DNA of 64,000 nucleotides, from positions 251,914 through 315,913 of the forward strand of contig BCJJ01000014.1 in NCBI GenBank assembly GCA_039545355.1, in the 5' to 3' direction. Under the pieces are notes generated by a model. The model saw only the letters and a program-made list of their open reading frames with translations. It ran no database searches and was not told the origin of the DNA. The stretch is from Trichosporon coremiiforme (taxonomy: Eukaryota > Basidiomycota > Tremellomycetes > Trichosporonales > Trichosporonaceae). Both the position numbers and the translations under genes were made by a program. This document shows, piece by piece, positions 1 through 64,000 of this stretch (within the stretch, counting starts at the first letter, position 1; every line of letters begins with the position of its first letter).

Positions 1-370
1 TTGTGGTCTTGGTTGAGGAAGCAAGGAAAGGAAGACAATGAGGTCGCACGGCTGAAGTACACGTGATGAGGGGTGTGCTGCGGAGACCCCGCAAAACGCG
101 TCGCGTTGGCTGACGCCTTTGATTGAGTGAGTGGATCCGGTCCGTGCCCAGCGAACCTTACGCCATGCGGTCGTTATCTTATCCGCCCCGCTGTCAGTGT
201 CTTCCCCACAATTGCTCGCCTCACATTCCGACTTCTCTCTCCATGACGATTCAAAGCCATCAGCGTCTGAACCGAGGGAGATTGGACCTGCGAGCTCGAC
301 ACACGCAGGGTGCCATCACGACACGAACACACGACTACCTGAACCACGACAGACAGGAGGAAGACGGATT
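1..370. other. Leading intergenic sequence
   Basis: I see no gene here. The stretch leads into the ATG at 371 and contains no clear TATA box or RNA gene. Confidence 0.4.
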
Positions 371-2103
371 ATGAAGACGGAGCCGATCGACATCAAGCCC
401 GCGGCAGAGGAGTGGACAAGGGGCTCATCCTCGCTGCCCATATCGCTCCTCTCGAGCTCCGAGCCCGCCGACTCTGACTCGTCCTCTGCGTCATCTTTGT
501 CCGATTCCGACATGGGCTCAGACAGCGACAGCGTCCCCGAGACAGACTCGGAGTCTGACAGCGAGTCTGAATCAGACATGAACCTGGACTCGGAGAGCGA
601 CGAGCTGGAAGAGGACGTTAAGGAGGAGGTCAAGCTGGAACTGAGTCTGCCAACGGACATTCCGCTGCCCACCCCGCCGAGACCGCGTAACCTGGCGGTG
701 GCGGGCAGCGTCAAGGTGGAGACTACGGAGGTTGAGACACAGGAGGACGAAGATGTCGAGGACGCGGATAGGACCCGCGTTGACGATATGCTTGACCTCG
801 ACGTCTCATCTGCTCAGGCCACCATTAGTGTCGCTCCTGCCATACAGTCTGGCGTTGACGCGCCCGCGGCTATTCCTGTTGGAACGCTTCCTTCCGTACT
901 GCAGGTTCGGCCCCCTGTATCTATACAGCCTCGACCTGAAACTGCGCCTCGCCCGGCCATCACCACCGACGGAGGAAGAGGTGGAAGGAGGCCCGGCAGT
1001 CCGCATCACGCAGTACACGACGTACAGCCCGGCGGTTGTGGAGGCGGTTGTTCGAGCAGCAGCCCCTCAAGCTTACAATGGCAACCGGCTCTACTTCGGC
1101 GTGAACGCCTACCATCCGCAGGATGCGGGAGAGGACGCCAAGCTCAGCGTCATCATCATCCCGCCGATTGAGGGAGGGTGGGCCGTAGCGCTCATCTCAC
1201 ATAAGCAGGGCTGGGGGCGGGTGATCGCCGCTCCACCCTACGCCAACTTCGACCTACCCCCGCCGCTGGCGACGGCGCCGGCTCGTCTTCTGCTCCTCCA
1301 ACCAACCCCGGCGTCTCAGCAGGCAGCTTCGCGACTGGTCCTCTTGCAGCCCGCCTGTCGAGGGCGTGCCCGGGACTAGACTTTCACCGGATTCCACTCG
1401 GCGGTGTCCCGGCACTCGCCGAGAAGAATGCGGGTGTGTGGGCATGTGCACTCGCCCTGTGGCTGATCCGCTGACCTTGGGATCCCGCGATCCCCACCAG
1501 ACGAGGGTTCCAGTTCATCAACGTCAATATGGCCCGAGCACGCCGGGAACATCGCGACCTGCTCGCAGGCATGCAGCTGCGCGCCGCAGCCGTGAAGATG
1601 ACGGTGCCATCTGCGCTGCGGAAAAGCAAGGGTAAGAGCAGCAAGAGCAAGAAGCAGAAGGGCAGCAGGGTCGACAAGGAGAGCGCTAGCAGATGCTGGA
1701 CGCGGAGGCCATTGCCCGCGCCGAATTGAAGCGGCAGAGGCGGGAGGAGATTGTGCGGAACGCGGCGCGGAACGTTGAGAAGAAGCGGGAGAAGCAGGAG
1801 AGGAAGGAGAAGGTGAAGGAGAAGCAGGAGAAGGAGCGAAAGGAGCTGAAGAAGCGCAACAAGAAGGCGGCGAGGAAGCTACGAAACATGAGTGAGAAGG
1901 AGAAGGGCAACGCGTACAGGGAGGAGAGGGTAAAGCGCAAGATGGAGAAGAAGCGTGCTCTCGAGTAGGAGGAGCGCGCGCTGAATGGCACGCCGGGGAA
2001 GAAGCAGCAAAAGGAGAGGACGAAGGAAACTCCGGCCAAGGTCAAGACGGAGCCTGGATTGGCCACGACGCCGCGACCCGTGGTGAAGCAGGAGCCACTT
2101 TGA
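371..2103 (+). pseudogene. Degenerate acidic/basic nuclear-type gene, several frame breaks
   Basis: Starting at the ATG at 371, the frame reads an acidic Ser/Asp/Glu-rich segment. Near 955 the sensible reading shifts by one frame into a stretch that looks like a folded domain (about 975-1240). It shifts again near 1380 and 1500, and near 1690 passes into a Lys/Glu-rich coiled coil. An in-frame TAG at 1966-1968 interrupts the coil before a C-terminal tail ending at 2103. SUMO-type motifs (hydrophobic-K-x-E: VKEE, VKVE near the start; VKTE, VKQE at the end) occur at both ends, which suggests one ancestral protein. I found no introns with the local CTGAC/CTAAC signals that repair these shifts. 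I do not recognise the family. It could instead be a live gene with sequencing errors, since this assembly contains ambiguous bases. Confidence 0.45.
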
Positions 2104-4073
2104 GGGACTGCGGATGACAAGCCGCAGACCAGCGAGCTTCACAGAGACTGCGTTGAGGAAGTGCTTCTCCTTCGGCGCTGTCATCCCAGCAGTCCATACA
2201 CCCCTCGACACGCTCGGCGCACCTGCAAAGTGTCGGCACTTTGCAAGCAGCTCCTGCCTTTGGTCGCCGACATCACCCAACTCATGAACACCTCGCCCCA
2301 TTCCTCGGTGACCTTGAGGTGAACTGCGGATGATCTGCGGATCGACACTGGCACCCTACACTCTGCACCCTGTGTGCCTTCCGTTGAGCATGCATAATCG
2401 CATCGCCTCTCGCACCCTTATCTCGCTCGCTCGCGATAGCATCCGACTCTCAGCTCTTCCCATCAAAGTCGACAGACGCGTTCAAATGCCTCACCCGTCT
2501 TCGCGCGTCGCGATGGCCCCGTAAAGGTCACGCTGAGGTCCGCCAAGAGAGCCTCGAAGCTTACAACGCGCAGCCACGAGGGCTGGGCGGACTGCCAAGG
2601 ACCGCACCTTGCCCGTCGCTCTGACAGAGCGTCGCGGATCTCCGTCTCCACGTGCGGTCGGCGTGGCTAGCCACCCAGTCGCGTATCGGCGACCACACAG
2701 GCTCCGGCTCACGGCGAAAACTCCACCCAGCACGGCGAAAACAAAACACCACACCCGGGAGTACCACAACAAGCTCGGGGACCCCAAAACCTACTGCGCA
2801 CATACGCTGCCCGAGACCTTGGAGCGTCGCTGCCAGGCCCTCCCGTGTGCCTTTGGTGTCTGCGTGCCTGCGATAGACACGATGACCCTCAGCCACGATT
2901 GGCAGTTAGTCACAACCCTTCCATGAGTCATATTCGTTATGCGTAGCTGTGTCTGATCATGTCTTGAGCCAGTCTGACTACCTTTGACTAACCGGCGGAT
3001 TAGGCTGCGGCCGAGAATCCTGCTCAGATCAACCGCTTCTCCAAACCTAAGCAGGGTACACCGACCCACCAGAGATTGTTGAGGGTCAGCAAAAGAATCC
3101 TTGATCCGGATCGAGGCGCCCACGCGAGCGTCCTGGAGCATCCTCGCGGTGCTCTCCACTGCAACTTGCATGGCGTCGGGGCTTTAGGACTGGCTGCAAG
3201 TCTGAATTCAGTCGTGTGAGAGCCTGGGCCAGGAGAGTAAGGGCCGGCGATATATTTTGGCTTGATTTCTAGCATTTCGGGGTCCAACATTAACCCGGGG
3301 GTCCCAGCTGTCCGGCGCCAGTCCGGGCTGGCCGGCTTGGACTCGGCTGGTCCGGATGCCGAGTGGGCTTCATGCCGTACCCAGTCGCGGATGCGCGTGG
3401 AGTTGAAGGCAGAATGTCTAGGGACACGAGAGGCCTGGAGCCTGAAAAATCAACCGGATTACGCCAGAACCCACGACATGCCGATTTGAGGGACCACGAC
3501 CACGCGAGCTCGCCGGCGAGTCCGATGAGATCCCGGGGGCGACCGCCGGTTTAATTCCGGGCTTCTCTGCTCCTATGCCTAGCCTTTCCCAACGCCTAAT
3601 CTTGCTCGGCGACTAGAAATGCAAACAACGAGAGACCCCGAAATACCCCAGCACCTGGAGCGACCCTCGTTCTGTAATCTGAATTTCTTTTACGTACCTG
3701 GGCCTGGGCGAGGAAGCTTTTCTGGTACCTGATAAACATGGCGCTCCGGGCTGCGCGGCCGTGGCGTTCTTGCCTCTCCTCACGAGGGTCGCCGGCTCGA
3801 GGCGCCTTGTGGTTGTGAAGGGACAGAAAAAATGAGTGTCCACTTCGAAAGAAGAAATGTAAGCGAGTGGGGCTCACTCGGGCCTGACGCCTGTGGTGAG
3901 GCAGGAGAGCTGCGCCGAGGGTTTTTTCCGCATGCAGCGAGCCCGGCGTATATAAGATCAAGAAGGACGTCGAGACCCCGCAGCATCCATCGAGCTAGTC
4001 TCACCCAAAAGCCCACCACCAGTCTTTCGTTGTCTCCCACCGAGAACCACACTCTCTTTCTTTTCTCTTCAAA
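2104..4073. other. Intergenic, no gene seen
   Basis: About 2 kb with only short unconvincing reading frames on both strands. The last 125 bases hold the TATA box and leader of the gene starting at 4074. Confidence 0.5.
3949..3956 (+). promoter_or_regulatory. TATA box (TATATAAG)
   Basis: A good TATATAAG lies 118 bases upstream of the ATG at 4074. A pyrimidine-rich leader follows, and no other ATG lies between the box and that start. Confidence 0.55.
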
Positions 4074-4607
4074 ATGTCTTCTTCGTCCGTCCCCGCCGCC
4101 TCCGCCACTGCCTCCTCTGTCCCGCAGGTCTCGGGCATCCCTGAGCAGTGCTACGGCAAGTCTTCGCTCAAGGTCACCGACTACAAGTGGAACGGCACCG
4201 TTGCCGCCGAGGACAGCGTCTGCGCCGCCAACTACAACGACATCACCCTCTACTGCTGCCAGCAGGCTGGGGGCGAGGCCCAGTGGGGCATCAAGAACGC
4301 CAACGCCTCTGCCGTCGCGGCCGCCTTCAACCGTGCTGCCAAGAACGCCAACGGCACTGCCTCGCCCGACTGTGGCCTGCAGATCTGCAAGCTCCCCACC
4401 GACAAGGAGGCCGACTTCATGTACTGCCAGGGCGAGCACGGTGCCGAGGGCTCGTGCCAGGGCTCAAACTCTTCTTCGTCCAACGCCACCGCCTCCGGTT
4501 CCGGTGACAAGAAGGACGAGAAGAAGGACTCGGCCGCCCTCCGCATCTCCCCCGCCGGCGTCGCCATGGCCGTCACCTTCTTCGCCTCGGCCGTCCTCGC
4601 TCTCTAA
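4074..4607 (+). CDS. Small Cys-rich protein with C-terminal hydrophobic tail
   Basis: A 177-residue single-exon protein. It has a Ser/Ala-rich start (MSSSSVPAASATASS), then a domain of about 100 residues with eight cysteines including a CC pair, then a Ser/Asn-rich linker, a charged KKDEKKD segment and a final hydrophobic stretch ending FFASAVLAL. The linker plus tail looks like a GPI-attachment signal of a fungal wall protein. However, there is no hydrophobic N-terminal signal peptide, and the TATA box at 3949 leaves no room for an upstream coding exon. Either secretion is unconventional, or the tail is a membrane anchor of a cytosol-facing protein, or a signal exon is missed. The ATG context (CAAAATG) is good and codon use is strongly C-ending, suggesting high expression. 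Function unknown. Confidence 0.75.
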   Translation: MSSSSVPAASATASSVPQVSGIPEQCYGKSSLKVTDYKWNGTVAAEDSVCAANYNDITLYCCQQAGGEAQWGIKNANASAVAAAFNRAAKNANGTASPDCGLQICKLPTDKEADFMYCQGEHGAEGSCQGSNSSSSNATASGSGDKKDEKKDSAALRISPAGVAMAVTFFASAVLAL

Positions 4608-5289
4608 GAGGCTCGATGCCTTGGACCCCTTTGCCCTAGTGGCACCACGATCATTACTGCCCCAGCGGCACGCCCTAGTGGCACCCACACGACTACCATC
4701 AAAAGACCCAGCGGGTCACATCGCCTAGCAGAGCTAGTAGCTCGCTCATTGCATGAGCACGTCCGGCTGCGCTACGGACACTGTTGTAGACATAACTGTC
4801 ATTCCTTACTATATTAGGTATCCGGAAATCGGATGCATCTTCGGGTTTTACGGGTACAGATCTGTTGCGATGACTGCACTCACTGGCGCACACTCTCTTC
4901 ATCCTCAGTCCTACACCTCACACAATGGGACCGACAAACAAGCAACCGACCTCAATGCACCGAGCATGGTGAATATGTGTATAGGCGTTGTGAGCATGCA
5001 TGGGTGGTCGGAAACGGAACCGCCATGCACGACAGCTGGCGTTTGCACGATTGACGGGACTGAACACAGCCTCATACCACGACACTGATCGACAATCGGA
5101 TCCGGTGCGTTTAAGATGCCGAGAGATAGCTGGCGTCCGCCCCGTCCAGCCCTTCGTTCCTTGTGACCATAACGGATGTGTCGAGTCAACTCCCCTTGTG
5201 TCCATCCCTCACCTACTCCCTCAAGTACCCATCTGCATGTAAGACCCGCTACACAATCCTGCCCACACCGCCAAACAGCCTTGACCTAA
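4608..5289. other. Intergenic, no gene seen
   Basis: No supportable gene. It separates the Cys-rich protein gene from the gene starting at 5290. Confidence 0.5.
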
Positions 5290-6542
5290 ATGACGAGTCG
5301 GTTCGAACCCGACTACATCCTATGGGGCTGGGCTCAGAATATGGTGCGTTGCCATCGTCGCTCCTACTCGCTCTTTCTCCTGTCTCTGACACCCTCTGAT
5401 AACCTCTGACAGGGCTCTGACAAAGCAGGACCTGCAGCGCGCTGGGGTCGTGATGCAGCTCGTTCTGCGGGATCGGGCCAAGACCTGGGTCATCCGGCGA
5501 CACGAGGCTTTCAAGTCCCACCCGCCGTTGGGCCGCTACGACGTCGTGCTCTGGGACAACCTGCGGCAACGGGTGATCAGGCGAGGCCGGACCATTGCGC
5601 TGTGTGTGTGTCCCCTACTCCGAATGTGCAGCATGCGCAGGCGTCGGCATCGAGGAGCGAGTGAGAGGACAAGCACTGACGTTAGCAGACATAGCAACTG
5701 TCGAGAACTCGCTCCTCGTCCCCCCACCTTATCTGCACGGCACGCCCGAGCAGCAGCAGAACCAGTTCGAAACTCTCCGCGAACACGAGTACATGTGCCG
5801 GAAGGAGGATGAGTTTGACCTTGTTGCGGCGGAACTGCTGACGGAGTGTCGCGACAGGGCTGAGGATGCGTGAGTGCAACAATACGCCGGTACGCCAAGA
5901 CGCTGGTGTGGTAGGGCTAGGAGGGCTATTGGGCATGCAGGGCAAGCAAGGCAAGCAGGACTGACCCCAGAGCGAACGGTTGTTCCCCCAGCCTCCCCGA
6001 CGAGAGACGGTACGCCTCAGCCCAGCGCCGGGCCATAGCGCCGCTGACGCTCTACTCGTATGCGCTGGATTATGGCCCGTATCTCTGCGGGTCGGCGCCG
6101 ACACTCCCGGACGTGCTCAACATCCCCCTGCTCCGAGCACTGGACGAGGTAAGCCCACCTCTTTCGACAGATCGTCGGTGAGACTGACCTCGACGTACAG
6201 TTCCCCGACGCCCTCCCCTCGCTCCGATCCAGAAGCTTCGCCTGTGTCGCTGAATGGTGGAGAGGCATTGCCGCCTTCGATGTCAGGACTGAGGAGCTGT
6301 ATGCGCTCAATCCCGATCCCGAGCCTGAAGGCATGCCCGCCGATTGCCCGATACTTGCTTGGCCCGGGAGCAGAACAGGTGCGGGCTCACTCTCTGAGCA
6401 ACTCGGAGAGGGGTGGATGATGCCTCCGCAACAACCGTGTCCGGCACCGACGGTGTGCCCCGAAGCCGCAGTCGACGAGGCGGCGGCAAGCCGATTCTGG
6501 CATGGGTACACGACCCCGCGCTGCTCACGAGTAGATCGGTGA
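5290..6542 (+). CDS. Unrecognised five-exon protein
   Basis: My model is join(5290..5343, 5429..5603, 5689..5869, 5992..6148, 6201..6542), 302 residues, and the phases agree across all four introns. The intron ends are typical of this window (for example a CTGAC branch point then AAAGCAG before 5429). Readable segments include a basic region with DNLRQRVIRRG, an Asp/Glu-rich stretch around EHEYMCRKEDEFD, and a helical stretch ending FACVAEWWRGIAAFD. The last part is faintly like the helical C-terminal half of glutathione-transferase-type folds, but I would not name it on that basis. The last 70 residues are Pro/Cys-rich and could be wrong if an intron is missed. No family recognised. Confidence 0.5.
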
Positions 6543-7065
6543 CGCAGTCGACGTCGACGTCGAGCACGTCGAGCGTGCCAGTGGCTTGTCGACAGGTAAC
6601 GCGTGGAGGGCGAGACAATGCAGGCCTTGCAGGCTCCCAGCTTCCATGTTCTCCAGGCTCAAAGGAGGCCGCAAAGGGGTGCAGTATCTAGTCTTTGGAA
6701 ATGTTGATGATCTCGCAATGAAGTGGGTTCCCGTTGCATAATTCTTGTCTCTCTGCATGTACCATGACTAACAGACACTCCTGCTCTGACACAGCTACCG
6801 CTGCCTTGCAGAAGGCAACGACGTTTGCATGTCACGGCCATATCGCCAGCGCTCTGAACGGCAGAGCACCATCGATTCGTCCGGCGTGCGGCATGAGCGT
6901 TGGCAGTTGCCGCACATCTCTTGTGATGTCTGACCCCGACACCGCAAGAGGCTCTGGACCCCACAGAGTCGCCGATGACAAGAGCTAACATCATCAGAGC
7001 TGACCACACGAATGGACAGCACGCGGATCCATGCCCGGAAACGCACAAGAAGCATGTGGCGCGGA
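6543..7065. other. Intergenic or end of the broken minus-strand gene
   Basis: No clear gene. Minus-strand frames here contain some cysteines and could be a decayed extension of the gene that ends at about 7066, but I cannot join them. Confidence 0.35.
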
Positions 7066-8941
7066 TCAAAGGACCTTTGCCCTCCTTTGGGCCTCGGACA
7101 GGTGCTCGCAATTACGCTCCGCCAATCCCGCCCCGCCTCCGGTCGCTTCCTTCACAACACGGCCCCGCTTCAGGTCTTTTGAGCGGCGAGGGCGTGCGGA
7201 CCCCGATGTCGGTGAGGACTCTGGGAACGAGTCGCCGTCGCAGCGGTGGCATGGAAGACCGGCGGGTCGTGGCGCGCCCCTCCGCCCGCGACTGGACTTC
7301 TTCGGAGGAGGACGAGCATGACTCCGAAGCGGGGACGCGGATGTGGAACTACTGATGAGGGGCGCTGAGGCTGCGGCGGCGGAGACGATCCGAGCGAGCA
7401 CGACGTCGGCGGACACGAAGGCATAGGGCGGAATTGGGAGGAGCAGCCGGAGTTGGAGCACTTGTGAATGCGAACAGGTGCAACCTGCGAGCAAGGGCAG
7501 AGGACTCACCTTCATCGTCGTTACTCGAATCAATCGCTGCAAGGAAGTCGAATCTCTTCTTCGGGGGCGCTTGTCGTTGTCCGCGCATGGGCGTCGGAGG
7601 GGGCTCCGCCGAGATGTTGCTGGGCCTGAATGTCAGCCCATGCCACTGAACCATGGCGACATCGCCGAAACTCACCTAATATCGTAGCAGCGGGTGTGCG
7701 TGTGTTGACCTTGCGTTCGAACTTGCGGGGTTTGATACCCTCGCGGGCTCGAGGGTCACGACCGCCACTCCACGCGACTTTACGCCTCTGCTGTTCCTCG
7801 CCGGACTCGTCGTAGGCACCTTCGGCTGAAGAGACGGAGTGCGTGTCCGAGGCACTGGCTTCGGCGTCCTCCCCGCTGGGCGCGCTGGGCGGGACTTCAC
7901 TCTGCGCGGAACGTGGGATGAAAGGGGTCGAGGCACGTCTTCGGACTCGGGGAGACGATACTCGTCCTCGCTGCTGCCGTTCGAAGGTGGGCTCGAGGGG
8001 GGCGGGCGGGTGGAGGTCAGTTGATCGGCAAATTCCCGTTCCCATTCTCTCCAATCCGCATACCTCGGCGGCACGGACTCGTCCTCGTCGTAGTACTCCA
8101 AGTCCATCTCGATAGCATCCTCGTTCTTTCCGGACGCCTCTTGGTCGTTGGGGTCGAGGTCCTTCTCGCTATTGTGGTCGTCGTCCTCGTCCGCGGTCTG
8201 CACCAAGACCTGTGTAGGGGCCTCATCCGCGTCCGCGTACTGCGTCAGAACCTGAGCAGGGGCTGCATCCCCGGGGAATTACGGCTCGTCTTGATCGGAT
8301 TCCATGTCGAGTCCGTCCTCGTGCGACGGAAGGTGCTGTGACGGCTCGAACGGCAGCTTACCCGAGCACGCAGGGGACAGAGGCTGTCCGAACGGGCGAT
8401 GACGCCACACGGCGTCCAGGCTGGCAGTCGTCGGCTCCGCTAGCAATGCCGATTCAAGGACCGGCTCTGCGGCCACCGCAGGCCGGGTTGCCCAACTGGA
8501 GCGCATGTCGGCGTATTTCGCCCAGCCAGTGTCATGCGAAAGACTGTTCGGGTTCGCGAGGCTGAGATCCGAGCTCGAACCCGCAGTCGAGAGAGTGACG
8601 TTGCCGGGGGTGGTGTACTCGAATGCGGATCGGTGGTGCTGGGCGCCGAAGGATCGTTTTCGGGAGCCGGCCTGCTCGGGAGGAGCATCTGCCTCTCGTT
8701 TGGGCCCGTCGTTGGATCTGAGTGCCATATCGTGAGGAGCAAGAGGGTTCGCAGCGGACGAGGAAAAGAACACGTGCGTTTGCAAAATCCAGGCCACACA
8801 ATGGGTCACAGTCCGCGGAGGTTCGATGCACAGTTTCTCGGACAAGAATGATCGTCGGGATCGACGAGAAGTCGAATTTCCGGGCTCGATCGCATAGGTT
8901 GTTGGAAACACCAGGCGTGTAGCTGCAGCACTGGATGACAT
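7066..8941 (-). pseudogene. Broken acidic protein gene with in-frame stop and frame shift
   Basis: Read from 8941 (or the later ATG at 8728), the frame is open to a TAA at 8279-8281. It then continues in the same frame with a Gln/Asp-rich stretch containing VLTQYADADEAP and a very acidic segment to about 7930. There the natural reading moves by one frame. It next runs through a well-formed intron (donor at about 7675, CTGAC branch and ATTCAG acceptor near 7628) into a basic segment with PPKKRFDFLAAID, then a likely second intron near 7500, and ends at about 7066 with a Lys/Arg-rich tail containing CHRC. The good introns argue that it was a real gene. The TAA and the shift argue that it is now broken or mis-sequenced. 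No family recognised. Confidence 0.45.
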
Positions 8942-9703
8942 CTTACATTACTGCAGAATCATCTTCTGGAGGGCGCGCCGGTTCTCGACAGCAGGGGGCA
9001 GTTTGATGATACCAGGGGATGACTGCCGAGGTGGCCGTGATGCAGACGGTTGGACAGTCTCCACACCTGGCACCCACCGACACATACACCGTGGTTCGGG
9101 AGTGTCATCGGGCGAGGCAGTCGTCAGGCAGTGTCGTCGGTCTGATCGATAGGAGATAGCAGCGCTCCTCAAATCCTCTGAAGGGTTCGGGCTGTGTGTA
9201 TCAGGCTCAGATGGTAACCAGGCTCGACGCTTGGAGTTCGTCTACACCGATGGCCATGATGGCGTTGGGAACCAGACTTCACGTCCGGCCTATCAACAGT
9301 CGTCGACTTCCAAGACAGTCACCAGACCTTCAAACCTAAAAGGCCATATGATGTTCTCGACCATGGTCGGGAGGAGTTAAGTCGTTTTGAAGAGGGGTGG
9401 GGCGAGTTCGAACGAGAAAGAGGACGTTGAGTTGCTTGTTCATAGGTCCCATTGCGGATGGAAGCGGGCGCCCGATAAGCACGTGGTGGCATGGTGGAGG
9501 ATCACCGATATCGCTCCACCTCCACCTCCTGTTGTTGTTCGCACTTCCGTTCTCAGCTTCCGACCGCCGTCTCGATTGCCTGGCTCCTTTCCTTCCTTTC
9601 CTGCCTCTTCCAATCCCCCCTGGGCTCCGTTTATCGTTACCATATTGCATGAAGCTGCCTGAAAATACAATTTCTTCTACATCTACTGAGCTTACGCCAC
9701 CGT
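8942..9703. other. Intergenic, no gene seen
   Basis: About 760 bases between the broken gene's start and the 3' end of the pyruvate carboxylase gene. No gene supported on either strand. Confidence 0.5.
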
Positions 9704-12700
9704 CTAGTGGGTAATCTCGACCATGAGATCGCCGGATCCAAGCGAGTCGTTCTCGGCGACGAGCACGCGCGCGACCTTTCCGGACACGGGGGCACTAACT
9801 ACGCTCTCCATCTTCATCGCCGAGAGGACGGCGACCGGGTCGCCGGCCTTGACATCCTGGCCCTCCTTGACGCGGACCTCAACAACGACACCGCCCATGG
9901 GGGCGCCGACCGAACCAGGCTCGGAAGTGGCCTTCTCACGGGTGACAACCTCGACGGCGGCGTTCTTGTCGGTGACAACGACGGCACGGGTCTCGCCGTT
10001 GAGCTCCCAGAAGACCTCGCGAGTACCCTTGTTGGCGTCGAGGGGTCCGACGGCCAAGAGCTTGACGGTGAGGGTCTTGCCCTGCTCGATGGGGATGGCC
10101 ATCTCCTCGCCGATCTGGGGCTTGCCCAGGAACCAGCGGGTGGGGACAACCGAGAGGTCGCCGTACGACTCGAGGAACTTCTGGAACTCCTTGAAGACGG
10201 CGGGGTACATGACGTACGACATGACATCGTTGTCGTTGATCTGGTTGCCGTACTGCTCACGGAGCTCGGCCTTGATCTTCTTGAAGTCAAGGGGCTTCAT
10301 GGCGAGACCGGGGCGCTGGTCGATCTTGGGCTTGTCGCGGATGATCTTGGAGCGGAGGGGCTCGGGGAAGCCGCCGACGGGCTGGCCGAGGTAGCCCTGG
10401 AAGAACTCGACGACCGACGAGGGGAAGTCGAGCTTGTCAGCGCGCTCAATGACCTCCTCGGGGGTGAGCTTGTTCGAGACCATGAACTGGGCGAAGTCAC
10501 CGACGACCTTGGACGAGGGGGTGACCTTGACGATGTCGCCACAGAGCTGGTTAGCCTCCTGGTAGGCCTTCTTGATCTCAATCCACTGGGTGCCGAGGCC
10601 GAGCTGCGAAGCCTGGAACTGGAGGTTGGTGTACTGGCCACCGGGCATCTCGTGGTCGAAGACACCAGAGTCGGAGGCACGGACGTTGGCCTCGAAGCAC
10701 TGGTAGAGCTGACGGATCTGCGACCAGTAGGTGTTGAGGGCAGTGATGTTCTCGTGCGAGATACCGGGGCCGAGGTTGGACTGCTCGAGGGCAGCGCAGA
10801 CGGCACCCATGGCGGGCTGCGAGGTAAGACCAGAGAGGTCGTCAATGGCAACGTCAACGACGTCGGCACCGGCCTTGGCGGCGGCGAGCATGGAGGCGAC
10901 GGCGATACCGGCAGTGTCGTGCGAGTGGACGTGGATGGGGAGGTTGGGGTGAGCCTTGCGGATGGCGCCAACAAGCATGGTAGCAGCCTCGGGCTTGAGG
11001 AGACCAGCCATGTCCTTGATACCGAGGACGTGGATACCCTCACCAACGAGCTTGTTGGTCAGGTCCAGGTAGTAGTCAAGGGTGTACTTGGTCTTCTTGG
11101 GGTTGGCGACGTCGCCAGAGTAACAGATGGTGCCCTCGACAACACCTCCGGCCTTCCTCGCGGCGTCGATACCGACCTTGAGGTTCTCGAAGTAGTTAAG
11201 CGAGTCGAAGACACGGAAGATGTCGAGACCGTTCTCAACAGCCTTCTTGGAGAACTCGTAGATGGCGTTGTCGGGGTACGAAGTGTAACCGACAGCGTTG
11301 GCACCACGAACAAGGGCCTGGAGGGGAATGTTGGGAACAAGCTTGCGGAGGGTGCGGAGACGCTCCCAGGGGTCCTCGTAAAGGAAGCGCATGGCGACGT
11401 CGAAGGTGGCTCCACCCCAGCACTCGAGCGAGTAGGCGTTGGCGAGAGCGTGCGAGGTCTCCTTGGCAATGTTAGCCATGTCGACGGTACGCATGCGGGT
11501 CGCGAGGAGCGACTGGTGGGCGTCACGCCAGGTGGTGTCCATGATCAGGCATCCGGGGTAGGCACGGATAGCCTTGGCGAAGGCCTCGGGGCCCTCGTTG
11601 ACGATGATGTTACGCCAACCCTTCTGCTGCGAGACAGAGGTGTCGACCTTCTTGCCCTCCTTGTCGACGATCGAGGGGATGAGGGCCTCGGTCTTGAGAC
11701 CGGGCTCACCGGACTGGCCCATGATGGACGAGCCGTTGACGGTGAGGTCACCGAGGTAAGCGAGGAGCTTCTGGGCACGGTTCTGCGACTGGACAAGCTT
11801 GAAGAGCTCGGGGGTGTCGTCGATGAAGGTGGTCCAGGTGCGGCCAGACTCGAAGACGGGGTGGGTGAGGAGACGGATGAGGAAGGGAATGTTGGTCTTG
11901 ACACCACGGATACGGAACTCGATGAGGGCACGGAGCATCTTGCGGCGAGCGACCTCGTAGGTGGCACCGGAGACGGAGCACTTGACGAGGAGCGAGTCGT
12001 AGTGGGGGGTGATCTGCGCACCAGCATAACCAGAGGCGGCGTCGAGACGGACACCGTTACCACCAGCCGAGCGGTAGACCTCGATCTTTCCGGTGTCGGG
12101 CTGGAAGCCGGCAGCGGGGTCCTCGGTAGTGATACGGGACTGGATGGCGAAGCCACGGCGGTGGATGTGGTCCTGGGTGAGGCCGAGCTGCTCAAGGGTG
12201 ACGCCAGCGGCGATCTGGATCTGGGCGGCGACAATGTCAATGCCGGTGATCTCCTCAGTAATGGTGTGCTCGACCTGGATACGGGGGTTGATCTCGATGA
12301 AGTAGTGGCGGTTTTGCTGGTCGACGAGGAACTCGGCGGTACCGGCGTTGCGGTAGCCGACGGCGTGGGCGAGCTTCAGGGCGTCGGAGAGAATAGCCTG
12401 GCGGGTGTTCTCGTCAAGGTGAGGGGCGGGGGCGACCTCAACGACCTTCTGGTGACGACGCTGGACGGAGCAGTCACGCTCGAAGAGGTGGACGCAGTTG
12501 CCCTGAGCGTCGGCAAGAAGCTGGACCTCAATGTGGCGGGGCTTGTCGAGGAAACGCTCGATGAAGACGGTTCCGTCGCCGAAGGCAGACTTGGCCTCGG
12601 AAACGGCACGCTCGAAGTTGTCCTTGAACGAAGCCTCGTCACGGACGACACGCATACCACGGCCACCACCACCCATGGCAGCCTTGATGATGACGGGGAA

Positions 12701-13445
12701 GCCGTACTCCTTGATGAAGGACTCGGCCTCCTTGTAGGACTCGACGGGGCCGGGGGTACCGGGGACGACGGGAACCTTGGTCTTCATAGCGACGTCACGA
12801 GCCTTGGTCTTGTCACCAAGAGCGTCGATGGTCTCGGGGCGGGGACCGATGAAGGCAATGCCGGCGGCCTCGACCTTCTTGGCGAACTCGGCGTTCTCGG
12901 AGAGGAAGCCGTAACCGGGGTGAATCATGTCAACGCCGTGCTCGAGGGCAATGCGGATGATGTCGTCCTGCGAGAGGTAGGCGGCGACGGGGGCNAGGCC
13001 CTTGCCGACGAGGTANGACTCGTCCGACTTGTANCGGTGNGCGGACATGCGGTCCTCGTGCGAGTAGATGGCGACCGTGCTCATGGCGAGCTCGTGGGCG
13101 GTACGGAAGACACGGATGGCGATCTCACCACGGTTGGCGACGAGGACCTTCTTGAGGGGACCATTGTGGCCGGCCTGCTGCTTACGAACGCGGTCAACGC
13201 TGCCACAGTCAGCTTTGGTGTTTCACAGGTTGGTGGCACAAGCGGCCGCAAACTCACGTCTGGATAGGGGTGCCGGGGGAGCCGGGAGTGCCGGGGGTGG
13301 CAGGGGCGGACTTGTCGAGGCCAAGGTGCTGGGCCCAAGCCTGAGGAGAGGAATTAAATTGCCGCCATTGCGAAGTAGACATTGCACGAGTGGTAGGAGC
13401 ACGAGTGACGACGCGTTTCAGTGCCAAGAGTTGAGAAGAACGCAT
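9704..13445 (-). CDS. PYC: Pyruvate carboxylase
   Basis: Biotin enzyme that carboxylates pyruvate to oxaloacetate using ATP and bicarbonate (anaplerosis, gluconeogenesis). The model is complement(join(9704..13199, 13258..13445)), 1227 residues, close to the usual 1180 or so. The biotin-carboxylase part begins [17 protein letters not shown], with the ATP-grasp glycine loop GGGGRGM near residue 239. The carboxyltransferase domain has [14 protein letters not shown]. The C-terminal biotinyl domain has AMKM, with the biotinylated lysine near residue 1192. The single 58-nt intron ends CTGACTGTGGCAG. The first exon encodes a basic, Ser/Thr-rich, acid-free leader ([17 protein letters not shown]) that resembles a mitochondrial presequence. 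A second ATG at 13382 could give a shorter form. Four N bases (12995, 13016, 13034, 13040) leave four residues undefined near residue 120. Confidence 0.97.
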
Positions 13446-16400
13446 CAGCAAGAATGTCCGGGTTACAGTGGGGAACTGGGTGGGAAGGTGGGGGAGGTTT
13501 TGGGAGAGCGCGGGTCACAGAATGGAGCGGTGAGGGGGAAGGCAAGCGTCCGAAGAGAGAACAGCGGATGCGAGCAAGGAGGTATAAGAGTCGAGTCTGG
13601 AGCAACGGATGAGGAGCTCTGAGAGACAACGCTTCTGAGGGGGCGGTGGTGGCTTGCTCGACTTCTACGGCTGTTGGGGAAAGCACCTCCCATCAGACCA
13701 ACACGTCGCGCATTATAAACACGTTGACGAAGGAAGGCGCGTGCGCTGCTCGGGGTGCGGACCTGGCAAGACCTGAGAGACACCTGGCTGAACCAGCCCT
13801 AGTCATGGCCCGGGCGACTGGATGCGAGCTGAGCACATACAGGGCGGTAGCGGCGCCCAGTCCGCTCCCCAGCGCTCCGTGCCGCCGACCGGCCGTCCTG
13901 GCTGCGTCGTCCACCTGAAACCTCGGTAAGACGCATAGGTCGCGAGAGACCACAGGTTCACGTACACACGCCAGCACGCCATACAGCCCAACTCATAGGT
14001 TTCAAACGTACGCAGGAGGACGCAGAGACGCAGCTCCTGCGAGGGACGCGATGGGGAGATGGGAAACTCGAACTCACCGAAGAGGAGGGAGCCTCAGCCA
14101 TTGTTGAGACTTTTGATAGACAGGTAGGTACGGCTGGAACGAAAGGAACACAGAAGAACGGTGGGGTCCGTCGGGAAGGATCAGAAGGGTATCGAGCGGA
14201 GAGGCCCCGGTGTGCAGCTAGACAGTGAGGGTGCTAGATGCGATGAGGTGGGAGGGTAGTTTTGGGCACTCGGGCTGAAGTGCTTGTTGTGGGTGTACCT
14301 GGTCGCGGAGGGAAGGTGAAGCGAGAAGGTGAAGAGAAGTCTGGGAGAAGGAAAGAAGAAGGGGGAAGAGATGGGGATGTGTGCGTGATAAAGAAAAAGT
14401 GAGTGCCGGGGGTGAGTGTCTGTCTTGCTTGGTGTGCGGCAGCGGTAGGCGGCAGCGGCGGTCCACGGTTGCGGGTTGCGGCTACGGTACGGTATGGCGG
14501 GGCAGCGATGGATGACTTGACTCTCACAGTGGCGTCAGTCAGGAGCGGCCAGATACCGGGCACCGGGGCGGGCGCGCGCGGGGGAGGGGGTACAGCATAC
14601 CCTGTGGGCCCTGCCCTGGCGTGCCGCCCCTGATCTCATGGTCTTTCGGTCGACAAGACTTGCCGCTGCCGGAATCTCTATCCTGTCCGTCGAGCAACGA
14701 AGCTCGCCCGCTCGCCCGCGTCGTCTGCCCTCTCTCCCACTCTGTGCCGTCTACTGACTGTGCCCCAATCAGCGCCCTCTCTCTTGTCACGGCCTCTGAT
14801 TAACGCTCCCTCTCACCCGAGCATCGCCCGCAAGTCCTCCGAGCCCGTCGTACTGCAAGTCCTCCCGACTCACGGTCCACTCACGGTCCCCCACTGATAC
14901 AGATTGTGCCTACAATCCCATTTAGTCCGCTCGTAGTGCAACCTCTACTGGCTAATCGAGATTGGTGGAAATCCACGAGATCAGATCCCACGCATGCATA
15001 CGCGGGCTATGCGGGCGGGTCATCGTGTAATGGACCGAAAGAAGGTCAATTACTAGTGTTCGTAGTGCTTGTGCGCTGCGGTGCTGGCGCTGCCACTGCC
15101 GATCCTGAACTGGACATCCATGACACCCCCCTCCTTCCCCTTGTTCCAGCACGCCCCCAGTTGTACCTAGTCAGCACTTGCCGAGCCCGCGCCGCGCGCC
15201 GCTAACCGTGCTAGCCGCCATGGGCTCTGGTCGTGCTCATGCCAGAATGCACAACCATGAGGCAGCCGTAATCAAGCTGGTGCCCCGAGTATTCCCGAGT
15301 GCTACATGGATGCATCCTCGCTGGTCTCGTGGTGCTACGATCGATTACAACCCATCATGATGGGTGGATGCGAGCCATAACCGGCCCGGGTGTTGATGGC
15401 GAGCTTTTACCGGTCCGCACGGAAACGTGACCTCGCCAGAGCCGCAGCGGCAGTGGGCCGCCGGCGTCGAGCGCGCGATCGATCAACTATGCCGCGCTTC
15501 TCGGGCGCTCATTGCTTCGGAACCCTAGTCTCGTTGCTCGGTAAGATACGAAAGCAAAGAGTAATCTGCGGAGCGCCGATGATCTGTTGCCCATTGCCGG
15601 TGCGGTGATCGTGCCGCGTGTGTGCCTTTGTGCCTTCCTGGCGCCCGTGCTGCAGTAGAGGCGAGCCTCCGCCTGCGAGCCTTTCAGAGCCGGCGGCCTC
15701 AGCTCGTGCGCCTGTACCGCTGGCGTCGGCGTCCCTGCACACGAGCACGAGAGCAGAACAAGGTTCACGAGCGACAGAATTGTTAATGCGACCACGGACG
15801 GTGACTTGATTGCCCATCCCCACAGTATTGATCCGTAGCGAAGATTGGCAGAAACGCCGTACCGCAGGATCTCGCCAGCCAAAGTACCAGCCATGGCAGC
15901 TGCGTGTCCTGTCAGAGGCCATCGATCTGCGGGCATGGAGGAATATCGGAAGCTCGGAAGGAGCGCTGGAGCGCTGCTCGCAATCGCCTGATCGCTTGGC
16001 AGGTGTTGGCGCGCGGGGGGGCTCAGGACTGACTTCTCTCCTCCTGCTCTCGCAGCCTATAGCCTATGCACTTGACGCGGGTGCCCTGGATGCTAGAACT
16101 AGATGCATTTCGCGTTCCTGAGGGGTAGCAGGGACCGGCTGGGCTGTGCGCTGTGCGGTTGGTGCCGCAGCTGGACGTGGTTCAGATGACGAGCTCGAAA
16201 GCAGCAACCGGTGCCAAAGGCGGAAGACTTATCGCGCGGGTGTCCGACAATGACAATTCTTATCTGGGCGGGATGCCGAGTCGATGGGTCGATAATTTCC
16301 AATTTTTCCGTCTGTCCCTGCGGCAACGGCAGGAAACTGCTGGGGTCTCCATGCTTGTTTGCGGCTGCGGCCTGGACACGAGCCATTCCTGTCGTTTCCT

Positions 16401-18240
16401 GCAACGGTATTGGCCATGGGCGAAAATACCGAACATTGAGTTGTCTCTCCCAAGGCATGCCCGGATCTTGGCCACGAGCTCATGACGCTCGACGGGGCTC
16501 GACGGGTGCGAGCGCGAGCTGGCCACCCCGACTACCCATCGGGGCTGCTCATCTCCCCGCGGAGCTCTGCGACGTGCATTACTCCGCACCACTCGCAAAC
16601 GGCGTCAAGGTACGATCTACGTCTGACAGTCCGTCGACATCGGAGTGTCTGCAGAGCATCTCGGAGTGTCTCCCCTCCACGGCCTCCACTTCAGATCCCA
16701 GCATTGCTGTTCCGTAACCCGTGAGCCTTCCGTCGACGCGGTCTGGAACGCACCCAACGGCTCCCCGAAACGCCTGCCGTCTCCCCGAACGCCATCACAT
16801 ACGACTGGTCGTCTTCCCCCGCGCACCCCGCGGGCGTGACGGGCTCCGCTGGCGTCGCTGATCCGTTCGCACCGTTCGACGCCCCCGTTGACAGTCTGCG
16901 AGTGCTGGTTCGCTGCTGCGCTCGGTGGGTTCAGTCTTCGGCGGATTGCGTCGAATCATCTGATTTCCCGACAAATCGGGCGCCGCGCTGCCTCTCCACC
17001 TAAGCAAACGCGCGTTCAAGGCACGGTTGAATCTCGTCAAAATCGGACGGTCAGGCACGCACACTGCAGATGCGCTGCGTCACGTGAAAGGGTTCACTTG
17101 CAGCTGTGTTGCCGGCCGATAACGTTCGGACTACGCTGTTGTGGACTGGATGCATCGCCGAGAAGCCGAGTGCAAGTTACAGGAAGGGGAGTGAAAACGC
17201 AGCTACATGCCTGTCGGGTTGCCCGAGAGGACGGAAGTGTCGCTCCGCGATGGTGCCAGCGAGCTCCAACAGACAGGCGACACTGCGCCTCGTTCGTCAG
17301 ACGGAACGTTGAGCTCCGCAAAACACATGCTCCCTACGTTATGCACAAGACCAGTTAGCAGGCACAGCGCACACCCTGTCTTAGTCGCTCGGCCGGGCAC
17401 GCGCCCCCCACTCTAGGTAGCCCTTGCAAGCGGAAGGCGTGAGGCACAGTCCCGAGCTCACAGCTCGAAAAGGACTGGAAGGAGAAGGCGCGAGAACCCC
17501 AGATGCCCCCATCACGGGGGTTGTTCGAGGGATCTACGGGTGACTAACTTCTTTCTGGGGCGGGGCGAGATTCTGGCAATTCTTTCGAGGCATGTGAGAC
17601 ATGTTGTGCGGGACCCGGTGCGGACATGCGGGCATGCGGGCTACTACGGCCACCAAATTCCGAGGGTAATTGCCACTTCGTCACCGCTTTACACTTTTCA
17701 CTCATCGTACATGACTGTCGGCCCGAACGGTCCGTTGACTACAACTTCTTGAGTCGATGTCGCCGTGGAGTTTGAATAGACCATCAAAATGGGCCGCACG
17801 GCCGGGCCGCCACCTCCGCTTCTTCTCCGCAAGCTGTGCTCCTTCATTAAACTTAACGCCCCCGGACAAGCCTCTGACGCATTAACACACTCTTCTGCGT
17901 ATCATTACCAGCAGCCGTGACCAAGATCTCGTTGGTATCTTTAGCACCATCGCCTGCGCGTCGTCGAAAGCGATGCACTCGGCGCCCAGCACAGCGAGCG
18001 CAGCTACCGGAGAAGACCGATGCAGACTAGCGTTTGAGCCATGCGAGGCTCACGCACCCACCTTACGTCACCGCTCTTGGACCGCTAGCAGCACTAATGC
18101 CAGTGTGGCAGCGCCGATCCAACTCCCCTCGGTCATCGGATCGGCCATCGCTGCCTTATAACATCCACTCCGCTTCCCACTCACGACTTCTTCACTCACT
18201 CTATTCACATCCTCTACACCCAGACAACCTCCTACACATC
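13446..18240. other. Long intergenic region, no supportable gene
   Basis: About 4.8 kb between the divergent PYC and CYSTM genes. A TTATAA at 13713-13718 could serve PYC, and 13.9-14.6 kb is pyrimidine-rich on the minus strand. Many short frames exist on both strands but none has family features or a consistent splice model. A weak coding-like patch near 16780-17000 is discussed under rejected items. Confidence 0.45.
13713..13718 (-). promoter_or_regulatory. Possible TATA element for PYC
   Basis: TTATAA, about 270 bases upstream of the PYC ATG at 13445. It is within the distance expected for a fungal promoter with a leader, but it is a short motif and could be chance. Confidence 0.3.
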
Positions 18241-18542
18241 ATGAGCCAGCAAATGTACCAGGCCAGTGATGGGAAGTGGTATCCCGTCTCGTCGATGCCC
18301 CAGGACTATGGTGGTGGTGGCGGCTACGGCGGCGGCGGCGGCGGTTACGGCCAGCCCCAGATGCAGTATGGCCAGCAACAGCCCATCTACGTCCAACAGG
18401 GCCGTCCCGGCGGCGGAGGCGCTGGTGCTGCAGCGGGTGGCGCGGGATGTCTCGGTAAGCTAACAGTTCTTGTCGCAGCTAACATTCAGCGGCGCTCTGT
18501 GGTGCTCTCCTCTGTTTCGACCTCGGAGCCTGTCTCTTCTAA
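18241..18542 (+). CDS. CYSTM-type small Gly/Gln/Tyr-rich protein, copy 1
   Basis: join(18241..18454, 18490..18542), 88 residues. The N-terminal part starts MSQQMYQASDGKWYPVSSMP and is followed by Gly/Tyr/Gln low-complexity repeats. The second exon encodes a short Cys-rich hydrophobic tail (ALCGALLCFDLGACLF). This is the layout of CYSTM proteins: a disordered Q/G/Y head and a C-terminal cysteine-rich transmembrane module, linked in yeasts and plants to stress tolerance at the plasma membrane. The 35-nt intron has a CTAAC branch point before ATTCAG. A TTATAA lies about 85 bases upstream. A near-identical paralog follows at 19017, with the intron at the same place, so the pair arose by tandem duplication. 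Confidence 0.85.
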
Positions 18543-19016
18543 GCGCTCCACCGCGGATTCCTCTCCCTCTGGTTCGTTTTCGGCATCGTCTTCGCATATA
18601 CAGTGAGTGCATCCTTCCAAGCATCCTTCGCGCCTGCTTTCGAGGGCACAGGATGCGATCGACCGACGCCTGGTGTGCTAACTGATTCCCAGCATCTTGA
18701 ACATCACTCGACATGACCTCACCGCATACGCATTCCGACCCTTCTATTTTTATCCCACGCTCTCCCGCCCAGCCTTTCCACCGAGTGCCTCGAACGATCG
18801 ATGGCCAGACTGTCACGTGATATACAATGTGCGGGATTAAAATGACCTCCACGCCACCACGTGGCAAATGTCTTGGCGCCTGTCTTGACATTAAATTGCC
18901 ACCCACGCATAGCCTGGCCCACCCCCATCTCGTCCCCATTCGCAACACTCGACATCTTTTCTCAACTCTAATACTCTCTCCTCTTCACCGACCACCGACC
19001 GCACACAACAACAGCC
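18543..19016. promoter_or_regulatory. Promoter region of CYSTM copy 2 with two CACGTG boxes
   Basis: The 474 bases between the two CYSTM genes contain two CACGTG palindromes (18814-18819 and 18858-18863), the binding site of bHLH regulators. They lie about 200 and 160 bases upstream of the ATG of copy 2. No gene lies between the copies. Confidence 0.4.
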
Positions 19017-19426
19017 ATGTCGCAGCAGCAGATGTACCAGGCCTCAGACGGAAAGTGGTATCCCGTCTCGTCGATGCCCCAAGGCGCTCAGCAGGGCTAC
19101 GGCGGTGGTTACGGCCAGCCTGGCGGCGGCTACGGCCAGCAGGGCATGCAGTACGGCCAGCAGCAGCAGCCCATCTACGTTCAGCAGGGCCACAGCGGTG
19201 GCGGCGGCGGTGCGGGAGCTGGAGGTGCCGGATGTCTCGGTGAGTAGCGAGCGATGATCGGAGCGAGGGCAGCGTCCTCGTTACTTCTGGGCAGAGCACA
19301 GCTCGACCGGGAGCGACGTCGCCTGTGCCCTCTGCTCTAGCTGGTACATGTTTGCGATCCTGCTAACATGCAGCGGCATTCTGCGGTGCTCTCCTCTGTT
19401 TCAACCTCGGCGCGTGTCTGTTCTAA
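19017..19426 (+). CDS. CYSTM-type small Gly/Gln/Tyr-rich protein, copy 2
   Basis: join(19017..19239, 19374..19426), 91 residues. It has the same head as copy 1 (MSQQQMYQASDGKWYPVSS), a Gly/Tyr/Gln-rich middle and the Cys-rich hydrophobic tail AFCGALLCFNLGACLF. The intron sits at the same codon as in copy 1 but is 134 nt instead of 35, so introns and flanks have diverged while both protein ends are conserved. It is probably tail-anchored in a membrane with the Q/G/Y head in the cytosol (family knowledge). Two CACGTG boxes upstream are absent from the near upstream region of copy 1, which may mean different regulation. Confidence 0.85.
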
Positions 19427-20661
19427 GCAAGCCCTCGCCGTCATCGGTCGCTCGCACCAACATAGATTCCTCCCTCCATTGTCTCTTCGCTTCTATCTTT
19501 AATGACTTTCGCTCCGAAAGGGTTGTACACGGAATCGTCGGAATGCACTGATTTCCTTTCTTGGCCCCTGGTGCTGCTGCTGACTTCCTCACTGACGAGC
19601 TGACGGACGGGATAACGGCAAGCAAGCAAGACCGGGACCGATACAGCTCGGCAAGCTCGGATGTCTTGGACGGGTCTTGGGGACCCCGGCGCCCGTCATC
19701 CCAGGCAGAGCGGGGCCAAGCTGACGTCAGTGCCGACAATCATCTGCGCCCCTTCACAACTCCGGCCGGCGGCGCAGTCTCCTCCATCGCCGAGACGACC
19801 TGCAAAACATGCGGCCGCCGAGTGTCTTTGCTCCTTGGGATGGGTGGGATGGGGCATAGGCAGTGGTGGAACCTTTGGACGACTGCGCGGCCCAACCTCG
19901 AACTTTTTGGTACCCTTTGCACTGCCTCATACCTCAGCGCCAAGGTCTTCGGTCCTCGTCTGTGCACGGTGCGCGGGCTGACCTCTTCTCGACTTTTGCA
20001 TTCCGTTTCCAGTGGTCTGGGCCTGATCAGACACCGTTCCGGCTGAGTGCAAGCGAGCAAGAGGCACAGAGGTTGCTTGACTGCGCATTCTGGGTGGAGT
20101 GTCATCAGACATACTGACGAAATGTGGCGCTTGCTGGATTCCCACACACTGAAGAGTCTGTCTCACTCTTCCTATTAATAGGCCGTCAGAGGCACTTGGG
20201 ACCTCGTATGCTGGGCTCGAGCTGGGATCTTGAGATGTTATCATGTGCACTGGCTGGGGTGGAGGTGACGGGGTCACTGCAGGTGTTGCGAGGTGGAATG
20301 CTCACACCCCTCTAAGAGGGATCAAGCATACTTGAGGTTCGCTACCGTCGAGGACTCGCAGCACAGGATAGCCGTCTCGGCATCCGCTGCTGGACTTCAC
20401 GAGAGCTTGTTGGACTGTTACGCAAGAGACTGCGAAACGCTTGATCGTCGCCGATCGACACTTCTCCGCTATTGAACAGGCCAAGCGCCCGCTCCCGTCA
20501 CCGATCGCCGTGCGCCTGCTTCCGCCGATGGTCTCTTTCGAAACTATCCACGTTGACTCCTCTTACCGACTGACTCGAGATGCACCACTTGCCTCCCACT
20601 CACTCTCGGTGCCTCACTTTGCTGAGGATGTTCTCAAACTATGGGCAGAGTGCCTTTCTTT
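19427..20661. other. Intergenic or 5' region of the intron array
   Basis: No separate gene supported. It lies between CYSTM copy 2 and the array that begins at about 20662. The last part (from about 20440) is an open plus-strand frame without an ATG start, and could be an early exon or leader of the array transcript. Confidence 0.35.
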
Positions 20662-23600
20662 GCGAGCTGTAGACCACGCGGAAGCAGCTGATGGCAGTCA
20701 CCCCAGGCCCCGCCGGCGAGCAGTAGCAGGGAATGCATCTCTGGCAAGCTCGGGACTGTTTGTCGCTTGGGAGCTGACGACAGAATTGCACCTCTGCCAG
20801 CGGCGTCTGATCCTGTGCTTTGCTGTTCAACTCGGATCGCGAGATGTAGAATGCGCAGAGAGGCACATTTTCTGGTGGACCGTGAGCAAGCTGTCCAGAC
20901 GAATGTGAGCTGACAACAGAAAAGCCGAACGGCACACTTAGCCTCACTTCTCGTTTAAGATGAGCTAGAAATCGGGATTCGACAGCTGACCATGGCCAGG
21001 CAGTTGTCTCTCGGTGAACGTTCTCTGCTGAGTGAGCTGTGACTTCCTGTTTCGAGCTGACTTCAGATGTAGAGAATCTACTGTACACGGGGGCAGCCCT
21101 TCAGTGTCACTTCCCGTAAGCAGACTTCTCTGTGGCTCTGAAGCTGACTGAGCAGTACGGGAAGGGAGGCGCTCCTGCCAGCCTCGTCTGCTTGGTAAGC
21201 TATCTCTCGAAGGCTAGCTGATACCAAGGATCAGTGGCGCACCGTTCACCACTGTCAGGAAAAGTGAGCTTTATTGCGTCGGTAGAGACATAGCTGACAA
21301 TCCGCAAGAGGCGGTCGATGGGTCGCTGAGGGTCGCTTCTGCCTTGTGAGCTAGTAAATCAAGTAAATCAACAGCCAGCTGACTTCAGCTTAGGGGGCTT
21401 CAGGACCTTCGCAACAGCTGGCCAGCACCAGCACCGGCGAACTACGGTAAGCTAAAGAACTAGTGTCCTGAGCTGACGAGGGGCAGAGACAACTTCGAGC
21501 GCTGCAGCGGGTATACACCTCGTGAGCTCCTGCTTCCTCGAATGAAGCTGACTTCAGCTCGAAGCATAGATATGCGCAATGTCCTCTAGAGTGTCAGAGA
21601 CAGTGAGCTTAATGGACTGTGAAGCCAAGCTGACAACAGGGAGCTCTCGAGGGCGCTCATCGGGCTCCATCGCATTGTGAGCTATCGCCTCCCTGGCCGA
21701 GCTGACATCAAACTTCGAATGATGAACTCTTTAGCTCGCTAGCACGAATGACAGTGAAGCTGATTCCAGGTCTTCGAGCCGACAATGGGCAGAGGCTGTG
21801 AGAGAGCTTCTGAGACCCCCTAACGCCTACAGCAGTCAGCTGAAACTGGAGACTCTGTAAGCTGACCGCAGACTTGAGGTGGAAGCTCGCCCGTCTCGTT
21901 AGGGTGAGAGGCGGCAAGCCAAGCTGTCCGCGAAAGCTGACTGGGGCCAGCAAGCTGAGAGTGCTGCGGTGCAACTCTGCTGTGTGGTGAGCTTTCTCAG
22001 TCTCTGGCCAAGCTGACTTCAGATATCCGATGGCTGGCCGTACCCTAAGCAACTCTGATGACACTCAGGTCGTTGGCAGCTGACCATGGGCAGGAGGCTG
22101 CTATTGCAGGAGCACGACAGCAGTGCACTCATGCCGGCAGTATCAGTGAGTCAAACGACCTGGGGACGAAGCTGAACAACAGGCAGGAAGCTTAGAACAC
22201 TGCTTCAGCTCTTTTTGACCAGTGAGCTGAGATGCCCCCTTCCTTACCAGCTGACTTCAGATCTGCGATGTCCCCAGTTGGAGCCTTAGCTGTGCCGAGA
22301 TGGTGAGCTGGAAGCATACTTCTGTAGCTGACAACAGGCAAGAAGCCACCAAAGCCCGTGGCGAATGCTCTATCCAGTGAGCTGATCCGCTCCTCTTGAC
22401 CAAGCCAACCTCAGACGTAACAAAGTCGTCGCTATCGTCTCACAAGCTTGGCTCCCGTGAGCTTGAACACGGGTTCTGTTGAGCTGACATCAGGAGGAAG
22501 CAAAGCGACAGCGCTACGGCGGGGTCCCGATACGCCGTAAGCTGCAGCACACTGGACCAAGCTGACTTCAGCTTGCCACTGACGATTAATAAGAGCGCTC
22601 AGTACAAGGGACAGTGAGCTAACGCCTCCTGAGTTTACGAAGCTGACAGAGTGCAAAAAGCAGTGTCTCGCGCCTCGGCCGTCCGTCCGTGAGCTCTTTG
22701 GCTCCAGGCGTGTGGACATCGTTACAACCAGCCCACCCGTGGAGAAACAGTGAGCTTTCCCTCCCTTTTTGTGAAGCTGACAGAGCGCAGGATAGTTGCC
22801 TAAGTGTTCTGTAAGCTACTCCATCTCCAAGCCAAGCTGACTTCAGACGAACGAAAGGGGGCTGTGGCGAACAGCCCATCAGAGCTAGAGAGCAGTGAGC
22901 TATTGTCTGCTTGGCGCGAAGCTGACAACGGGCAAGAAAGACGTTGAGGGGCCGCAGTATTCTGTAAGCTCATAGACTGTTGAGCTCAGCTGACTGCAGA
23001 TGCAAGCTGCAGAGGACACCGTCACGGTCAGCCAACCTTTACTAGAGACAGTGAGCTATGGGCCACTTTCGCTGTATGAAGCTGACATGTCCAGAAAGCT
23101 GTGTCTCCTTGACCGTCTGCGACCTCTTCCTCCTCTCTACCAAGCTCACATCAGACGTAAAGATCACCGTCATAAGTTCGCCAGTCTCACAAGCGGTGAG
23201 CTGGGGATCCACTGGCACAGCTGACTCTGTGCAGGAAGCTGTGCGAAGTCCGTCGGCCGTCCGTGAGCTCTTTAACTATTCTTGCCAGCCAGCTCACAGA
23301 CGCAAAGGTCGCCGTCTGAAGCAGCCGGTCACTGTCAGAGATGGTGAGCTGTGTCGCCCGAGCGGAAGCTGACAAGGGCAGGATCCACTGAGGTGCCGCA
23401 TTTGTACTCTGTCGCCGTGTCGCCGTGAGCTGGCAAACTGGGCACGGCGAGCTGATCCCAGCTGCCAAGGCGTGACAGCCAGCCCCTCGTATCTGACAAA
23501 AAGCTGGAGTTTGTCTCCTCATCGCTTCGTGAGACACAGATGAGCCTCCCGGAGCAGTCATTTTTGCAACTTGGCCATGTCATCGCCACCGGATCGGGAG

Positions 23601-23858
23601 GTAAGCTGTACAGCCTTGCGTCACGAGCTTACTTCCAGCGCTTTCGCCCCCTTACCCATTGACGAACCGACAATGAAGTGGTAAGCTACTGTACGATTCA
23701 CCGTCAGCAGCTGATCTCAGAGAGCTTCCGAGCAACCTCATGCGCACCGCGCCACATGGACTATGCCGTCCTGAGTAGCTTGTCTTGCACATGCTCGGTG
23801 AGCGTAGCGACTCCACTCACTCCGCCGAGGTCAGTTGTTGAGCATAGCTGACACTCAG
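20662..23858 (+). repeat. Tandem array of mini-intron/mini-exon units
   Basis: Some 35-40 intron-like units in about 3.2 kb, all on the plus strand. Each begins GTGAGCT or GTAAGCT (about 29 exact copies by my count), ends AGCTGAC plus 3-8 bases plus AG, and measures about 36-40 nt. The exon-like spacers are about 37-48 nt. Donor spacing is 74-84 bp over long runs (for example 22222, 22303, 22377, 22457, 22537, 22614, 22689). Two alternating classes give a dimer of about 155 bp: acceptors CTGACTTCAG are followed by exons starting ACGnAAAG-like and ending GAGACA, and acceptors CTGACAACAG are followed by exons starting GCAGGAAGC-like. Intron interiors are not alike; only the ends are kept. The same signals and size occur in real introns nearby, for example in RFC4 (42329-42365). 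Decayed units, including two GC-AG donors, occur at the left edge. The last exon-like stretch is longer (23462-23600), and three more introns follow from 23601. It may be a protein-coding gene with tiny exons or a non-coding transcript. Confidence 0.8.
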
Positions 23859-23964
23859 CTTAGATCCGATCCCCGGTTCCAGACGCGTGGCAGGTGTTAG
23901 ATATGCACATTAATGATCGCATTCTTATTCTCTATCCGACTTAGATGTCACACGCCCGCTGCGC

Positions 23965-25544
23965 TTACTGCTGCGAGAGCAGGCCCTGGGGAGGCGCGAG
24001 GAGAGGCTCGCCCTCGGCTGTGACGTAGCAGCCCGAGAGACCGCCGTCGACCATGAAGTCGGAGCCGTTGACGTAGGACGAGTCGTCCGAGGCGACTGGG
24101 CGTTAGCTTGATGCGTCCGGCGGTTTTAGCTGCGTGAGCAGAGCAACTCTGGGCGTGGGGAGTCGGCCTCAGCCCGGATATCCGGACCGCGCAGCGCGTA
24201 TCCGCAAAGCCTCGGCAGCCGGTAAGGATGCACGTTCCCTCGACGCTCGCTGCGATCGCGTGCTCGTTTGTACTCACGGAAAACAACAGCCTTGGCCTGC
24301 TCGACGGCCTCGCCGAAGCGGCCCATGGGGCAGTGGACCATGCGGCGGTTGAGCTTCTCGGGGGTGTTGAGGAAGTCCATGAGGAGGGGGGTGCGGATGG
24401 GGCCGGGGCAGAGCGAGTTGAAGCGGATGCCCTCACGCGCGTGGATCATGGCGAGCTCGCGGGTCATGGCGAGGACAGCACCCTTGGAGGCGGTGTAGGC
24501 CAGCTGGGGGGTGGCGGCGCCGAGCTTGGCGACGAAGGAGGCGACGTTGATGACCGAACCGCCGCGGTGGAGACCCTTCTCGGGCTCCTCCTTGTTCTGG
24601 CTGTTAGCTGAGATGGAGGAGGAGGAAGCTGAAAGGAGGCTGGGCTCACGTTACGCATGGCAGTCACGGCGTACTTGCAGCCGTACCAGACACCCTTGAC
24701 GTTGATAGCCTGGGTCAGGTCCCAGATCTTCTCGTCGGTGTTGACGGCGTCGTCGTCGCTGGGGTTAGCTCGGTCACCGATGTGATAAGCTTGCCAGCGC
24801 CTGTGCGCCGCGCTCTACTCACTTGGGGTGCATGATACCTGCGTTGTTGAACTGTTTGTCAGCTTATCTCTTCGCTGCCCCAGCTGTCACCAGGAGTCTG
24901 TCCTCTGAGACACTGGGCACGAGGCGACCGTCGATCCACACGCGCACAGACATAGCATCGCGCGTCGCCCTCGCTGCACCAAACCGTTCCTCGTATCCCC
25001 AAGAAACGTATAGTGACTTCCCAGTGTCCGAGCACGTAGCAGCGACCGTGTCAATGACTCACCATGACATCGAGGCGGCCGAAGGTCTCGACGGCCTTGT
25101 CGACGAGGGCCTTGACGTCCGCCTCCTTGGAGACGTCGCACTTGACGGCAACGGCCTCAGACGAGGGGAAACGAGTCTTGACCTGCTCAGCGGCCTTCTG
25201 GACGGCCTCGGCGTTGACGTCCGAAAGAACGACCTTGGCACCCTCGGCGGCGAACTGGAGCGAGGTCTCGAGACCGATGCCGCTGGATGTTAGCTATCGC
25301 GTTACGCCCACGTAGCTGATAGTGGATGTATGCTGAGGGATCAAGCCATATCAGGTCAGCCGATGGTTAGCCCACACTGAGCCAACGCTCCAGCACACTG
25401 GTGCTGTTGCTCGTCACCGTCGGCGTCGTCACCGCTGTACCGAGGAAAAAGTTCGGGATCCCTGAAACGGGGAAGACAAACTCACGATCCGGCGCCGGTG
25501 ACGATGGCGACCTTGTTCTGGAGACGGAGACGGGGAGTGGCCAT
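23965..25544 (-). CDS. Short-chain dehydrogenase/reductase (SDR)
   Basis: complement(join(23965..24095, 24278..24596, 24650..24758, 24823..24851, 25063..25282, 25486..25544)), 288 residues, with all phases consistent. NAD(P)-dependent oxidoreductase of the classical SDR type. The start is MATPRLRLQNKVAIVTGAG and the Rossmann glycine motif TGAGSGIG is at residues 15-22. NNAG is at 95-98. The catalytic Ser is near 159, with Tyr173 and Lys177 in YTASK. The C-terminus reads SDFMVDGGLSGCY, the usual SDR end motif. Five introns of 53-210 nt include one next to a 29-nt exon. Substrate cannot be told from sequence; the family covers alcohols, polyols and ketoacyl compounds. It is convergent with the intron array, whose last intron ends about 100 bases away. 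Confidence 0.93.
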
Positions 25545-26169
25545 TGTGATCGGATTGTGTTGAACAACGGGGGTGAGGGGGATAAGTCAGGAATGAAGAC
25601 AATGCTGACGAGGCTGGAGGATATACAAATTGGGAGGTGGGGGCTGGGTCATACCCTCCGTACCTCCACCTGCAATCGGCAACGTCGGCATGTCAACAAA
25701 AGTGGCCATGACCGGCCAGCTGGCCAGGGCTGCCCTGGAGAGATCAGGCAGATGACCCGAGCTACGGTGGGCTACGGTGGAATGCACGGCCCTGGATCTT
25801 TCTGAGTCAGATTCATGCTATAAGCAGCCTGCGCATCAGCACAGCGCACCTAAGCGATAGCCGCTCCTCCGCCCATTCGTCCCCTGCAGCCCTTGCAAGC
25901 CCTTGCCCGCCCGACCATAACCGCTGTCCGGGCCTGATTCCGGGGTACCAGCCCAGCGTGTACCTGAATAACCCGACGAGATCCTCAACCCTCACAGCCA
26001 GCGGCCATCCATCCACATATCCGTCTTCAAGCGGTCACTCAGCCCCTCCTACCCTCGGCCGTCCCCGACAACAGTGCACCGACAAGCTGGTCCATCGTGC
26101 ATACTCTACATGTTACACTGCTGCATCCTTATGCTTATGTACATTTTACTAGTTTGTACACTGTCCGAA
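25545..26169. other. Intergenic, no gene seen
   Basis: About 625 bases between the SDR start and the 3' end of the KDM3-like gene. No gene or RNA seen. Confidence 0.5.
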
Positions 26170-29100
26170 TCACTCGTCCATGTCTCCCATCCCCTTGCCC
26201 ATATCGCTCTGGATCACCTTCATGGCCAATCCCATCATCAGGTCGTTGCCGGCAACAGCCTGAGAGATTCGCGCTCGCTGAGGGGCGGGAGGTGGAGTCG
26301 GCGCACGCTTCTTCTCCTCCTCGGCCGGCACAGGCATCGGCTCGCGCTCGATTGCAGCGTCCATCAGCCGGTCCACAAGTGTCTGCTTCAGCTCACTACG
26401 AGTCGGGCCAGTCGGGGCAGGCTCCGGCTCTTTGCTCGGCGACTTGGTCGATGTCGGCGTCTCGTCGCGCACAGAGCTCGTGGCCGCGCCGAAACGGGGC
26501 GTCACGTTACCGCTCTCCCAGCGTGCATACTGGGCCGTGCGCTCAGCCTCCCTCGCCCTGAGGGCCGCCGCCTCGTCCTTGCGTCTCTGGCGTGTTTCCC
26601 GCACGTTCGTCCACGCGTACCACAGGACGTTGTACAGCTGAAGGACGTCGTCCTTCCATGCCCGCACAAAGTTCTCCTGGCGGAAGTCCTGGCCGAGTCG
26701 CTGACACCGGCGAACGTTGTCTGGCTGTTAGCTATCGATCGAGCGTACGTTAGCTTACGAGGTGAGACAAAGTCAAGGGCAATCTTGATACAGTTGGCGA
26801 GGTTGCACACCTGGTGCGCGCACCCCGCAGGAATGAAGACGGCATCGCCAGGGTATTGGTATACGCGGAACGACTTGACGCCGTATTTCTCGAAGAGTTC
26901 CGTCCGAAGTGCCGAATCGAGGTAAAACATCTGCGCATGGATCGGGTCCTGGTACTTGTACTGAGTCTTGTCAAACTTTTCCATCAGGAACTGGCGGATT
27001 TTGTCGGCGTCCTCGGCGCGGAACAGGTCCCACACCGCACATCCCGGCTTGCCGTCCGGCCCTGGGGACGCGTGCAGGAGGATGTTGATAGCATCAGCGA
27101 CATCCATGTGGAGTCGCGTGGAGCCCATGCCGCCGGGGTCTTCAAGGGCAGCGAAGGCGTTGTACATCTTGGCTCCAATGTCAGGACGAGTGGCACCAGC
27201 AGGGAACTGGAGTCAGCTAGGGGTGGGCCTCTGGTAGCTTACATGAGAATAGAGGTTTAGGACACCATTGCGACGCGTGTAGTCCGGAACGGGAAGAGCG
27301 TTCGAGAAGTCGTGGTACATGTCAGGGTAGTTGGTCTCGAAGTCACCTTCGATGGGCCAGTCCTTCAGCTTGAGGATCTTCATTGGCTTTGCCTTCCTCT
27401 TGCGCACCTTCTTCTCGGGCTGAGAGGCTTCCTCTGTAACTGACGGTTGCTCGGACGGAGCCTGCGGATCCCTGACCGGCGATCGAGCGGTACCCGGTGA
27501 CGACGGACTCTCCGCCTCACCAGCCGGCTGATCCTTCCCATTGGCAAGGTTCTCATCGGCCACGGCGTCTGGCTGAGGAGAGGTAGTCTTCGGTGCGTCG
27601 CCATTAGAGACCTTGCTCTTATCGGCAACATCGCCGTCAGCAGAAGCACCATTCACTACCTTCTCTCCTGGCTCAGCTGTGGTAGTCAAAGACTTGTCCT
27701 TCATCGCCACATCGGCGTTCGCCTCTGGAACCGCCTCGGACGCAGCGGCTTCCCGCTCAGCCTCCCGCTTGTCCTTCAGGTATTGATTGAGGAAGGTTCG
27801 CACGTTGTCCGGAGGTTTGACTGGATCGCCTTTCTTTGGTCGCGGCTGCTCGTCCTCGTCTTCCTCTTCGTCATCTAACTCTATGGTTTCGAACTGCGTC
27901 GGCACGGTCTCCTCGCCGCCCAGGACCTTGAAGAGAGTGAAGAATGAGCGAATGGAGGCACCATAGAACTGTTCATCCTGGCAATCCAGCACCCCTGATG
28001 TCAGCTCAGCGAACGGAATTGGAGAACTCACAGCAACCGTCCTGGCCGTAGCGATCAATGAACATGTCGGGAGTCCATGAGCCCCGAAACCGCTTCCTCG
28101 TGCCGTACGCCACGATTGGCTCTCCACGTGCCCAGAGGTTGTCGAAAGTCTCGTTGTCCAGCTTATCGGCGTCGATGTACATGAATGGGTGAGTCTCCAG
28201 GCCGGCCGGGTCTTTCTGTGACGGAGCAGACTTGGACGCCTCGTACAGCTCAGCGAGCTGCTCGTCCGTGACGTGAGTTTCCTTCGGGTCCGGCGACGGC
28301 TGATCCTCGAACCATTCACGAACTGCCTTCTCCAACTCCTCATCACCGCCCAGCGTCAACGCCTTGATGGTGTCCTCCACATCAGCTCCGGGCTGAAGCA
28401 CGAAGTCCATCAGCGCCTTCCACTGCTCCTTCAGCTCATCGCCGCGGAATCGCGACGCGGGCTGCAGGTCACAGCGGGCGTGCTGGAAGTTGGTCTTCGA
28501 TACTCGTCGCCCAGGTGCCGGAAGCTCCAACGGCAGCGTGTCGTCGCCTCCTCTGCTGCACTTGTGCAGTCGAGGTTTGGCGGCGTCCGGTAACGGCCAG
28601 GGCGATGTGAGAAGATTATCGGTCGTGTCGCTCATATACCGCTCGCATTGGAGACAGTAGTCACGTCCGCATTTTCGACAAAAGAAGTAGCCTCCGAAGA
28701 TCGTTGAAGCACAGAAATCGCACAGAGCGCGGTGCTCGGCGGCGTCTGTCCCTCGGTAGATTGCCTTGTTCTTCACGATATGCCTCAGTTCCTGGCTGAT
28801 AGGGTGCAGTAGAACTGGCGCAACCGTTCGCTGACGTCAGCTGAAAGCACGACAAGACAAGCTCACCTCTGTTCTCTTCATGTGCTCCTCAATGAGCATT
28901 GTGTTGAAGTTGGTCGGCATAGGCTTGACGGGATCCGGATACTCAATGTCCTCGAAGTGCCCAGGTTTCAGGATTTTGCCTGTCTGCGGATCGATACTGC
29001 GGTCAGTCAACGCTTCTTGCCGCGCAACTCACTCGAAGACTCTTGTGAGGCGGAATCGACACGAATCGCCTCCCAGCTTGGCCACACACTGCACGCACTT

Positions 29101-30256
29101 GCCCCAAACGCCATAGCGCTGGCGGAGGCAGGGCGTTTGTTGAATGTCCTTCGACTTGCCCTTGCACATCTGCAGGATCCTGGCATCTGTCAAGGTCTTC
29201 GCGCCTGTCTGTCAGCTTGGCCGTGCATGTCGACCTTACGTGGTGCGACCTTCTCCGGTGGCGGAGCCATATCTCGGATGATGTTGAGCTGAGCGTCCAG
29301 ACGCTTTCGTGATCGGGCGGCTGCTTATTAGTTGGGAAGCAGTAGTGCGCTAACTTACCTCTGGCCGACCTGACGTTCGGGCCAAGCTCCTCTGGCTCCT
29401 TCTTCGCCTTCTTGGTCGCGCTGCCTTCCTCCATCTCTGAGTCCGCTCGTACTGGTTTCCGCTTGACGGGTGGCGGTGTCGGCTCCTTCGGCTGCTGCTC
29501 CGAGAAGTCGATCTCCTGTGGCAGATCGGGGATGTCGGACAATGGCGACGTAGGTGCCAGCGAAGGCTCGCGCATCGGTGAATCGCCGTTCTCTTCTTGC
29601 TGCCCCGGCTGATCTGGCGACTGCTCGACGTCCATCGCGGTGTTGTCATGCTCGCCGTTTGCCCCTGTACCCGCGTCTCCGGGTTCTTCCGTGGGCGCCG
29701 TGTCCTCGTTGACGGGCTGCTCCTCGGGCGCAGTTTCCTCGACGACCTCTGTCGTCTCGGGCGGCGGCTCGAGAACCTCTTCAGGCTGCTGTTCATAGTC
29801 GACGTCCATGCCGGTCTGGTCGTCTCCGTCATCGTACTGTGTGAGGACAGCCAGGCTGCGGTACAGCTCGGGATTGTCCTCATAATTGGTCTCAGCCTGG
29901 TGTTCGGGTTCGGGCTCGGGTTCCGGGTCGGGGTGAGGCTCGAACGCGAGTTCGTCTTCCTCGTCCTTTGGTGGAAGCGGAGGTGGAGGTGTCGCATCTG
30001 GGTTGAACTCGGTCGGCAGAGGGGCGAGCTCGACGAGAGGAGATTCTTCTATATCTTGCGCGGACTCTTCGATCGGGTCGCTGTCGTTCTCTTTTGCTGG
30101 CTCATCTGGCGGGGCAGGCGCTTGCGCCGAAGGCTCCCTTGACTGCAGTTCATCTGCCTCTGGCACCTCGACCTCAGGTGCAGCCGTAGTGCTTGGCGCA
30201 GCAGCCGGGGTCGCGGGCTCGGGCGAGGGAGCTCGAAGCACCGGCTCTGCCTCCAT
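26170..30256 (-). CDS. JmjC-domain histone demethylase, KDM3/JMJD1-like
   Basis: complement(join(26170..26720, 26759..27206, 27243..27994, 28032..28830, 28867..28996, 29033..29204, 29240..29320, 29359..30256)), 1276 residues. All seven introns are 35-38 nt and in phase. Fe(II)/2-oxoglutarate dioxygenases of this class remove methyl groups from histone H3 lysine 9. An acidic disordered region fills residues 1-300. A cysteine cluster (WGKCVQCVAKLGGDSC) follows. Next is a Zn-finger of pattern CxxC...CRKCGRDYCLQC starting near residue 464. Then come SWTPDMFIDRYG and DCQDEQFYGASI, and the JmjC core with iron ligands His977 and Asp979 (LHMDVADA) and His1075 (PAGCAHQV). The C-terminal tail is charged. 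The start at 30256 is the first in-frame ATG. The substrate is inferred from the KDM3 resemblance. It shares a 470-bp divergent promoter with mS34. Confidence 0.92.
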
Positions 30257-30726
30257 TTCGCGTCGGTTGCCGGCGTGAGTAGTCGTTGGGAGGGGATGGT
30301 GCTGTAGCAAGGGCGACGATGCAACTGCGATGTCGAGTTCGAGGTGGCGACCATCTGATCTTAGGCTGCTGCTAAGACGTCAGAGCCGAGAGGACTGGAC
30401 GCGCCCGTTCAGTGTATGTATCGATTACCGTGCCTGAATGATGGCGTATTAGAATATCTGCTAAAGAATATTGCTTCCGCTAATCAGATGGAGGAGAGGA
30501 CAATCGCATGCCGTTTTTCCTAATTTCCGAGCTCTGGTGTTCACGGCGTCTCTCAACTCGTTAAAAACACTCGTCTCGCCGTCTCCGTCCACCTTCGAGC
30601 ACGACAGCTGGGTCATTCGCATCGCCCAGTGTACGGAAACAGCGCGTACCTCTCGTTCCCGACTTCTCCCATCGGAAACGACCCTTTCTTTCCCCCCCCC
30701 CCCCCCCCCTTTCAACCCCTTCTACC
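30257..30726. promoter_or_regulatory. Divergent promoter KDM3-like / mS34
   Basis: A 470-base intergenic region between two divergent starts. It includes an uninterrupted run of about 18 C on the plus strand at 30693-30711, just before the mS34 ATG. Confidence 0.5.
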
Positions 30727-31382
30727 ATGCGTCTCCCGACTCTCCTCGCCTCGCTCCCCAAGGACGGCAAGCACGCCCTTGTCCGTCCCCAGATCTGGCC
30801 CGAGAACTCGTTCTACCGCGTCACGAAGACCAACCTCAAGTTCCGGGAAGTTGAGGGTTCCGAGCCCAACGAGACGTACCTCCGGGCAAAGGGCAAGGCT
30901 TGGGGCCAGCTCTTCTGGAAGGGTGAGTGGTGTGCTGCCGTTGCCTGCAAGAGCTTGGCCTGTTCACCTGTTGTGGCTACAGCTGCTTTACTTGGAGCCA
31001 TATGCTGACATTCACAGGAAAGCAGGTCCACCCCCGTGACAGGCACTCTCCGCCGATCAAGAACGCGCTGAAGCACAAGTGGGAGATTGTGCCTCCCGCG
31101 TCCGTTTCCTCGCTGTCCAGCGCGTTCGCCGCTGCCGACCAGGCTCAGGCCCAGTCTGAGGCTGCCGCCCGGGCTGAGCTCGTGAAGAAGCGTGAGGCCA
31201 AGCGTGTCCGTGTCGCCGAGGCTGCCGAGGCCAAGAGGCAGGCGCAGGCCATCAAGGACGAGAAGATCGCCAAGCACCAGGCTTGGATGGACGAGCTGTT
31301 CCGGATCGCCAAGGCGAAGAGGCTCGCCAAGCAGAAGGAGCTGAAGGAGCAGGAGACCGGCGAGGCCCAGTCAAGCCAGTAG
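30727..31382 (+). CDS. Mitochondrial small-subunit ribosomal protein mS34
   Basis: join(30727..30922, 31018..31382), 186 residues. The central segment YRVTKTN...GKAWGQLFWKGK...WEIVP matches the layout I know from animal MRPS34 (LTRVRP...GKAWGILTFKGK...WRLVP), so this is probably the fungal mS34 of the mitochondrial ribosome. The C-terminal 90 residues are an Ala/Lys/Glu-rich, highly charged helix. The 95-nt intron ends CTGACATTCACAG and joins Gly-Lys across the motif. The first ATG follows a poly-C tract. It is convergent with EXO1, with stop codons 142 bases apart. Assignment rests on remembered motif similarity and could be tested by a profile search. Confidence 0.75.
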
Positions 31383-31524
31383 ACACATTCGGATTTGTAT
31401 GCACATACCTTCTCATCGGAAGCGACTGACGATGGTGGACGCGGATGAGACACTAATATACATCAGGTTTACAAGAACGCTAGGGTTTACAACAGACAGG
31501 ACAGCCTCGATATACCAGCAACGA

Positions 31525-34002
31525 CTACCGGGTAAACCTGAACTTCTGGAGCGCCGCGCACGACATGCCATGAGACTTCGACTTTGTCGGCGGAGCAGGC
31601 TTACTGGCAGGTACAGCCTTCGCTGTGTCGGAACCTTTGCGGACCGGCGGGCTGTCCGCAACATTCATGTCCCTAGTCGCAAGGACACCCAGGGCCGACG
31701 TGAGCGGGACCTTTGTCGATCTCGGAACTGGCGCAACTCTCGCTGCTTTTGGTTGCGACGAAGCGGACGACGAGGCGGGGGAAGAGGATGATGCAGAACC
31801 GAAGGAGTATCTCGCCCTCCAGCCCTCGGCGACGATCGACGCTCTCCGCTGGGCGGCCCTCTCCTCATCGGTTTGCTCGTCCTCGACTACGACAGCTCGC
31901 TTTCTCTTCTGCTTCTTCTGTTCAAGGGGCGTGGGAGTCACTATCTCCTCTTCGACCACCGAGTCGGACGAGAAGATGGCGCCGAGAGCAGTGGCTCCAG
32001 ATGAGGCTGGGACGAGGACGTTGATCTTCCGAGGCCGAGCAGGCGTTGACCTGTCAACGGGCGGTAAGGTGAGGTGCGGCGCATCGGAGTACTGGGATGA
32101 AGCAGCGACAAGGACACGCTTCGTAGTAGGCGTCGGAGAGGGTGGTTCGGAGCGCTCAGTCGGAGCAGGTGACGGCGACCGACCCCAGTGCTCGGCTTGG
32201 TTCTCGACAGGAGAGGAGAACGGAATGCCCTTGTACGGGGTGGTGCTTGGTGATGAGATGTGCGACGTCGGCGAGGACATGCGGATCGGTGACGGGGACT
32301 TGGCCCCCTCTCCGAAGGGAGGCGAAGCGATCGGTGACGATGATCGAGTGACCTCTGGAGTCGGCGATCGCAGTGTCTCTTCATGGTGTGACTCCACGTC
32401 CTGTGAATGCACGTCCTGCGTGTCCTCCTCGTGAGTATCGAGCTGGGCAGCCTTCTTGCCGGTGAACGGGAAGTACTTGCTGACGGTGCCAGTCTTGGTT
32501 GCGGGCTGTGACTCGCTACGAGACGGAGGTTTGCGAGTGCCGCCGAGCTGGGACAGTGCCTTCGGGCCGGACGAGAAGCTGCCGACGCGGCCAACAGCAG
32601 GGGCGATGCGAGCCGACTCTGACCTCTTGATGGAAAACCCAAAACCTTCCAGCGTACCACTTGGCCGAGCATCAATAGGTGCCGTCGGCTTGCTGTCCCT
32701 GATATCGATCTTGCCGTCAAATGCTGGCCAGAGGTCCTCTATCGGTCTCCTTGTTTCGGGGTGCAAGTCTCCTTTGGCCATGCCCTGCGCTACCGCCGGC
32801 TCGACATCGAGGCCGATCCACTTCTCGTCGTCACCGCTGAGACCTGATGCCGGGAACTCGCACAGAGGGATTAGCCGCTTCTCGTGCGGACAGTACACCC
32901 TCTGGTGGAGGAAGGCGAGCTCTGCCTGATTGAACGCCTCGATGTAGTCGTCGGGCACTAAGTGCGCACCTTCAAGCCGTATACTCTGAACGACCTGTCA
33001 CGTGTCAGCTGACCAGCTCGGTGAAGAGGTTGCTGACTCACCCTTTCAACCGTCTTGAAGCGTCGCAGCATACGGTGCGCCTTCTTGAGTCCGATGCCAA
33101 CAATGGAGGGCAGATAGTCGCACCCAGACAGCATCTGTCCGTCAGCTGAGTACTCTGATTTGAGCTCACCGCCATCCGCCTGAACTGCGTGTCGGTCCAC
33201 CCATGCATGGGCAAGTCGCGAACAGTTGCGATATTCGTCCTCTTAACGCAAACGCAGTTGCCGTCCTTGTCCATCTTGAACAGGACTGTCTTGCATCCGA
33301 ACACGAGCAGATCGGAGTCCTCGGTGATGATGCCGTCGACGTAGCCCTCCTTCTCGAGGAAGCACAGCTGCGCGTCGGCCTCGTAAGGAGCAACGATGTA
33401 GTCGACGTTCTCGACCTTGAGCGCCTTACACGTCAGCTTTACCCATCACCCATCAGAAAGGCTCTTACCTTGATCAACTGAAACGCCATCTCTGGCGTGA
33501 TGTCGATACACTTGGTATAGCAGTCGCGCGCGTCTTTCGGTCGTCCTTGTGCTTCCAACGCCAGCGCTCTCGCCATGTGATCTGCTCGAGACCTACTCTG
33601 TCAGCTGAGCTCCTATTATCATCAGCTACTCACTTGGCACGAGAGTCTTCGGTTCCCTTCTTGGCCGGGAGCGGGCCGCCGTCGAACACAATGAGGGGCT
33701 CGACGCCGTTCTTGCGGAGCATACGGACGCGATGAATGGCGTATTTAACGAATGCGACCGTCTTCTTGCCCTTGACGAGGTCCTCGGCACATCCGAATGC
33801 ACCCTTGTGCAGCCATACATAGGCGTCAACGGCGAGTCTGCGCGTAGAGTCAGCCAGCTGTTCCCACCATCGCGTCGCATGTAAGCCAGCCACAGACGCG
33901 AAAACGCGTCTGGAGTTGCACGCACCTCTTTCCGGCAAAATCCCTGATGTGACCGGACTCCTGAGCCTCTTTAAGCAGAGGCAGAAGGCCTGAGATACCC
34001 AT
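31525..34002 (-). CDS. EXO1: Exonuclease 1 (Rad2/FEN family)
   Basis: complement(join(31525..32994, 33042..33134, 33170..33424, 33469..33592, 33634..33837, 33926..34002)), 740 residues. A 5'-3' exonuclease and flap nuclease that acts in mismatch repair and resection of DNA ends. The N-terminal nuclease domain begins MGISGLLPLL and contains VDAYVWLHK and VFDGGPLPAKK. The internal domain has DITPEMAFQLIK, YEADAQLCFLEK and TEDSDLLVFG with the metal-binding acids, then MLSGCDYLPSIVGIGLKKA, the helix-hairpin-helix DNA contact. The last 450 residues are disordered, rich in SP and TP pairs (possible phosphorylation sites), with KKQKRKR as a likely nuclear signal. Introns are 35-88 nt. It shares a 285-bp divergent promoter with the VPS68-like gene. 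Confidence 0.95.
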
Positions 34003-34287
34003 GGTCGTGTGTACCTTCTGCCTAGTGTGTGGTTTATGCACGCGGGAAGGTTTACACAGGTAGGTGATTGCGACAGAAGTCAGGCGCGTCTCGGTCCTAC
34101 ATTGTCAAACATGACGGGCGGCGCGGGCGGGAGCAAATTCGCGCTGGTGGCCAACGCTCCCACATGGCGATGCGGGGCAGGTCAATTTGATCCCGCCCGT
34201 ACGTATGCGCTCATCCGGACCCCCCATCGTCGTTGCCGTCATCGTCGGTGCGGCAAGTGTCAGTCCTCTGTCTCCATCCCATCCACC

Positions 34288-35159
34288 ATGTCCCTTCCAA
34301 GGGTGAGCTATCCGCGCGGAACATGTGCTGACAGAGACAGTCCCAGTATGACCCGCGTCGCGTGTTCCGCTTCAGCCTCCCCCACATCGAGATCGGACCT
34401 CGTGCCCGAGAGGTCGGAACCTACACCGCTGGTGCTCTCGTGAGTATCGACGTCGAAGACTGTTCGGGCAGACAAGGGCTACTTGTCATTTTGTTACGGT
34501 GGCCTTCTTGGGGCCTCGACAGTGACGATGCTCTTTCTCGTCTGCCCGTGGGCAGCCAACAGTTTAGATTACTCGAAGACTGACCTCAGTTCACCATTGC
34601 GTGGTTCCTCATGATCGATGCTGCCACGATCAGCAAGCACGCTACCCCTCCCCCCGACTCCCCCTACGACACCGTCCCCGTTCACATCACCTTCGTGGAC
34701 TGGATCCCCGGACTGTGCTCGACCCGTGAGTTGACGTCGCCTCACCTTGAACTGACAATCCAGTGGGCTACCTCGTGACTGCCCTCCTTGACAAGTCGCA
34801 CCTCCACAGCGTGTTCTCGGGTGACTCGTGGGGAAGCGACGGCCCGGCGGCGTGGCGTGCGCGCGTCGTGCTCTTCCTCGGCGTCGCCCTCATGGCCGGA
34901 GGTCTCGCCGGAAGCTTGGTGAGTATCCGCTGCCTGTTGCTATGGCCCAGTAGCTGACTACCAGACCGTCCTTATCCTCAAGTACATCATCCCTGACTAT
35001 GTCGGCTATTTCTACTACGGCGGTGCCAACGTCGGCATGAATGCTGGAATCATGATCTCGTAAGTGCTAGGCGGGCTATTCTGATCTGACATCAGGGCCA
35101 TGATTCTCTGGGTTTCGCAGAGCGGCGGTGACGAGTACGAGTACCAGCTCACCGTCTAA
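34288..35159 (+). CDS. VPS68/TMEM50-family membrane protein
   Basis: join(34288..34302, 34341..34439, 34590..34725, 34764..34918, 34965..35059, 35096..35159), 187 residues, phases consistent. Four hydrophobic segments can be seen: TAGALFTIAWFLMIDA, the region after HITFVDWIPG, VVLFLGVALMAGGLAGS and the stretch around NAGIMISAMILW. Length and spacing fit the VPS68/TMEM50 (UPF0220) family, which in yeast works in vacuolar and endosomal sorting. The first coding exon is only 15 nt (five codons). Two AG acceptors six bases apart (34340 and 34346) are both in frame, so isoforms differing by Ser-Gln are possible. Confidence 0.87.
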
Positions 35160-35632
35160 GCCCGGGACGTTGCGTGGGGAAGCTGAACTATGTTGCTTAT
35201 ATGAGTTGGAGTGCCATGCATGATGTAGAGTACGCTGGTGAAGATGGGTTGACAGCTGGGCAGCTGAGTACTGACGCGCGCATGACCCCGGCCCAGACGC
35301 TCGAGACGGCGCGAGCACGCTAGATCTGAAGCGCATGGAGCAGTAGCGGCTAGCTAATCTGAACTATGGAACAATCTGCGCACCGCCCAAAGGATGCTCA
35401 TGCACTTGTGGCCGAGGCACATGGCCAGCGACCCTCTCCCGCGTAACGCTCCATCGCGTTAGCCATGCAGCGATCAGCAACTTCGAGTGCAACAACGGTA
35501 TAGCGTACGATGATATGCATCGATCAACAAAAGAGGAGAACGAAAACGAAAAAGGAGCATCCAGGACCATAAGGGTCGAAGTGCCGTTCGAATCGGGCTC
35601 ACACAGCCTGAAGCGGAAAGAAAGGGGGTAGT

Positions 35633-36086
35633 TTACTTGGTGGTGAACTTGGTGACAGCCTTCGTGCCCTCAGAGATGGCGTGCTTGGAGAGCTCTCCGG
35701 GGAGGATGAGGCGGACGGCGGTCTGGATCTCACGCGACGAGATGGTGGAACGGTGGTTGTACGACGCGAGCTTGGAAGCCTCGGTAGCGATACGCTCAAA
35801 GATGTCGGCGACGAACGAGTTGAGAATGGCCATGGCCTTGTTCGAGATACCAGTGTCGGGGTGGACCTGCTTGAGGACCTTGTAGATGTACGAAGAGTAC
35901 GACTCGACACGCTTCTTGGTGCGCTTCTTGCCACCCTCCTTGGTAGAGGAGGTCTTCGCGGCCTTGGCGGGAGCCTTGGAGGCAGCGGCGGGGGCCTTGG
36001 AGGCCTGAGAGGCAGGGGCCTTGGAAGCGACAGAGGACTTGGGAGGCTGCATGTTAGTTTATGTCGGAGTAGAGTGAACTCACCAT
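35633..36086 (-). CDS. H2B: Histone H2B
   Basis: complement(join(35633..36046, 36084..36086)), 138 residues. Core nucleosome histone. After an Ala/Lys-rich tail come [38 protein letters not shown] and the end [16 protein letters not shown], all canonical. I place the start at 36084-36086, where the first coding exon is just ATG, followed by a 37-nt intron (GTGAGT...CTAACATGCAG). This gives MPPKSS, the usual fungal beginning. An ATG inside the intron's end (36052) is in frame and would give MQPPKSS without splicing. It is divergent with H2A, with start codons 419 bases apart. Confidence 0.95.
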
Positions 36087-36505
36087 TGTGGTAGTGTGTA
36101 GTGTGCGGAGTGAAGACAGGTGGACGGATGAGGGAGATGAGTTGCAAGAGGACAAGTTATATTGCGTGAGTGCAGACGCAACTTGGATGTTTGTGACGCG
36201 ACCGGTGAGATGATGCCTCGCATGCCCGCATCCTCGCGCCGGGATCAGGGGATCAGGGTTAGTTCAGGATTTGAGGCGACGTCACGAAAACTAATATTCA
36301 CATACGTAGGCCAAAATTCAGATCACGATCACTGGCGCCACGCCTATGTTTGTGAACCGCGTCACAGAGACACAAGTCGCACACTCGTCGCACCTACTTG
36401 CAGTTGCACTTATTAACCAGCCCGCACCACCGACCCCATCTTTTCGCCAAGTTCCATCTTTCAACTCCTTCACACACCCCCAACCCCGTCAATCAATCAA
36501 CAACA
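36087..36505. promoter_or_regulatory. Divergent H2B-H2A promoter
   Basis: Contains two adjacent GATCAGG words within GGGATCAGGGGATCAGGG (36241-36258). The same word recurs four times upstream of H3 (38688-38790). This is a candidate shared histone-gene control element. A TTATTAAC near 36408 may act as a TATA element for H2A. Confidence 0.45.
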
Positions 36506-36954
36506 ATGTCTTCCGGTGGCAAGTCTGGTGGCAAGTCTGGCTCTGAGACCAAGTCGACCTCGCGTTCGTCCAAGGCCGGTCTTCAGTGTGAGTACACCTT
36601 CCTTCAGTTGAACATCTCTAACAACTAGTCCCCGTCGGTCGTATCCACCGTCTCCTTAAGCGCGGCAACTACGCCCAGCGTATCGGTTCCGGTGCTCCCG
36701 TCTACCTCGCTGCCGTCCTCGAGTACCTCGCCGCTGAGATTCTCGAGCTCGCCGGTAACGCTGCCCGTGACAACAAGAAGTCGCGTATCGTCCCCCGTCA
36801 CCTTCAGCTCGCTGTTCGCAACGACGAGGAGCTGAACAAGCTTCTCGGCTCGGTCGTCATCTCCCAGGGTGGTGTCCTCCCCAACATTCTCTCCGAGCTT
36901 CTGCCCCCCAAGACCAACAAGAAGGGCAAGGTCACCGCCTCCCAGGACGTCTAA
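36506..36954 (+). CDS. H2A: Histone H2A
   Basis: join(36506..36587, 36629..36954), 135 residues. Core nucleosome histone. It starts [13 protein letters not shown]. The fold region has [40 protein letters not shown] and [15 protein letters not shown]. The C-terminus ends in SQDV, the SQ-acid-hydrophobic motif phosphorylated after DNA breaks, so this canonical H2A also serves the H2A.X role, as usual in fungi. The 41-nt intron ends CTCTAACAACTAG and splits the codon before FPVGR. Confidence 0.97.
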
Positions 36955-38977
36955 GCGGCGCACTTTCGGCGACTCATTCTTTTCTATACACTTCGTTTTC
37001 GCTAGTCTCCCTTTTGATGTCATCCGTCGCGATGCAGACTTGACCTTTACTGTTTTGTTGCTGCTGCATTGGTGCATCCTTGGTTCTGGCGGGTGGCTTT
37101 GGCTGGCTGGCCGAGGGCTGGCCGTGGACTCAGGTGTCAGTCAGGTTCCATCAGGCTGAGGTGGAGGTCGTCCACCGAGATGCCTCTGCCGGTGGCACTT
37201 GGGCGCTGGTGGTCTCCACTACGTGTCGCCTGTCCATGCTCAATGAAGCCACGGCGTGTATCCAATCCTCTCTCGTCTGAAGTTTACTTAGCGATGCATT
37301 CTGTAGACACAATACCGCATGCATGACCACGTGACGTGATCCACTCGATACTTTGGACTCGACTGGATGGTACGGTGACTGCCCAGCCGCAAAGGCCTAC
37401 GGGCCTTGTTACTCGACCTTGCAGACTACTGATGCAATGGGAGCACTGGGCGTACCTGTGCCGTGCTGGACGGACGCTCTCGTGGTGGTCTGGATACCGT
37501 ATTAGTGATCTGTCTTGTTTCTTTGGAGGGAACAGCCTTATGGCGGCTTCCTTTGTGTGGCAAGTGTACAGCTCACCACGCCGATGAATCGTTGCTACTC
37601 GACAGCAGAGACGGTGACAGCCAAGCATGTCGAGGCAGTAGTTCTACTCCATACTCTACTTCTTGCGGGTTCTCGGCGCTTCCTGCGCTCCGTGGCTTAA
37701 GTCGTTAATTGGTGAAGGCGGTGGGCCAGGATAACCCGGTCTGACCGGCTGATGACCCATTACTTATTCCTTATGGATGCTATGCACGCTCCTTCCGCGT
37801 CTATGGCTTTCCGTGCTTGTGTTTGAGTCTTCTGTGTAGTATAGGTACGTCTGGAGGTGTGCGGACTGGAGTGTGCACTTGCAACGGTAAAGTGTTACCC
37901 CCCATTTGTGCCACCGAATGCCGATTCCACAAGTGCTGCAAGTCACCACTCCATGCATACTACTGCAAACTCGCACAGAAGCAGGAATCTACACCAAACA
38001 AACATAAGAGATCACATATATGGCCCTTTCGGAGCGTGGGAGGACGATGCAGGTCTACAGCAGCGCAAGAAGGATCAACAGCAGTCGCCAGCAGATGCCA
38101 ACGGCGAACCTCACACCGCCCATGTTCGTCACATGCACCCCCCCCCGAGTCCAAGCACCAGAAACCAGTCCAGAAGCATTCCCTCAACCTGTTTATCAAG
38201 GCACTGCATACATGCATGACGCCGAGGGCGTCTGTCGCAGGACAGGTGCACTCCGATGACTTATCGCTGTGCCACTCGCAGACATACGCCACGTGGTCTG
38301 GCAACCCTCACCACTCCACGAACGGTAACTCTTCAAAGGAAGTGCTCAGCCAATAGACCAGCCTCACGGTCTCCATAACCTCCATGATCGCAGCGGACAA
38401 AGAACACATGCATAGCTACAACACGAGAAGGGCTCAGAAGGACACCGTCGATCTGTGTGTGCCAACTCACAAGGACTCAACGAAGACAACGGAAAGGCGC
38501 TTGATCTCCGCACGCAAGACCAGTTGGCTTAGCATGCATGAGCTGCGTCATGCATGCCCTGGCATTCTGGGTCCTGGACTAGCCACTCTCGCACCGCATG
38601 CACTGGCCGCTTGGCGCAATCTATGCGCGCACCCTATGAAACTGAACTTGTGATCCTAGTGACGGTGGCCGGATTTGGATCAGGATCATTGATCTTGGGA
38701 TCAGGGTACTCACGTGACCTTTCAGTGGGAGGCGTTTTCGTCGCGGCATGGCCGGATCAGGCCATCAGGATCATTAGATCAGGCCTGGCGGTCGGATCCG
38801 TGATCTAGCACCATAGGACCACGGAGCCCTGAAACCGGCCGGCGTGTTGTGCATCCTGTGGCACCGAGACCCGAACGATTCTTGCGTTCACTGTACATAA
38901 CCTCTCATTCTATCCTCCCAGCTAGTTCATTCCTCACACTTTCTCTCACAACAACACTTCCAAGTCACCTGTTCACA
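36955..38977. other. Intergenic between H2A and H3
   Basis: About 2 kb without a supportable gene. The last 300 bases are the H3 promoter with repeated GATC words: GATCAGG near 38688, 38699, 38756 and 38785. Confidence 0.5.
38686..38792 (+). promoter_or_regulatory. GATCAGG cluster upstream of H3
   Basis: Four GATCAGG words in about 105 bases, including GGGATCAGGG at 38697-38706, which matches the element in the H2A/H2B promoter. They lie 190-290 bases upstream of the H3 ATG. Confidence 0.45.
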
Positions 38978-39431
<454 letters not shown>

Positions 39432-40090
39432 GCTGCTCCTAGCTTAGCTTCGTAGTCTGAACCACCTTCACCTTGTCTCCCAGAGACATGCGCCTCGCGC
39501 CTTCCTTCGATTTGCTAGCTGCCTTTGTCAGGCCGGATGACCGATATGCAACCGTGCCATGTTTTTGAACACCTACACCGATGCACTTTGCACATAGCCC
39601 TACTAAAGGTTGCAAATAGTATGTACGATGACGAAGCGGTACAGTGTCATCGTGGAGCGGTGAATGATGGAGGCCGAGGGGCATTGTGCGACGAGGTCGC
39701 CGCCGAGCCCGGTGGCGAAAGAACATCGTCGCGGAAGTGGAGGCTGTTAACATCAAATTTGCCGCCGCCCGAGCCGACACTGCTGTCATCGACGGCGAGC
39801 ACGGCGCTGACTCACCCTCAGTCCCGCTCTCGCCGCTCATGTCACTGTCATCAGCTTCCAGAATGCACTCGGCCCCGCGACCGGCGGTCTCCCAAGTGGG
39901 GTGGACGGCGTCACTCCGACATGCTCACAGTCGTCGCCTTACCGGTGACCGGGCCGGAACACGCGGAATCCGCATGGCGCATTCCGTCACTTACCGAGTC
40001 GGTCTTCTACAGTGGGCAACCTGCCTCTACCTCAGCTGACCACACCGTCCTCTCATCTGCATTCACCTCTCTCTCACAACAGTCAACGAC
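39432..40090. other. Intergenic, no gene seen
   Basis: About 660 bases between H3 and the VOC-fold gene. No supported gene on either strand. Confidence 0.5.
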
Positions 40091-40548
40091 ATGACTTTCT
40101 CGCCCTACCGAATCCAGCACGTCAACCTCTCCGTGCCGTCCGGAACACTAGAGCAAGCCGAGGAGTTCTACGGCACCGTCCTCGGCTTCGCCCCCGACCC
40201 CGTACCGCAGCTGCAGCGCGACAGCCTGCGCTGGTTCCGCGTCGGCGACACGGGGCAGCAGGTGCATGTTTCGTTCGACGAGCCGAACTCGGGCAAGACG
40301 AGGTGCCATCCCTGCTTCGCGCTGCGGGACGGGGAGGCGCTGCTGGAGCTGCAGAGGCGGATCTGGGCCGCGTTCGAGAAGGGAGGCAAGGCGGCGCCAA
40401 TGGCTGCTGATGAGCCCGGGAAGGAGAATTCGGGGGCAAAGGTGGGTTACAGATCAGGGACAGGGCTGACGACAAGGGGGTAGAGTACCCGTCTCGATTC
40501 TTCTGCAGGGACTATGCGGGCAACAGGCTCGAGTTCAGCGTTTGCTAA
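40091..40548 (+). CDS. VOC-fold (glyoxalase/dioxygenase-like) protein
   Basis: join(40091..40441, 40486..40548), 137 residues. It starts with IQHVNLSVPSGTLEQAEEFYG and VLGF, typical of the first beta-alpha-beta unit of the vicinal oxygen chelate fold. It ends FFCRDYAGNRLEFSVC, the usual final strand with a metal-ligand Glu. His10 and the late Glu are likely metal ligands. A single VOC module of this length could be a glyoxalase-like lyase, a dioxygenase or a bleomycin/fosfomycin-resistance-like protein; substrate is unknown. The 44-nt intron carries CTGAC 15 bases before the acceptor. Its stop is only 41 bases from the stop of the opposing PhzF gene, so their 3' UTRs must overlap. Confidence 0.85.
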
Positions 40549-40589
40549 GAAGGAAACCCGGAATGCATCATGATCTTAACGACCGCACC

Positions 40590-41652
40590 TCAAGCAGAAG
40601 GCAGGTCATCGAGGTTGCCGCTGCCCCACCTCCATCCGCGGCCAACGAGCTTGGCACGTCCATTATCGAGGCGGGAGGTCAGCGCTCCTCCGCGATCGCT
40701 CAACTGACGCGCATCGAGGACGGAATTCTCGTCCCCGCCCGCCTGCTTCACGAACTCGTGTCCCATGCCGTCGGGCTGGAGGTAGTATCCCGTCAAGACA
40801 GCCCAGGCGCTGCCCGTCTGACGTGTCAGTTGATCGCGTGTGTTGGTTAACTCACGACGGGGTCCTCGTCGATGCCGAGGTTCGGCGCGAAGACGCGGTT
40901 CGTGACCTGCACACGCCCGTCCTTCGCGGCGATGACCTGGGTGTACTGCGTGACGTCGGGGACCTTGCGCTGTCCGTTAGCTAAGCCCATTTAGCTACTA
41001 GAAGTGACTCACGAGCATGTCAATGTCCGGCTTGAGCGTGGCGAGGTCCACAGTCGGGTCGAGCTGGACGATGACGGAGGGACCGCCAAAGTCAAACTCG
41101 GCGTGGCGGAGGACCTGCTCCGGCCTAAGACCTGCCGCGTTCGCAGCGACAGTCGCGTATCCCTCGGTCAGCTCGCCAACATCAGTCTTGCCAATGGGCA
41201 GGTCGAGACCGATCTGTACGCCCTGTCCGCGCTCGCTCTCCAGTGTCGCGTAGAGAGGGCCGACGAACTGCGTCTCGAACTCGATCTTGCTCCCTGTCGG
41301 CTCGTAGGAGTTGAACAGCGTCGTTGCTGCCGCGAGGGTTGCGTGGCCGCACAGAGGCACTTCCTGTCTGTCAGCTAGTTCAGCACATGGAGAAAGTTGG
41401 CGAGGGACTCACAGCCGCAGGCGTGAACCAGCGCAAACCGTATTTGGGCACTCCGCTCGAGGAACCGTGAGGGACTAGGAAGGCAGTCTCGCTCAGGTTG
41501 AAGTCCTTAGCGACCGCCTGCATGTACTTGGCATCGCTGGCACGCGGGTCGTCCTTGGGTACAACGACGACGGCGGCCTGGTTACCCGCACGAGGCGTGG
41601 CCGCAAAAGCGTTGATAAGCTGGAAAGGAAGGGGCTGCTGGTTGCTGGGCAT
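40590..41652 (-). CDS. PhzF-family isomerase-like protein
   Basis: complement(join(40590..40817, 40856..40969, 41013..41363, 41413..41652)), 310 residues. The PhzF/diaminopimelate-epimerase fold. It begins LPFQLINAFAATPRAGNQAAVV, has NLSETAF with the likely catalytic acid Glu55, then LCGHATLAAATTLF, the conserved GHAT phosphate/acid-binding loop near residue 86. The last exon continues the DP-TGSAW motif. Fungal members are generally uncharacterised; there is no sign of phenazine synthesis here. Introns are 38-49 nt. A 415-base divergent promoter lies between it and RFC4. Confidence 0.92.
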
Positions 41653-42067
41653 GATGTGCTTTGTTTTAGAGTTCCGTCGGGGTGCAGGCGAAGAGCGAGT
41701 ATATATGCTGCAGTGACGAGGCGGGCCACGCAGAGAGTGAGAGCGGGCAAGGGCCGGGCAAAGGAATGTGATTGATAAGACAGAGGACCGGCCGGGACAA
41801 GAAAGGCGAAACGATGTACCGACAGCGACTCGATTCCGACTCGTGACCGCACATCTCACGCAGGCGAGCTTGACCGGGTTGCGTCATACGAGACGTTGCT
41901 CACCGACCACCCGCCCAAGGAGACCGATTTGCATCCGTCCGGTCAGCAAGTGGAGGGCGAACGCGGACCACGCGAGCCACGCGAATTCAGACGCGTCTGG
42001 GCAGCTCATGAAATCAAGTCCAGTCATCTCTCGCGTTGCGTCCACGCTGCACAACAAACAAGCGACC
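41653..42067. promoter_or_regulatory. Divergent promoter PhzF / RFC4
   Basis: 415 bases between two divergent starts. No gene inside and no clear TATA box. Contains TATATA at about 41700 near the PhzF side. Confidence 0.4.
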
Positions 42068-43266
42068 ATGACGCAAACGGCGACGACGAGCGCGACGGCA
42101 AAGTTCGCCGATGCCGAGGGTTATGAGATGCCCTGGTGAGTCACGGCTCTGAGCCTAGCTAGCCAATCAAGGATGATAGCCTAGCTCCGTTGCCTGCTTC
42201 ATCGAGCTGACAGCAGGGTGGAGAAGTATCGACCGCAGTACCTCTCGGACATTGTCGGCAACACGGAGACGGTGGAGCGTCTCAAGGTTATTGCCGAGGA
42301 CGGCAACATGCCGCACATCATCATCAGCGTGAGCTCTCAGGCGCGAAGGATTTAGCTGACAGCAGGGTCTCCCCGGTATCGGCAAGACGACGTCTATCCA
42401 CTGTCTCGCGCATGCCCTCCTCGGCGACGCGTACAGGGAAGGTGTGCTTGAGCTGAACGCCTCGGACGAGCGAGGAATCGACGTCGTGCGCAACAAGATC
42501 AAGTCCTTCGCGCAGCGCAAAGTCACCCTCCCGCCGGGACGGCACAAGATGATCATCCTCGACGAGGCGGACAGCATGACTGCCGGCGCGCAGCAGGCGC
42601 TACGCCGCACGATGGAGATCTACTCGAACACGACCCGCTTCGCGCTCGCGTGCAACATGAGCAACAAGATCATTGAGCCGATCCAGTCGCGTTGTGCGAT
42701 TTTGCGCTACTCCAAGCTCCGCGACGCCGAGGTGCTGAAGCGCCTGAAGGAGATTTGCGAGGCAGAGGGGGTCAAGTACAATGACGAGGGACTCGCCGCG
42801 CTCATCTTCACGGCGGAGGGAGACATGCGACAGGCCATCAACAACCTCCAGAGTACGTGGAGTGGATTCGGGTTCGTCTCGAATGACAACGTGTTCAAGA
42901 TCTGTGACCAGCCCCACCCCATCATCCTCCGCAACATGATTCTGGAGTGCTCGAAGGGAAACGTCGACACGGCGCTTGAGACTATCCATGCCCTCTGGGA
43001 CAAGGGATACTCGGCCGTCGACATTGTCGTGTCCGTCTTCCGTGTCGTGAAGGGTATGGACGACCTGCCAGAATACACAAAGCTGGAGTTTATCAGGGTG
43101 AGTCGACGCTGTAACAGCTGAGAGTTTTGTGTCCCAAGCTGACAGACAGGAAATCGGGTGGACGCACATGCGTGTACTGGAAGGCGTCGGAACGCTGACC
43201 CAGCTCGGCTCCATGATCGCCAGGCTGTGCAAGATGGCCATCCCGCCCGAGAAGTTCAAGCTCTAG
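42068..43266 (+). CDS. RFC4: Replication factor C subunit 4 (human RFC2-like)
   Basis: join(42068..42135, 42217..42328, 42366..43097, 43150..43266), 342 residues. A small subunit of the RFC clamp loader that opens and loads PCNA at primer ends. It begins with [18 protein letters not shown]. Walker A is [10 protein letters not shown] (residues 61-70), Walker B is ILDEAD (DEAD at 126-129) with [16 protein letters not shown], and the SRC arginine-finger motif is near 168. The C-terminal collar has [15 protein letters not shown]. These features match yeast Rfc4 rather than Rfc2, 3 or 5. The second intron is 37 nt and begins GTGAGCT and ends AGCTGACAGCAG, the same design as the units of the array at 20.7-23.9 kb. 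Confidence 0.96.
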
Positions 43267-43339
43267 TTCTATCACCCGTGTACTATACAACCTATGCATT
43301 TACCCTGTACATCATACACAGTGTCCAAAGTGACATTCA

Positions 43340-44364
43340 CTACATCCGCTTATGGCCGCGAGATAACGGGCGGTTGTCGGTCCACTTCCAGTCGGTGACT
43401 AAGAGCGTGGTCGGAGGATAGGGAGGCAGGTCGGGGAGATCGAAGTCTGGCTCGACGTACTGCGCGGCCCAGGATGCGAAGGCAGAGTCGATCGCCTTGC
43501 TGCCGACAGGCAGACGCCGCAGCCTGTGTACCCCGTTGCAGTGTAATGCCGCCAAGTGCTTCGATGCCGAGCGGCGGTGCACCTCGTCTGCAAAAGCCGG
43601 AGTGATCGTGCACTGCTGTTAGCTCGAAGTCGCAGTGCACAGCTTACTGGTTCGCCGTGCTCCTCAACCCACTCGGCGAGCATCTCGCAAGCCCGAGAGA
43701 CCAGTTCCGTACACCCAATCGAGTCCAAGGCGTCATGCCATTCCTTGTCTGCGTCGGGGTCGCCTTCTCCATCCTTCTCAACGTCATCGAACTCATCGCG
43801 GATGACGTCTCCGTCTTGCAGACCGTACGACTCCCAGTGCCGGCTGTTGCTGAAGCCCTGTCTTCCCCTCCCTTGTAGAGCAAAGTGGCTGACATCCTTG
43901 AGTGACACTTCGTCCTCCTCGTCCGAGTACTCCCACTGCTTCTCCCAGTCAGACTGGTATATCGGGATGTCGCTGTCAAAGTCGTCGTAGTCGTCGTCGC
44001 GCAGCAGCAGCACCTTCTCGACGAGCTGGTCCCAGCCGTCCGTGTCGAGCAATGCCGGGCAGAGGGTGGAAAGGACGTCTTTGCAGAGGAAGAGTAGACT
44101 CTCGAGGTCCAACTGTGATCCTTCGCTCTCGAACATGGGGGCCAGGGGTTGCGGCGGATCAATGTATCGTCGGAGGTGGGGCGGGGCGAGCTCGAGCAAG
44201 GCTAAAAGGAAGAGGACAGAGGCCTGAGTGGTCGCGTGGTATAATGGGACAGTCGGTGAGTCGAGATCGAGAGAGATGAGCATCGGCGATGGTGTGGATT
44301 TGGGCGGCGGCGGGAAGGACCGAGGTGGGCGCCGAGATGGGAGGACCGGAGACGTTAGAGTCAT
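43340..44364 (-). CDS. Unrecognised acidic protein
   Basis: complement(join(43340..43615, 43648..44364)), 330 residues. The N-terminus (MTLTSPVLPSRRPPRSF) is Pro/Ser-rich. Then comes a helical segment (LYHATTQASVLFLLALLEL), an acidic middle (DDDYDDFDSD, SDEEDEVSLKD) and a C-terminal region with CNGVHRLRRLPVGSKAIDSAF and DWKWTDNRPLSRG. The 32-nt intron ends CTAACAG. The frame stays open upstream of the chosen Met, but that extension is Pro/Ser-rich and unlikely. No family recognised. It is convergent with RFC4, stops 73 bases apart. Confidence 0.65.
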
Positions 44365-46023
44365 GGTAAGTGATGAGTGTGTGATTGTGAGTGAGGATGG
44401 AGAAGGAAGGGCAAGACGATCCAAGGATACAGCATGGTTTAAGACAAGGGGGTACTGAGATGGTGGCGGCGAGGGAGCGAGAAAGACGGGGTCGAGACGC
44501 GAAGCGAGCGTGGAAGACGGACTGGGCGATAAAGGATTGCCGGTAGTCGGTGCGCAGCGTGCGGCGCATGCGTGCATCTGGGGTGAGTCATCCCCTTGCG
44601 ATGCGCCCAGGCGCTCCGTCTGTCATCTCTTCACGCGATGCATCCTGCCCGACCTGCTTCTCATCATGAAAGCTGTGTTTCGGCTCCTGCATTCCTCTGC
44701 CTGCGTAGCATACTCGACTGGTCACTCGACTCGCTTTGTTTCATCGAGGTACGCACACAGAACACGGCACATGCATTCAAGAGATCATGGCCTGGACTCG
44801 GGAGGGTGAGAGCGAGAGAAGGCGGGGAGTATCAGCCTCAGATCCCGGCATGGTCTCATGGGAATCTTCCTGCGCCTTGGGGGTCGGTGCGATCGAGAGA
44901 ACCGGATATCGTCAGTGACTCACTCACCCAGCCAGCGGGGCAACGGGGCACGTGCTGCCCGGGAGGGGCAACTGACTACCCTTCTAAACGGTAGAGTCGC
45001 AAAGTCGACGTCGCTCTGCACTTTTGGGGTCGGCACATCGCACAAGGGCGAGCATGGCCATCGGCCCCAACACTGCTAGCGCTCCCCATGAAGACGTCGC
45101 ACCGGTGCACGCGGTGTATAGCGCTGAGAGAAGCAGAGATCTAAGACTTGGAACCAAACAAAGACATGCGGGGTGAGCCACGCGGTTAACGCCGTAACTC
45201 CGTTCGCCCTCGTGCGAGCGCAGACCTCCACTCTGCGTGCCGGCGGAGGGTGTATAAATTTCAGAGTAGTGATCGCTCTTCTCCTTTCTTACCAAGGGCC
45301 CGGTTGCTGTTCTCTGTGCGCGTATATCGCCTCATTGGCGGCAACATTCGACTGATTGGAAGCGCTAGAGGGCTTCACCGCCCTCTCTGAGCGCATGATT
45401 CCGGTCGACGGGACACGGCTTCCCCGAGATAAAGTCCTTGGTGGATCTCCGTCCTCTGGACGTCGACGAACCACTGGGGACCTACCGTTATTCTGTATCC
45501 TGGCCTAGGTCGTTGACCCATGAGGTTGTGGAGAAACCAACGGTCTGACATTCCCACACCCGACACTCCTCGTTTCTGTATTTGACAATCCAATGTTATC
45601 CTCGTTCGTTCAAAATCTGCTGGCGGCCGATATGGTTCTGGCGGCTTGTTTGGCGTTGTTGCACTACTTCACTCACTCATTCCTTTTGAACAACGTCAGC
45701 TCTGCAGATCTCCCAAGAACTGGGTGCTAGAAACGATGGGCAGCATAGCACTAGGCTTGTCGCTGCAGATAGACGGGACTATAGCCGCTGATAAGATTTC
45801 ATGAGCCGTTTCGTCATCGCGCAACAACAATTTCGACATCACTCATACCGCTTTCACCGCTTCCACCCTTCGTCTCGATTGTCTACGACTTAACGACTGC
45901 CGCTGTTCACGACTCATTGATTGATCCGACCCCTCCATTGCGCGACCGACCAATTCTACAAGCTTGCAGACACATGCACCGATAGCCCCCGCCTCAAGGA
46001 CCCCCGCGAACAGTCTCACCGTT
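44365..46023. other. Intergenic, no gene seen
   Basis: About 1.66 kb between two divergent starts. No supportable gene or RNA gene recognised. Confidence 0.45.
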
Positions 46024-47109
46024 ATGAGCTCCGCTGCGTTTCAACGCGTTGTACTGAGACCGATCCTACCACCTCACGCTACCCGAGCACCACTTCCTAA
46101 GCAGAGTCTTGAGCCGTTCTTCAGACAACCATGGCATAAGCAGGCTGTGCGATGGGGCTTGTATCGGCCATTGCTGAAGGCGCTGGGATGGACGAGACGG
46201 GACGCAACGGATATGAGCATCAACCGATTACGACTCGACGTTGAGGGAAAAGCACGGAAGAAGACTCGGATAGGAGACTCACTGGAGTACACGAAGATCA
46301 ACCACATGAAGAAGAAAGAATTCGACAGGATCACAGCGGCTGCCGCCGAGTCTGCATCAGCGTCTTCCCCGAGACCACCCAGCACGCCGTACCCGGCTCT
46401 TCTCCAGACGGCTCGGAAACGGTTCCGGAAACATCGCGGACAGACGTCGTCCGACCGCGTCATCTACCTTCTGAAGGAGTACGAGACGATGCTGGACGAC
46501 CTGACGGGCGGCTCTGCGAAGGCGGCTCAGCGCCTGTGGGAAGCGGAGAACAAGGCTGCCTCGCACCTTGAGCAGCTGCCTCAGCCGGTCACGAAGTTTA
46601 CGAAGATCGAGGAGAAGCCACGCCTTACTGGAGGCTTCCTGCGCCCGACACTGTTTAACCCGCCATTGCCGCGCCTGAAGCCGCAGCCGCAGCGGCTCTC
46701 GATGATGATCAAGCAGCGCATCAGGCGCCGCGAGGCGCGCATCGAGGCGTTCCGCCAGCTTCAGGAGCAGCAAGAGGACATGCGCAAGGAGGTCGGCTTC
46801 CTGCGCAACCTCGGGCTCGACTGGCCCGAGAAGATTGGGGATTGGTCGTCCGGCGTAGGAGCGCGGTCTTGGGAGACCGAGTTCAACAGGCAGGGCAAGG
46901 CTATCGACGAGAGGTTCGCGCGCGAGCAGAAACGCTCCGAGATGAAGTACACGGACAAGATGTACATTCGCATTATGCGCGCGAAGCGGGAGAAGTACGA
47001 GCGTCTCGCCAAGCGTGCCGAGAGGAGGAAGCAGCAGAAGCTGCAACAGAAGGAGCAGGCCACTGAGCAGGCTGAGACGGCCCCGGTCTCGGATTCCAGG
47101 AAGCCGTGA
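46024..47109 (+). CDS. Basic protein with LYR-like motif, possibly mitochondrial
   Basis: A single exon of 361 residues. The N-terminus MSSAAFQRVVLRPILPPHATRA is basic and acid-free, like a mitochondrial leader. Near residue 43 is VRWGLYRPLLKALGW, which resembles the L-Y-R of LYRM proteins that bind acyl-carrier protein and assemble respiratory or ribosomal complexes. The rest is strongly charged, with coiled-coil segments (KQRIRRREARIEAFRQLQE and a Lys/Gln/Glu-rich end). No intron, unlike most neighbours. The LYR assignment is weak because only the tripeptide and its flank support it. Confidence 0.65.
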   Translation: MSSAAFQRVVLRPILPPHATRAPLPKQSLEPFFRQPWHKQAVRWGLYRPLLKALGWTRRDATDMSINRLRLDVEGKARKKTRIGDSLEYTKINHMKKKEFDRITAAAAESASASSPRPPSTPYPALLQTARKRFRKHRGQTSSDRVIYLLKEYETMLDDLTGGSAKAAQRLWEAENKAASHLEQLPQPVTKFTKIEEKPRLTGGFLRPTLFNPPLPRLKPQPQRLSMMIKQRIRRREARIEAFRQLQEQQEDMRKEVGFLRNLGLDWPEKIGDWSSGVGARSWETEFNRQGKAIDERFAREQKRSEMKYTDKMYIRIMRAKREKYERLAKRAERRKQQKLQQKEQATEQAETAPVSDSRKP

Positions 47110-47404
47110 TCTCGTCATAGAAGCGCCATAGATCCGGAGAGTGTATTACCTCCCTCCCACATGCATCGCGACTCTTATTGACGTACTTGGCACGTCTGAG
47201 GCGGTGCAGAAACACCCAAGATGTGGGCGGTCGTACGGTCGTGCACGAGATCGAGATCGAGATTTGCCACCGCTCGTGCGGTCGTCACGACAGTGGTTGG
47301 TACGTCATTCCCACCAACAACAATTCATCCTTGACAACAAAACCTTGACTTCGCTCTTATCCCAACCGCTCCTCTCCTTTCCATCCGCGTGCAAGGCGAG
47401 CGAC

Positions 47405-48881
47405 ATGTTCTTCTGTATCCCCCTCGTGTGGGGCTTCCCCACCAAGGTGAGTGAAATCAGCACATGGAAGGAGGACAGTGGACTGGAGGAGCAGCTCGAT
47501 CGAGCTGGACCTGGAGAACACCGTCGCGGAGTACTTTGATCCGACCTACTTGTCAACAACGCTTCCCCTGGATACATTACCGAAGTCTGCATCCGGCACT
47601 CGCGATCGATGGGAATCTAGGTGGCTAGCAACATGTGGATAGGCTCCATCCAGTCATCAGGGGCAAGTTGTGAGGGAAGTGGTCTGGAAGCTGGATCCGG
47701 ACCTGGCATTAATCGCCCGCTCGAGCTCGACGTGCATCCATCCTTGCCTACGACATCATGTGCCCATGGAGGAGGACTTGAAGGAACATCTCTGCCGCCA
47801 TCAGTCGTCGTGCGACAAAGATCAAAGCTTGTGGTCCGAACTACCTACGTGTCATCCCGTCGGCGCCCCTTGCCACCCGCTTCCGCATGCGCAGCGCCAA
47901 GACCAGTCTTGGCACACCGCACGCTACGACTACGGCCGTTGACACCTTCAAACATTCGACATGATCGCTTCATGCTCACAAAGTGCAAGGTCGTGTGATG
48001 AAGCGTAGCCCTGCAAGGTCCTGGCGAGCAAGATTGGCTTGCACGCACTCACCGGACTACCACCGATATCAAACGGATCTCCCGGCGCACGCTAGTTGCC
48101 GCCTGAGCCCATCGCTGTCCTCCCTTCCCTACCTATCTGACGCTCGAGCGTTACTAACATCCAGCTCAAGCAGGACCCGCCCGAGCCTGCTCGTCTGTGC
48201 CCCAAGTGCCACAACTGTGAGCAACAGCTCTCGCGTTGGGATTCTGAAGCTGACTTGCAGATGCTGTTCACGGCGCCAAGTCGAGGATGTGGTTCGAGTT
48301 CTGCTACGTCCCTCTGATCCCGTGTCGCAGTCACCAGATCTGGATCTGCAGCACCTGTGGTGAGTACGATGACGATATGGAGTGGGAGTCTGGGACACTC
48401 TTCGGCGACGGGGGTACATCGATGCGTGTTTCTTCCCCAACGGCGGGGTTTGCCGACGTGGTACGACTCGGCCGTTGTGGAGCGCGATGTGCTCCGAGGC
48501 TTTCCCAGGCCGTGACAGTGTGACTGTTTCTGGGACCTGTGTGAGGCTTCTTGACAGCGGCGCCAATGGGTTTCAGTGGCCCCAGTCCGCCGATGCCTGG
48601 GATGTAATCTCTCGGCGTGGCACAATTACCTGTGGCATTCAGATAGATCACCGTGTCTCAGCCCGCCGGAGCAGCTTAGGTGCTCGGACAGCGTGACAAT
48701 AGAGATCGCCTCAGCCATGATGTTTGGTTCCCACTTGCATGTATGCTAACGATCAGGCTGGCAGATGGACAAGGGCGATGGCTACGACCCCCAGCCTCCT
48801 GGAGGTGGCCAGCAGAGTCGCCCGCCTCCCCCGCCGGGCATGCAAGGCAGCCAGTATCCTCCGCCGCCACAGAAGAGCTAA
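47405..48881 (+). CDS. Zinc-ribbon protein (zinc_ribbon_15-like)
   Basis: join(47405..47446, 48165..48216, 48261..48359, 48757..48881), 105 residues, phases consistent. It begins MFFCIPLVWGFPTK. A zinc ribbon is formed by LCPKCHN and WICSTCGWQ, and between them lies SRMWFEFCYVPLIPC, a block I know from conserved small fungal zinc-ribbon proteins. The tail is Pro/Gln/Gly-rich (PPPPPGMQ). Function is not established. Two introns are far longer than normal here (718 and 397 nt), although both end with a CTAAC branch point and AG. The first exon encodes only 14 residues. Confidence 0.8.
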
Positions 48882-51800
48882 GCGCTCGCGTTGCTCGGTT
48901 CGCCACTAGTGGGCAAGTCTTCTCTACAAAGTTAGGTTGTGGAGATCGAGCCACGCCGCCAAGCACATAGTTGAGAGTGGCGGTCGTGTAGGATTTGACG
49001 TTTGGCTCGACAAAGCCGTTTACATGATTCTTTCCTTTCCTCTTTTAATCCTAGTATCCCCCTCCCCATACTCATAGTACATATTTATCGTTTGGAGAAA
49101 CACAGTTTTCAGTTAAATACACGGGCCAGGACGCAGCACACCGGGTGACGGGTGACAGACCTCCGCTTGCGCGTACGTACGCCACACCTTCCTGAGTGAT
49201 TCGACGAGTATCCGAACATTCGAGGGGCATAATTTCGGTTTCGGTTACGGTTAGTGTTCAAGAGGACAGGTGTGATTGCGAGCTTGGGGGCGAGTCAGGT
49301 GAGATGGCGTGGGTAAGCTCGAGGCGTAACCTTGTTGGGGCAATGACGGCGCGGTGACGCCGTAGTGACGGCGAGGCGGGCATTCATGAATGCAAGAGCA
49401 CCATCCGCTGAATTGACTTAGAGTTGCGTGGAGTAACAGTGTCCACTGTGCAGCTAGGCTCGCTCAGGCAAGAGGATAAACTCTCCCATGAATGGAGAGA
49501 CGTGTGCAGTGCATTGTGATGAATGTGCAGAGCCGACGAAAGCCGGGCAAGAGCACCTTTTCTGTGATTATGATAAATGTTCAATGGCTCTTGCTTCTTC
49601 CCTCCTCCACCTTCTGTTCTGCTGCTGCGCGCAAGGAGCCCGCCCATGTGGGGCGTGGGCAAGTCAGTTCGCCGGACAGACAGTTCTCTTGTTCGCACGG
49701 ATGTTGCAATGCCCGCTCGCCCGGCAGAGCAGCACGGCACGAATGGGGGTACTCAAAGTGTGGGAGGTGGGATGCGAGCGTGCCCGAATCCTAACTTTGG
49801 TTCAGGCCTGTGCCGTTGCCATCTCACAGTTGTCCGCAGTGGAGGTTGTGGGGAGTGTGGGGGAGCTGCGTCGTGGATGGCTTGCCATGCGACACGACCG
49901 ACAGGACCGGCTCGTCTGGCACGCCTGGCACGGCAAAGTTTGTTGCTTGATGTGCTGCGATGTGGTCATCGGCGATGGGCAAGGGGGGGCAAGGGACAAG
50001 GGAGGGGAGGAACGAAGGTCAGCTAGTGAATGTCGGTCGGGGAGCGAAGCAGGGCAGCTCGCGAGGCACTCGAGGCACTAGGATGCAACAAGGTGTAAGG
50101 TCGCAAGAGCAGTGCAAGCAGTGAAGGATTCGCAAGGATCGTAAGGAACGGGTGACTAACTGACCCCAGGGAGGCGGTCGGGCTTCGTTCGTGACGAGAT
50201 TTTCAACAAGAGCTGCCGGACAGCGAAAGCTCGTACAAGCTCACACGCAGCGCCCGATAGGCTCAAGATTTCTGTCATGAGCTGTCTTGTCCGACGTACA
50301 ATGTTCGCAGCACCGTCCGTAATAAGCGCCGAGCGCGTCTGTGGATATGCGCATCGCAAGCGAACTCCGTAGGGGCAGGCACAGCGGCGCCGGCCACCAC
50401 CGCCTCCGTCTGCGCCTCAGCGGCGAACCGATTGGCCCGCTGCGCCATCGTCAGCCAACCAGCAAGGCGGCGCCATCGCTTCGGGCCACGGGGACGTCCA
50501 AGCCGTCGGGACGCGGGTGCACGTTCAGATCTCCAGTCGGACAAAGGCAAGGCTCAGGACACGGCGTCAGGTCAACTCAGGACCTAGCACTGCTGAGCCG
50601 AGATGGCTTATGACGTCGGGGCGCGCAAACCGCTTACTGGGCCACTGGGCTTGCTACTCGATACGGTGCTGGCTGCGAGCACGCCAGGCGGGAGAGGGGC
50701 TGAGCTTGGCCAAGCATGGCTGTGGCGGCTGATGTGCACTGACCCCAAAGTTTCCATCGTTTGTTGTGCTCAAAGCGCTCCAGCTCCTTCGCTGCTAACA
50801 CGAAGCGTGCTGCCCGCAAGACAGCGAGGTCACCGCTTCGGGTGTTCTATTCTTTCTTGACTTCTCTGAAGAACTGATGAAAGGGAGAATTTGCAGAGAC
50901 CAAAGAGAATGCGCGATTGACTTGATTGGCGCGAATCGAGCCAACATGGAATAAATCGACGAAACACAATGTGATGCCGCAGTCCCTTGACTTCCGCCGG
51001 TACCGTTGCTGCCAGAATTACGCTGTTGAATGAATGGGGTAAGAGCATACAGGCACTGCGTTAGGCGCCATGCAATCCGGGCAGCGGTTCATGTGTTCTT
51101 AACGCATTGAGCAAGACTGGCAAAAAGAAGAAACATGCCCACGCTCTCGTTCCTCTCGACATCCTGTTCTTTGCAGCATGTCAGCGTCGCACGGGTACGG
51201 TACGAGGTTGCTGATGCCATCAAACTGACGCAGGGTAGGGCAGCTAGTGCGTACCACATCCAGATGCAGTCAGGTACGTGCCCCAGTTCTGTGAGCTGAG
51301 CGATTGTGACTCCGGCGGCCAAGTTTGCGACGCAGCAGCGGGTGCAGGGTGGAACCCAGGGTGCTGACATAGCTAGCACACAGGGGTGGCAGGGTCCTGC
51401 TAGTCTGCGACACAGAGAAAACAACAGAATCCGCTGGGATGCGTCGCAAGCTTAGACTCGAGTTCTGGCGCTTTTGGCTTTGTCGGCGCTCAGGATGACA
51501 CGCGGGCGTCCAGGGTGGCGGCGCCGTGGCTCAGGAGGCGCAGAAAATCCTCCGACAGACGCCGGCCGTCGTTCCTTGCATCCTGCGGTCGTACGTACTC
51601 CCCCATCTCGCGATCTTGCATTCAAGCGTGCAATTACGCTCCTGCCATCCTGCGCGGCTTAGCGGCTCCAGCGGCTCCAGTGCAGGGGTGGCGTACTCCG
51701 CGTGTTTTTGTCAGATTCAGACCTGCCCCAGATTCAGTCATGAGGCAGAAGTAATAATTTTGGTTTCCGCTGCACTGGCTCCGGCGCTTCCGCTCGCTTG

Positions 51801-54354
51801 CTCTCTCCGCCTCCACATAAGTTCGGTCGCATCGGTCGGTCGGTCCCACTCTCCAGAGTTCCTTCAAGCAGTGTCATCGAAGTGGGGGAAATGAACGTTG
51901 ATGACATGAGAAGAGCACGAGGGACAGACCAAAAGATCGGGGGCATGAGGGCATGCCCGTCATGACCGCCCGGCATACCGGACATGACATACTGGCCCGC
52001 AATTAGTCTAGTGCGCAGCACCACATGCATGCCAACTCGGCAGCGAGGCATGCCTACTTCGGCGCGTATGCCGCGCAGTACATACTCCACAGCTTGGGGT
52101 TCGCGAAACACGAACAAAATCAAACGCGAGGAACATAAACGTGCGGTAGCGAGGTGGGTCGCGAGCGCCGGTCACGATGCCAGCATGCCAGGGGGGTTAG
52201 ATGAGATTCAGAGCGAACCGTCATCGGCGCACCCGTTAGCGCGCTTGGGACTTTCGGCATGGGCGAGTACGACGCGACGCACCAACTGCCGATCGTGCCG
52301 GGTCCGCGTCCGGACCCTCTTTGACATTGCATCACACATTCTTTGCGGCGAAACGAAGTTACGCAGAATGCTCTTATCGACGCCGCTGCTCGAGCTCGCT
52401 GCACTGAACCCCCTCTCGCTTAATGCGATAGTGCATAGCGACGCGCACAGCTCCTGTACCAGCCAGCCCGTGCGCATGAACAAGCAGCCAGACATAGACC
52501 GAGCACTCAGCCCCGCAGCTGTCCCGACGCCCCGTGCGCGCGGCGGTGCGGCCCAACGCTTCATCGGGCTGTGGTCAGAGCGGGCAACGGGCAGAGGCGT
52601 TCAGGCAGTGAGGGCAGCGAGGGTAGCGCCTCGGCGTCTGCGTCGCCCTAGCAGGGCTCGGTGATGGTGCCGCGGCGTTAGTGACGTCTGCTGCAGCAGT
52701 GACTACGGTGGATTATTCAGCGAGATGTAGATCTCGTCAGCAGCAGTTTGGGTGTGTTTGTCAACGGCCCCCATCGCCTCTTCCGGGCCGGTCCCGGCGG
52801 GGCCAAGGCAGGACTGTCCAAGACTGCTCAGGAACTTTGTGCTGCAGGACTTGGCCCGCAGGGTGCCGAGGCTGAAGTTCAAGACATTCTGTTCAGGGTG
52901 CAGGGCCGATAAGCACCGAAACATGCCACCTTTATTAAGCTCTCAGGCACAATCCAGGAACACATCAGGAACGCTCGCTGATGCTAGCCAGAGCTCTGCT
53001 GGGCGCGCCGTTGCGAGTCTGCAAGTTCTGCGATCAAGGAACGTCGGTGAAGCACTACCGCTGCACTTTGTACCTACCCCGCTACCGTTCCGCCGCCCGC
53101 TGTGCCGCTGCATGGCCCGCTGCGGTGCCCACTGAAACCATCGACGGGCATGACGCACCAGACTGCGAAACTGCAAACGCTCAACCGTCAATGCAATGTC
53201 GCGGGCTTGTCCCCGCCCACGTACACCTTTGGCTCATCACCTGAACTCTCGAGTCCTTTCGCACATGTCGTCGGCCTGCTCCGAAATCCTCAGTGCGTCA
53301 AAGACGCTCCCTCCAATCATTCTGCCTGATTGCGAAACCTGCCCTCGCAGCTTGTCCACTTGCCCGACTCGGTGCGCACAGTCCCCCGCTCCTCCCTCAC
53401 GCATGCAGCCAAGCCAGCCCGCGGCTTGTCCGGCTGGGCATGCGCCTGAATGTGCAGAGGGGCTGCTGCGCCCAGCGGCATGCAACGATCAAGTCCACCC
53501 TGAGATCAAAGCTGAGACGAGCGTCGAAAAATGCATGAAATCGAATCTCGCTGCAAGCGAACTTGTGTGCCACGGCGTAGGCGTGCAGGCGCGAGAGTCG
53601 CGCGAAGAGCGGGCCGAAATGGGGACTCAAATGAAGGCGGCACGCACGGCACAGCGGCATGCATAGCACGCGCTGAGACATGAATGCATGCGTTGCGTCC
53701 TGAGGGGGTCAAGGTCCCAAACCGGCGAGTTTGGCGAGTGCAATGTTGCACAAGCATGCACGCAAATGCTGCAGGCTGACCGAGTGTTGAGTCTGATGTC
53801 TGAGATCTCGATCCAACTGAATCCATGGCCATGGGCCCAGCTCCAAAAAATAGCAATCATTACGAGAACAGATTAGCAGCCCACACGCCATCATGCCGCC
53901 CTACTCCTGCACTCCTGCAGGTGCTACAGGTCCGCAGGTGCTCGAGTCCTGCACTTCCTTGCCACTTCCTGCACGCCGAGCAATAACACCTGCCGCCACC
54001 CTACCGCTGAGGCCGCTGCCGTGCCGCGATCCTCGGTCCACTCGTTCCACATCGGTGCATTCGCGGTGCACACTCGGTGGCCCCATCGCCCAGTCGATGC
54101 GTGCGCCAGACTGCGGCCCAGGCACGAGATGAAGCTCACAGGTCGCAACGCTAACCAGCGCTAGGCTTAGTTTCTGCATTAGTCTGACGTTGACTGGCGT
54201 TTCCATTGAGCTCCAGCGGCTCCAGATTCAGCCAGCCAGGCACGAAATGAACCGTCCATGCGGCCTTTGGAGATGCATGCGGGCGCGGGCAGGCAGCAAT
54301 CTAGCTCGTACCTCGGGCAGCTGCAACAACGCTAGCGTCTCCCAGTTGCACTAG

Positions 54355-54392
54355 CGACATGCGACACGCGACACGCGACATGCGATACGCGA
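54355..54392. repeat. Short tandem repeat, GCGACAY units
   Basis: About five imperfect copies of a 7-8 base unit (GCGACACGCGACACGCGACA and variants). Confidence 0.6.
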
Positions 54393-57300
54393 TGGCTCTC
54401 GTGGTGCATCATGGTTCAGCGTGGTGCAACATACAGTTCATAGTTCACGGTTTCACCGTAGCGTGGGCCGTAGGTTATCTGCGGATATCCCGGGCTCCTG
54501 GCTTCGCTGAATGCACGCTGCTGATGATGACGCCTGGGAACGGTGCTCGCATGACAGCGACGTACACCCTGCTACCATGGCACGATGCTGACACAAGCTG
54601 ACACAAGCACAACTCTGCCAGGTACGGCAGGAACAGCAGGAACTCCAGGTACGGGAGGAACTGCGAGGTACAGTGAGGAACAAGAGTTGCGGCCAGTGCT
54701 CAGCCCCCAGCGGCGGCGTGATTCATGTTCTGACATGCGACCCGGCCAGAGGATCGACCGACAAGTTAGCGGTCTCGGGATCCCCGCAGGTTCCTCAAGT
54801 TTCCTCAAGGTCCGCAAGGAGGCTTGAAAGTAGCGCTGGACCTAGATTTGCAGACGCCGAAACCTCTTTTCTTTGTCTCTCGAGCCAAATCGCAAGCGAT
54901 CGCAAGCTCGGGCTGGAGGCGATGTGGCTAGCGAGGCACATGGCACAGTGTGGCACGCATAGCACGTCTGTCACGGCTGATACGACGCAAGTCGTGCCAC
55001 GGCCGACTTGCTGTGTCAGCGAGATTGATGCCAAGCGTGCGTCAGCGCTGTGCTAATCGTTCGAGGCCAGGCTAGCAGCGATATCTAGCCTCGGCGTTGC
55101 AACAACCTCGGCAGCCAGCGTGTGGGGGCGTGGGGGTTATGGTGCGAGGAGCTGCGGCATTGGTACGTTGCGTGCTGCACATTGCGTTAAGGACGAAGGG
55201 ACACCGAACAGAACCGCTGCATGCCGCCGCACGGCTCCGCACCTCCTAGGCTATGGTGCTTAAGCTGTTTCATGCCGCAGCCGTGGACGCTGTCGTGGGA
55301 TGTAGGAGTGGGACACCTCGGCGCACAGCACAAAGGTACGAGGAACGCATGGCGTGAAGTAGGTGCTCGGCCTGTGCTTCCTCTTCTCCGTCCGTTCCAG
55401 TGCAAGGCGGACGCACCGAGACGAAGCAGAGCAACGCAATGCACAAAAGGGCGTCGTCGTCATCGGGACATGAACAACGCCGCGGCGCGCGGTACCGGAG
55501 GCACACGGAGGCGGATAGGCGTGTAGGCGGAGGGGCCGGAGGGGAGGGCGGAGCAACACCGCCACTGCGCCTGTTTTGGCAGCCACTGAAGTGCAGCAAA
55601 GGCGGCACGACAACACGCCCAGCCGCCACCATTGTTACACTGTCCGTGTCCGACAATCCGAAACGAGCCACAAAACGCCCGCTGCACACTGAGACGAGCC
55701 ACCAACGTCAGAGAGCTTGTCAGAACAACGAATGAGGCACGGAAAATGTCCGCTTCGCGCTCCGTGTCGAGGACAATCACAAACTTTAAGCTGCGGCAGG
55801 CGTTCGCACTGCTGTCATTGTACGTTTCGCCGGCGAAGGGGGAACGAGGGATCCGGCGGAGCAGGATTAGGCAGGGTTGCAGCTTTGCAGGTTGATGGAG
55901 TTGAGGCATGTCCAGGAACGAGGCACGAGGCACTGAGGGACTATTCGGTCATCGCTGGCTGCGAGACACGGTGTGCGAGCGGATCTCCATTATCCACTGC
56001 TGTCCATCCATCACCACTGCTCACGGCTAACTAGTTGGATGCAGGCGATGATGGAAAGTGCCAAGTTGAGCGTCGTGACGTGACGTGCCGAGCGAGAGAG
56101 CGAGCAATGCAGCGACATTCCACACTTCCACACGACACAAGGCACAGCGACCCCATGGCGTGCCGGTTGCGCCAGTGTGAATCGCGAGGAGGAACAACGT
56201 CCCGAGGGTGCTGCACCAGCGCAGGTGCCGCAGTCGAGACCCGGCGCCGAGGGGTCGGGCCGTGTTCGGTGCAATATCGCGGATTTCCCGGGCACGACGC
56301 CGGTGAATGGGTGGGCCGGTGGGTCTGCTCGGTGAGATCGGTGACGAGCCGTGGTCAAGCCGGCATACCTAGGCTTCATGATCAGCGGTACGGCGCCGAG
56401 GTTTTCTCTTGGCACCTTTAATGCGTTGATGATTGCAAGGTTATACCGCAGTCTGTATTGGCGGCATGTTGCTGCTGGGGCTTGACTGTGTCGCATGATC
56501 GCGCATTCTGTAAACTGCAACCCGGCCAGTACCTCACTCTGTACCTGCGCTAGACCAGCCCGCGTGCCCGCCTCGTCTCACTGAGGCTGAGTGTGGATCA
56601 GTGGGCTGCGGGAGTCTTCAGCCTGAAAAGCCTGAAAGTCACCTGAAGCAAGCCTGCAGGACTCGAATTGATAGCTGTCATTTTGGGATCGCCCGCTGCG
56701 CCGCTCGCGCTCGGTCTCAGCCCGTCAAAGCCGCTGACCGCAGTGGCAAGCTGTAGCAGTGTGGCTGGCCGAGACTTGCACGAGTGGGTCAGCGATGCCT
56801 GATGTGCAGTCCGCCCGACGTCTTAACTGCGCTCGTCACTGGGTACCAAGCGGTGCGGGGGTGAGTCAGCCAGCCGCATCCAGGACGCCTGCCTGGAGGA
56901 ACCAGGAGCTGACCAGGAGCAGACGACGAGGGGCCAGACACCACCTCGGCGCCACCTGAATGGGGAGCTGAATCGGGGGCGTCGCGTGATTGCGCGCATG
57001 AGTTGATCTGCACCTCCACTCTGCCTCCGAAAAGTACCCAGCCCCCCCAGCGTCCCCAGGTTGCCGCCCCCCATCGTTTAGCTGAACCGACGTCATGATC
57101 TGATTGAGGCCTAGGAAGTTGTAACCCTGTAGCATGCTTTCACTGGAAGCCGGCCGCGCCGGACTGACCGGGCATGCCGGTCGGTTTAATTTTGTGTATT
57201 CAATCAACCAAAGTCACTCTTTGTCACTCGTGCACGCGTTCGCACTACTTCCAGATGTACATCCGACACTGCGAATCGGCGGACGGCGCACGGCGGTCCC

Positions 57301-58920
57301 GGTTTCACCTGCGCCGTGCACGACCAGAACGGACCATGCGGACCAACGAGCCAACGAGTGCACGAGCAACTACCGCGCTATCACGTTTGACCTTGGACCA
57401 AGGGCGGATGTGGAGGATGTCGGGTGGATATATGCCCAAGATGATCGTCGTACGTCGTCCGCCTGCACTGGACTGGCACCGGACTGGCACCCCAACGTCC
57501 AAAATGCCCACAGATACGGAGGCTGCTCAGGGTTCTTCCCCGGCCTGGCATGTTGCTTGTCCTGCATGTCCTGGGGGTAAAGTGGTCCCGGGCACGTTGA
57601 CTGAATTCACTCCGTCCTCATATCGGTCCCAGCCCCTTGCTAGCCTTGCTTCCGAACCTGGCTCCAAAAATGTTTGCTACTTCACAGTACAGTGGGGTCG
57701 GTATGGATAAACCGAATTTGAATGAATTTCAAGTACAGACCAAGCGAGACCCCTGCTATGCGTGCTGCGTGTCCTGTGTGCTGGACGAGCCGCGCTCCGA
57801 CGGGACACAATCAGTCTCACTCAGGAACGTTCTCGCTCGGCGATGGTTGGTCCTCAGCGCCAGTCGGCGCTCACCGCCGCAGTCTCCTTGAACTGCGCTT
57901 CGACCCCGGTACTGCTGATTATTCGCTATATGCGCCAGCCTCGGCGCGGGGTCGCGGGCTGTTTGAGGACCTCGGTCACGAGCACTGCATTGTCTGTTCT
58001 ATACGATGCAGACATACTCGATACTCGACCCGGAGCAGCAGGAGCAACGTGCCGAGCTGCATGCACGGTCCCGACGGGTCCTGCGTTGGAGGCTTGGGCT
58101 GAGGCTGCACGCGTGTACGAGCGAAAGAGAGTTCGATCGCGAACACCGAAATGGCAGCGGATGGCGGAAGCGGCAGTCCTCCGGGCGTCGGATACGAGAA
58201 ATGCAGCGCAGCCAAGACTGGCCAAAGGGCAGCGCCACGCGAGGGTGCTTCATGATGTCAAGCTGCGCCAGGTACGCGTACCTGCCCGCATGCCCGTTTC
58301 GCTCGACGCTCGACGTCCGCGCCCAGCGCGCAGCGCGCAGCACAGAGGTTCGTCACCGGCGATCGTGGCTCTTGGGTGCCGTTAAAAGTCGCCGTTGCCG
58401 CGTGAAGGTTCAAGACTGGGTTGCGCTTGTCAGTTTGTTACGAGGACATTTTGGACATTTTTGGACATGGCGCGCCATGGCGAGTGCCAGAAAAAGCAAC
58501 ACTGAAGCAAGCAATGCACAGCACGCAGCGCGTAGCACGCACAGTGCCTCTGGGTAACGGCATAGGCATGCACGAAACGTTCTGAGATGCCGCACCACCC
58601 TTGGCCTGACCGACTGGACTGGCTTGCGATCGTTCATGTCGGCGTACCTTGGTGCGTCTATACCTGACTGGACCCTTGGGGTGTCTTCCCTACTTCCTGC
58701 CCGGCGTGGCACGCGACGAGGACTAGGGAGGCAGTACTTTGGTCCGGGTCCGTATGTCTGCCTTCGTGCCGTTGCCGAGCAGCCGCGAGCCGCAGAGGCG
58801 CAGAGCCGCGAGCTGGTCCCGTAGCCTTTCTAATCATTGTTCATGGCCCAGCTGTACGCGCGCGCCTGCCACTCTGGTTACCCCTTGAGATCAGGCGGAT
58901 TTGGGATAGCTCTATGCAGA

Positions 58921-58961
58921 GCTAGGCAGGTAGGCAGGTAGGCAGCTAGGCAGCTAGGCTA
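58921..58961. repeat. Short tandem repeat, GTAGGCAG/CTAGGCAG units
   Basis: About five head-to-tail copies of an 8-base unit with T/C variation. Confidence 0.65.
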
Positions 58962-60060
58962 GCCGCCAACTGCTTCATACAGCCTCAGGCACGGATGGCC
59001 CGCGAGCCCGACGGCCTTGAGTAGTGTCATCCCCAACCCCACTCTCCATAATCAAGGCACGGGATTCAGCTATACCTTTCTGGTCTTGCCATCTCTGTTC
59101 GACGGGCTCGTAGACATTTGAGCTGCGCGTCAAGGTAAGGAAAGCAGACGCGGGCGATACAGGCGACGCGGGCGACGCGACAGGCACACTCACCCGTGCC
59201 TAATGCACACCCAGTACATCCGCCCTTCCCTCCTCCTCTCCTCCCTCCTCCTCTCGTCCCTCGTCCATCCCTCGGCGAACGAAAGGTCAACAAGGTTACA
59301 AACCAAGAACCCACTGCTGCAAACCGCGCAAAATGCGCATTTTTTTGCGTTCATCGCAATGCCAAAAAAGGACAGGCGACTCACCGGACCTTGAACTGGA
59401 CCTATCTCGCTCTGCTCGCTCTGCTCGCTCGCTTCCTCGAGCCCTCAGTGTGACCTACCTACCAGCTTACCGTGCCGTGGTCTCAGTTCCAGTTCAGTTC
59501 CAGGTACAAACCCCAATCCTATCTCTGTCCCCGCTGAGGTTTGAGGTTGAGGCTCAGCGGCGAGCGGCGAGCGGTGACTTTTTTGGGAGTTCCTTCCGCT
59601 GGCCACTGGGCCACTGGGCTACTGGGCCGCTGGAAAGTGAGAAATGAGAAAAGTGGGAGGACTGGAAGACACGCGAGGAAGCACGGACAGAGCAGACAGG
59701 ACGGACAGATTGGGCTCGGCACTCCAGCAATGTAGCACTGCAGCACTGAAGGAAGGCGGTATGGTATCTGCATGCCACAAAGGACGAGAGACGAGCAGAT
59801 CGACGTGACGCTGCTGACGCTGACGCTGGTGACTGAGGAATGTCTTGGGAGGGGAAAGGAGGTCTTGTGCGCTGTGCGCTGTGTGTCCAAGGAGGGCCGG
59901 GGCAGTCTATGACGGCGTCGGGAGGGTTGCCAGGCTCAGAGGAGCAGACTCTGTCAGACCTGTCTGGACCACTGGTGGGCCCGGCAGGCGCGGCAGACCC
60001 ACCGGCATCTGGCACATGGCTAGAGTGAGTGAATGGTGAATGCATTCCAAGCTGGAGTTG

Positions 60061-60113
60061 GCCCGGAGTGCCCGGCGTGCCCGGCGTGCCCGGGTGGCCC
60101 GGTGGCCCGGTGG
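60061..60113. repeat. Short tandem repeat, GTGCCCGGC-type units
   Basis: GC-rich imperfect repeats of 9-10 bases. Confidence 0.6.
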
Positions 60114-61205
60114 GCTGGGTGGAAGGGTTGATTTGTGCCTGGATGCCAGGCATTGCAGGAGCGGGAGGAAGAGAACAGGGAATAGGATTTTGGTGGTCGG
60201 GTCTCATGCAGCATACAGATCAAGAGAGTGAAGAGTGAGTTATTCGGCCATGAGCACTAATCGGACGCTCGCTCGCTGCCCAAAGAGCGTGGAGCTTGTT
60301 TCCCCCGACCTGAGAAGTTAAACTGACTTGGTCGCAGGTCTCATAGTCTCACCTCATACATCCAGCTCGCCTGCTGCCGATCGATCACTGACCAAGGCTA
60401 AACAGCCCAGACATCAGCTAGGACAGAGCCAAACCATGCAAGCCGTGCATCGCTGCGTACCATAAGTCGCCGCATAGCACCACTCGCGCTACCACTATGC
60501 ATTTCACTTGCGGCGTCTGCAATCTTTTGACGCAATCCGCACCAATGCATTCCAACGCACCATGCGCACCACCGTACCCGCACGCTAGCGGCAACGTCTC
60601 CATAGCGCCTTGACGCACTTGACGCAATTGATGCACTTGGACCAGCGCGACGGCACTGACAGAGCAGATTCCATTGCCGTGGCCATCTAATCAGATCACC
60701 TTGCCCTTCCTTATCATCTTGCCCCGTCCCCTAAGCGACTTACCCCAAGCCCACTGTGGTAAAACCCAATATCGCCCCTCTTCCAGTCCTCTGTGCACAT
60801 TACGCACTCCCGGCGTTCATCGGCTGCATTTTCTCCTAGCTGATTTCCTTGCCACTGGCCGGGTCTCAGCGAAGGGGGAAGCGACCAACCAACGAGCGAA
60901 GGAGCGAACGAACGAAACGAAGGAACGGGGACCGCACCGAATTACTGGCGGCGGCGCGGGGGCGGCGGCGGCGAGATTGCAATACGCAGAACGGCCGCAG
61001 TACTTTGGCGGCGGCGACCCACTGTGGTGTCGTGTAAGCTTTCGGCGGGGGATTGGGGCTTTGTATGTAGAGAGAGGGAGAGCGGCCGAGCTAGCTAGCT
61101 AGGTAGAGAGAGTGTGTGTGTGCCTGGGTGGTTGTACCTGTACCTGTATAGCAGGCTGAGATTTAGGAACAGGCGTTGTTGACCCTCGGTTGGCTTGCAG
61201 CAGGC

Positions 61206-61251
61206 GGCTCGATCCTCGATCCTCGATGCTCGATCCTCGATGCTCGATCCT
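61206..61251. repeat. Short tandem repeat, CTCGATCC/CTCGATG units
   Basis: About six copies of a 7-bp CTCGAT-based unit, alternating CTCGATC and CTCGATG. Confidence 0.65.
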
Positions 61252-61391
61252 GGCACGCCCTGGCAGCCCTACGCCACCCTTAGCAGCCCTGCTCACCCTG
61301 CTCTCACCCTGCTCCCCTTGGCTACCCTCCCGACCCTGGGCCCTCATTCAACGAAAACCTAGTATAGTACCTTAGCAGCCCTCCTCTTCCA

Positions 61392-61447
61392 CCCAGCCAG
61401 CCCAGCCAGCCCAGCAAGCCCGGCCAGCCCGGCCAGCCCGGCCAGCA
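61392..61447. repeat. Short tandem repeat, CCAGCCAGCC-type units
   Basis: Repeats of CCCAGCCAG and CCCGGCCAG in the presumed 5' region of the kinase gene. Confidence 0.6.
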
Positions 61448-61951
61448 TCCAGCGGCGGACTCAACCCTTCATCTCTCTCTCCTCGTGCAGTGCACTCGTG
61501 CATCTCCAGGACCCACCCGTCTACAACCATACAACCGACCGACCGACCACCTTCACCGACAGGTCTCACTCTCTGTCCACACCGACTGACAACTCACTCG
61601 ACATCCCGGCCACTGCCTCTTGGCCCCTGCGCCCTCGCACACTCGCACACTACTTGGCATTGTAATCTTTCATCACTCTTGTCATCTTCCCCCCATCGTC
61701 GTTTCAACAACAGACACCACACATACCAACAACACCCAACACCCAGCCCAACACTCTCCTTCCAACAACACCTACCCCCCCTTTCACCGCCGACACTTTA
61801 CAACACACACCCGGCTCAACTTTGTTCACCATATCACTACGACTGCGACTCGCCTTACCAACCGTCTAGCGACAGCCCAGTCACAGCAACGCGAGCCGGC
61901 CTCAAGAGTCGTCCCGTTGCACACCTTCCCCCGCCGACCGGCATTCCCCCC

Positions 61952-64000
61952 ATGCTGCAGCACGCCACTGCGATGCCGCCGCATCACCCTTCACCGGCAG
62001 CGGTCATGGGCCCGTCTCATCACCACCCCCGACCGCCGCATGAGCACCAGCAGCACTACCAGCAGCCCCCGCCTCACCAGCACCCGCACCAGGTCTACTC
62101 GAGTAACGCTGCTGCCTCGACTTCCAGTGTCGCTCTCGCCGGCCCCGGTCCCTCGTCGTCTTCCTCGGCGTACCCCTACCAGCAGTCGAACCACTCGAAC
62201 GCTTCCAACATTTACCTGCACCCGGCTTCCAGTTCCCAACGGTCTTTGGAATCTTACCCCCAGCAGCCTCCACTCTACCGGCACACACGACCACCCGTTC
62301 CGACAGGGTCTCAGGCGCTGTCCCTTTCACTTTCGCAGAACTCGCAAGGTCCTTCGCCATCGTCGACTTCATATCTTCCGACGCCGCCGCTGCAAGCTCC
62401 CGGACCAGCCGGACCACCACTAGCAGGACAGCACAAGTTCCTGCAGCAGCAGCAACAGCCCTGGCAGGGTGGTGCACCCCCACCTCACCACTATGAATAT
62501 TCGCGACCGGCACCCCTGCAACCCGCACCGCCCGCACACCGCTCTTCGAACTCGCATCTCCCGTCTCCGCTGGAACCTCCCTCTCGTCGAAGCTCTGCCA
62601 GCGGCGCCGCCATGGCCATGCAGCACCAGCGATCACGGCCACCGTACGACGACGGCCGAGTGGGCATCGAGGACCCATGTGAGTGTCTGAAACATTTAGC
62701 ATTTCATCCCCCCATCCCTCGAGCGGGAAGGTGTTGTAGTCATTATGCTGACGTCAAAGGTTCCGATCGCAAGTACACTGAAATCAAGATGCTCGGTGAC
62801 GGGTCCTTCGGCACCGTCTGGCTCTGCGACTGGCACTCCCCGGTCCGGCCAGAGGTCATGCTGAGCGCCATGCAGTGCGGCGCCGGCGCCCGATCGGAGT
62901 GGACGGGCAAGCGTCTCGTCGCCGTCAAGCGCATGAAGCGCGTGTGGGAGGGCGGATGGGCCCAGGCGAAGACTCTGGGCGAGCTTGTTGTGAGTAGCAA
63001 CAAACACAACTGCGGTACACGCATTGCACGCGTCACACGCATCATCAGCACACACAACGCGCGCGCACACAACAGTGTCATCAATGACGGAAACGAATGC
63101 ATGCTGACGCGTTACCACAGTCTCTGCGCAAACTCTCGCCGCACCCTGCCATCATCCCGCTTTACGACGCATTCATCTCGCCGACAAATGGCGGGCTCTT
63201 TTTTGTGTTTGAGTGCATGGAGGGAAACCTTTATCAGTTGACAAAGTCACGTAAGGGCAAACCTTTCGTCGCCGGACTCATCGCGAGCTGCTTCCACCAG
63301 CTCGTCGGCGGCCTGCACCACATTCACCGCAATGGCTACTTCCATCGCGACCTCAAGCCCGAAAACTTGCTTGTCACGACGACCGGGCTGTGTGACTATC
63401 TCACGGCTCCTGCGCTGAGGGAGATCAACGAGCGCCGCAAGCTGGGCTACCACGACGACTCGGCTGCTGTCAATCTCACGGCCGACAAGCTAGAGAGTGA
63501 CGTTCAGGTCATCATCAAATTGGCCGACTTTGGTCTCGCTAGGGCGATTGACTCGACTCCGCCCTACACCGAGTACGTGTCGACGCGATGGTACCGCGCC
63601 CCCGAGGTTCTTCTGCGCTCGCCCCAGTACGGCGCACCGGTTGACATGTGGGCGCTGGGCACAATCCTCGCTGAGGTCATCAACCTCAAGCCCCTGTTCC
63701 CTGGCGTCAGCGAGCACGACCAGGTGTACCGCATCGCAGAGAGCCTGGGTGAACCGAGCGACGAGTTTGGCGTCGACGAGCGTGGCCGCCCCATCGGTGG
63801 TGGCGCGTGGAGCACTGGCGTCAAGATGTCCAAGAAGATGGGCTTTCAGTTCCCGAAGAAGGCGCCCAAGCACTTCAACTCGCTGTTCCCGAAGACGACG
63901 CCCATGTCGCTCATCGACTGCATCGCCGATCTGCTGCGCTACGACCCGAAGCGCCGTATCACCGCGGCTCAGTGCACGAACCACCCGTACTTCCACGAGA
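61952..64000 (+). CDS. CMGC protein kinase, Ime2/Crk1 (MAK/RCK) type, 3' end outside window
   Basis: join(61952..62678, 62760..62989, 63121..>64000); partial. The first 240 residues are low-complexity His/Pro/Gln/Ser (HHHPRPPHEHQQHY and similar). The kinase domain starts at LGDGSFGTVWLCDW, with the Lys in VAVKRMK, HRDLKPENLL and KLADFGLAR. The activation loop is TEYVSTRWYRAPEVLL, with a TEY dual-phosphorylation motif as in MAPK-like and RCK/Ime2 kinases. About 45 extra residues sit between the catalytic loop and DFG, an insertion I associate with fungal Crk1/Ime2-type kinases, which govern meiosis, mating or morphology. The frame upstream of the chosen ATG is open but has no other Met. Introns are 81 and 131 nt. 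Confidence 0.9.

Follow-up and report, generated by a model that had tools for sequence, protein, structure and literature searches.

The mini-intron array and its splice signals

The window, the whole stretch of 64,000 nucleotides that was analysed, carries a dense array of predicted mini-introns on the + strand between positions 20662 and 23858. Introns were called using a splice-signal weight model and segmentation, and those with a score of at least 18 are referred to here as strong. The model predicts 38 introns in the array at a score of at least 9, 36 at 15, 34 at 18, and 28 at 22. The median lengths of the predicted introns and exons are 38 nt and 42 nt, respectively, and the median donor spacing is 81 nt. 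The features are as follows.

20171..20182, strand ".": CCTATTAATAGG palindrome, conserved in homeolog; candidate promoter element
20662..23858, +: whole mini-intron array, 38 model introns, 34 at score ≥18
20961..23461, +: stretch matched by the profile of the 157-bp two-intron unit (nhmmer dimer model)
20662..20697, +: predicted intron 1, GC donor
20744..20783, +: predicted intron 2, GC donor; aligned GC-donor intron in homeolog
20882..20919, +: predicted intron 3, aligned intron in homeolog
20960..20999, +: predicted intron 4, donor AT; GT at corresponding homeolog position
21032..21066, +: predicted intron 5, strong; aligned strong intron in homeolog
21116..21155, +: predicted intron 6, aligned intron in homeolog
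21195..21228, +: predicted intron 7, splice-signal model
21264..21308, +: predicted intron 8, splice-signal model
21346..21388, +: predicted intron 9, splice-signal model
21447..21486, +: predicted intron 10, splice-signal model
21522..21557, +: predicted intron 11, splice-signal model
21603..21639, +: predicted intron 12, splice-signal model
21730..21769, +: predicted intron 13, decayed donor
21835..21871, +: predicted intron 14, GTCAGCT donor
21914..21950, +: predicted intron 15, GC donor
21987..22022, +: predicted intron 16, splice-signal model
22045..22093, +: predicted intron 17, decayed donor
22146..22182, +: predicted intron 18, splice-signal model
22222..22260, +: predicted intron 19, splice-signal model
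22303..22337, +: predicted intron 20, splice-signal model
22377..22414, +: predicted intron 21, splice-signal model
22457..22493, +: predicted intron 22, splice-signal model
22537..22571, +: predicted intron 23, splice-signal model
22614..22651, +: predicted intron 24, acceptor uncertain
22689..22731, +: predicted intron 25, weak branch
22750..22790, +: predicted intron 26, splice-signal model
22811..22846, +: predicted intron 27, splice-signal model
22895..22936, +: predicted intron 28, splice-signal model
22964..22999, +: predicted intron 29, splice-signal model
23051..23094, +: predicted intron 30, splice-signal model
23119..23154, +: predicted intron 31, decayed donor
23196..23234, +: predicted intron 32, splice-signal model
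23263..23307, +: predicted intron 33, branch AGCTCAC; acceptor uncertain
23344..23381, +: predicted intron 34, splice-signal model
23425..23461, +: predicted intron 35, splice-signal model
23601..23638, +: predicted intron 36, splice-signal model
23681..23720, +: predicted intron 37, splice-signal model
23830..23858, +: predicted intron 38, short; GTCAGTT donor

We counted splice motifs in 20662-23858 and compared the counts with a background of 300 dinucleotide shuffles. The + strand contains 29 GTRAGCT donors (shuffle mean 1.05, maximum 5), 28 AGCTGAC branch sites (mean 0.83, maximum 4), 20 donor-branch pairs, and 19 complete donor-branch-AG units (mean 0.01 and maximum 1 for both pairs and units). 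The minus strand contains 3 donors, 1 branch site, no pairs, and no complete units. A preliminary description of this DNA had reported about 29 GTGAGCT or GTAAGCT donors, which is the exact count, and its dense, regular mini-intron signals are confirmed.

Strong introns occur at 9.86 per kb in the array, as compared to 0.05, 0.20, and 0.42 per kb in three scans of the flanks and 0.87 per kb on the opposite strand of the array. The array consensus is stricter than that of intron-like matches elsewhere in the window: consensus donors are found in 18 of 23 array introns versus 8 of 24 such matches, and consensus branches in 20 of 23 versus 10 of 24. Non-GTNAG donors are present in 7 of the 38 predicted introns, four of them GC donors, indicating that the array is partly decayed. 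The features that bear on splicing efficiency are near-consensus sites, very short exons, and these 7 donors. In order, spacing, and length, the array signals are those of introns called by the same model in genes of this genome, including a JmjC (KDM3-like) gene with 8 introns. Judged by these signals, the array introns would be recognized by the spliceosome.

The array consists of degenerate tandem copies of a unit of about 157 bp that holds two introns. It is not built from one simple unit, since exons of two types, A and B, alternate (10 of each, hand-picked with decayed units left out). A corresponding alternation in the intron interiors was sought and is absent (same-parity z 0.20, other-parity z 0.31). 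Across 34 interiors and 561 pairs, sequence similarity between interiors is low (mean pairwise z 0.26, sem 0.05), and near-identical introns, as expected of introner elements, were not found among them. Tandem Repeats Finder lists no array at 20662-23858, probably because the units are too diverged. The most strongly over-represented words in the exons are fragments of intron signals. Six windows of the spliced array RNA show no notable local structure (z -1.8 to 0.7), and the array introns fold no better than versions with shuffled interiors. An Rfam scan of the window returned no family at the gathering cut-off, and hence no snoRNA inside the array introns; a scan of 20 loci (L037-L039 left out) returned only 3 tRNAs.

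The homeologous copy and sister arrays

The genome contains a homeologous copy of the array region, with a shorter array in the same place and on the same strand. The array-to-homeolog alignment score is 288, versus at most 164 for 70 control pieces drawn from other arrays and from the window's own later part. The homeologous array spans 1,122 bp and has 10 introns at a score of at least 15 and 5 at 22, so that intron number is unequal between the copies (38 versus about 10). Exon identity between the copies is 0.63, as compared to means of 0.58-0.60 for unrelated array pieces, and the right-hand flank, including genes, is 82% identical. At the splice sites, identity is 0.85, versus locus means of 0.71-0.80 for unrelated array pieces, 4 of 70 of which equal it; this control weakens the claim that splice sites are better conserved than exons between the homeologs. 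In a neutral-decay simulation that assumes a single neutral rate, pieces with 5 introns at a score of at least 18 arose in 0 of 60 runs at each of the identities 0.75, 0.70, and 0.63, and as many introns were kept in 16 of 60 at 0.85 and 2 of 60 at 0.80. Under this model, neutral decay at an identity of 0.75 or less would not leave the introns of the homeolog.

A profile of the two-intron dimer matches the homeolog at 57.3, 23.6, and 21.2 bits. The splice motifs within the profile let it match unrelated arrays too, with scores as high as 29.8 bits (L024), so only the 57.3-bit match stands clear. A DNA search of the genome with the array as query returned the array itself only; since the diverged homeolog was missed too, this result excludes close copies only. 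The duplicated regions and introns, among other features, suggest that this is a Trichosporonales-type hybrid genome; natural hybrids are named in PMC12820176.

The locus is not unique: among the loci examined, at least ten in this genome have at least 25 such introns each in 2-4.4 kb. In a second homeologous set (C6/C12), dense arrays are present on both copies, whose flanks are 84-87% identical. No mutual similarity among the dense arrays at other loci was detectable by blastn. In some sister arrays the exons are often shorter than 30 nt. We also considered a common function of the genes next to the arrays and rejected it; 7 of the 10 segments submitted have Pfam matches (thiolase, kinase, NIPA transporter, transcription factor, amine oxidase, GST, and polo-type kinase).

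Coding potential and competing explanations

The preliminary description had offered a protein gene of tiny exons as one possibility, and such a gene, of the micro-exon type with fast-evolving exons, is quite unlikely. In its favor, there are 5 stops among the 401 codons of local frame 1, versus 16 in 416 and 9 in 392 for the other frames, and the codon score of frame 1 is -153, which is 3.9 sd above the shuffle mean of -277 (sd 32). Fifteen of 31 curated window exons have lengths divisible by 3, an open chain of 37 introns is matched by only 1 of 80 shuffles, and some sister arrays (L019, L032, and L036) also beat 25 of 25 shuffles. However, exon shuffling also removes alternative splice sites, which makes the shuffle test lenient, and the best open chain depends on unusual splice choices and on an exon of 2 nt. 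A control using composition-matched pseudo-stop sets on the unshuffled sequence is weak, as coding controls rank anywhere from 1 to 11 of 45; in it, the array ranks 3 of 45 for the open chain (coding controls 11, 3, and 1) but 13 of 45 for fewest stops (coding controls 2, 4, and 9). Codon usage in the array is far below that of the JmjC gene controls, yet above its own shuffle null: the best-frame score is -47 (null -118, antisense -53), as compared to +76 (null -70) and +89 (null -46) for pieces of the JmjC gene. Pooled exon lengths ignore codon phase, with 81, 94, and 97 of 272 exons (8-90 nt, 13 array regions) in the three classes modulo 3, whereas 9 of 11 and 8 of 8 exons are multiples of 3 in the coding controls L025 and L026. 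Exon lengths that are consistently multiples of 3, as in micro-exon genes, were thus found neither in the window array nor in the 13 pooled regions. Exon identity to the homeolog is also little above that of unrelated pieces, against 82% in the gene-bearing right-hand flank. The array therefore appears to be noncoding, and the protein gene, given this codon score and these pooled lengths, is not supported, with the frame-1 stop deficit and the open chain as signs that point the other way. Of the three options in the preliminary description, a heavily spliced noncoding RNA fits these sequence features best.

Alternatively, the locus could encode a spliced long noncoding RNA of an ordinary kind, extreme only in degree, whose introns merely raise RNA levels with no silencing and which matters in some other way, as RNA or through its transcription. 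The structural evidence fits this alternative equally well, although we regard it as rather unlikely. Introns in Cryptococcus have a cumulative effect on transcript level (PMC3744415), and noncoding transcripts there contain introns, with 1,434 reported in miscRNAs and 765 of 1,197 miscRNAs spliced (PMC3990503). Against this, 34-38 introns in 3.2 kb far exceeds the roughly 2 per spliced miscRNA, and dozens of introns are not obviously needed for intron-dependent stability. The array might instead be a very long, intron-packed 3' UTR of a same-strand upstream gene, acting via nonsense-mediated decay or read-through control. An upstream coding segment lies on the same strand in 10 of the 11 intron clusters for which one was called (a count that leaves out the coding pair L025/L026 and comes to 8 independent clusters after homeologs are merged), and 1,025 3' UTR introns are reported in Cryptococcus (PMC3990503). 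The idea is nevertheless improbable: the one exception, L027, has 7 introns and is gene-like, neither the window array nor its homeolog has an upstream coding segment above threshold, and the short upstream ORFs are separated from the array by about 1.4 kb, within which lies the palindrome conserved in the homeolog. The degenerate tandem structure, the 7 non-GTNAG donors, and the unequal intron numbers of the homeologs would suit a non-functional, decaying repeat whose intron signals are neutral leftovers of an ancestral intron-bearing unit. This is very improbable, as units that are near-random to one another in their exons and intron interiors have kept their splice signals, the neutral simulation gives 0 of 60 at identities of 0.75 or less, and dense arrays recur elsewhere with no mutual similarity detectable by blastn. 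That the excised introns are themselves the product, for example as a spliceosome sponge, would be most surprising; what chiefly recurs across these loci is the intron signals, but the interiors share little sequence and fold no better than shuffled versions.

Proposed mechanism and relation to known systems

The best explanation of the intron grammar, the degenerate two-intron repeat, the shorter homeologous array, and the ten such loci is, at a probability of about 0.4, a tandem array of 34-38 predicted mini-introns, apparently noncoding and probably transcribed from the + strand, with a predicted function of loading many spliceosomes onto a single nascent RNA. We infer that the array RNA is made and spliced, and the exon sequence itself is likely of no importance. 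Introns separated by exons of about 42 nt, or fewer than 30 nt in some sister arrays, would crowd neighboring spliceosomes, and we propose that, with too little room between them, a fraction of the array RNA stays spliceosome-bound. Factors for RNA processing and RNA interference might then be recruited by the bound splicing factors, much as is reported for introns of noncoding RNAs in fission yeast (PMC5322907, PMC7229227, PMC11696164), and this recruitment could keep the gap between converging genes quiet or insulated. The splice signals would be under purifying selection, and the exons and intron interiors would drift. Domain matches over the cut-off for Piwi, RdRP, and Dicer are present in the genome, as is one match for the ARS2 domain, and the array RNA perhaps feeds RNA interference. 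A point against this reading is that RNA interference in Cryptococcus is reported to be fed by inefficiently spliced transcripts (PMC5851062); because the array sites are near consensus, stalling would have to come from crowding. More tentatively, mini-intron arrays may form a new class of locus in which selection keeps only the splice-site grammar; dozens of introns would be retained on a single noncoding RNA because spliceosome occupancy is the output, which would mark or silence chromatin between converging genes.

A 2018 review of introns in Cryptococcus (PMC5851062) states that introns of noncoding transcripts had yet to be studied with regard to function, splicing, and conservation. The arrays seem to be an extreme example from nature, conserved mainly in their intron signals, and they pose the testable questions of whether spliceosome loading can be a function of noncoding RNA in its own right and whether it feeds RNA interference. 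The pattern is seen at ten loci examined in a single genome and, for two regions, on both homeologous copies. It also calls for caution in gene annotation, where such loci could be miscalled as false multi-exon genes.

Schistosome micro-exon genes have many tiny exons. The array resembles them in this respect but differs in that its coding signal is weak at best and its exon lengths are not consistently multiples of 3. Host genes of snoRNAs combine noncoding exons with many introns, as the array is predicted to do; unlike theirs, its introns of about 38 nt carry no snoRNA, with no Rfam match at the curated cut-off. The spliced miscRNAs of Cryptococcus neoformans are likewise noncoding and spliced, as predicted for the array, but have about 2 introns each (1,434 in 765) as reported in PMC3990503, rather than 34-38. 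Transcripts targeted by SCANR in Cryptococcus are also intron-bearing in an RNAi-competent fungus, to which the present genome is presumably related; they are typically transposon-related and poorly spliced (PMC5851062), whereas the array has strong sites. With the cryptic-intron noncoding RNAs of fission yeast (cenH/dg/dh and Pir2-ARS2 targets, as described in PMC11696164, PMC7229227, and PMC5322907), the array shares repeats and RNAi genes in the genome and, as predicted from sequence, introns in a one-strand noncoding transcript. Unlike those RNAs, it has dozens of predicted consensus introns separated by exons of about 42 nt, and such arrays lie at dispersed intergenic loci.

Splice signals and repeat structure of the array

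The genome used for comparison comprises 42.0 Mb in 134 contigs, in which the window is C14:251914-315913. The features discussed below are:

17048-20023: flank, 73% identical to contig C3
18200-19250, plus strand: two tandem short ORFs with near-identical starts, MSQQ-MYQASDGKWYPVSSMPQ
20171-20182: palindrome CCTATTAATAGG, upstream of the array
20662-23858, plus strand: array of predicted mini-introns
23900-28986: flank, 82% identical to contig C3

The dense plus-strand array of splice signals reported in the preliminary description is borne out by our counts. The array contains 29 donor heptamers (GTRAGCT), 28 branch heptamers (AGCTGAC) and 19 complete donor-branch-AG units. Across 300 dinucleotide-shuffled versions of the array the respective means are 1.05, 0.83 and 0.01; its minus strand contains 3, 1 and 0. 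A splice-signal weight model followed by non-overlapping segmentation predicts 38 introns at a score of at least 9, 36 at 15 or above (43% of the array span) and 34 at 18 or above. The density of strong predicted introns is 9.86 per kb within the array, whereas three scans of flanking sequence give 0.05, 0.20 and 0.42 per kb. The consensus donor and branch heptamers are found in 18/23 and 20/23 cases in the array, and in 8/24 and 10/24 intron-like matches elsewhere in the window. Donors other than GTNAG occur in seven of the 38 predicted introns, four of them being GC.

The ~157-bp repeat unit is dimeric, with an A exon and then a B exon, each followed by an intron, and a profile built on nine dimers covers most of the array, including matches outside the seed. 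For 10 A and 10 B exons picked by hand, the mean z of exon likeness is 1.28 for A-A, 0.93 for B-B and 0.26 for A-B pairs. Intron interiors have little sequence in common (mean z 0.26), and no alternation between them was seen along the array. The donor and branch heptamers are nearly complementary to one another. In predicted folds they pair at four or more positions in 23 of the 38 introns, which fold no better than interior-shuffled versions.

Homeologous copy and related loci

Between the matching flanks on C3 (locus L017, the homeolog) lies a shorter array of ~1.1 kb (1,122 bp) on the same strand, with 10 introns scoring at least 15 and five at least 22. Alignment of the start of the window array to the homeolog scores 288, and 70 control pieces, taken from other arrays and the window array's own later part, score at most 164. 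Exon identity is 0.63 (control-piece means 0.58-0.60), and five of the six window introns within the alignment have an aligned homeolog intron, with scores from 11.9 to 26.5; a seventh lies outside it. Splice-site identity is 0.85, a value that 4/70 unrelated pieces also reach (averages 0.71-0.80 by locus) because the alignment anchors on motifs. When the window array was mutated in silico to set identities, 60 pieces each, five introns scoring at least 18 were kept in 0/60 pieces at each of 0.75, 0.70 and 0.63, in 2/60 at 0.80 and in 16/60 at 0.85. The upstream flank at 19401-20300 aligns to the homeolog with an identity of 0.75. If one neutral rate is assumed, the homeolog's retention of introns beyond simulated decay to identities of 0.75 or less thus argues for selection on splice signals. 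The dimer profile has three homeolog matches above threshold (57.3, 23.6 and 21.2 bits). Since splice motifs are common to both, it also matches unrelated arrays at up to 29.8 bits; the two weaker homeolog matches are no better than these, and the 57.3-bit match is better.

The tandem ORFs, which have no Pfam match, are locally duplicated and show cross-matches in the homeolog as well. The palindrome, which resembles a MEF2/Rlm1 site, is kept in the homeolog; a search for it in the remaining retrieved loci gave no match.

Genome-wide, a double-intron pattern occurs 187 times with 25-55 nt from branch to next donor and 127 times with 3-24 nt; reversed-pattern controls yield 0 at both spacings. 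Among 200 matches listed (196 distinct places) there are 90 clusters, 23 of them with at least three matches. Nineteen further loci (L018-L036) were picked from these listings, and seven (L018, L019, L020, L022, L023, L024, L030) hold a dense cluster of 25-43 introns, as do L037 and L038 among four additionally scanned loci. Ten dense arrays, the window's included, were thus examined; apart from the coding pair L025/L026, the other fetched loci have fewer introns or are of uncertain type. Among the array loci compared by pairwise blastn at 1e-6, only that coding pair matches. Arrays on C12 and C6 are homeologous, with flanks 84-87% identical, and the arrays themselves are mostly unaligned by blastn yet both intron-dense.

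Several structural observations accompany these loci. A ~17-kb segment between two outward-pointing arrays (C12:426.5-443k versus C6:457.7-474.7k; L037, L038, L039, L021) appears, judging from its ends, to be inverted between homeologs, and the apparent breakpoints lie in arrays or adjoin them. In L024 (C9:34108-34195), one predicted intron runs straight into the next: its AG is immediately followed by GTGAGCT, leaving no intervening exon. Diverged duplicate regions of 73-87% identity (window 17048-28986/L017; L037, L038/L021, L039; L025/L026) are as expected for a hybrid or duplicated yeast genome.

With the coding pair excluded, an upstream coding segment lies on the same strand at 10 of the 11 intron clusters having one called (8 independent), the exception being the gene-like L027 with 7 introns; a converging downstream segment is present at 9/12 array loci having one called. 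At the window array, no upstream coding segment passed the call threshold; a short-chain dehydrogenase, encoded on the opposite strand, lies next to it downstream. Pfam matches were obtained for 7/10 neighbouring segments, with no common function found among them.

Coding potential

The preliminary description had offered a protein gene of tiny exons as one option, and the evidence on it is divided. As coding controls we used L025 (C1:983k) and L026 (C3:2213k), homeologous copies of a protein gene whose many small exons have lengths divisible by 3 in 9/11 and 8/8 cases, with frame 0 free of stops. By codon usage the array scores -47 bits in its best frame, where shuffles give -118 and the antisense strand -53, against +76 and +89 bits for pieces of the JmjC (KDM3-like) gene (nulls -70 and -46), although frame 1 scores 3.9 sd above its null. 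Exon phase likewise points both ways: 15/31 curated exon lengths in the window array are multiples of 3, but 272 exons of 8-90 nt pooled from 13 array regions divide as 81, 94 and 97 modulo 3.

Stop codons make up 5/401 codons in local frame 1 versus 16/416 and 9/392 in the others (antisense 17, 9 and 15), which speaks for coding. An open chain of 37 introns, equalled by 1/80 shuffles under a lenient null, ranks 3 among 45 sets of stop-like triplets (coding controls 11, 3 and 1). However, this chain relies on odd splice choices, the array ranks 13 by fewest stops (coding controls 2, 4 and 9), and exon sequence in the homeolog is close to random. Three sister arrays (L019, L032 and L036) are ahead of 25/25 shuffles, and the triplet-set ranks are 2 for L018, 3 for L019, 33 for L024, 44 for L030 and 32 for L033. 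A stop-codon deficit in lincRNAs is linked, in excerpts of PMC7086181, to shared splicing-related binding factors. From these sequence measures, we judge the array to be noncoding and put the chance that it is instead a protein gene at about one in seven.

Proposed function and precedents

As a noncoding gene, the array would be transcribed and spliced, with spliceosome loading as its output, and spliceosomes loaded on its RNA could lead to RNA processing or RNAi. The genome contains the RNAi domains Piwi, RdRP and Dicer, and one match to ARS2. No published description of such arrays was found in titles and abstract openings of a chiefly open-access literature. We rate the array as a variant form of spliced noncoding RNA; should spliceosome loading prove to be its function, it would represent a new class of locus. 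One precedent is the poorly spliced transcripts of Cryptococcus (PMC5851062). In fission yeast, according to excerpts of PMC5322907, PMC7229227 and PMC11696164, introns of noncoding RNAs are required for heterochromatin, repression or small RNAs. These intron-bearing RNAs provide a precedent for the proposed link of the array to RNA processing or RNAi.
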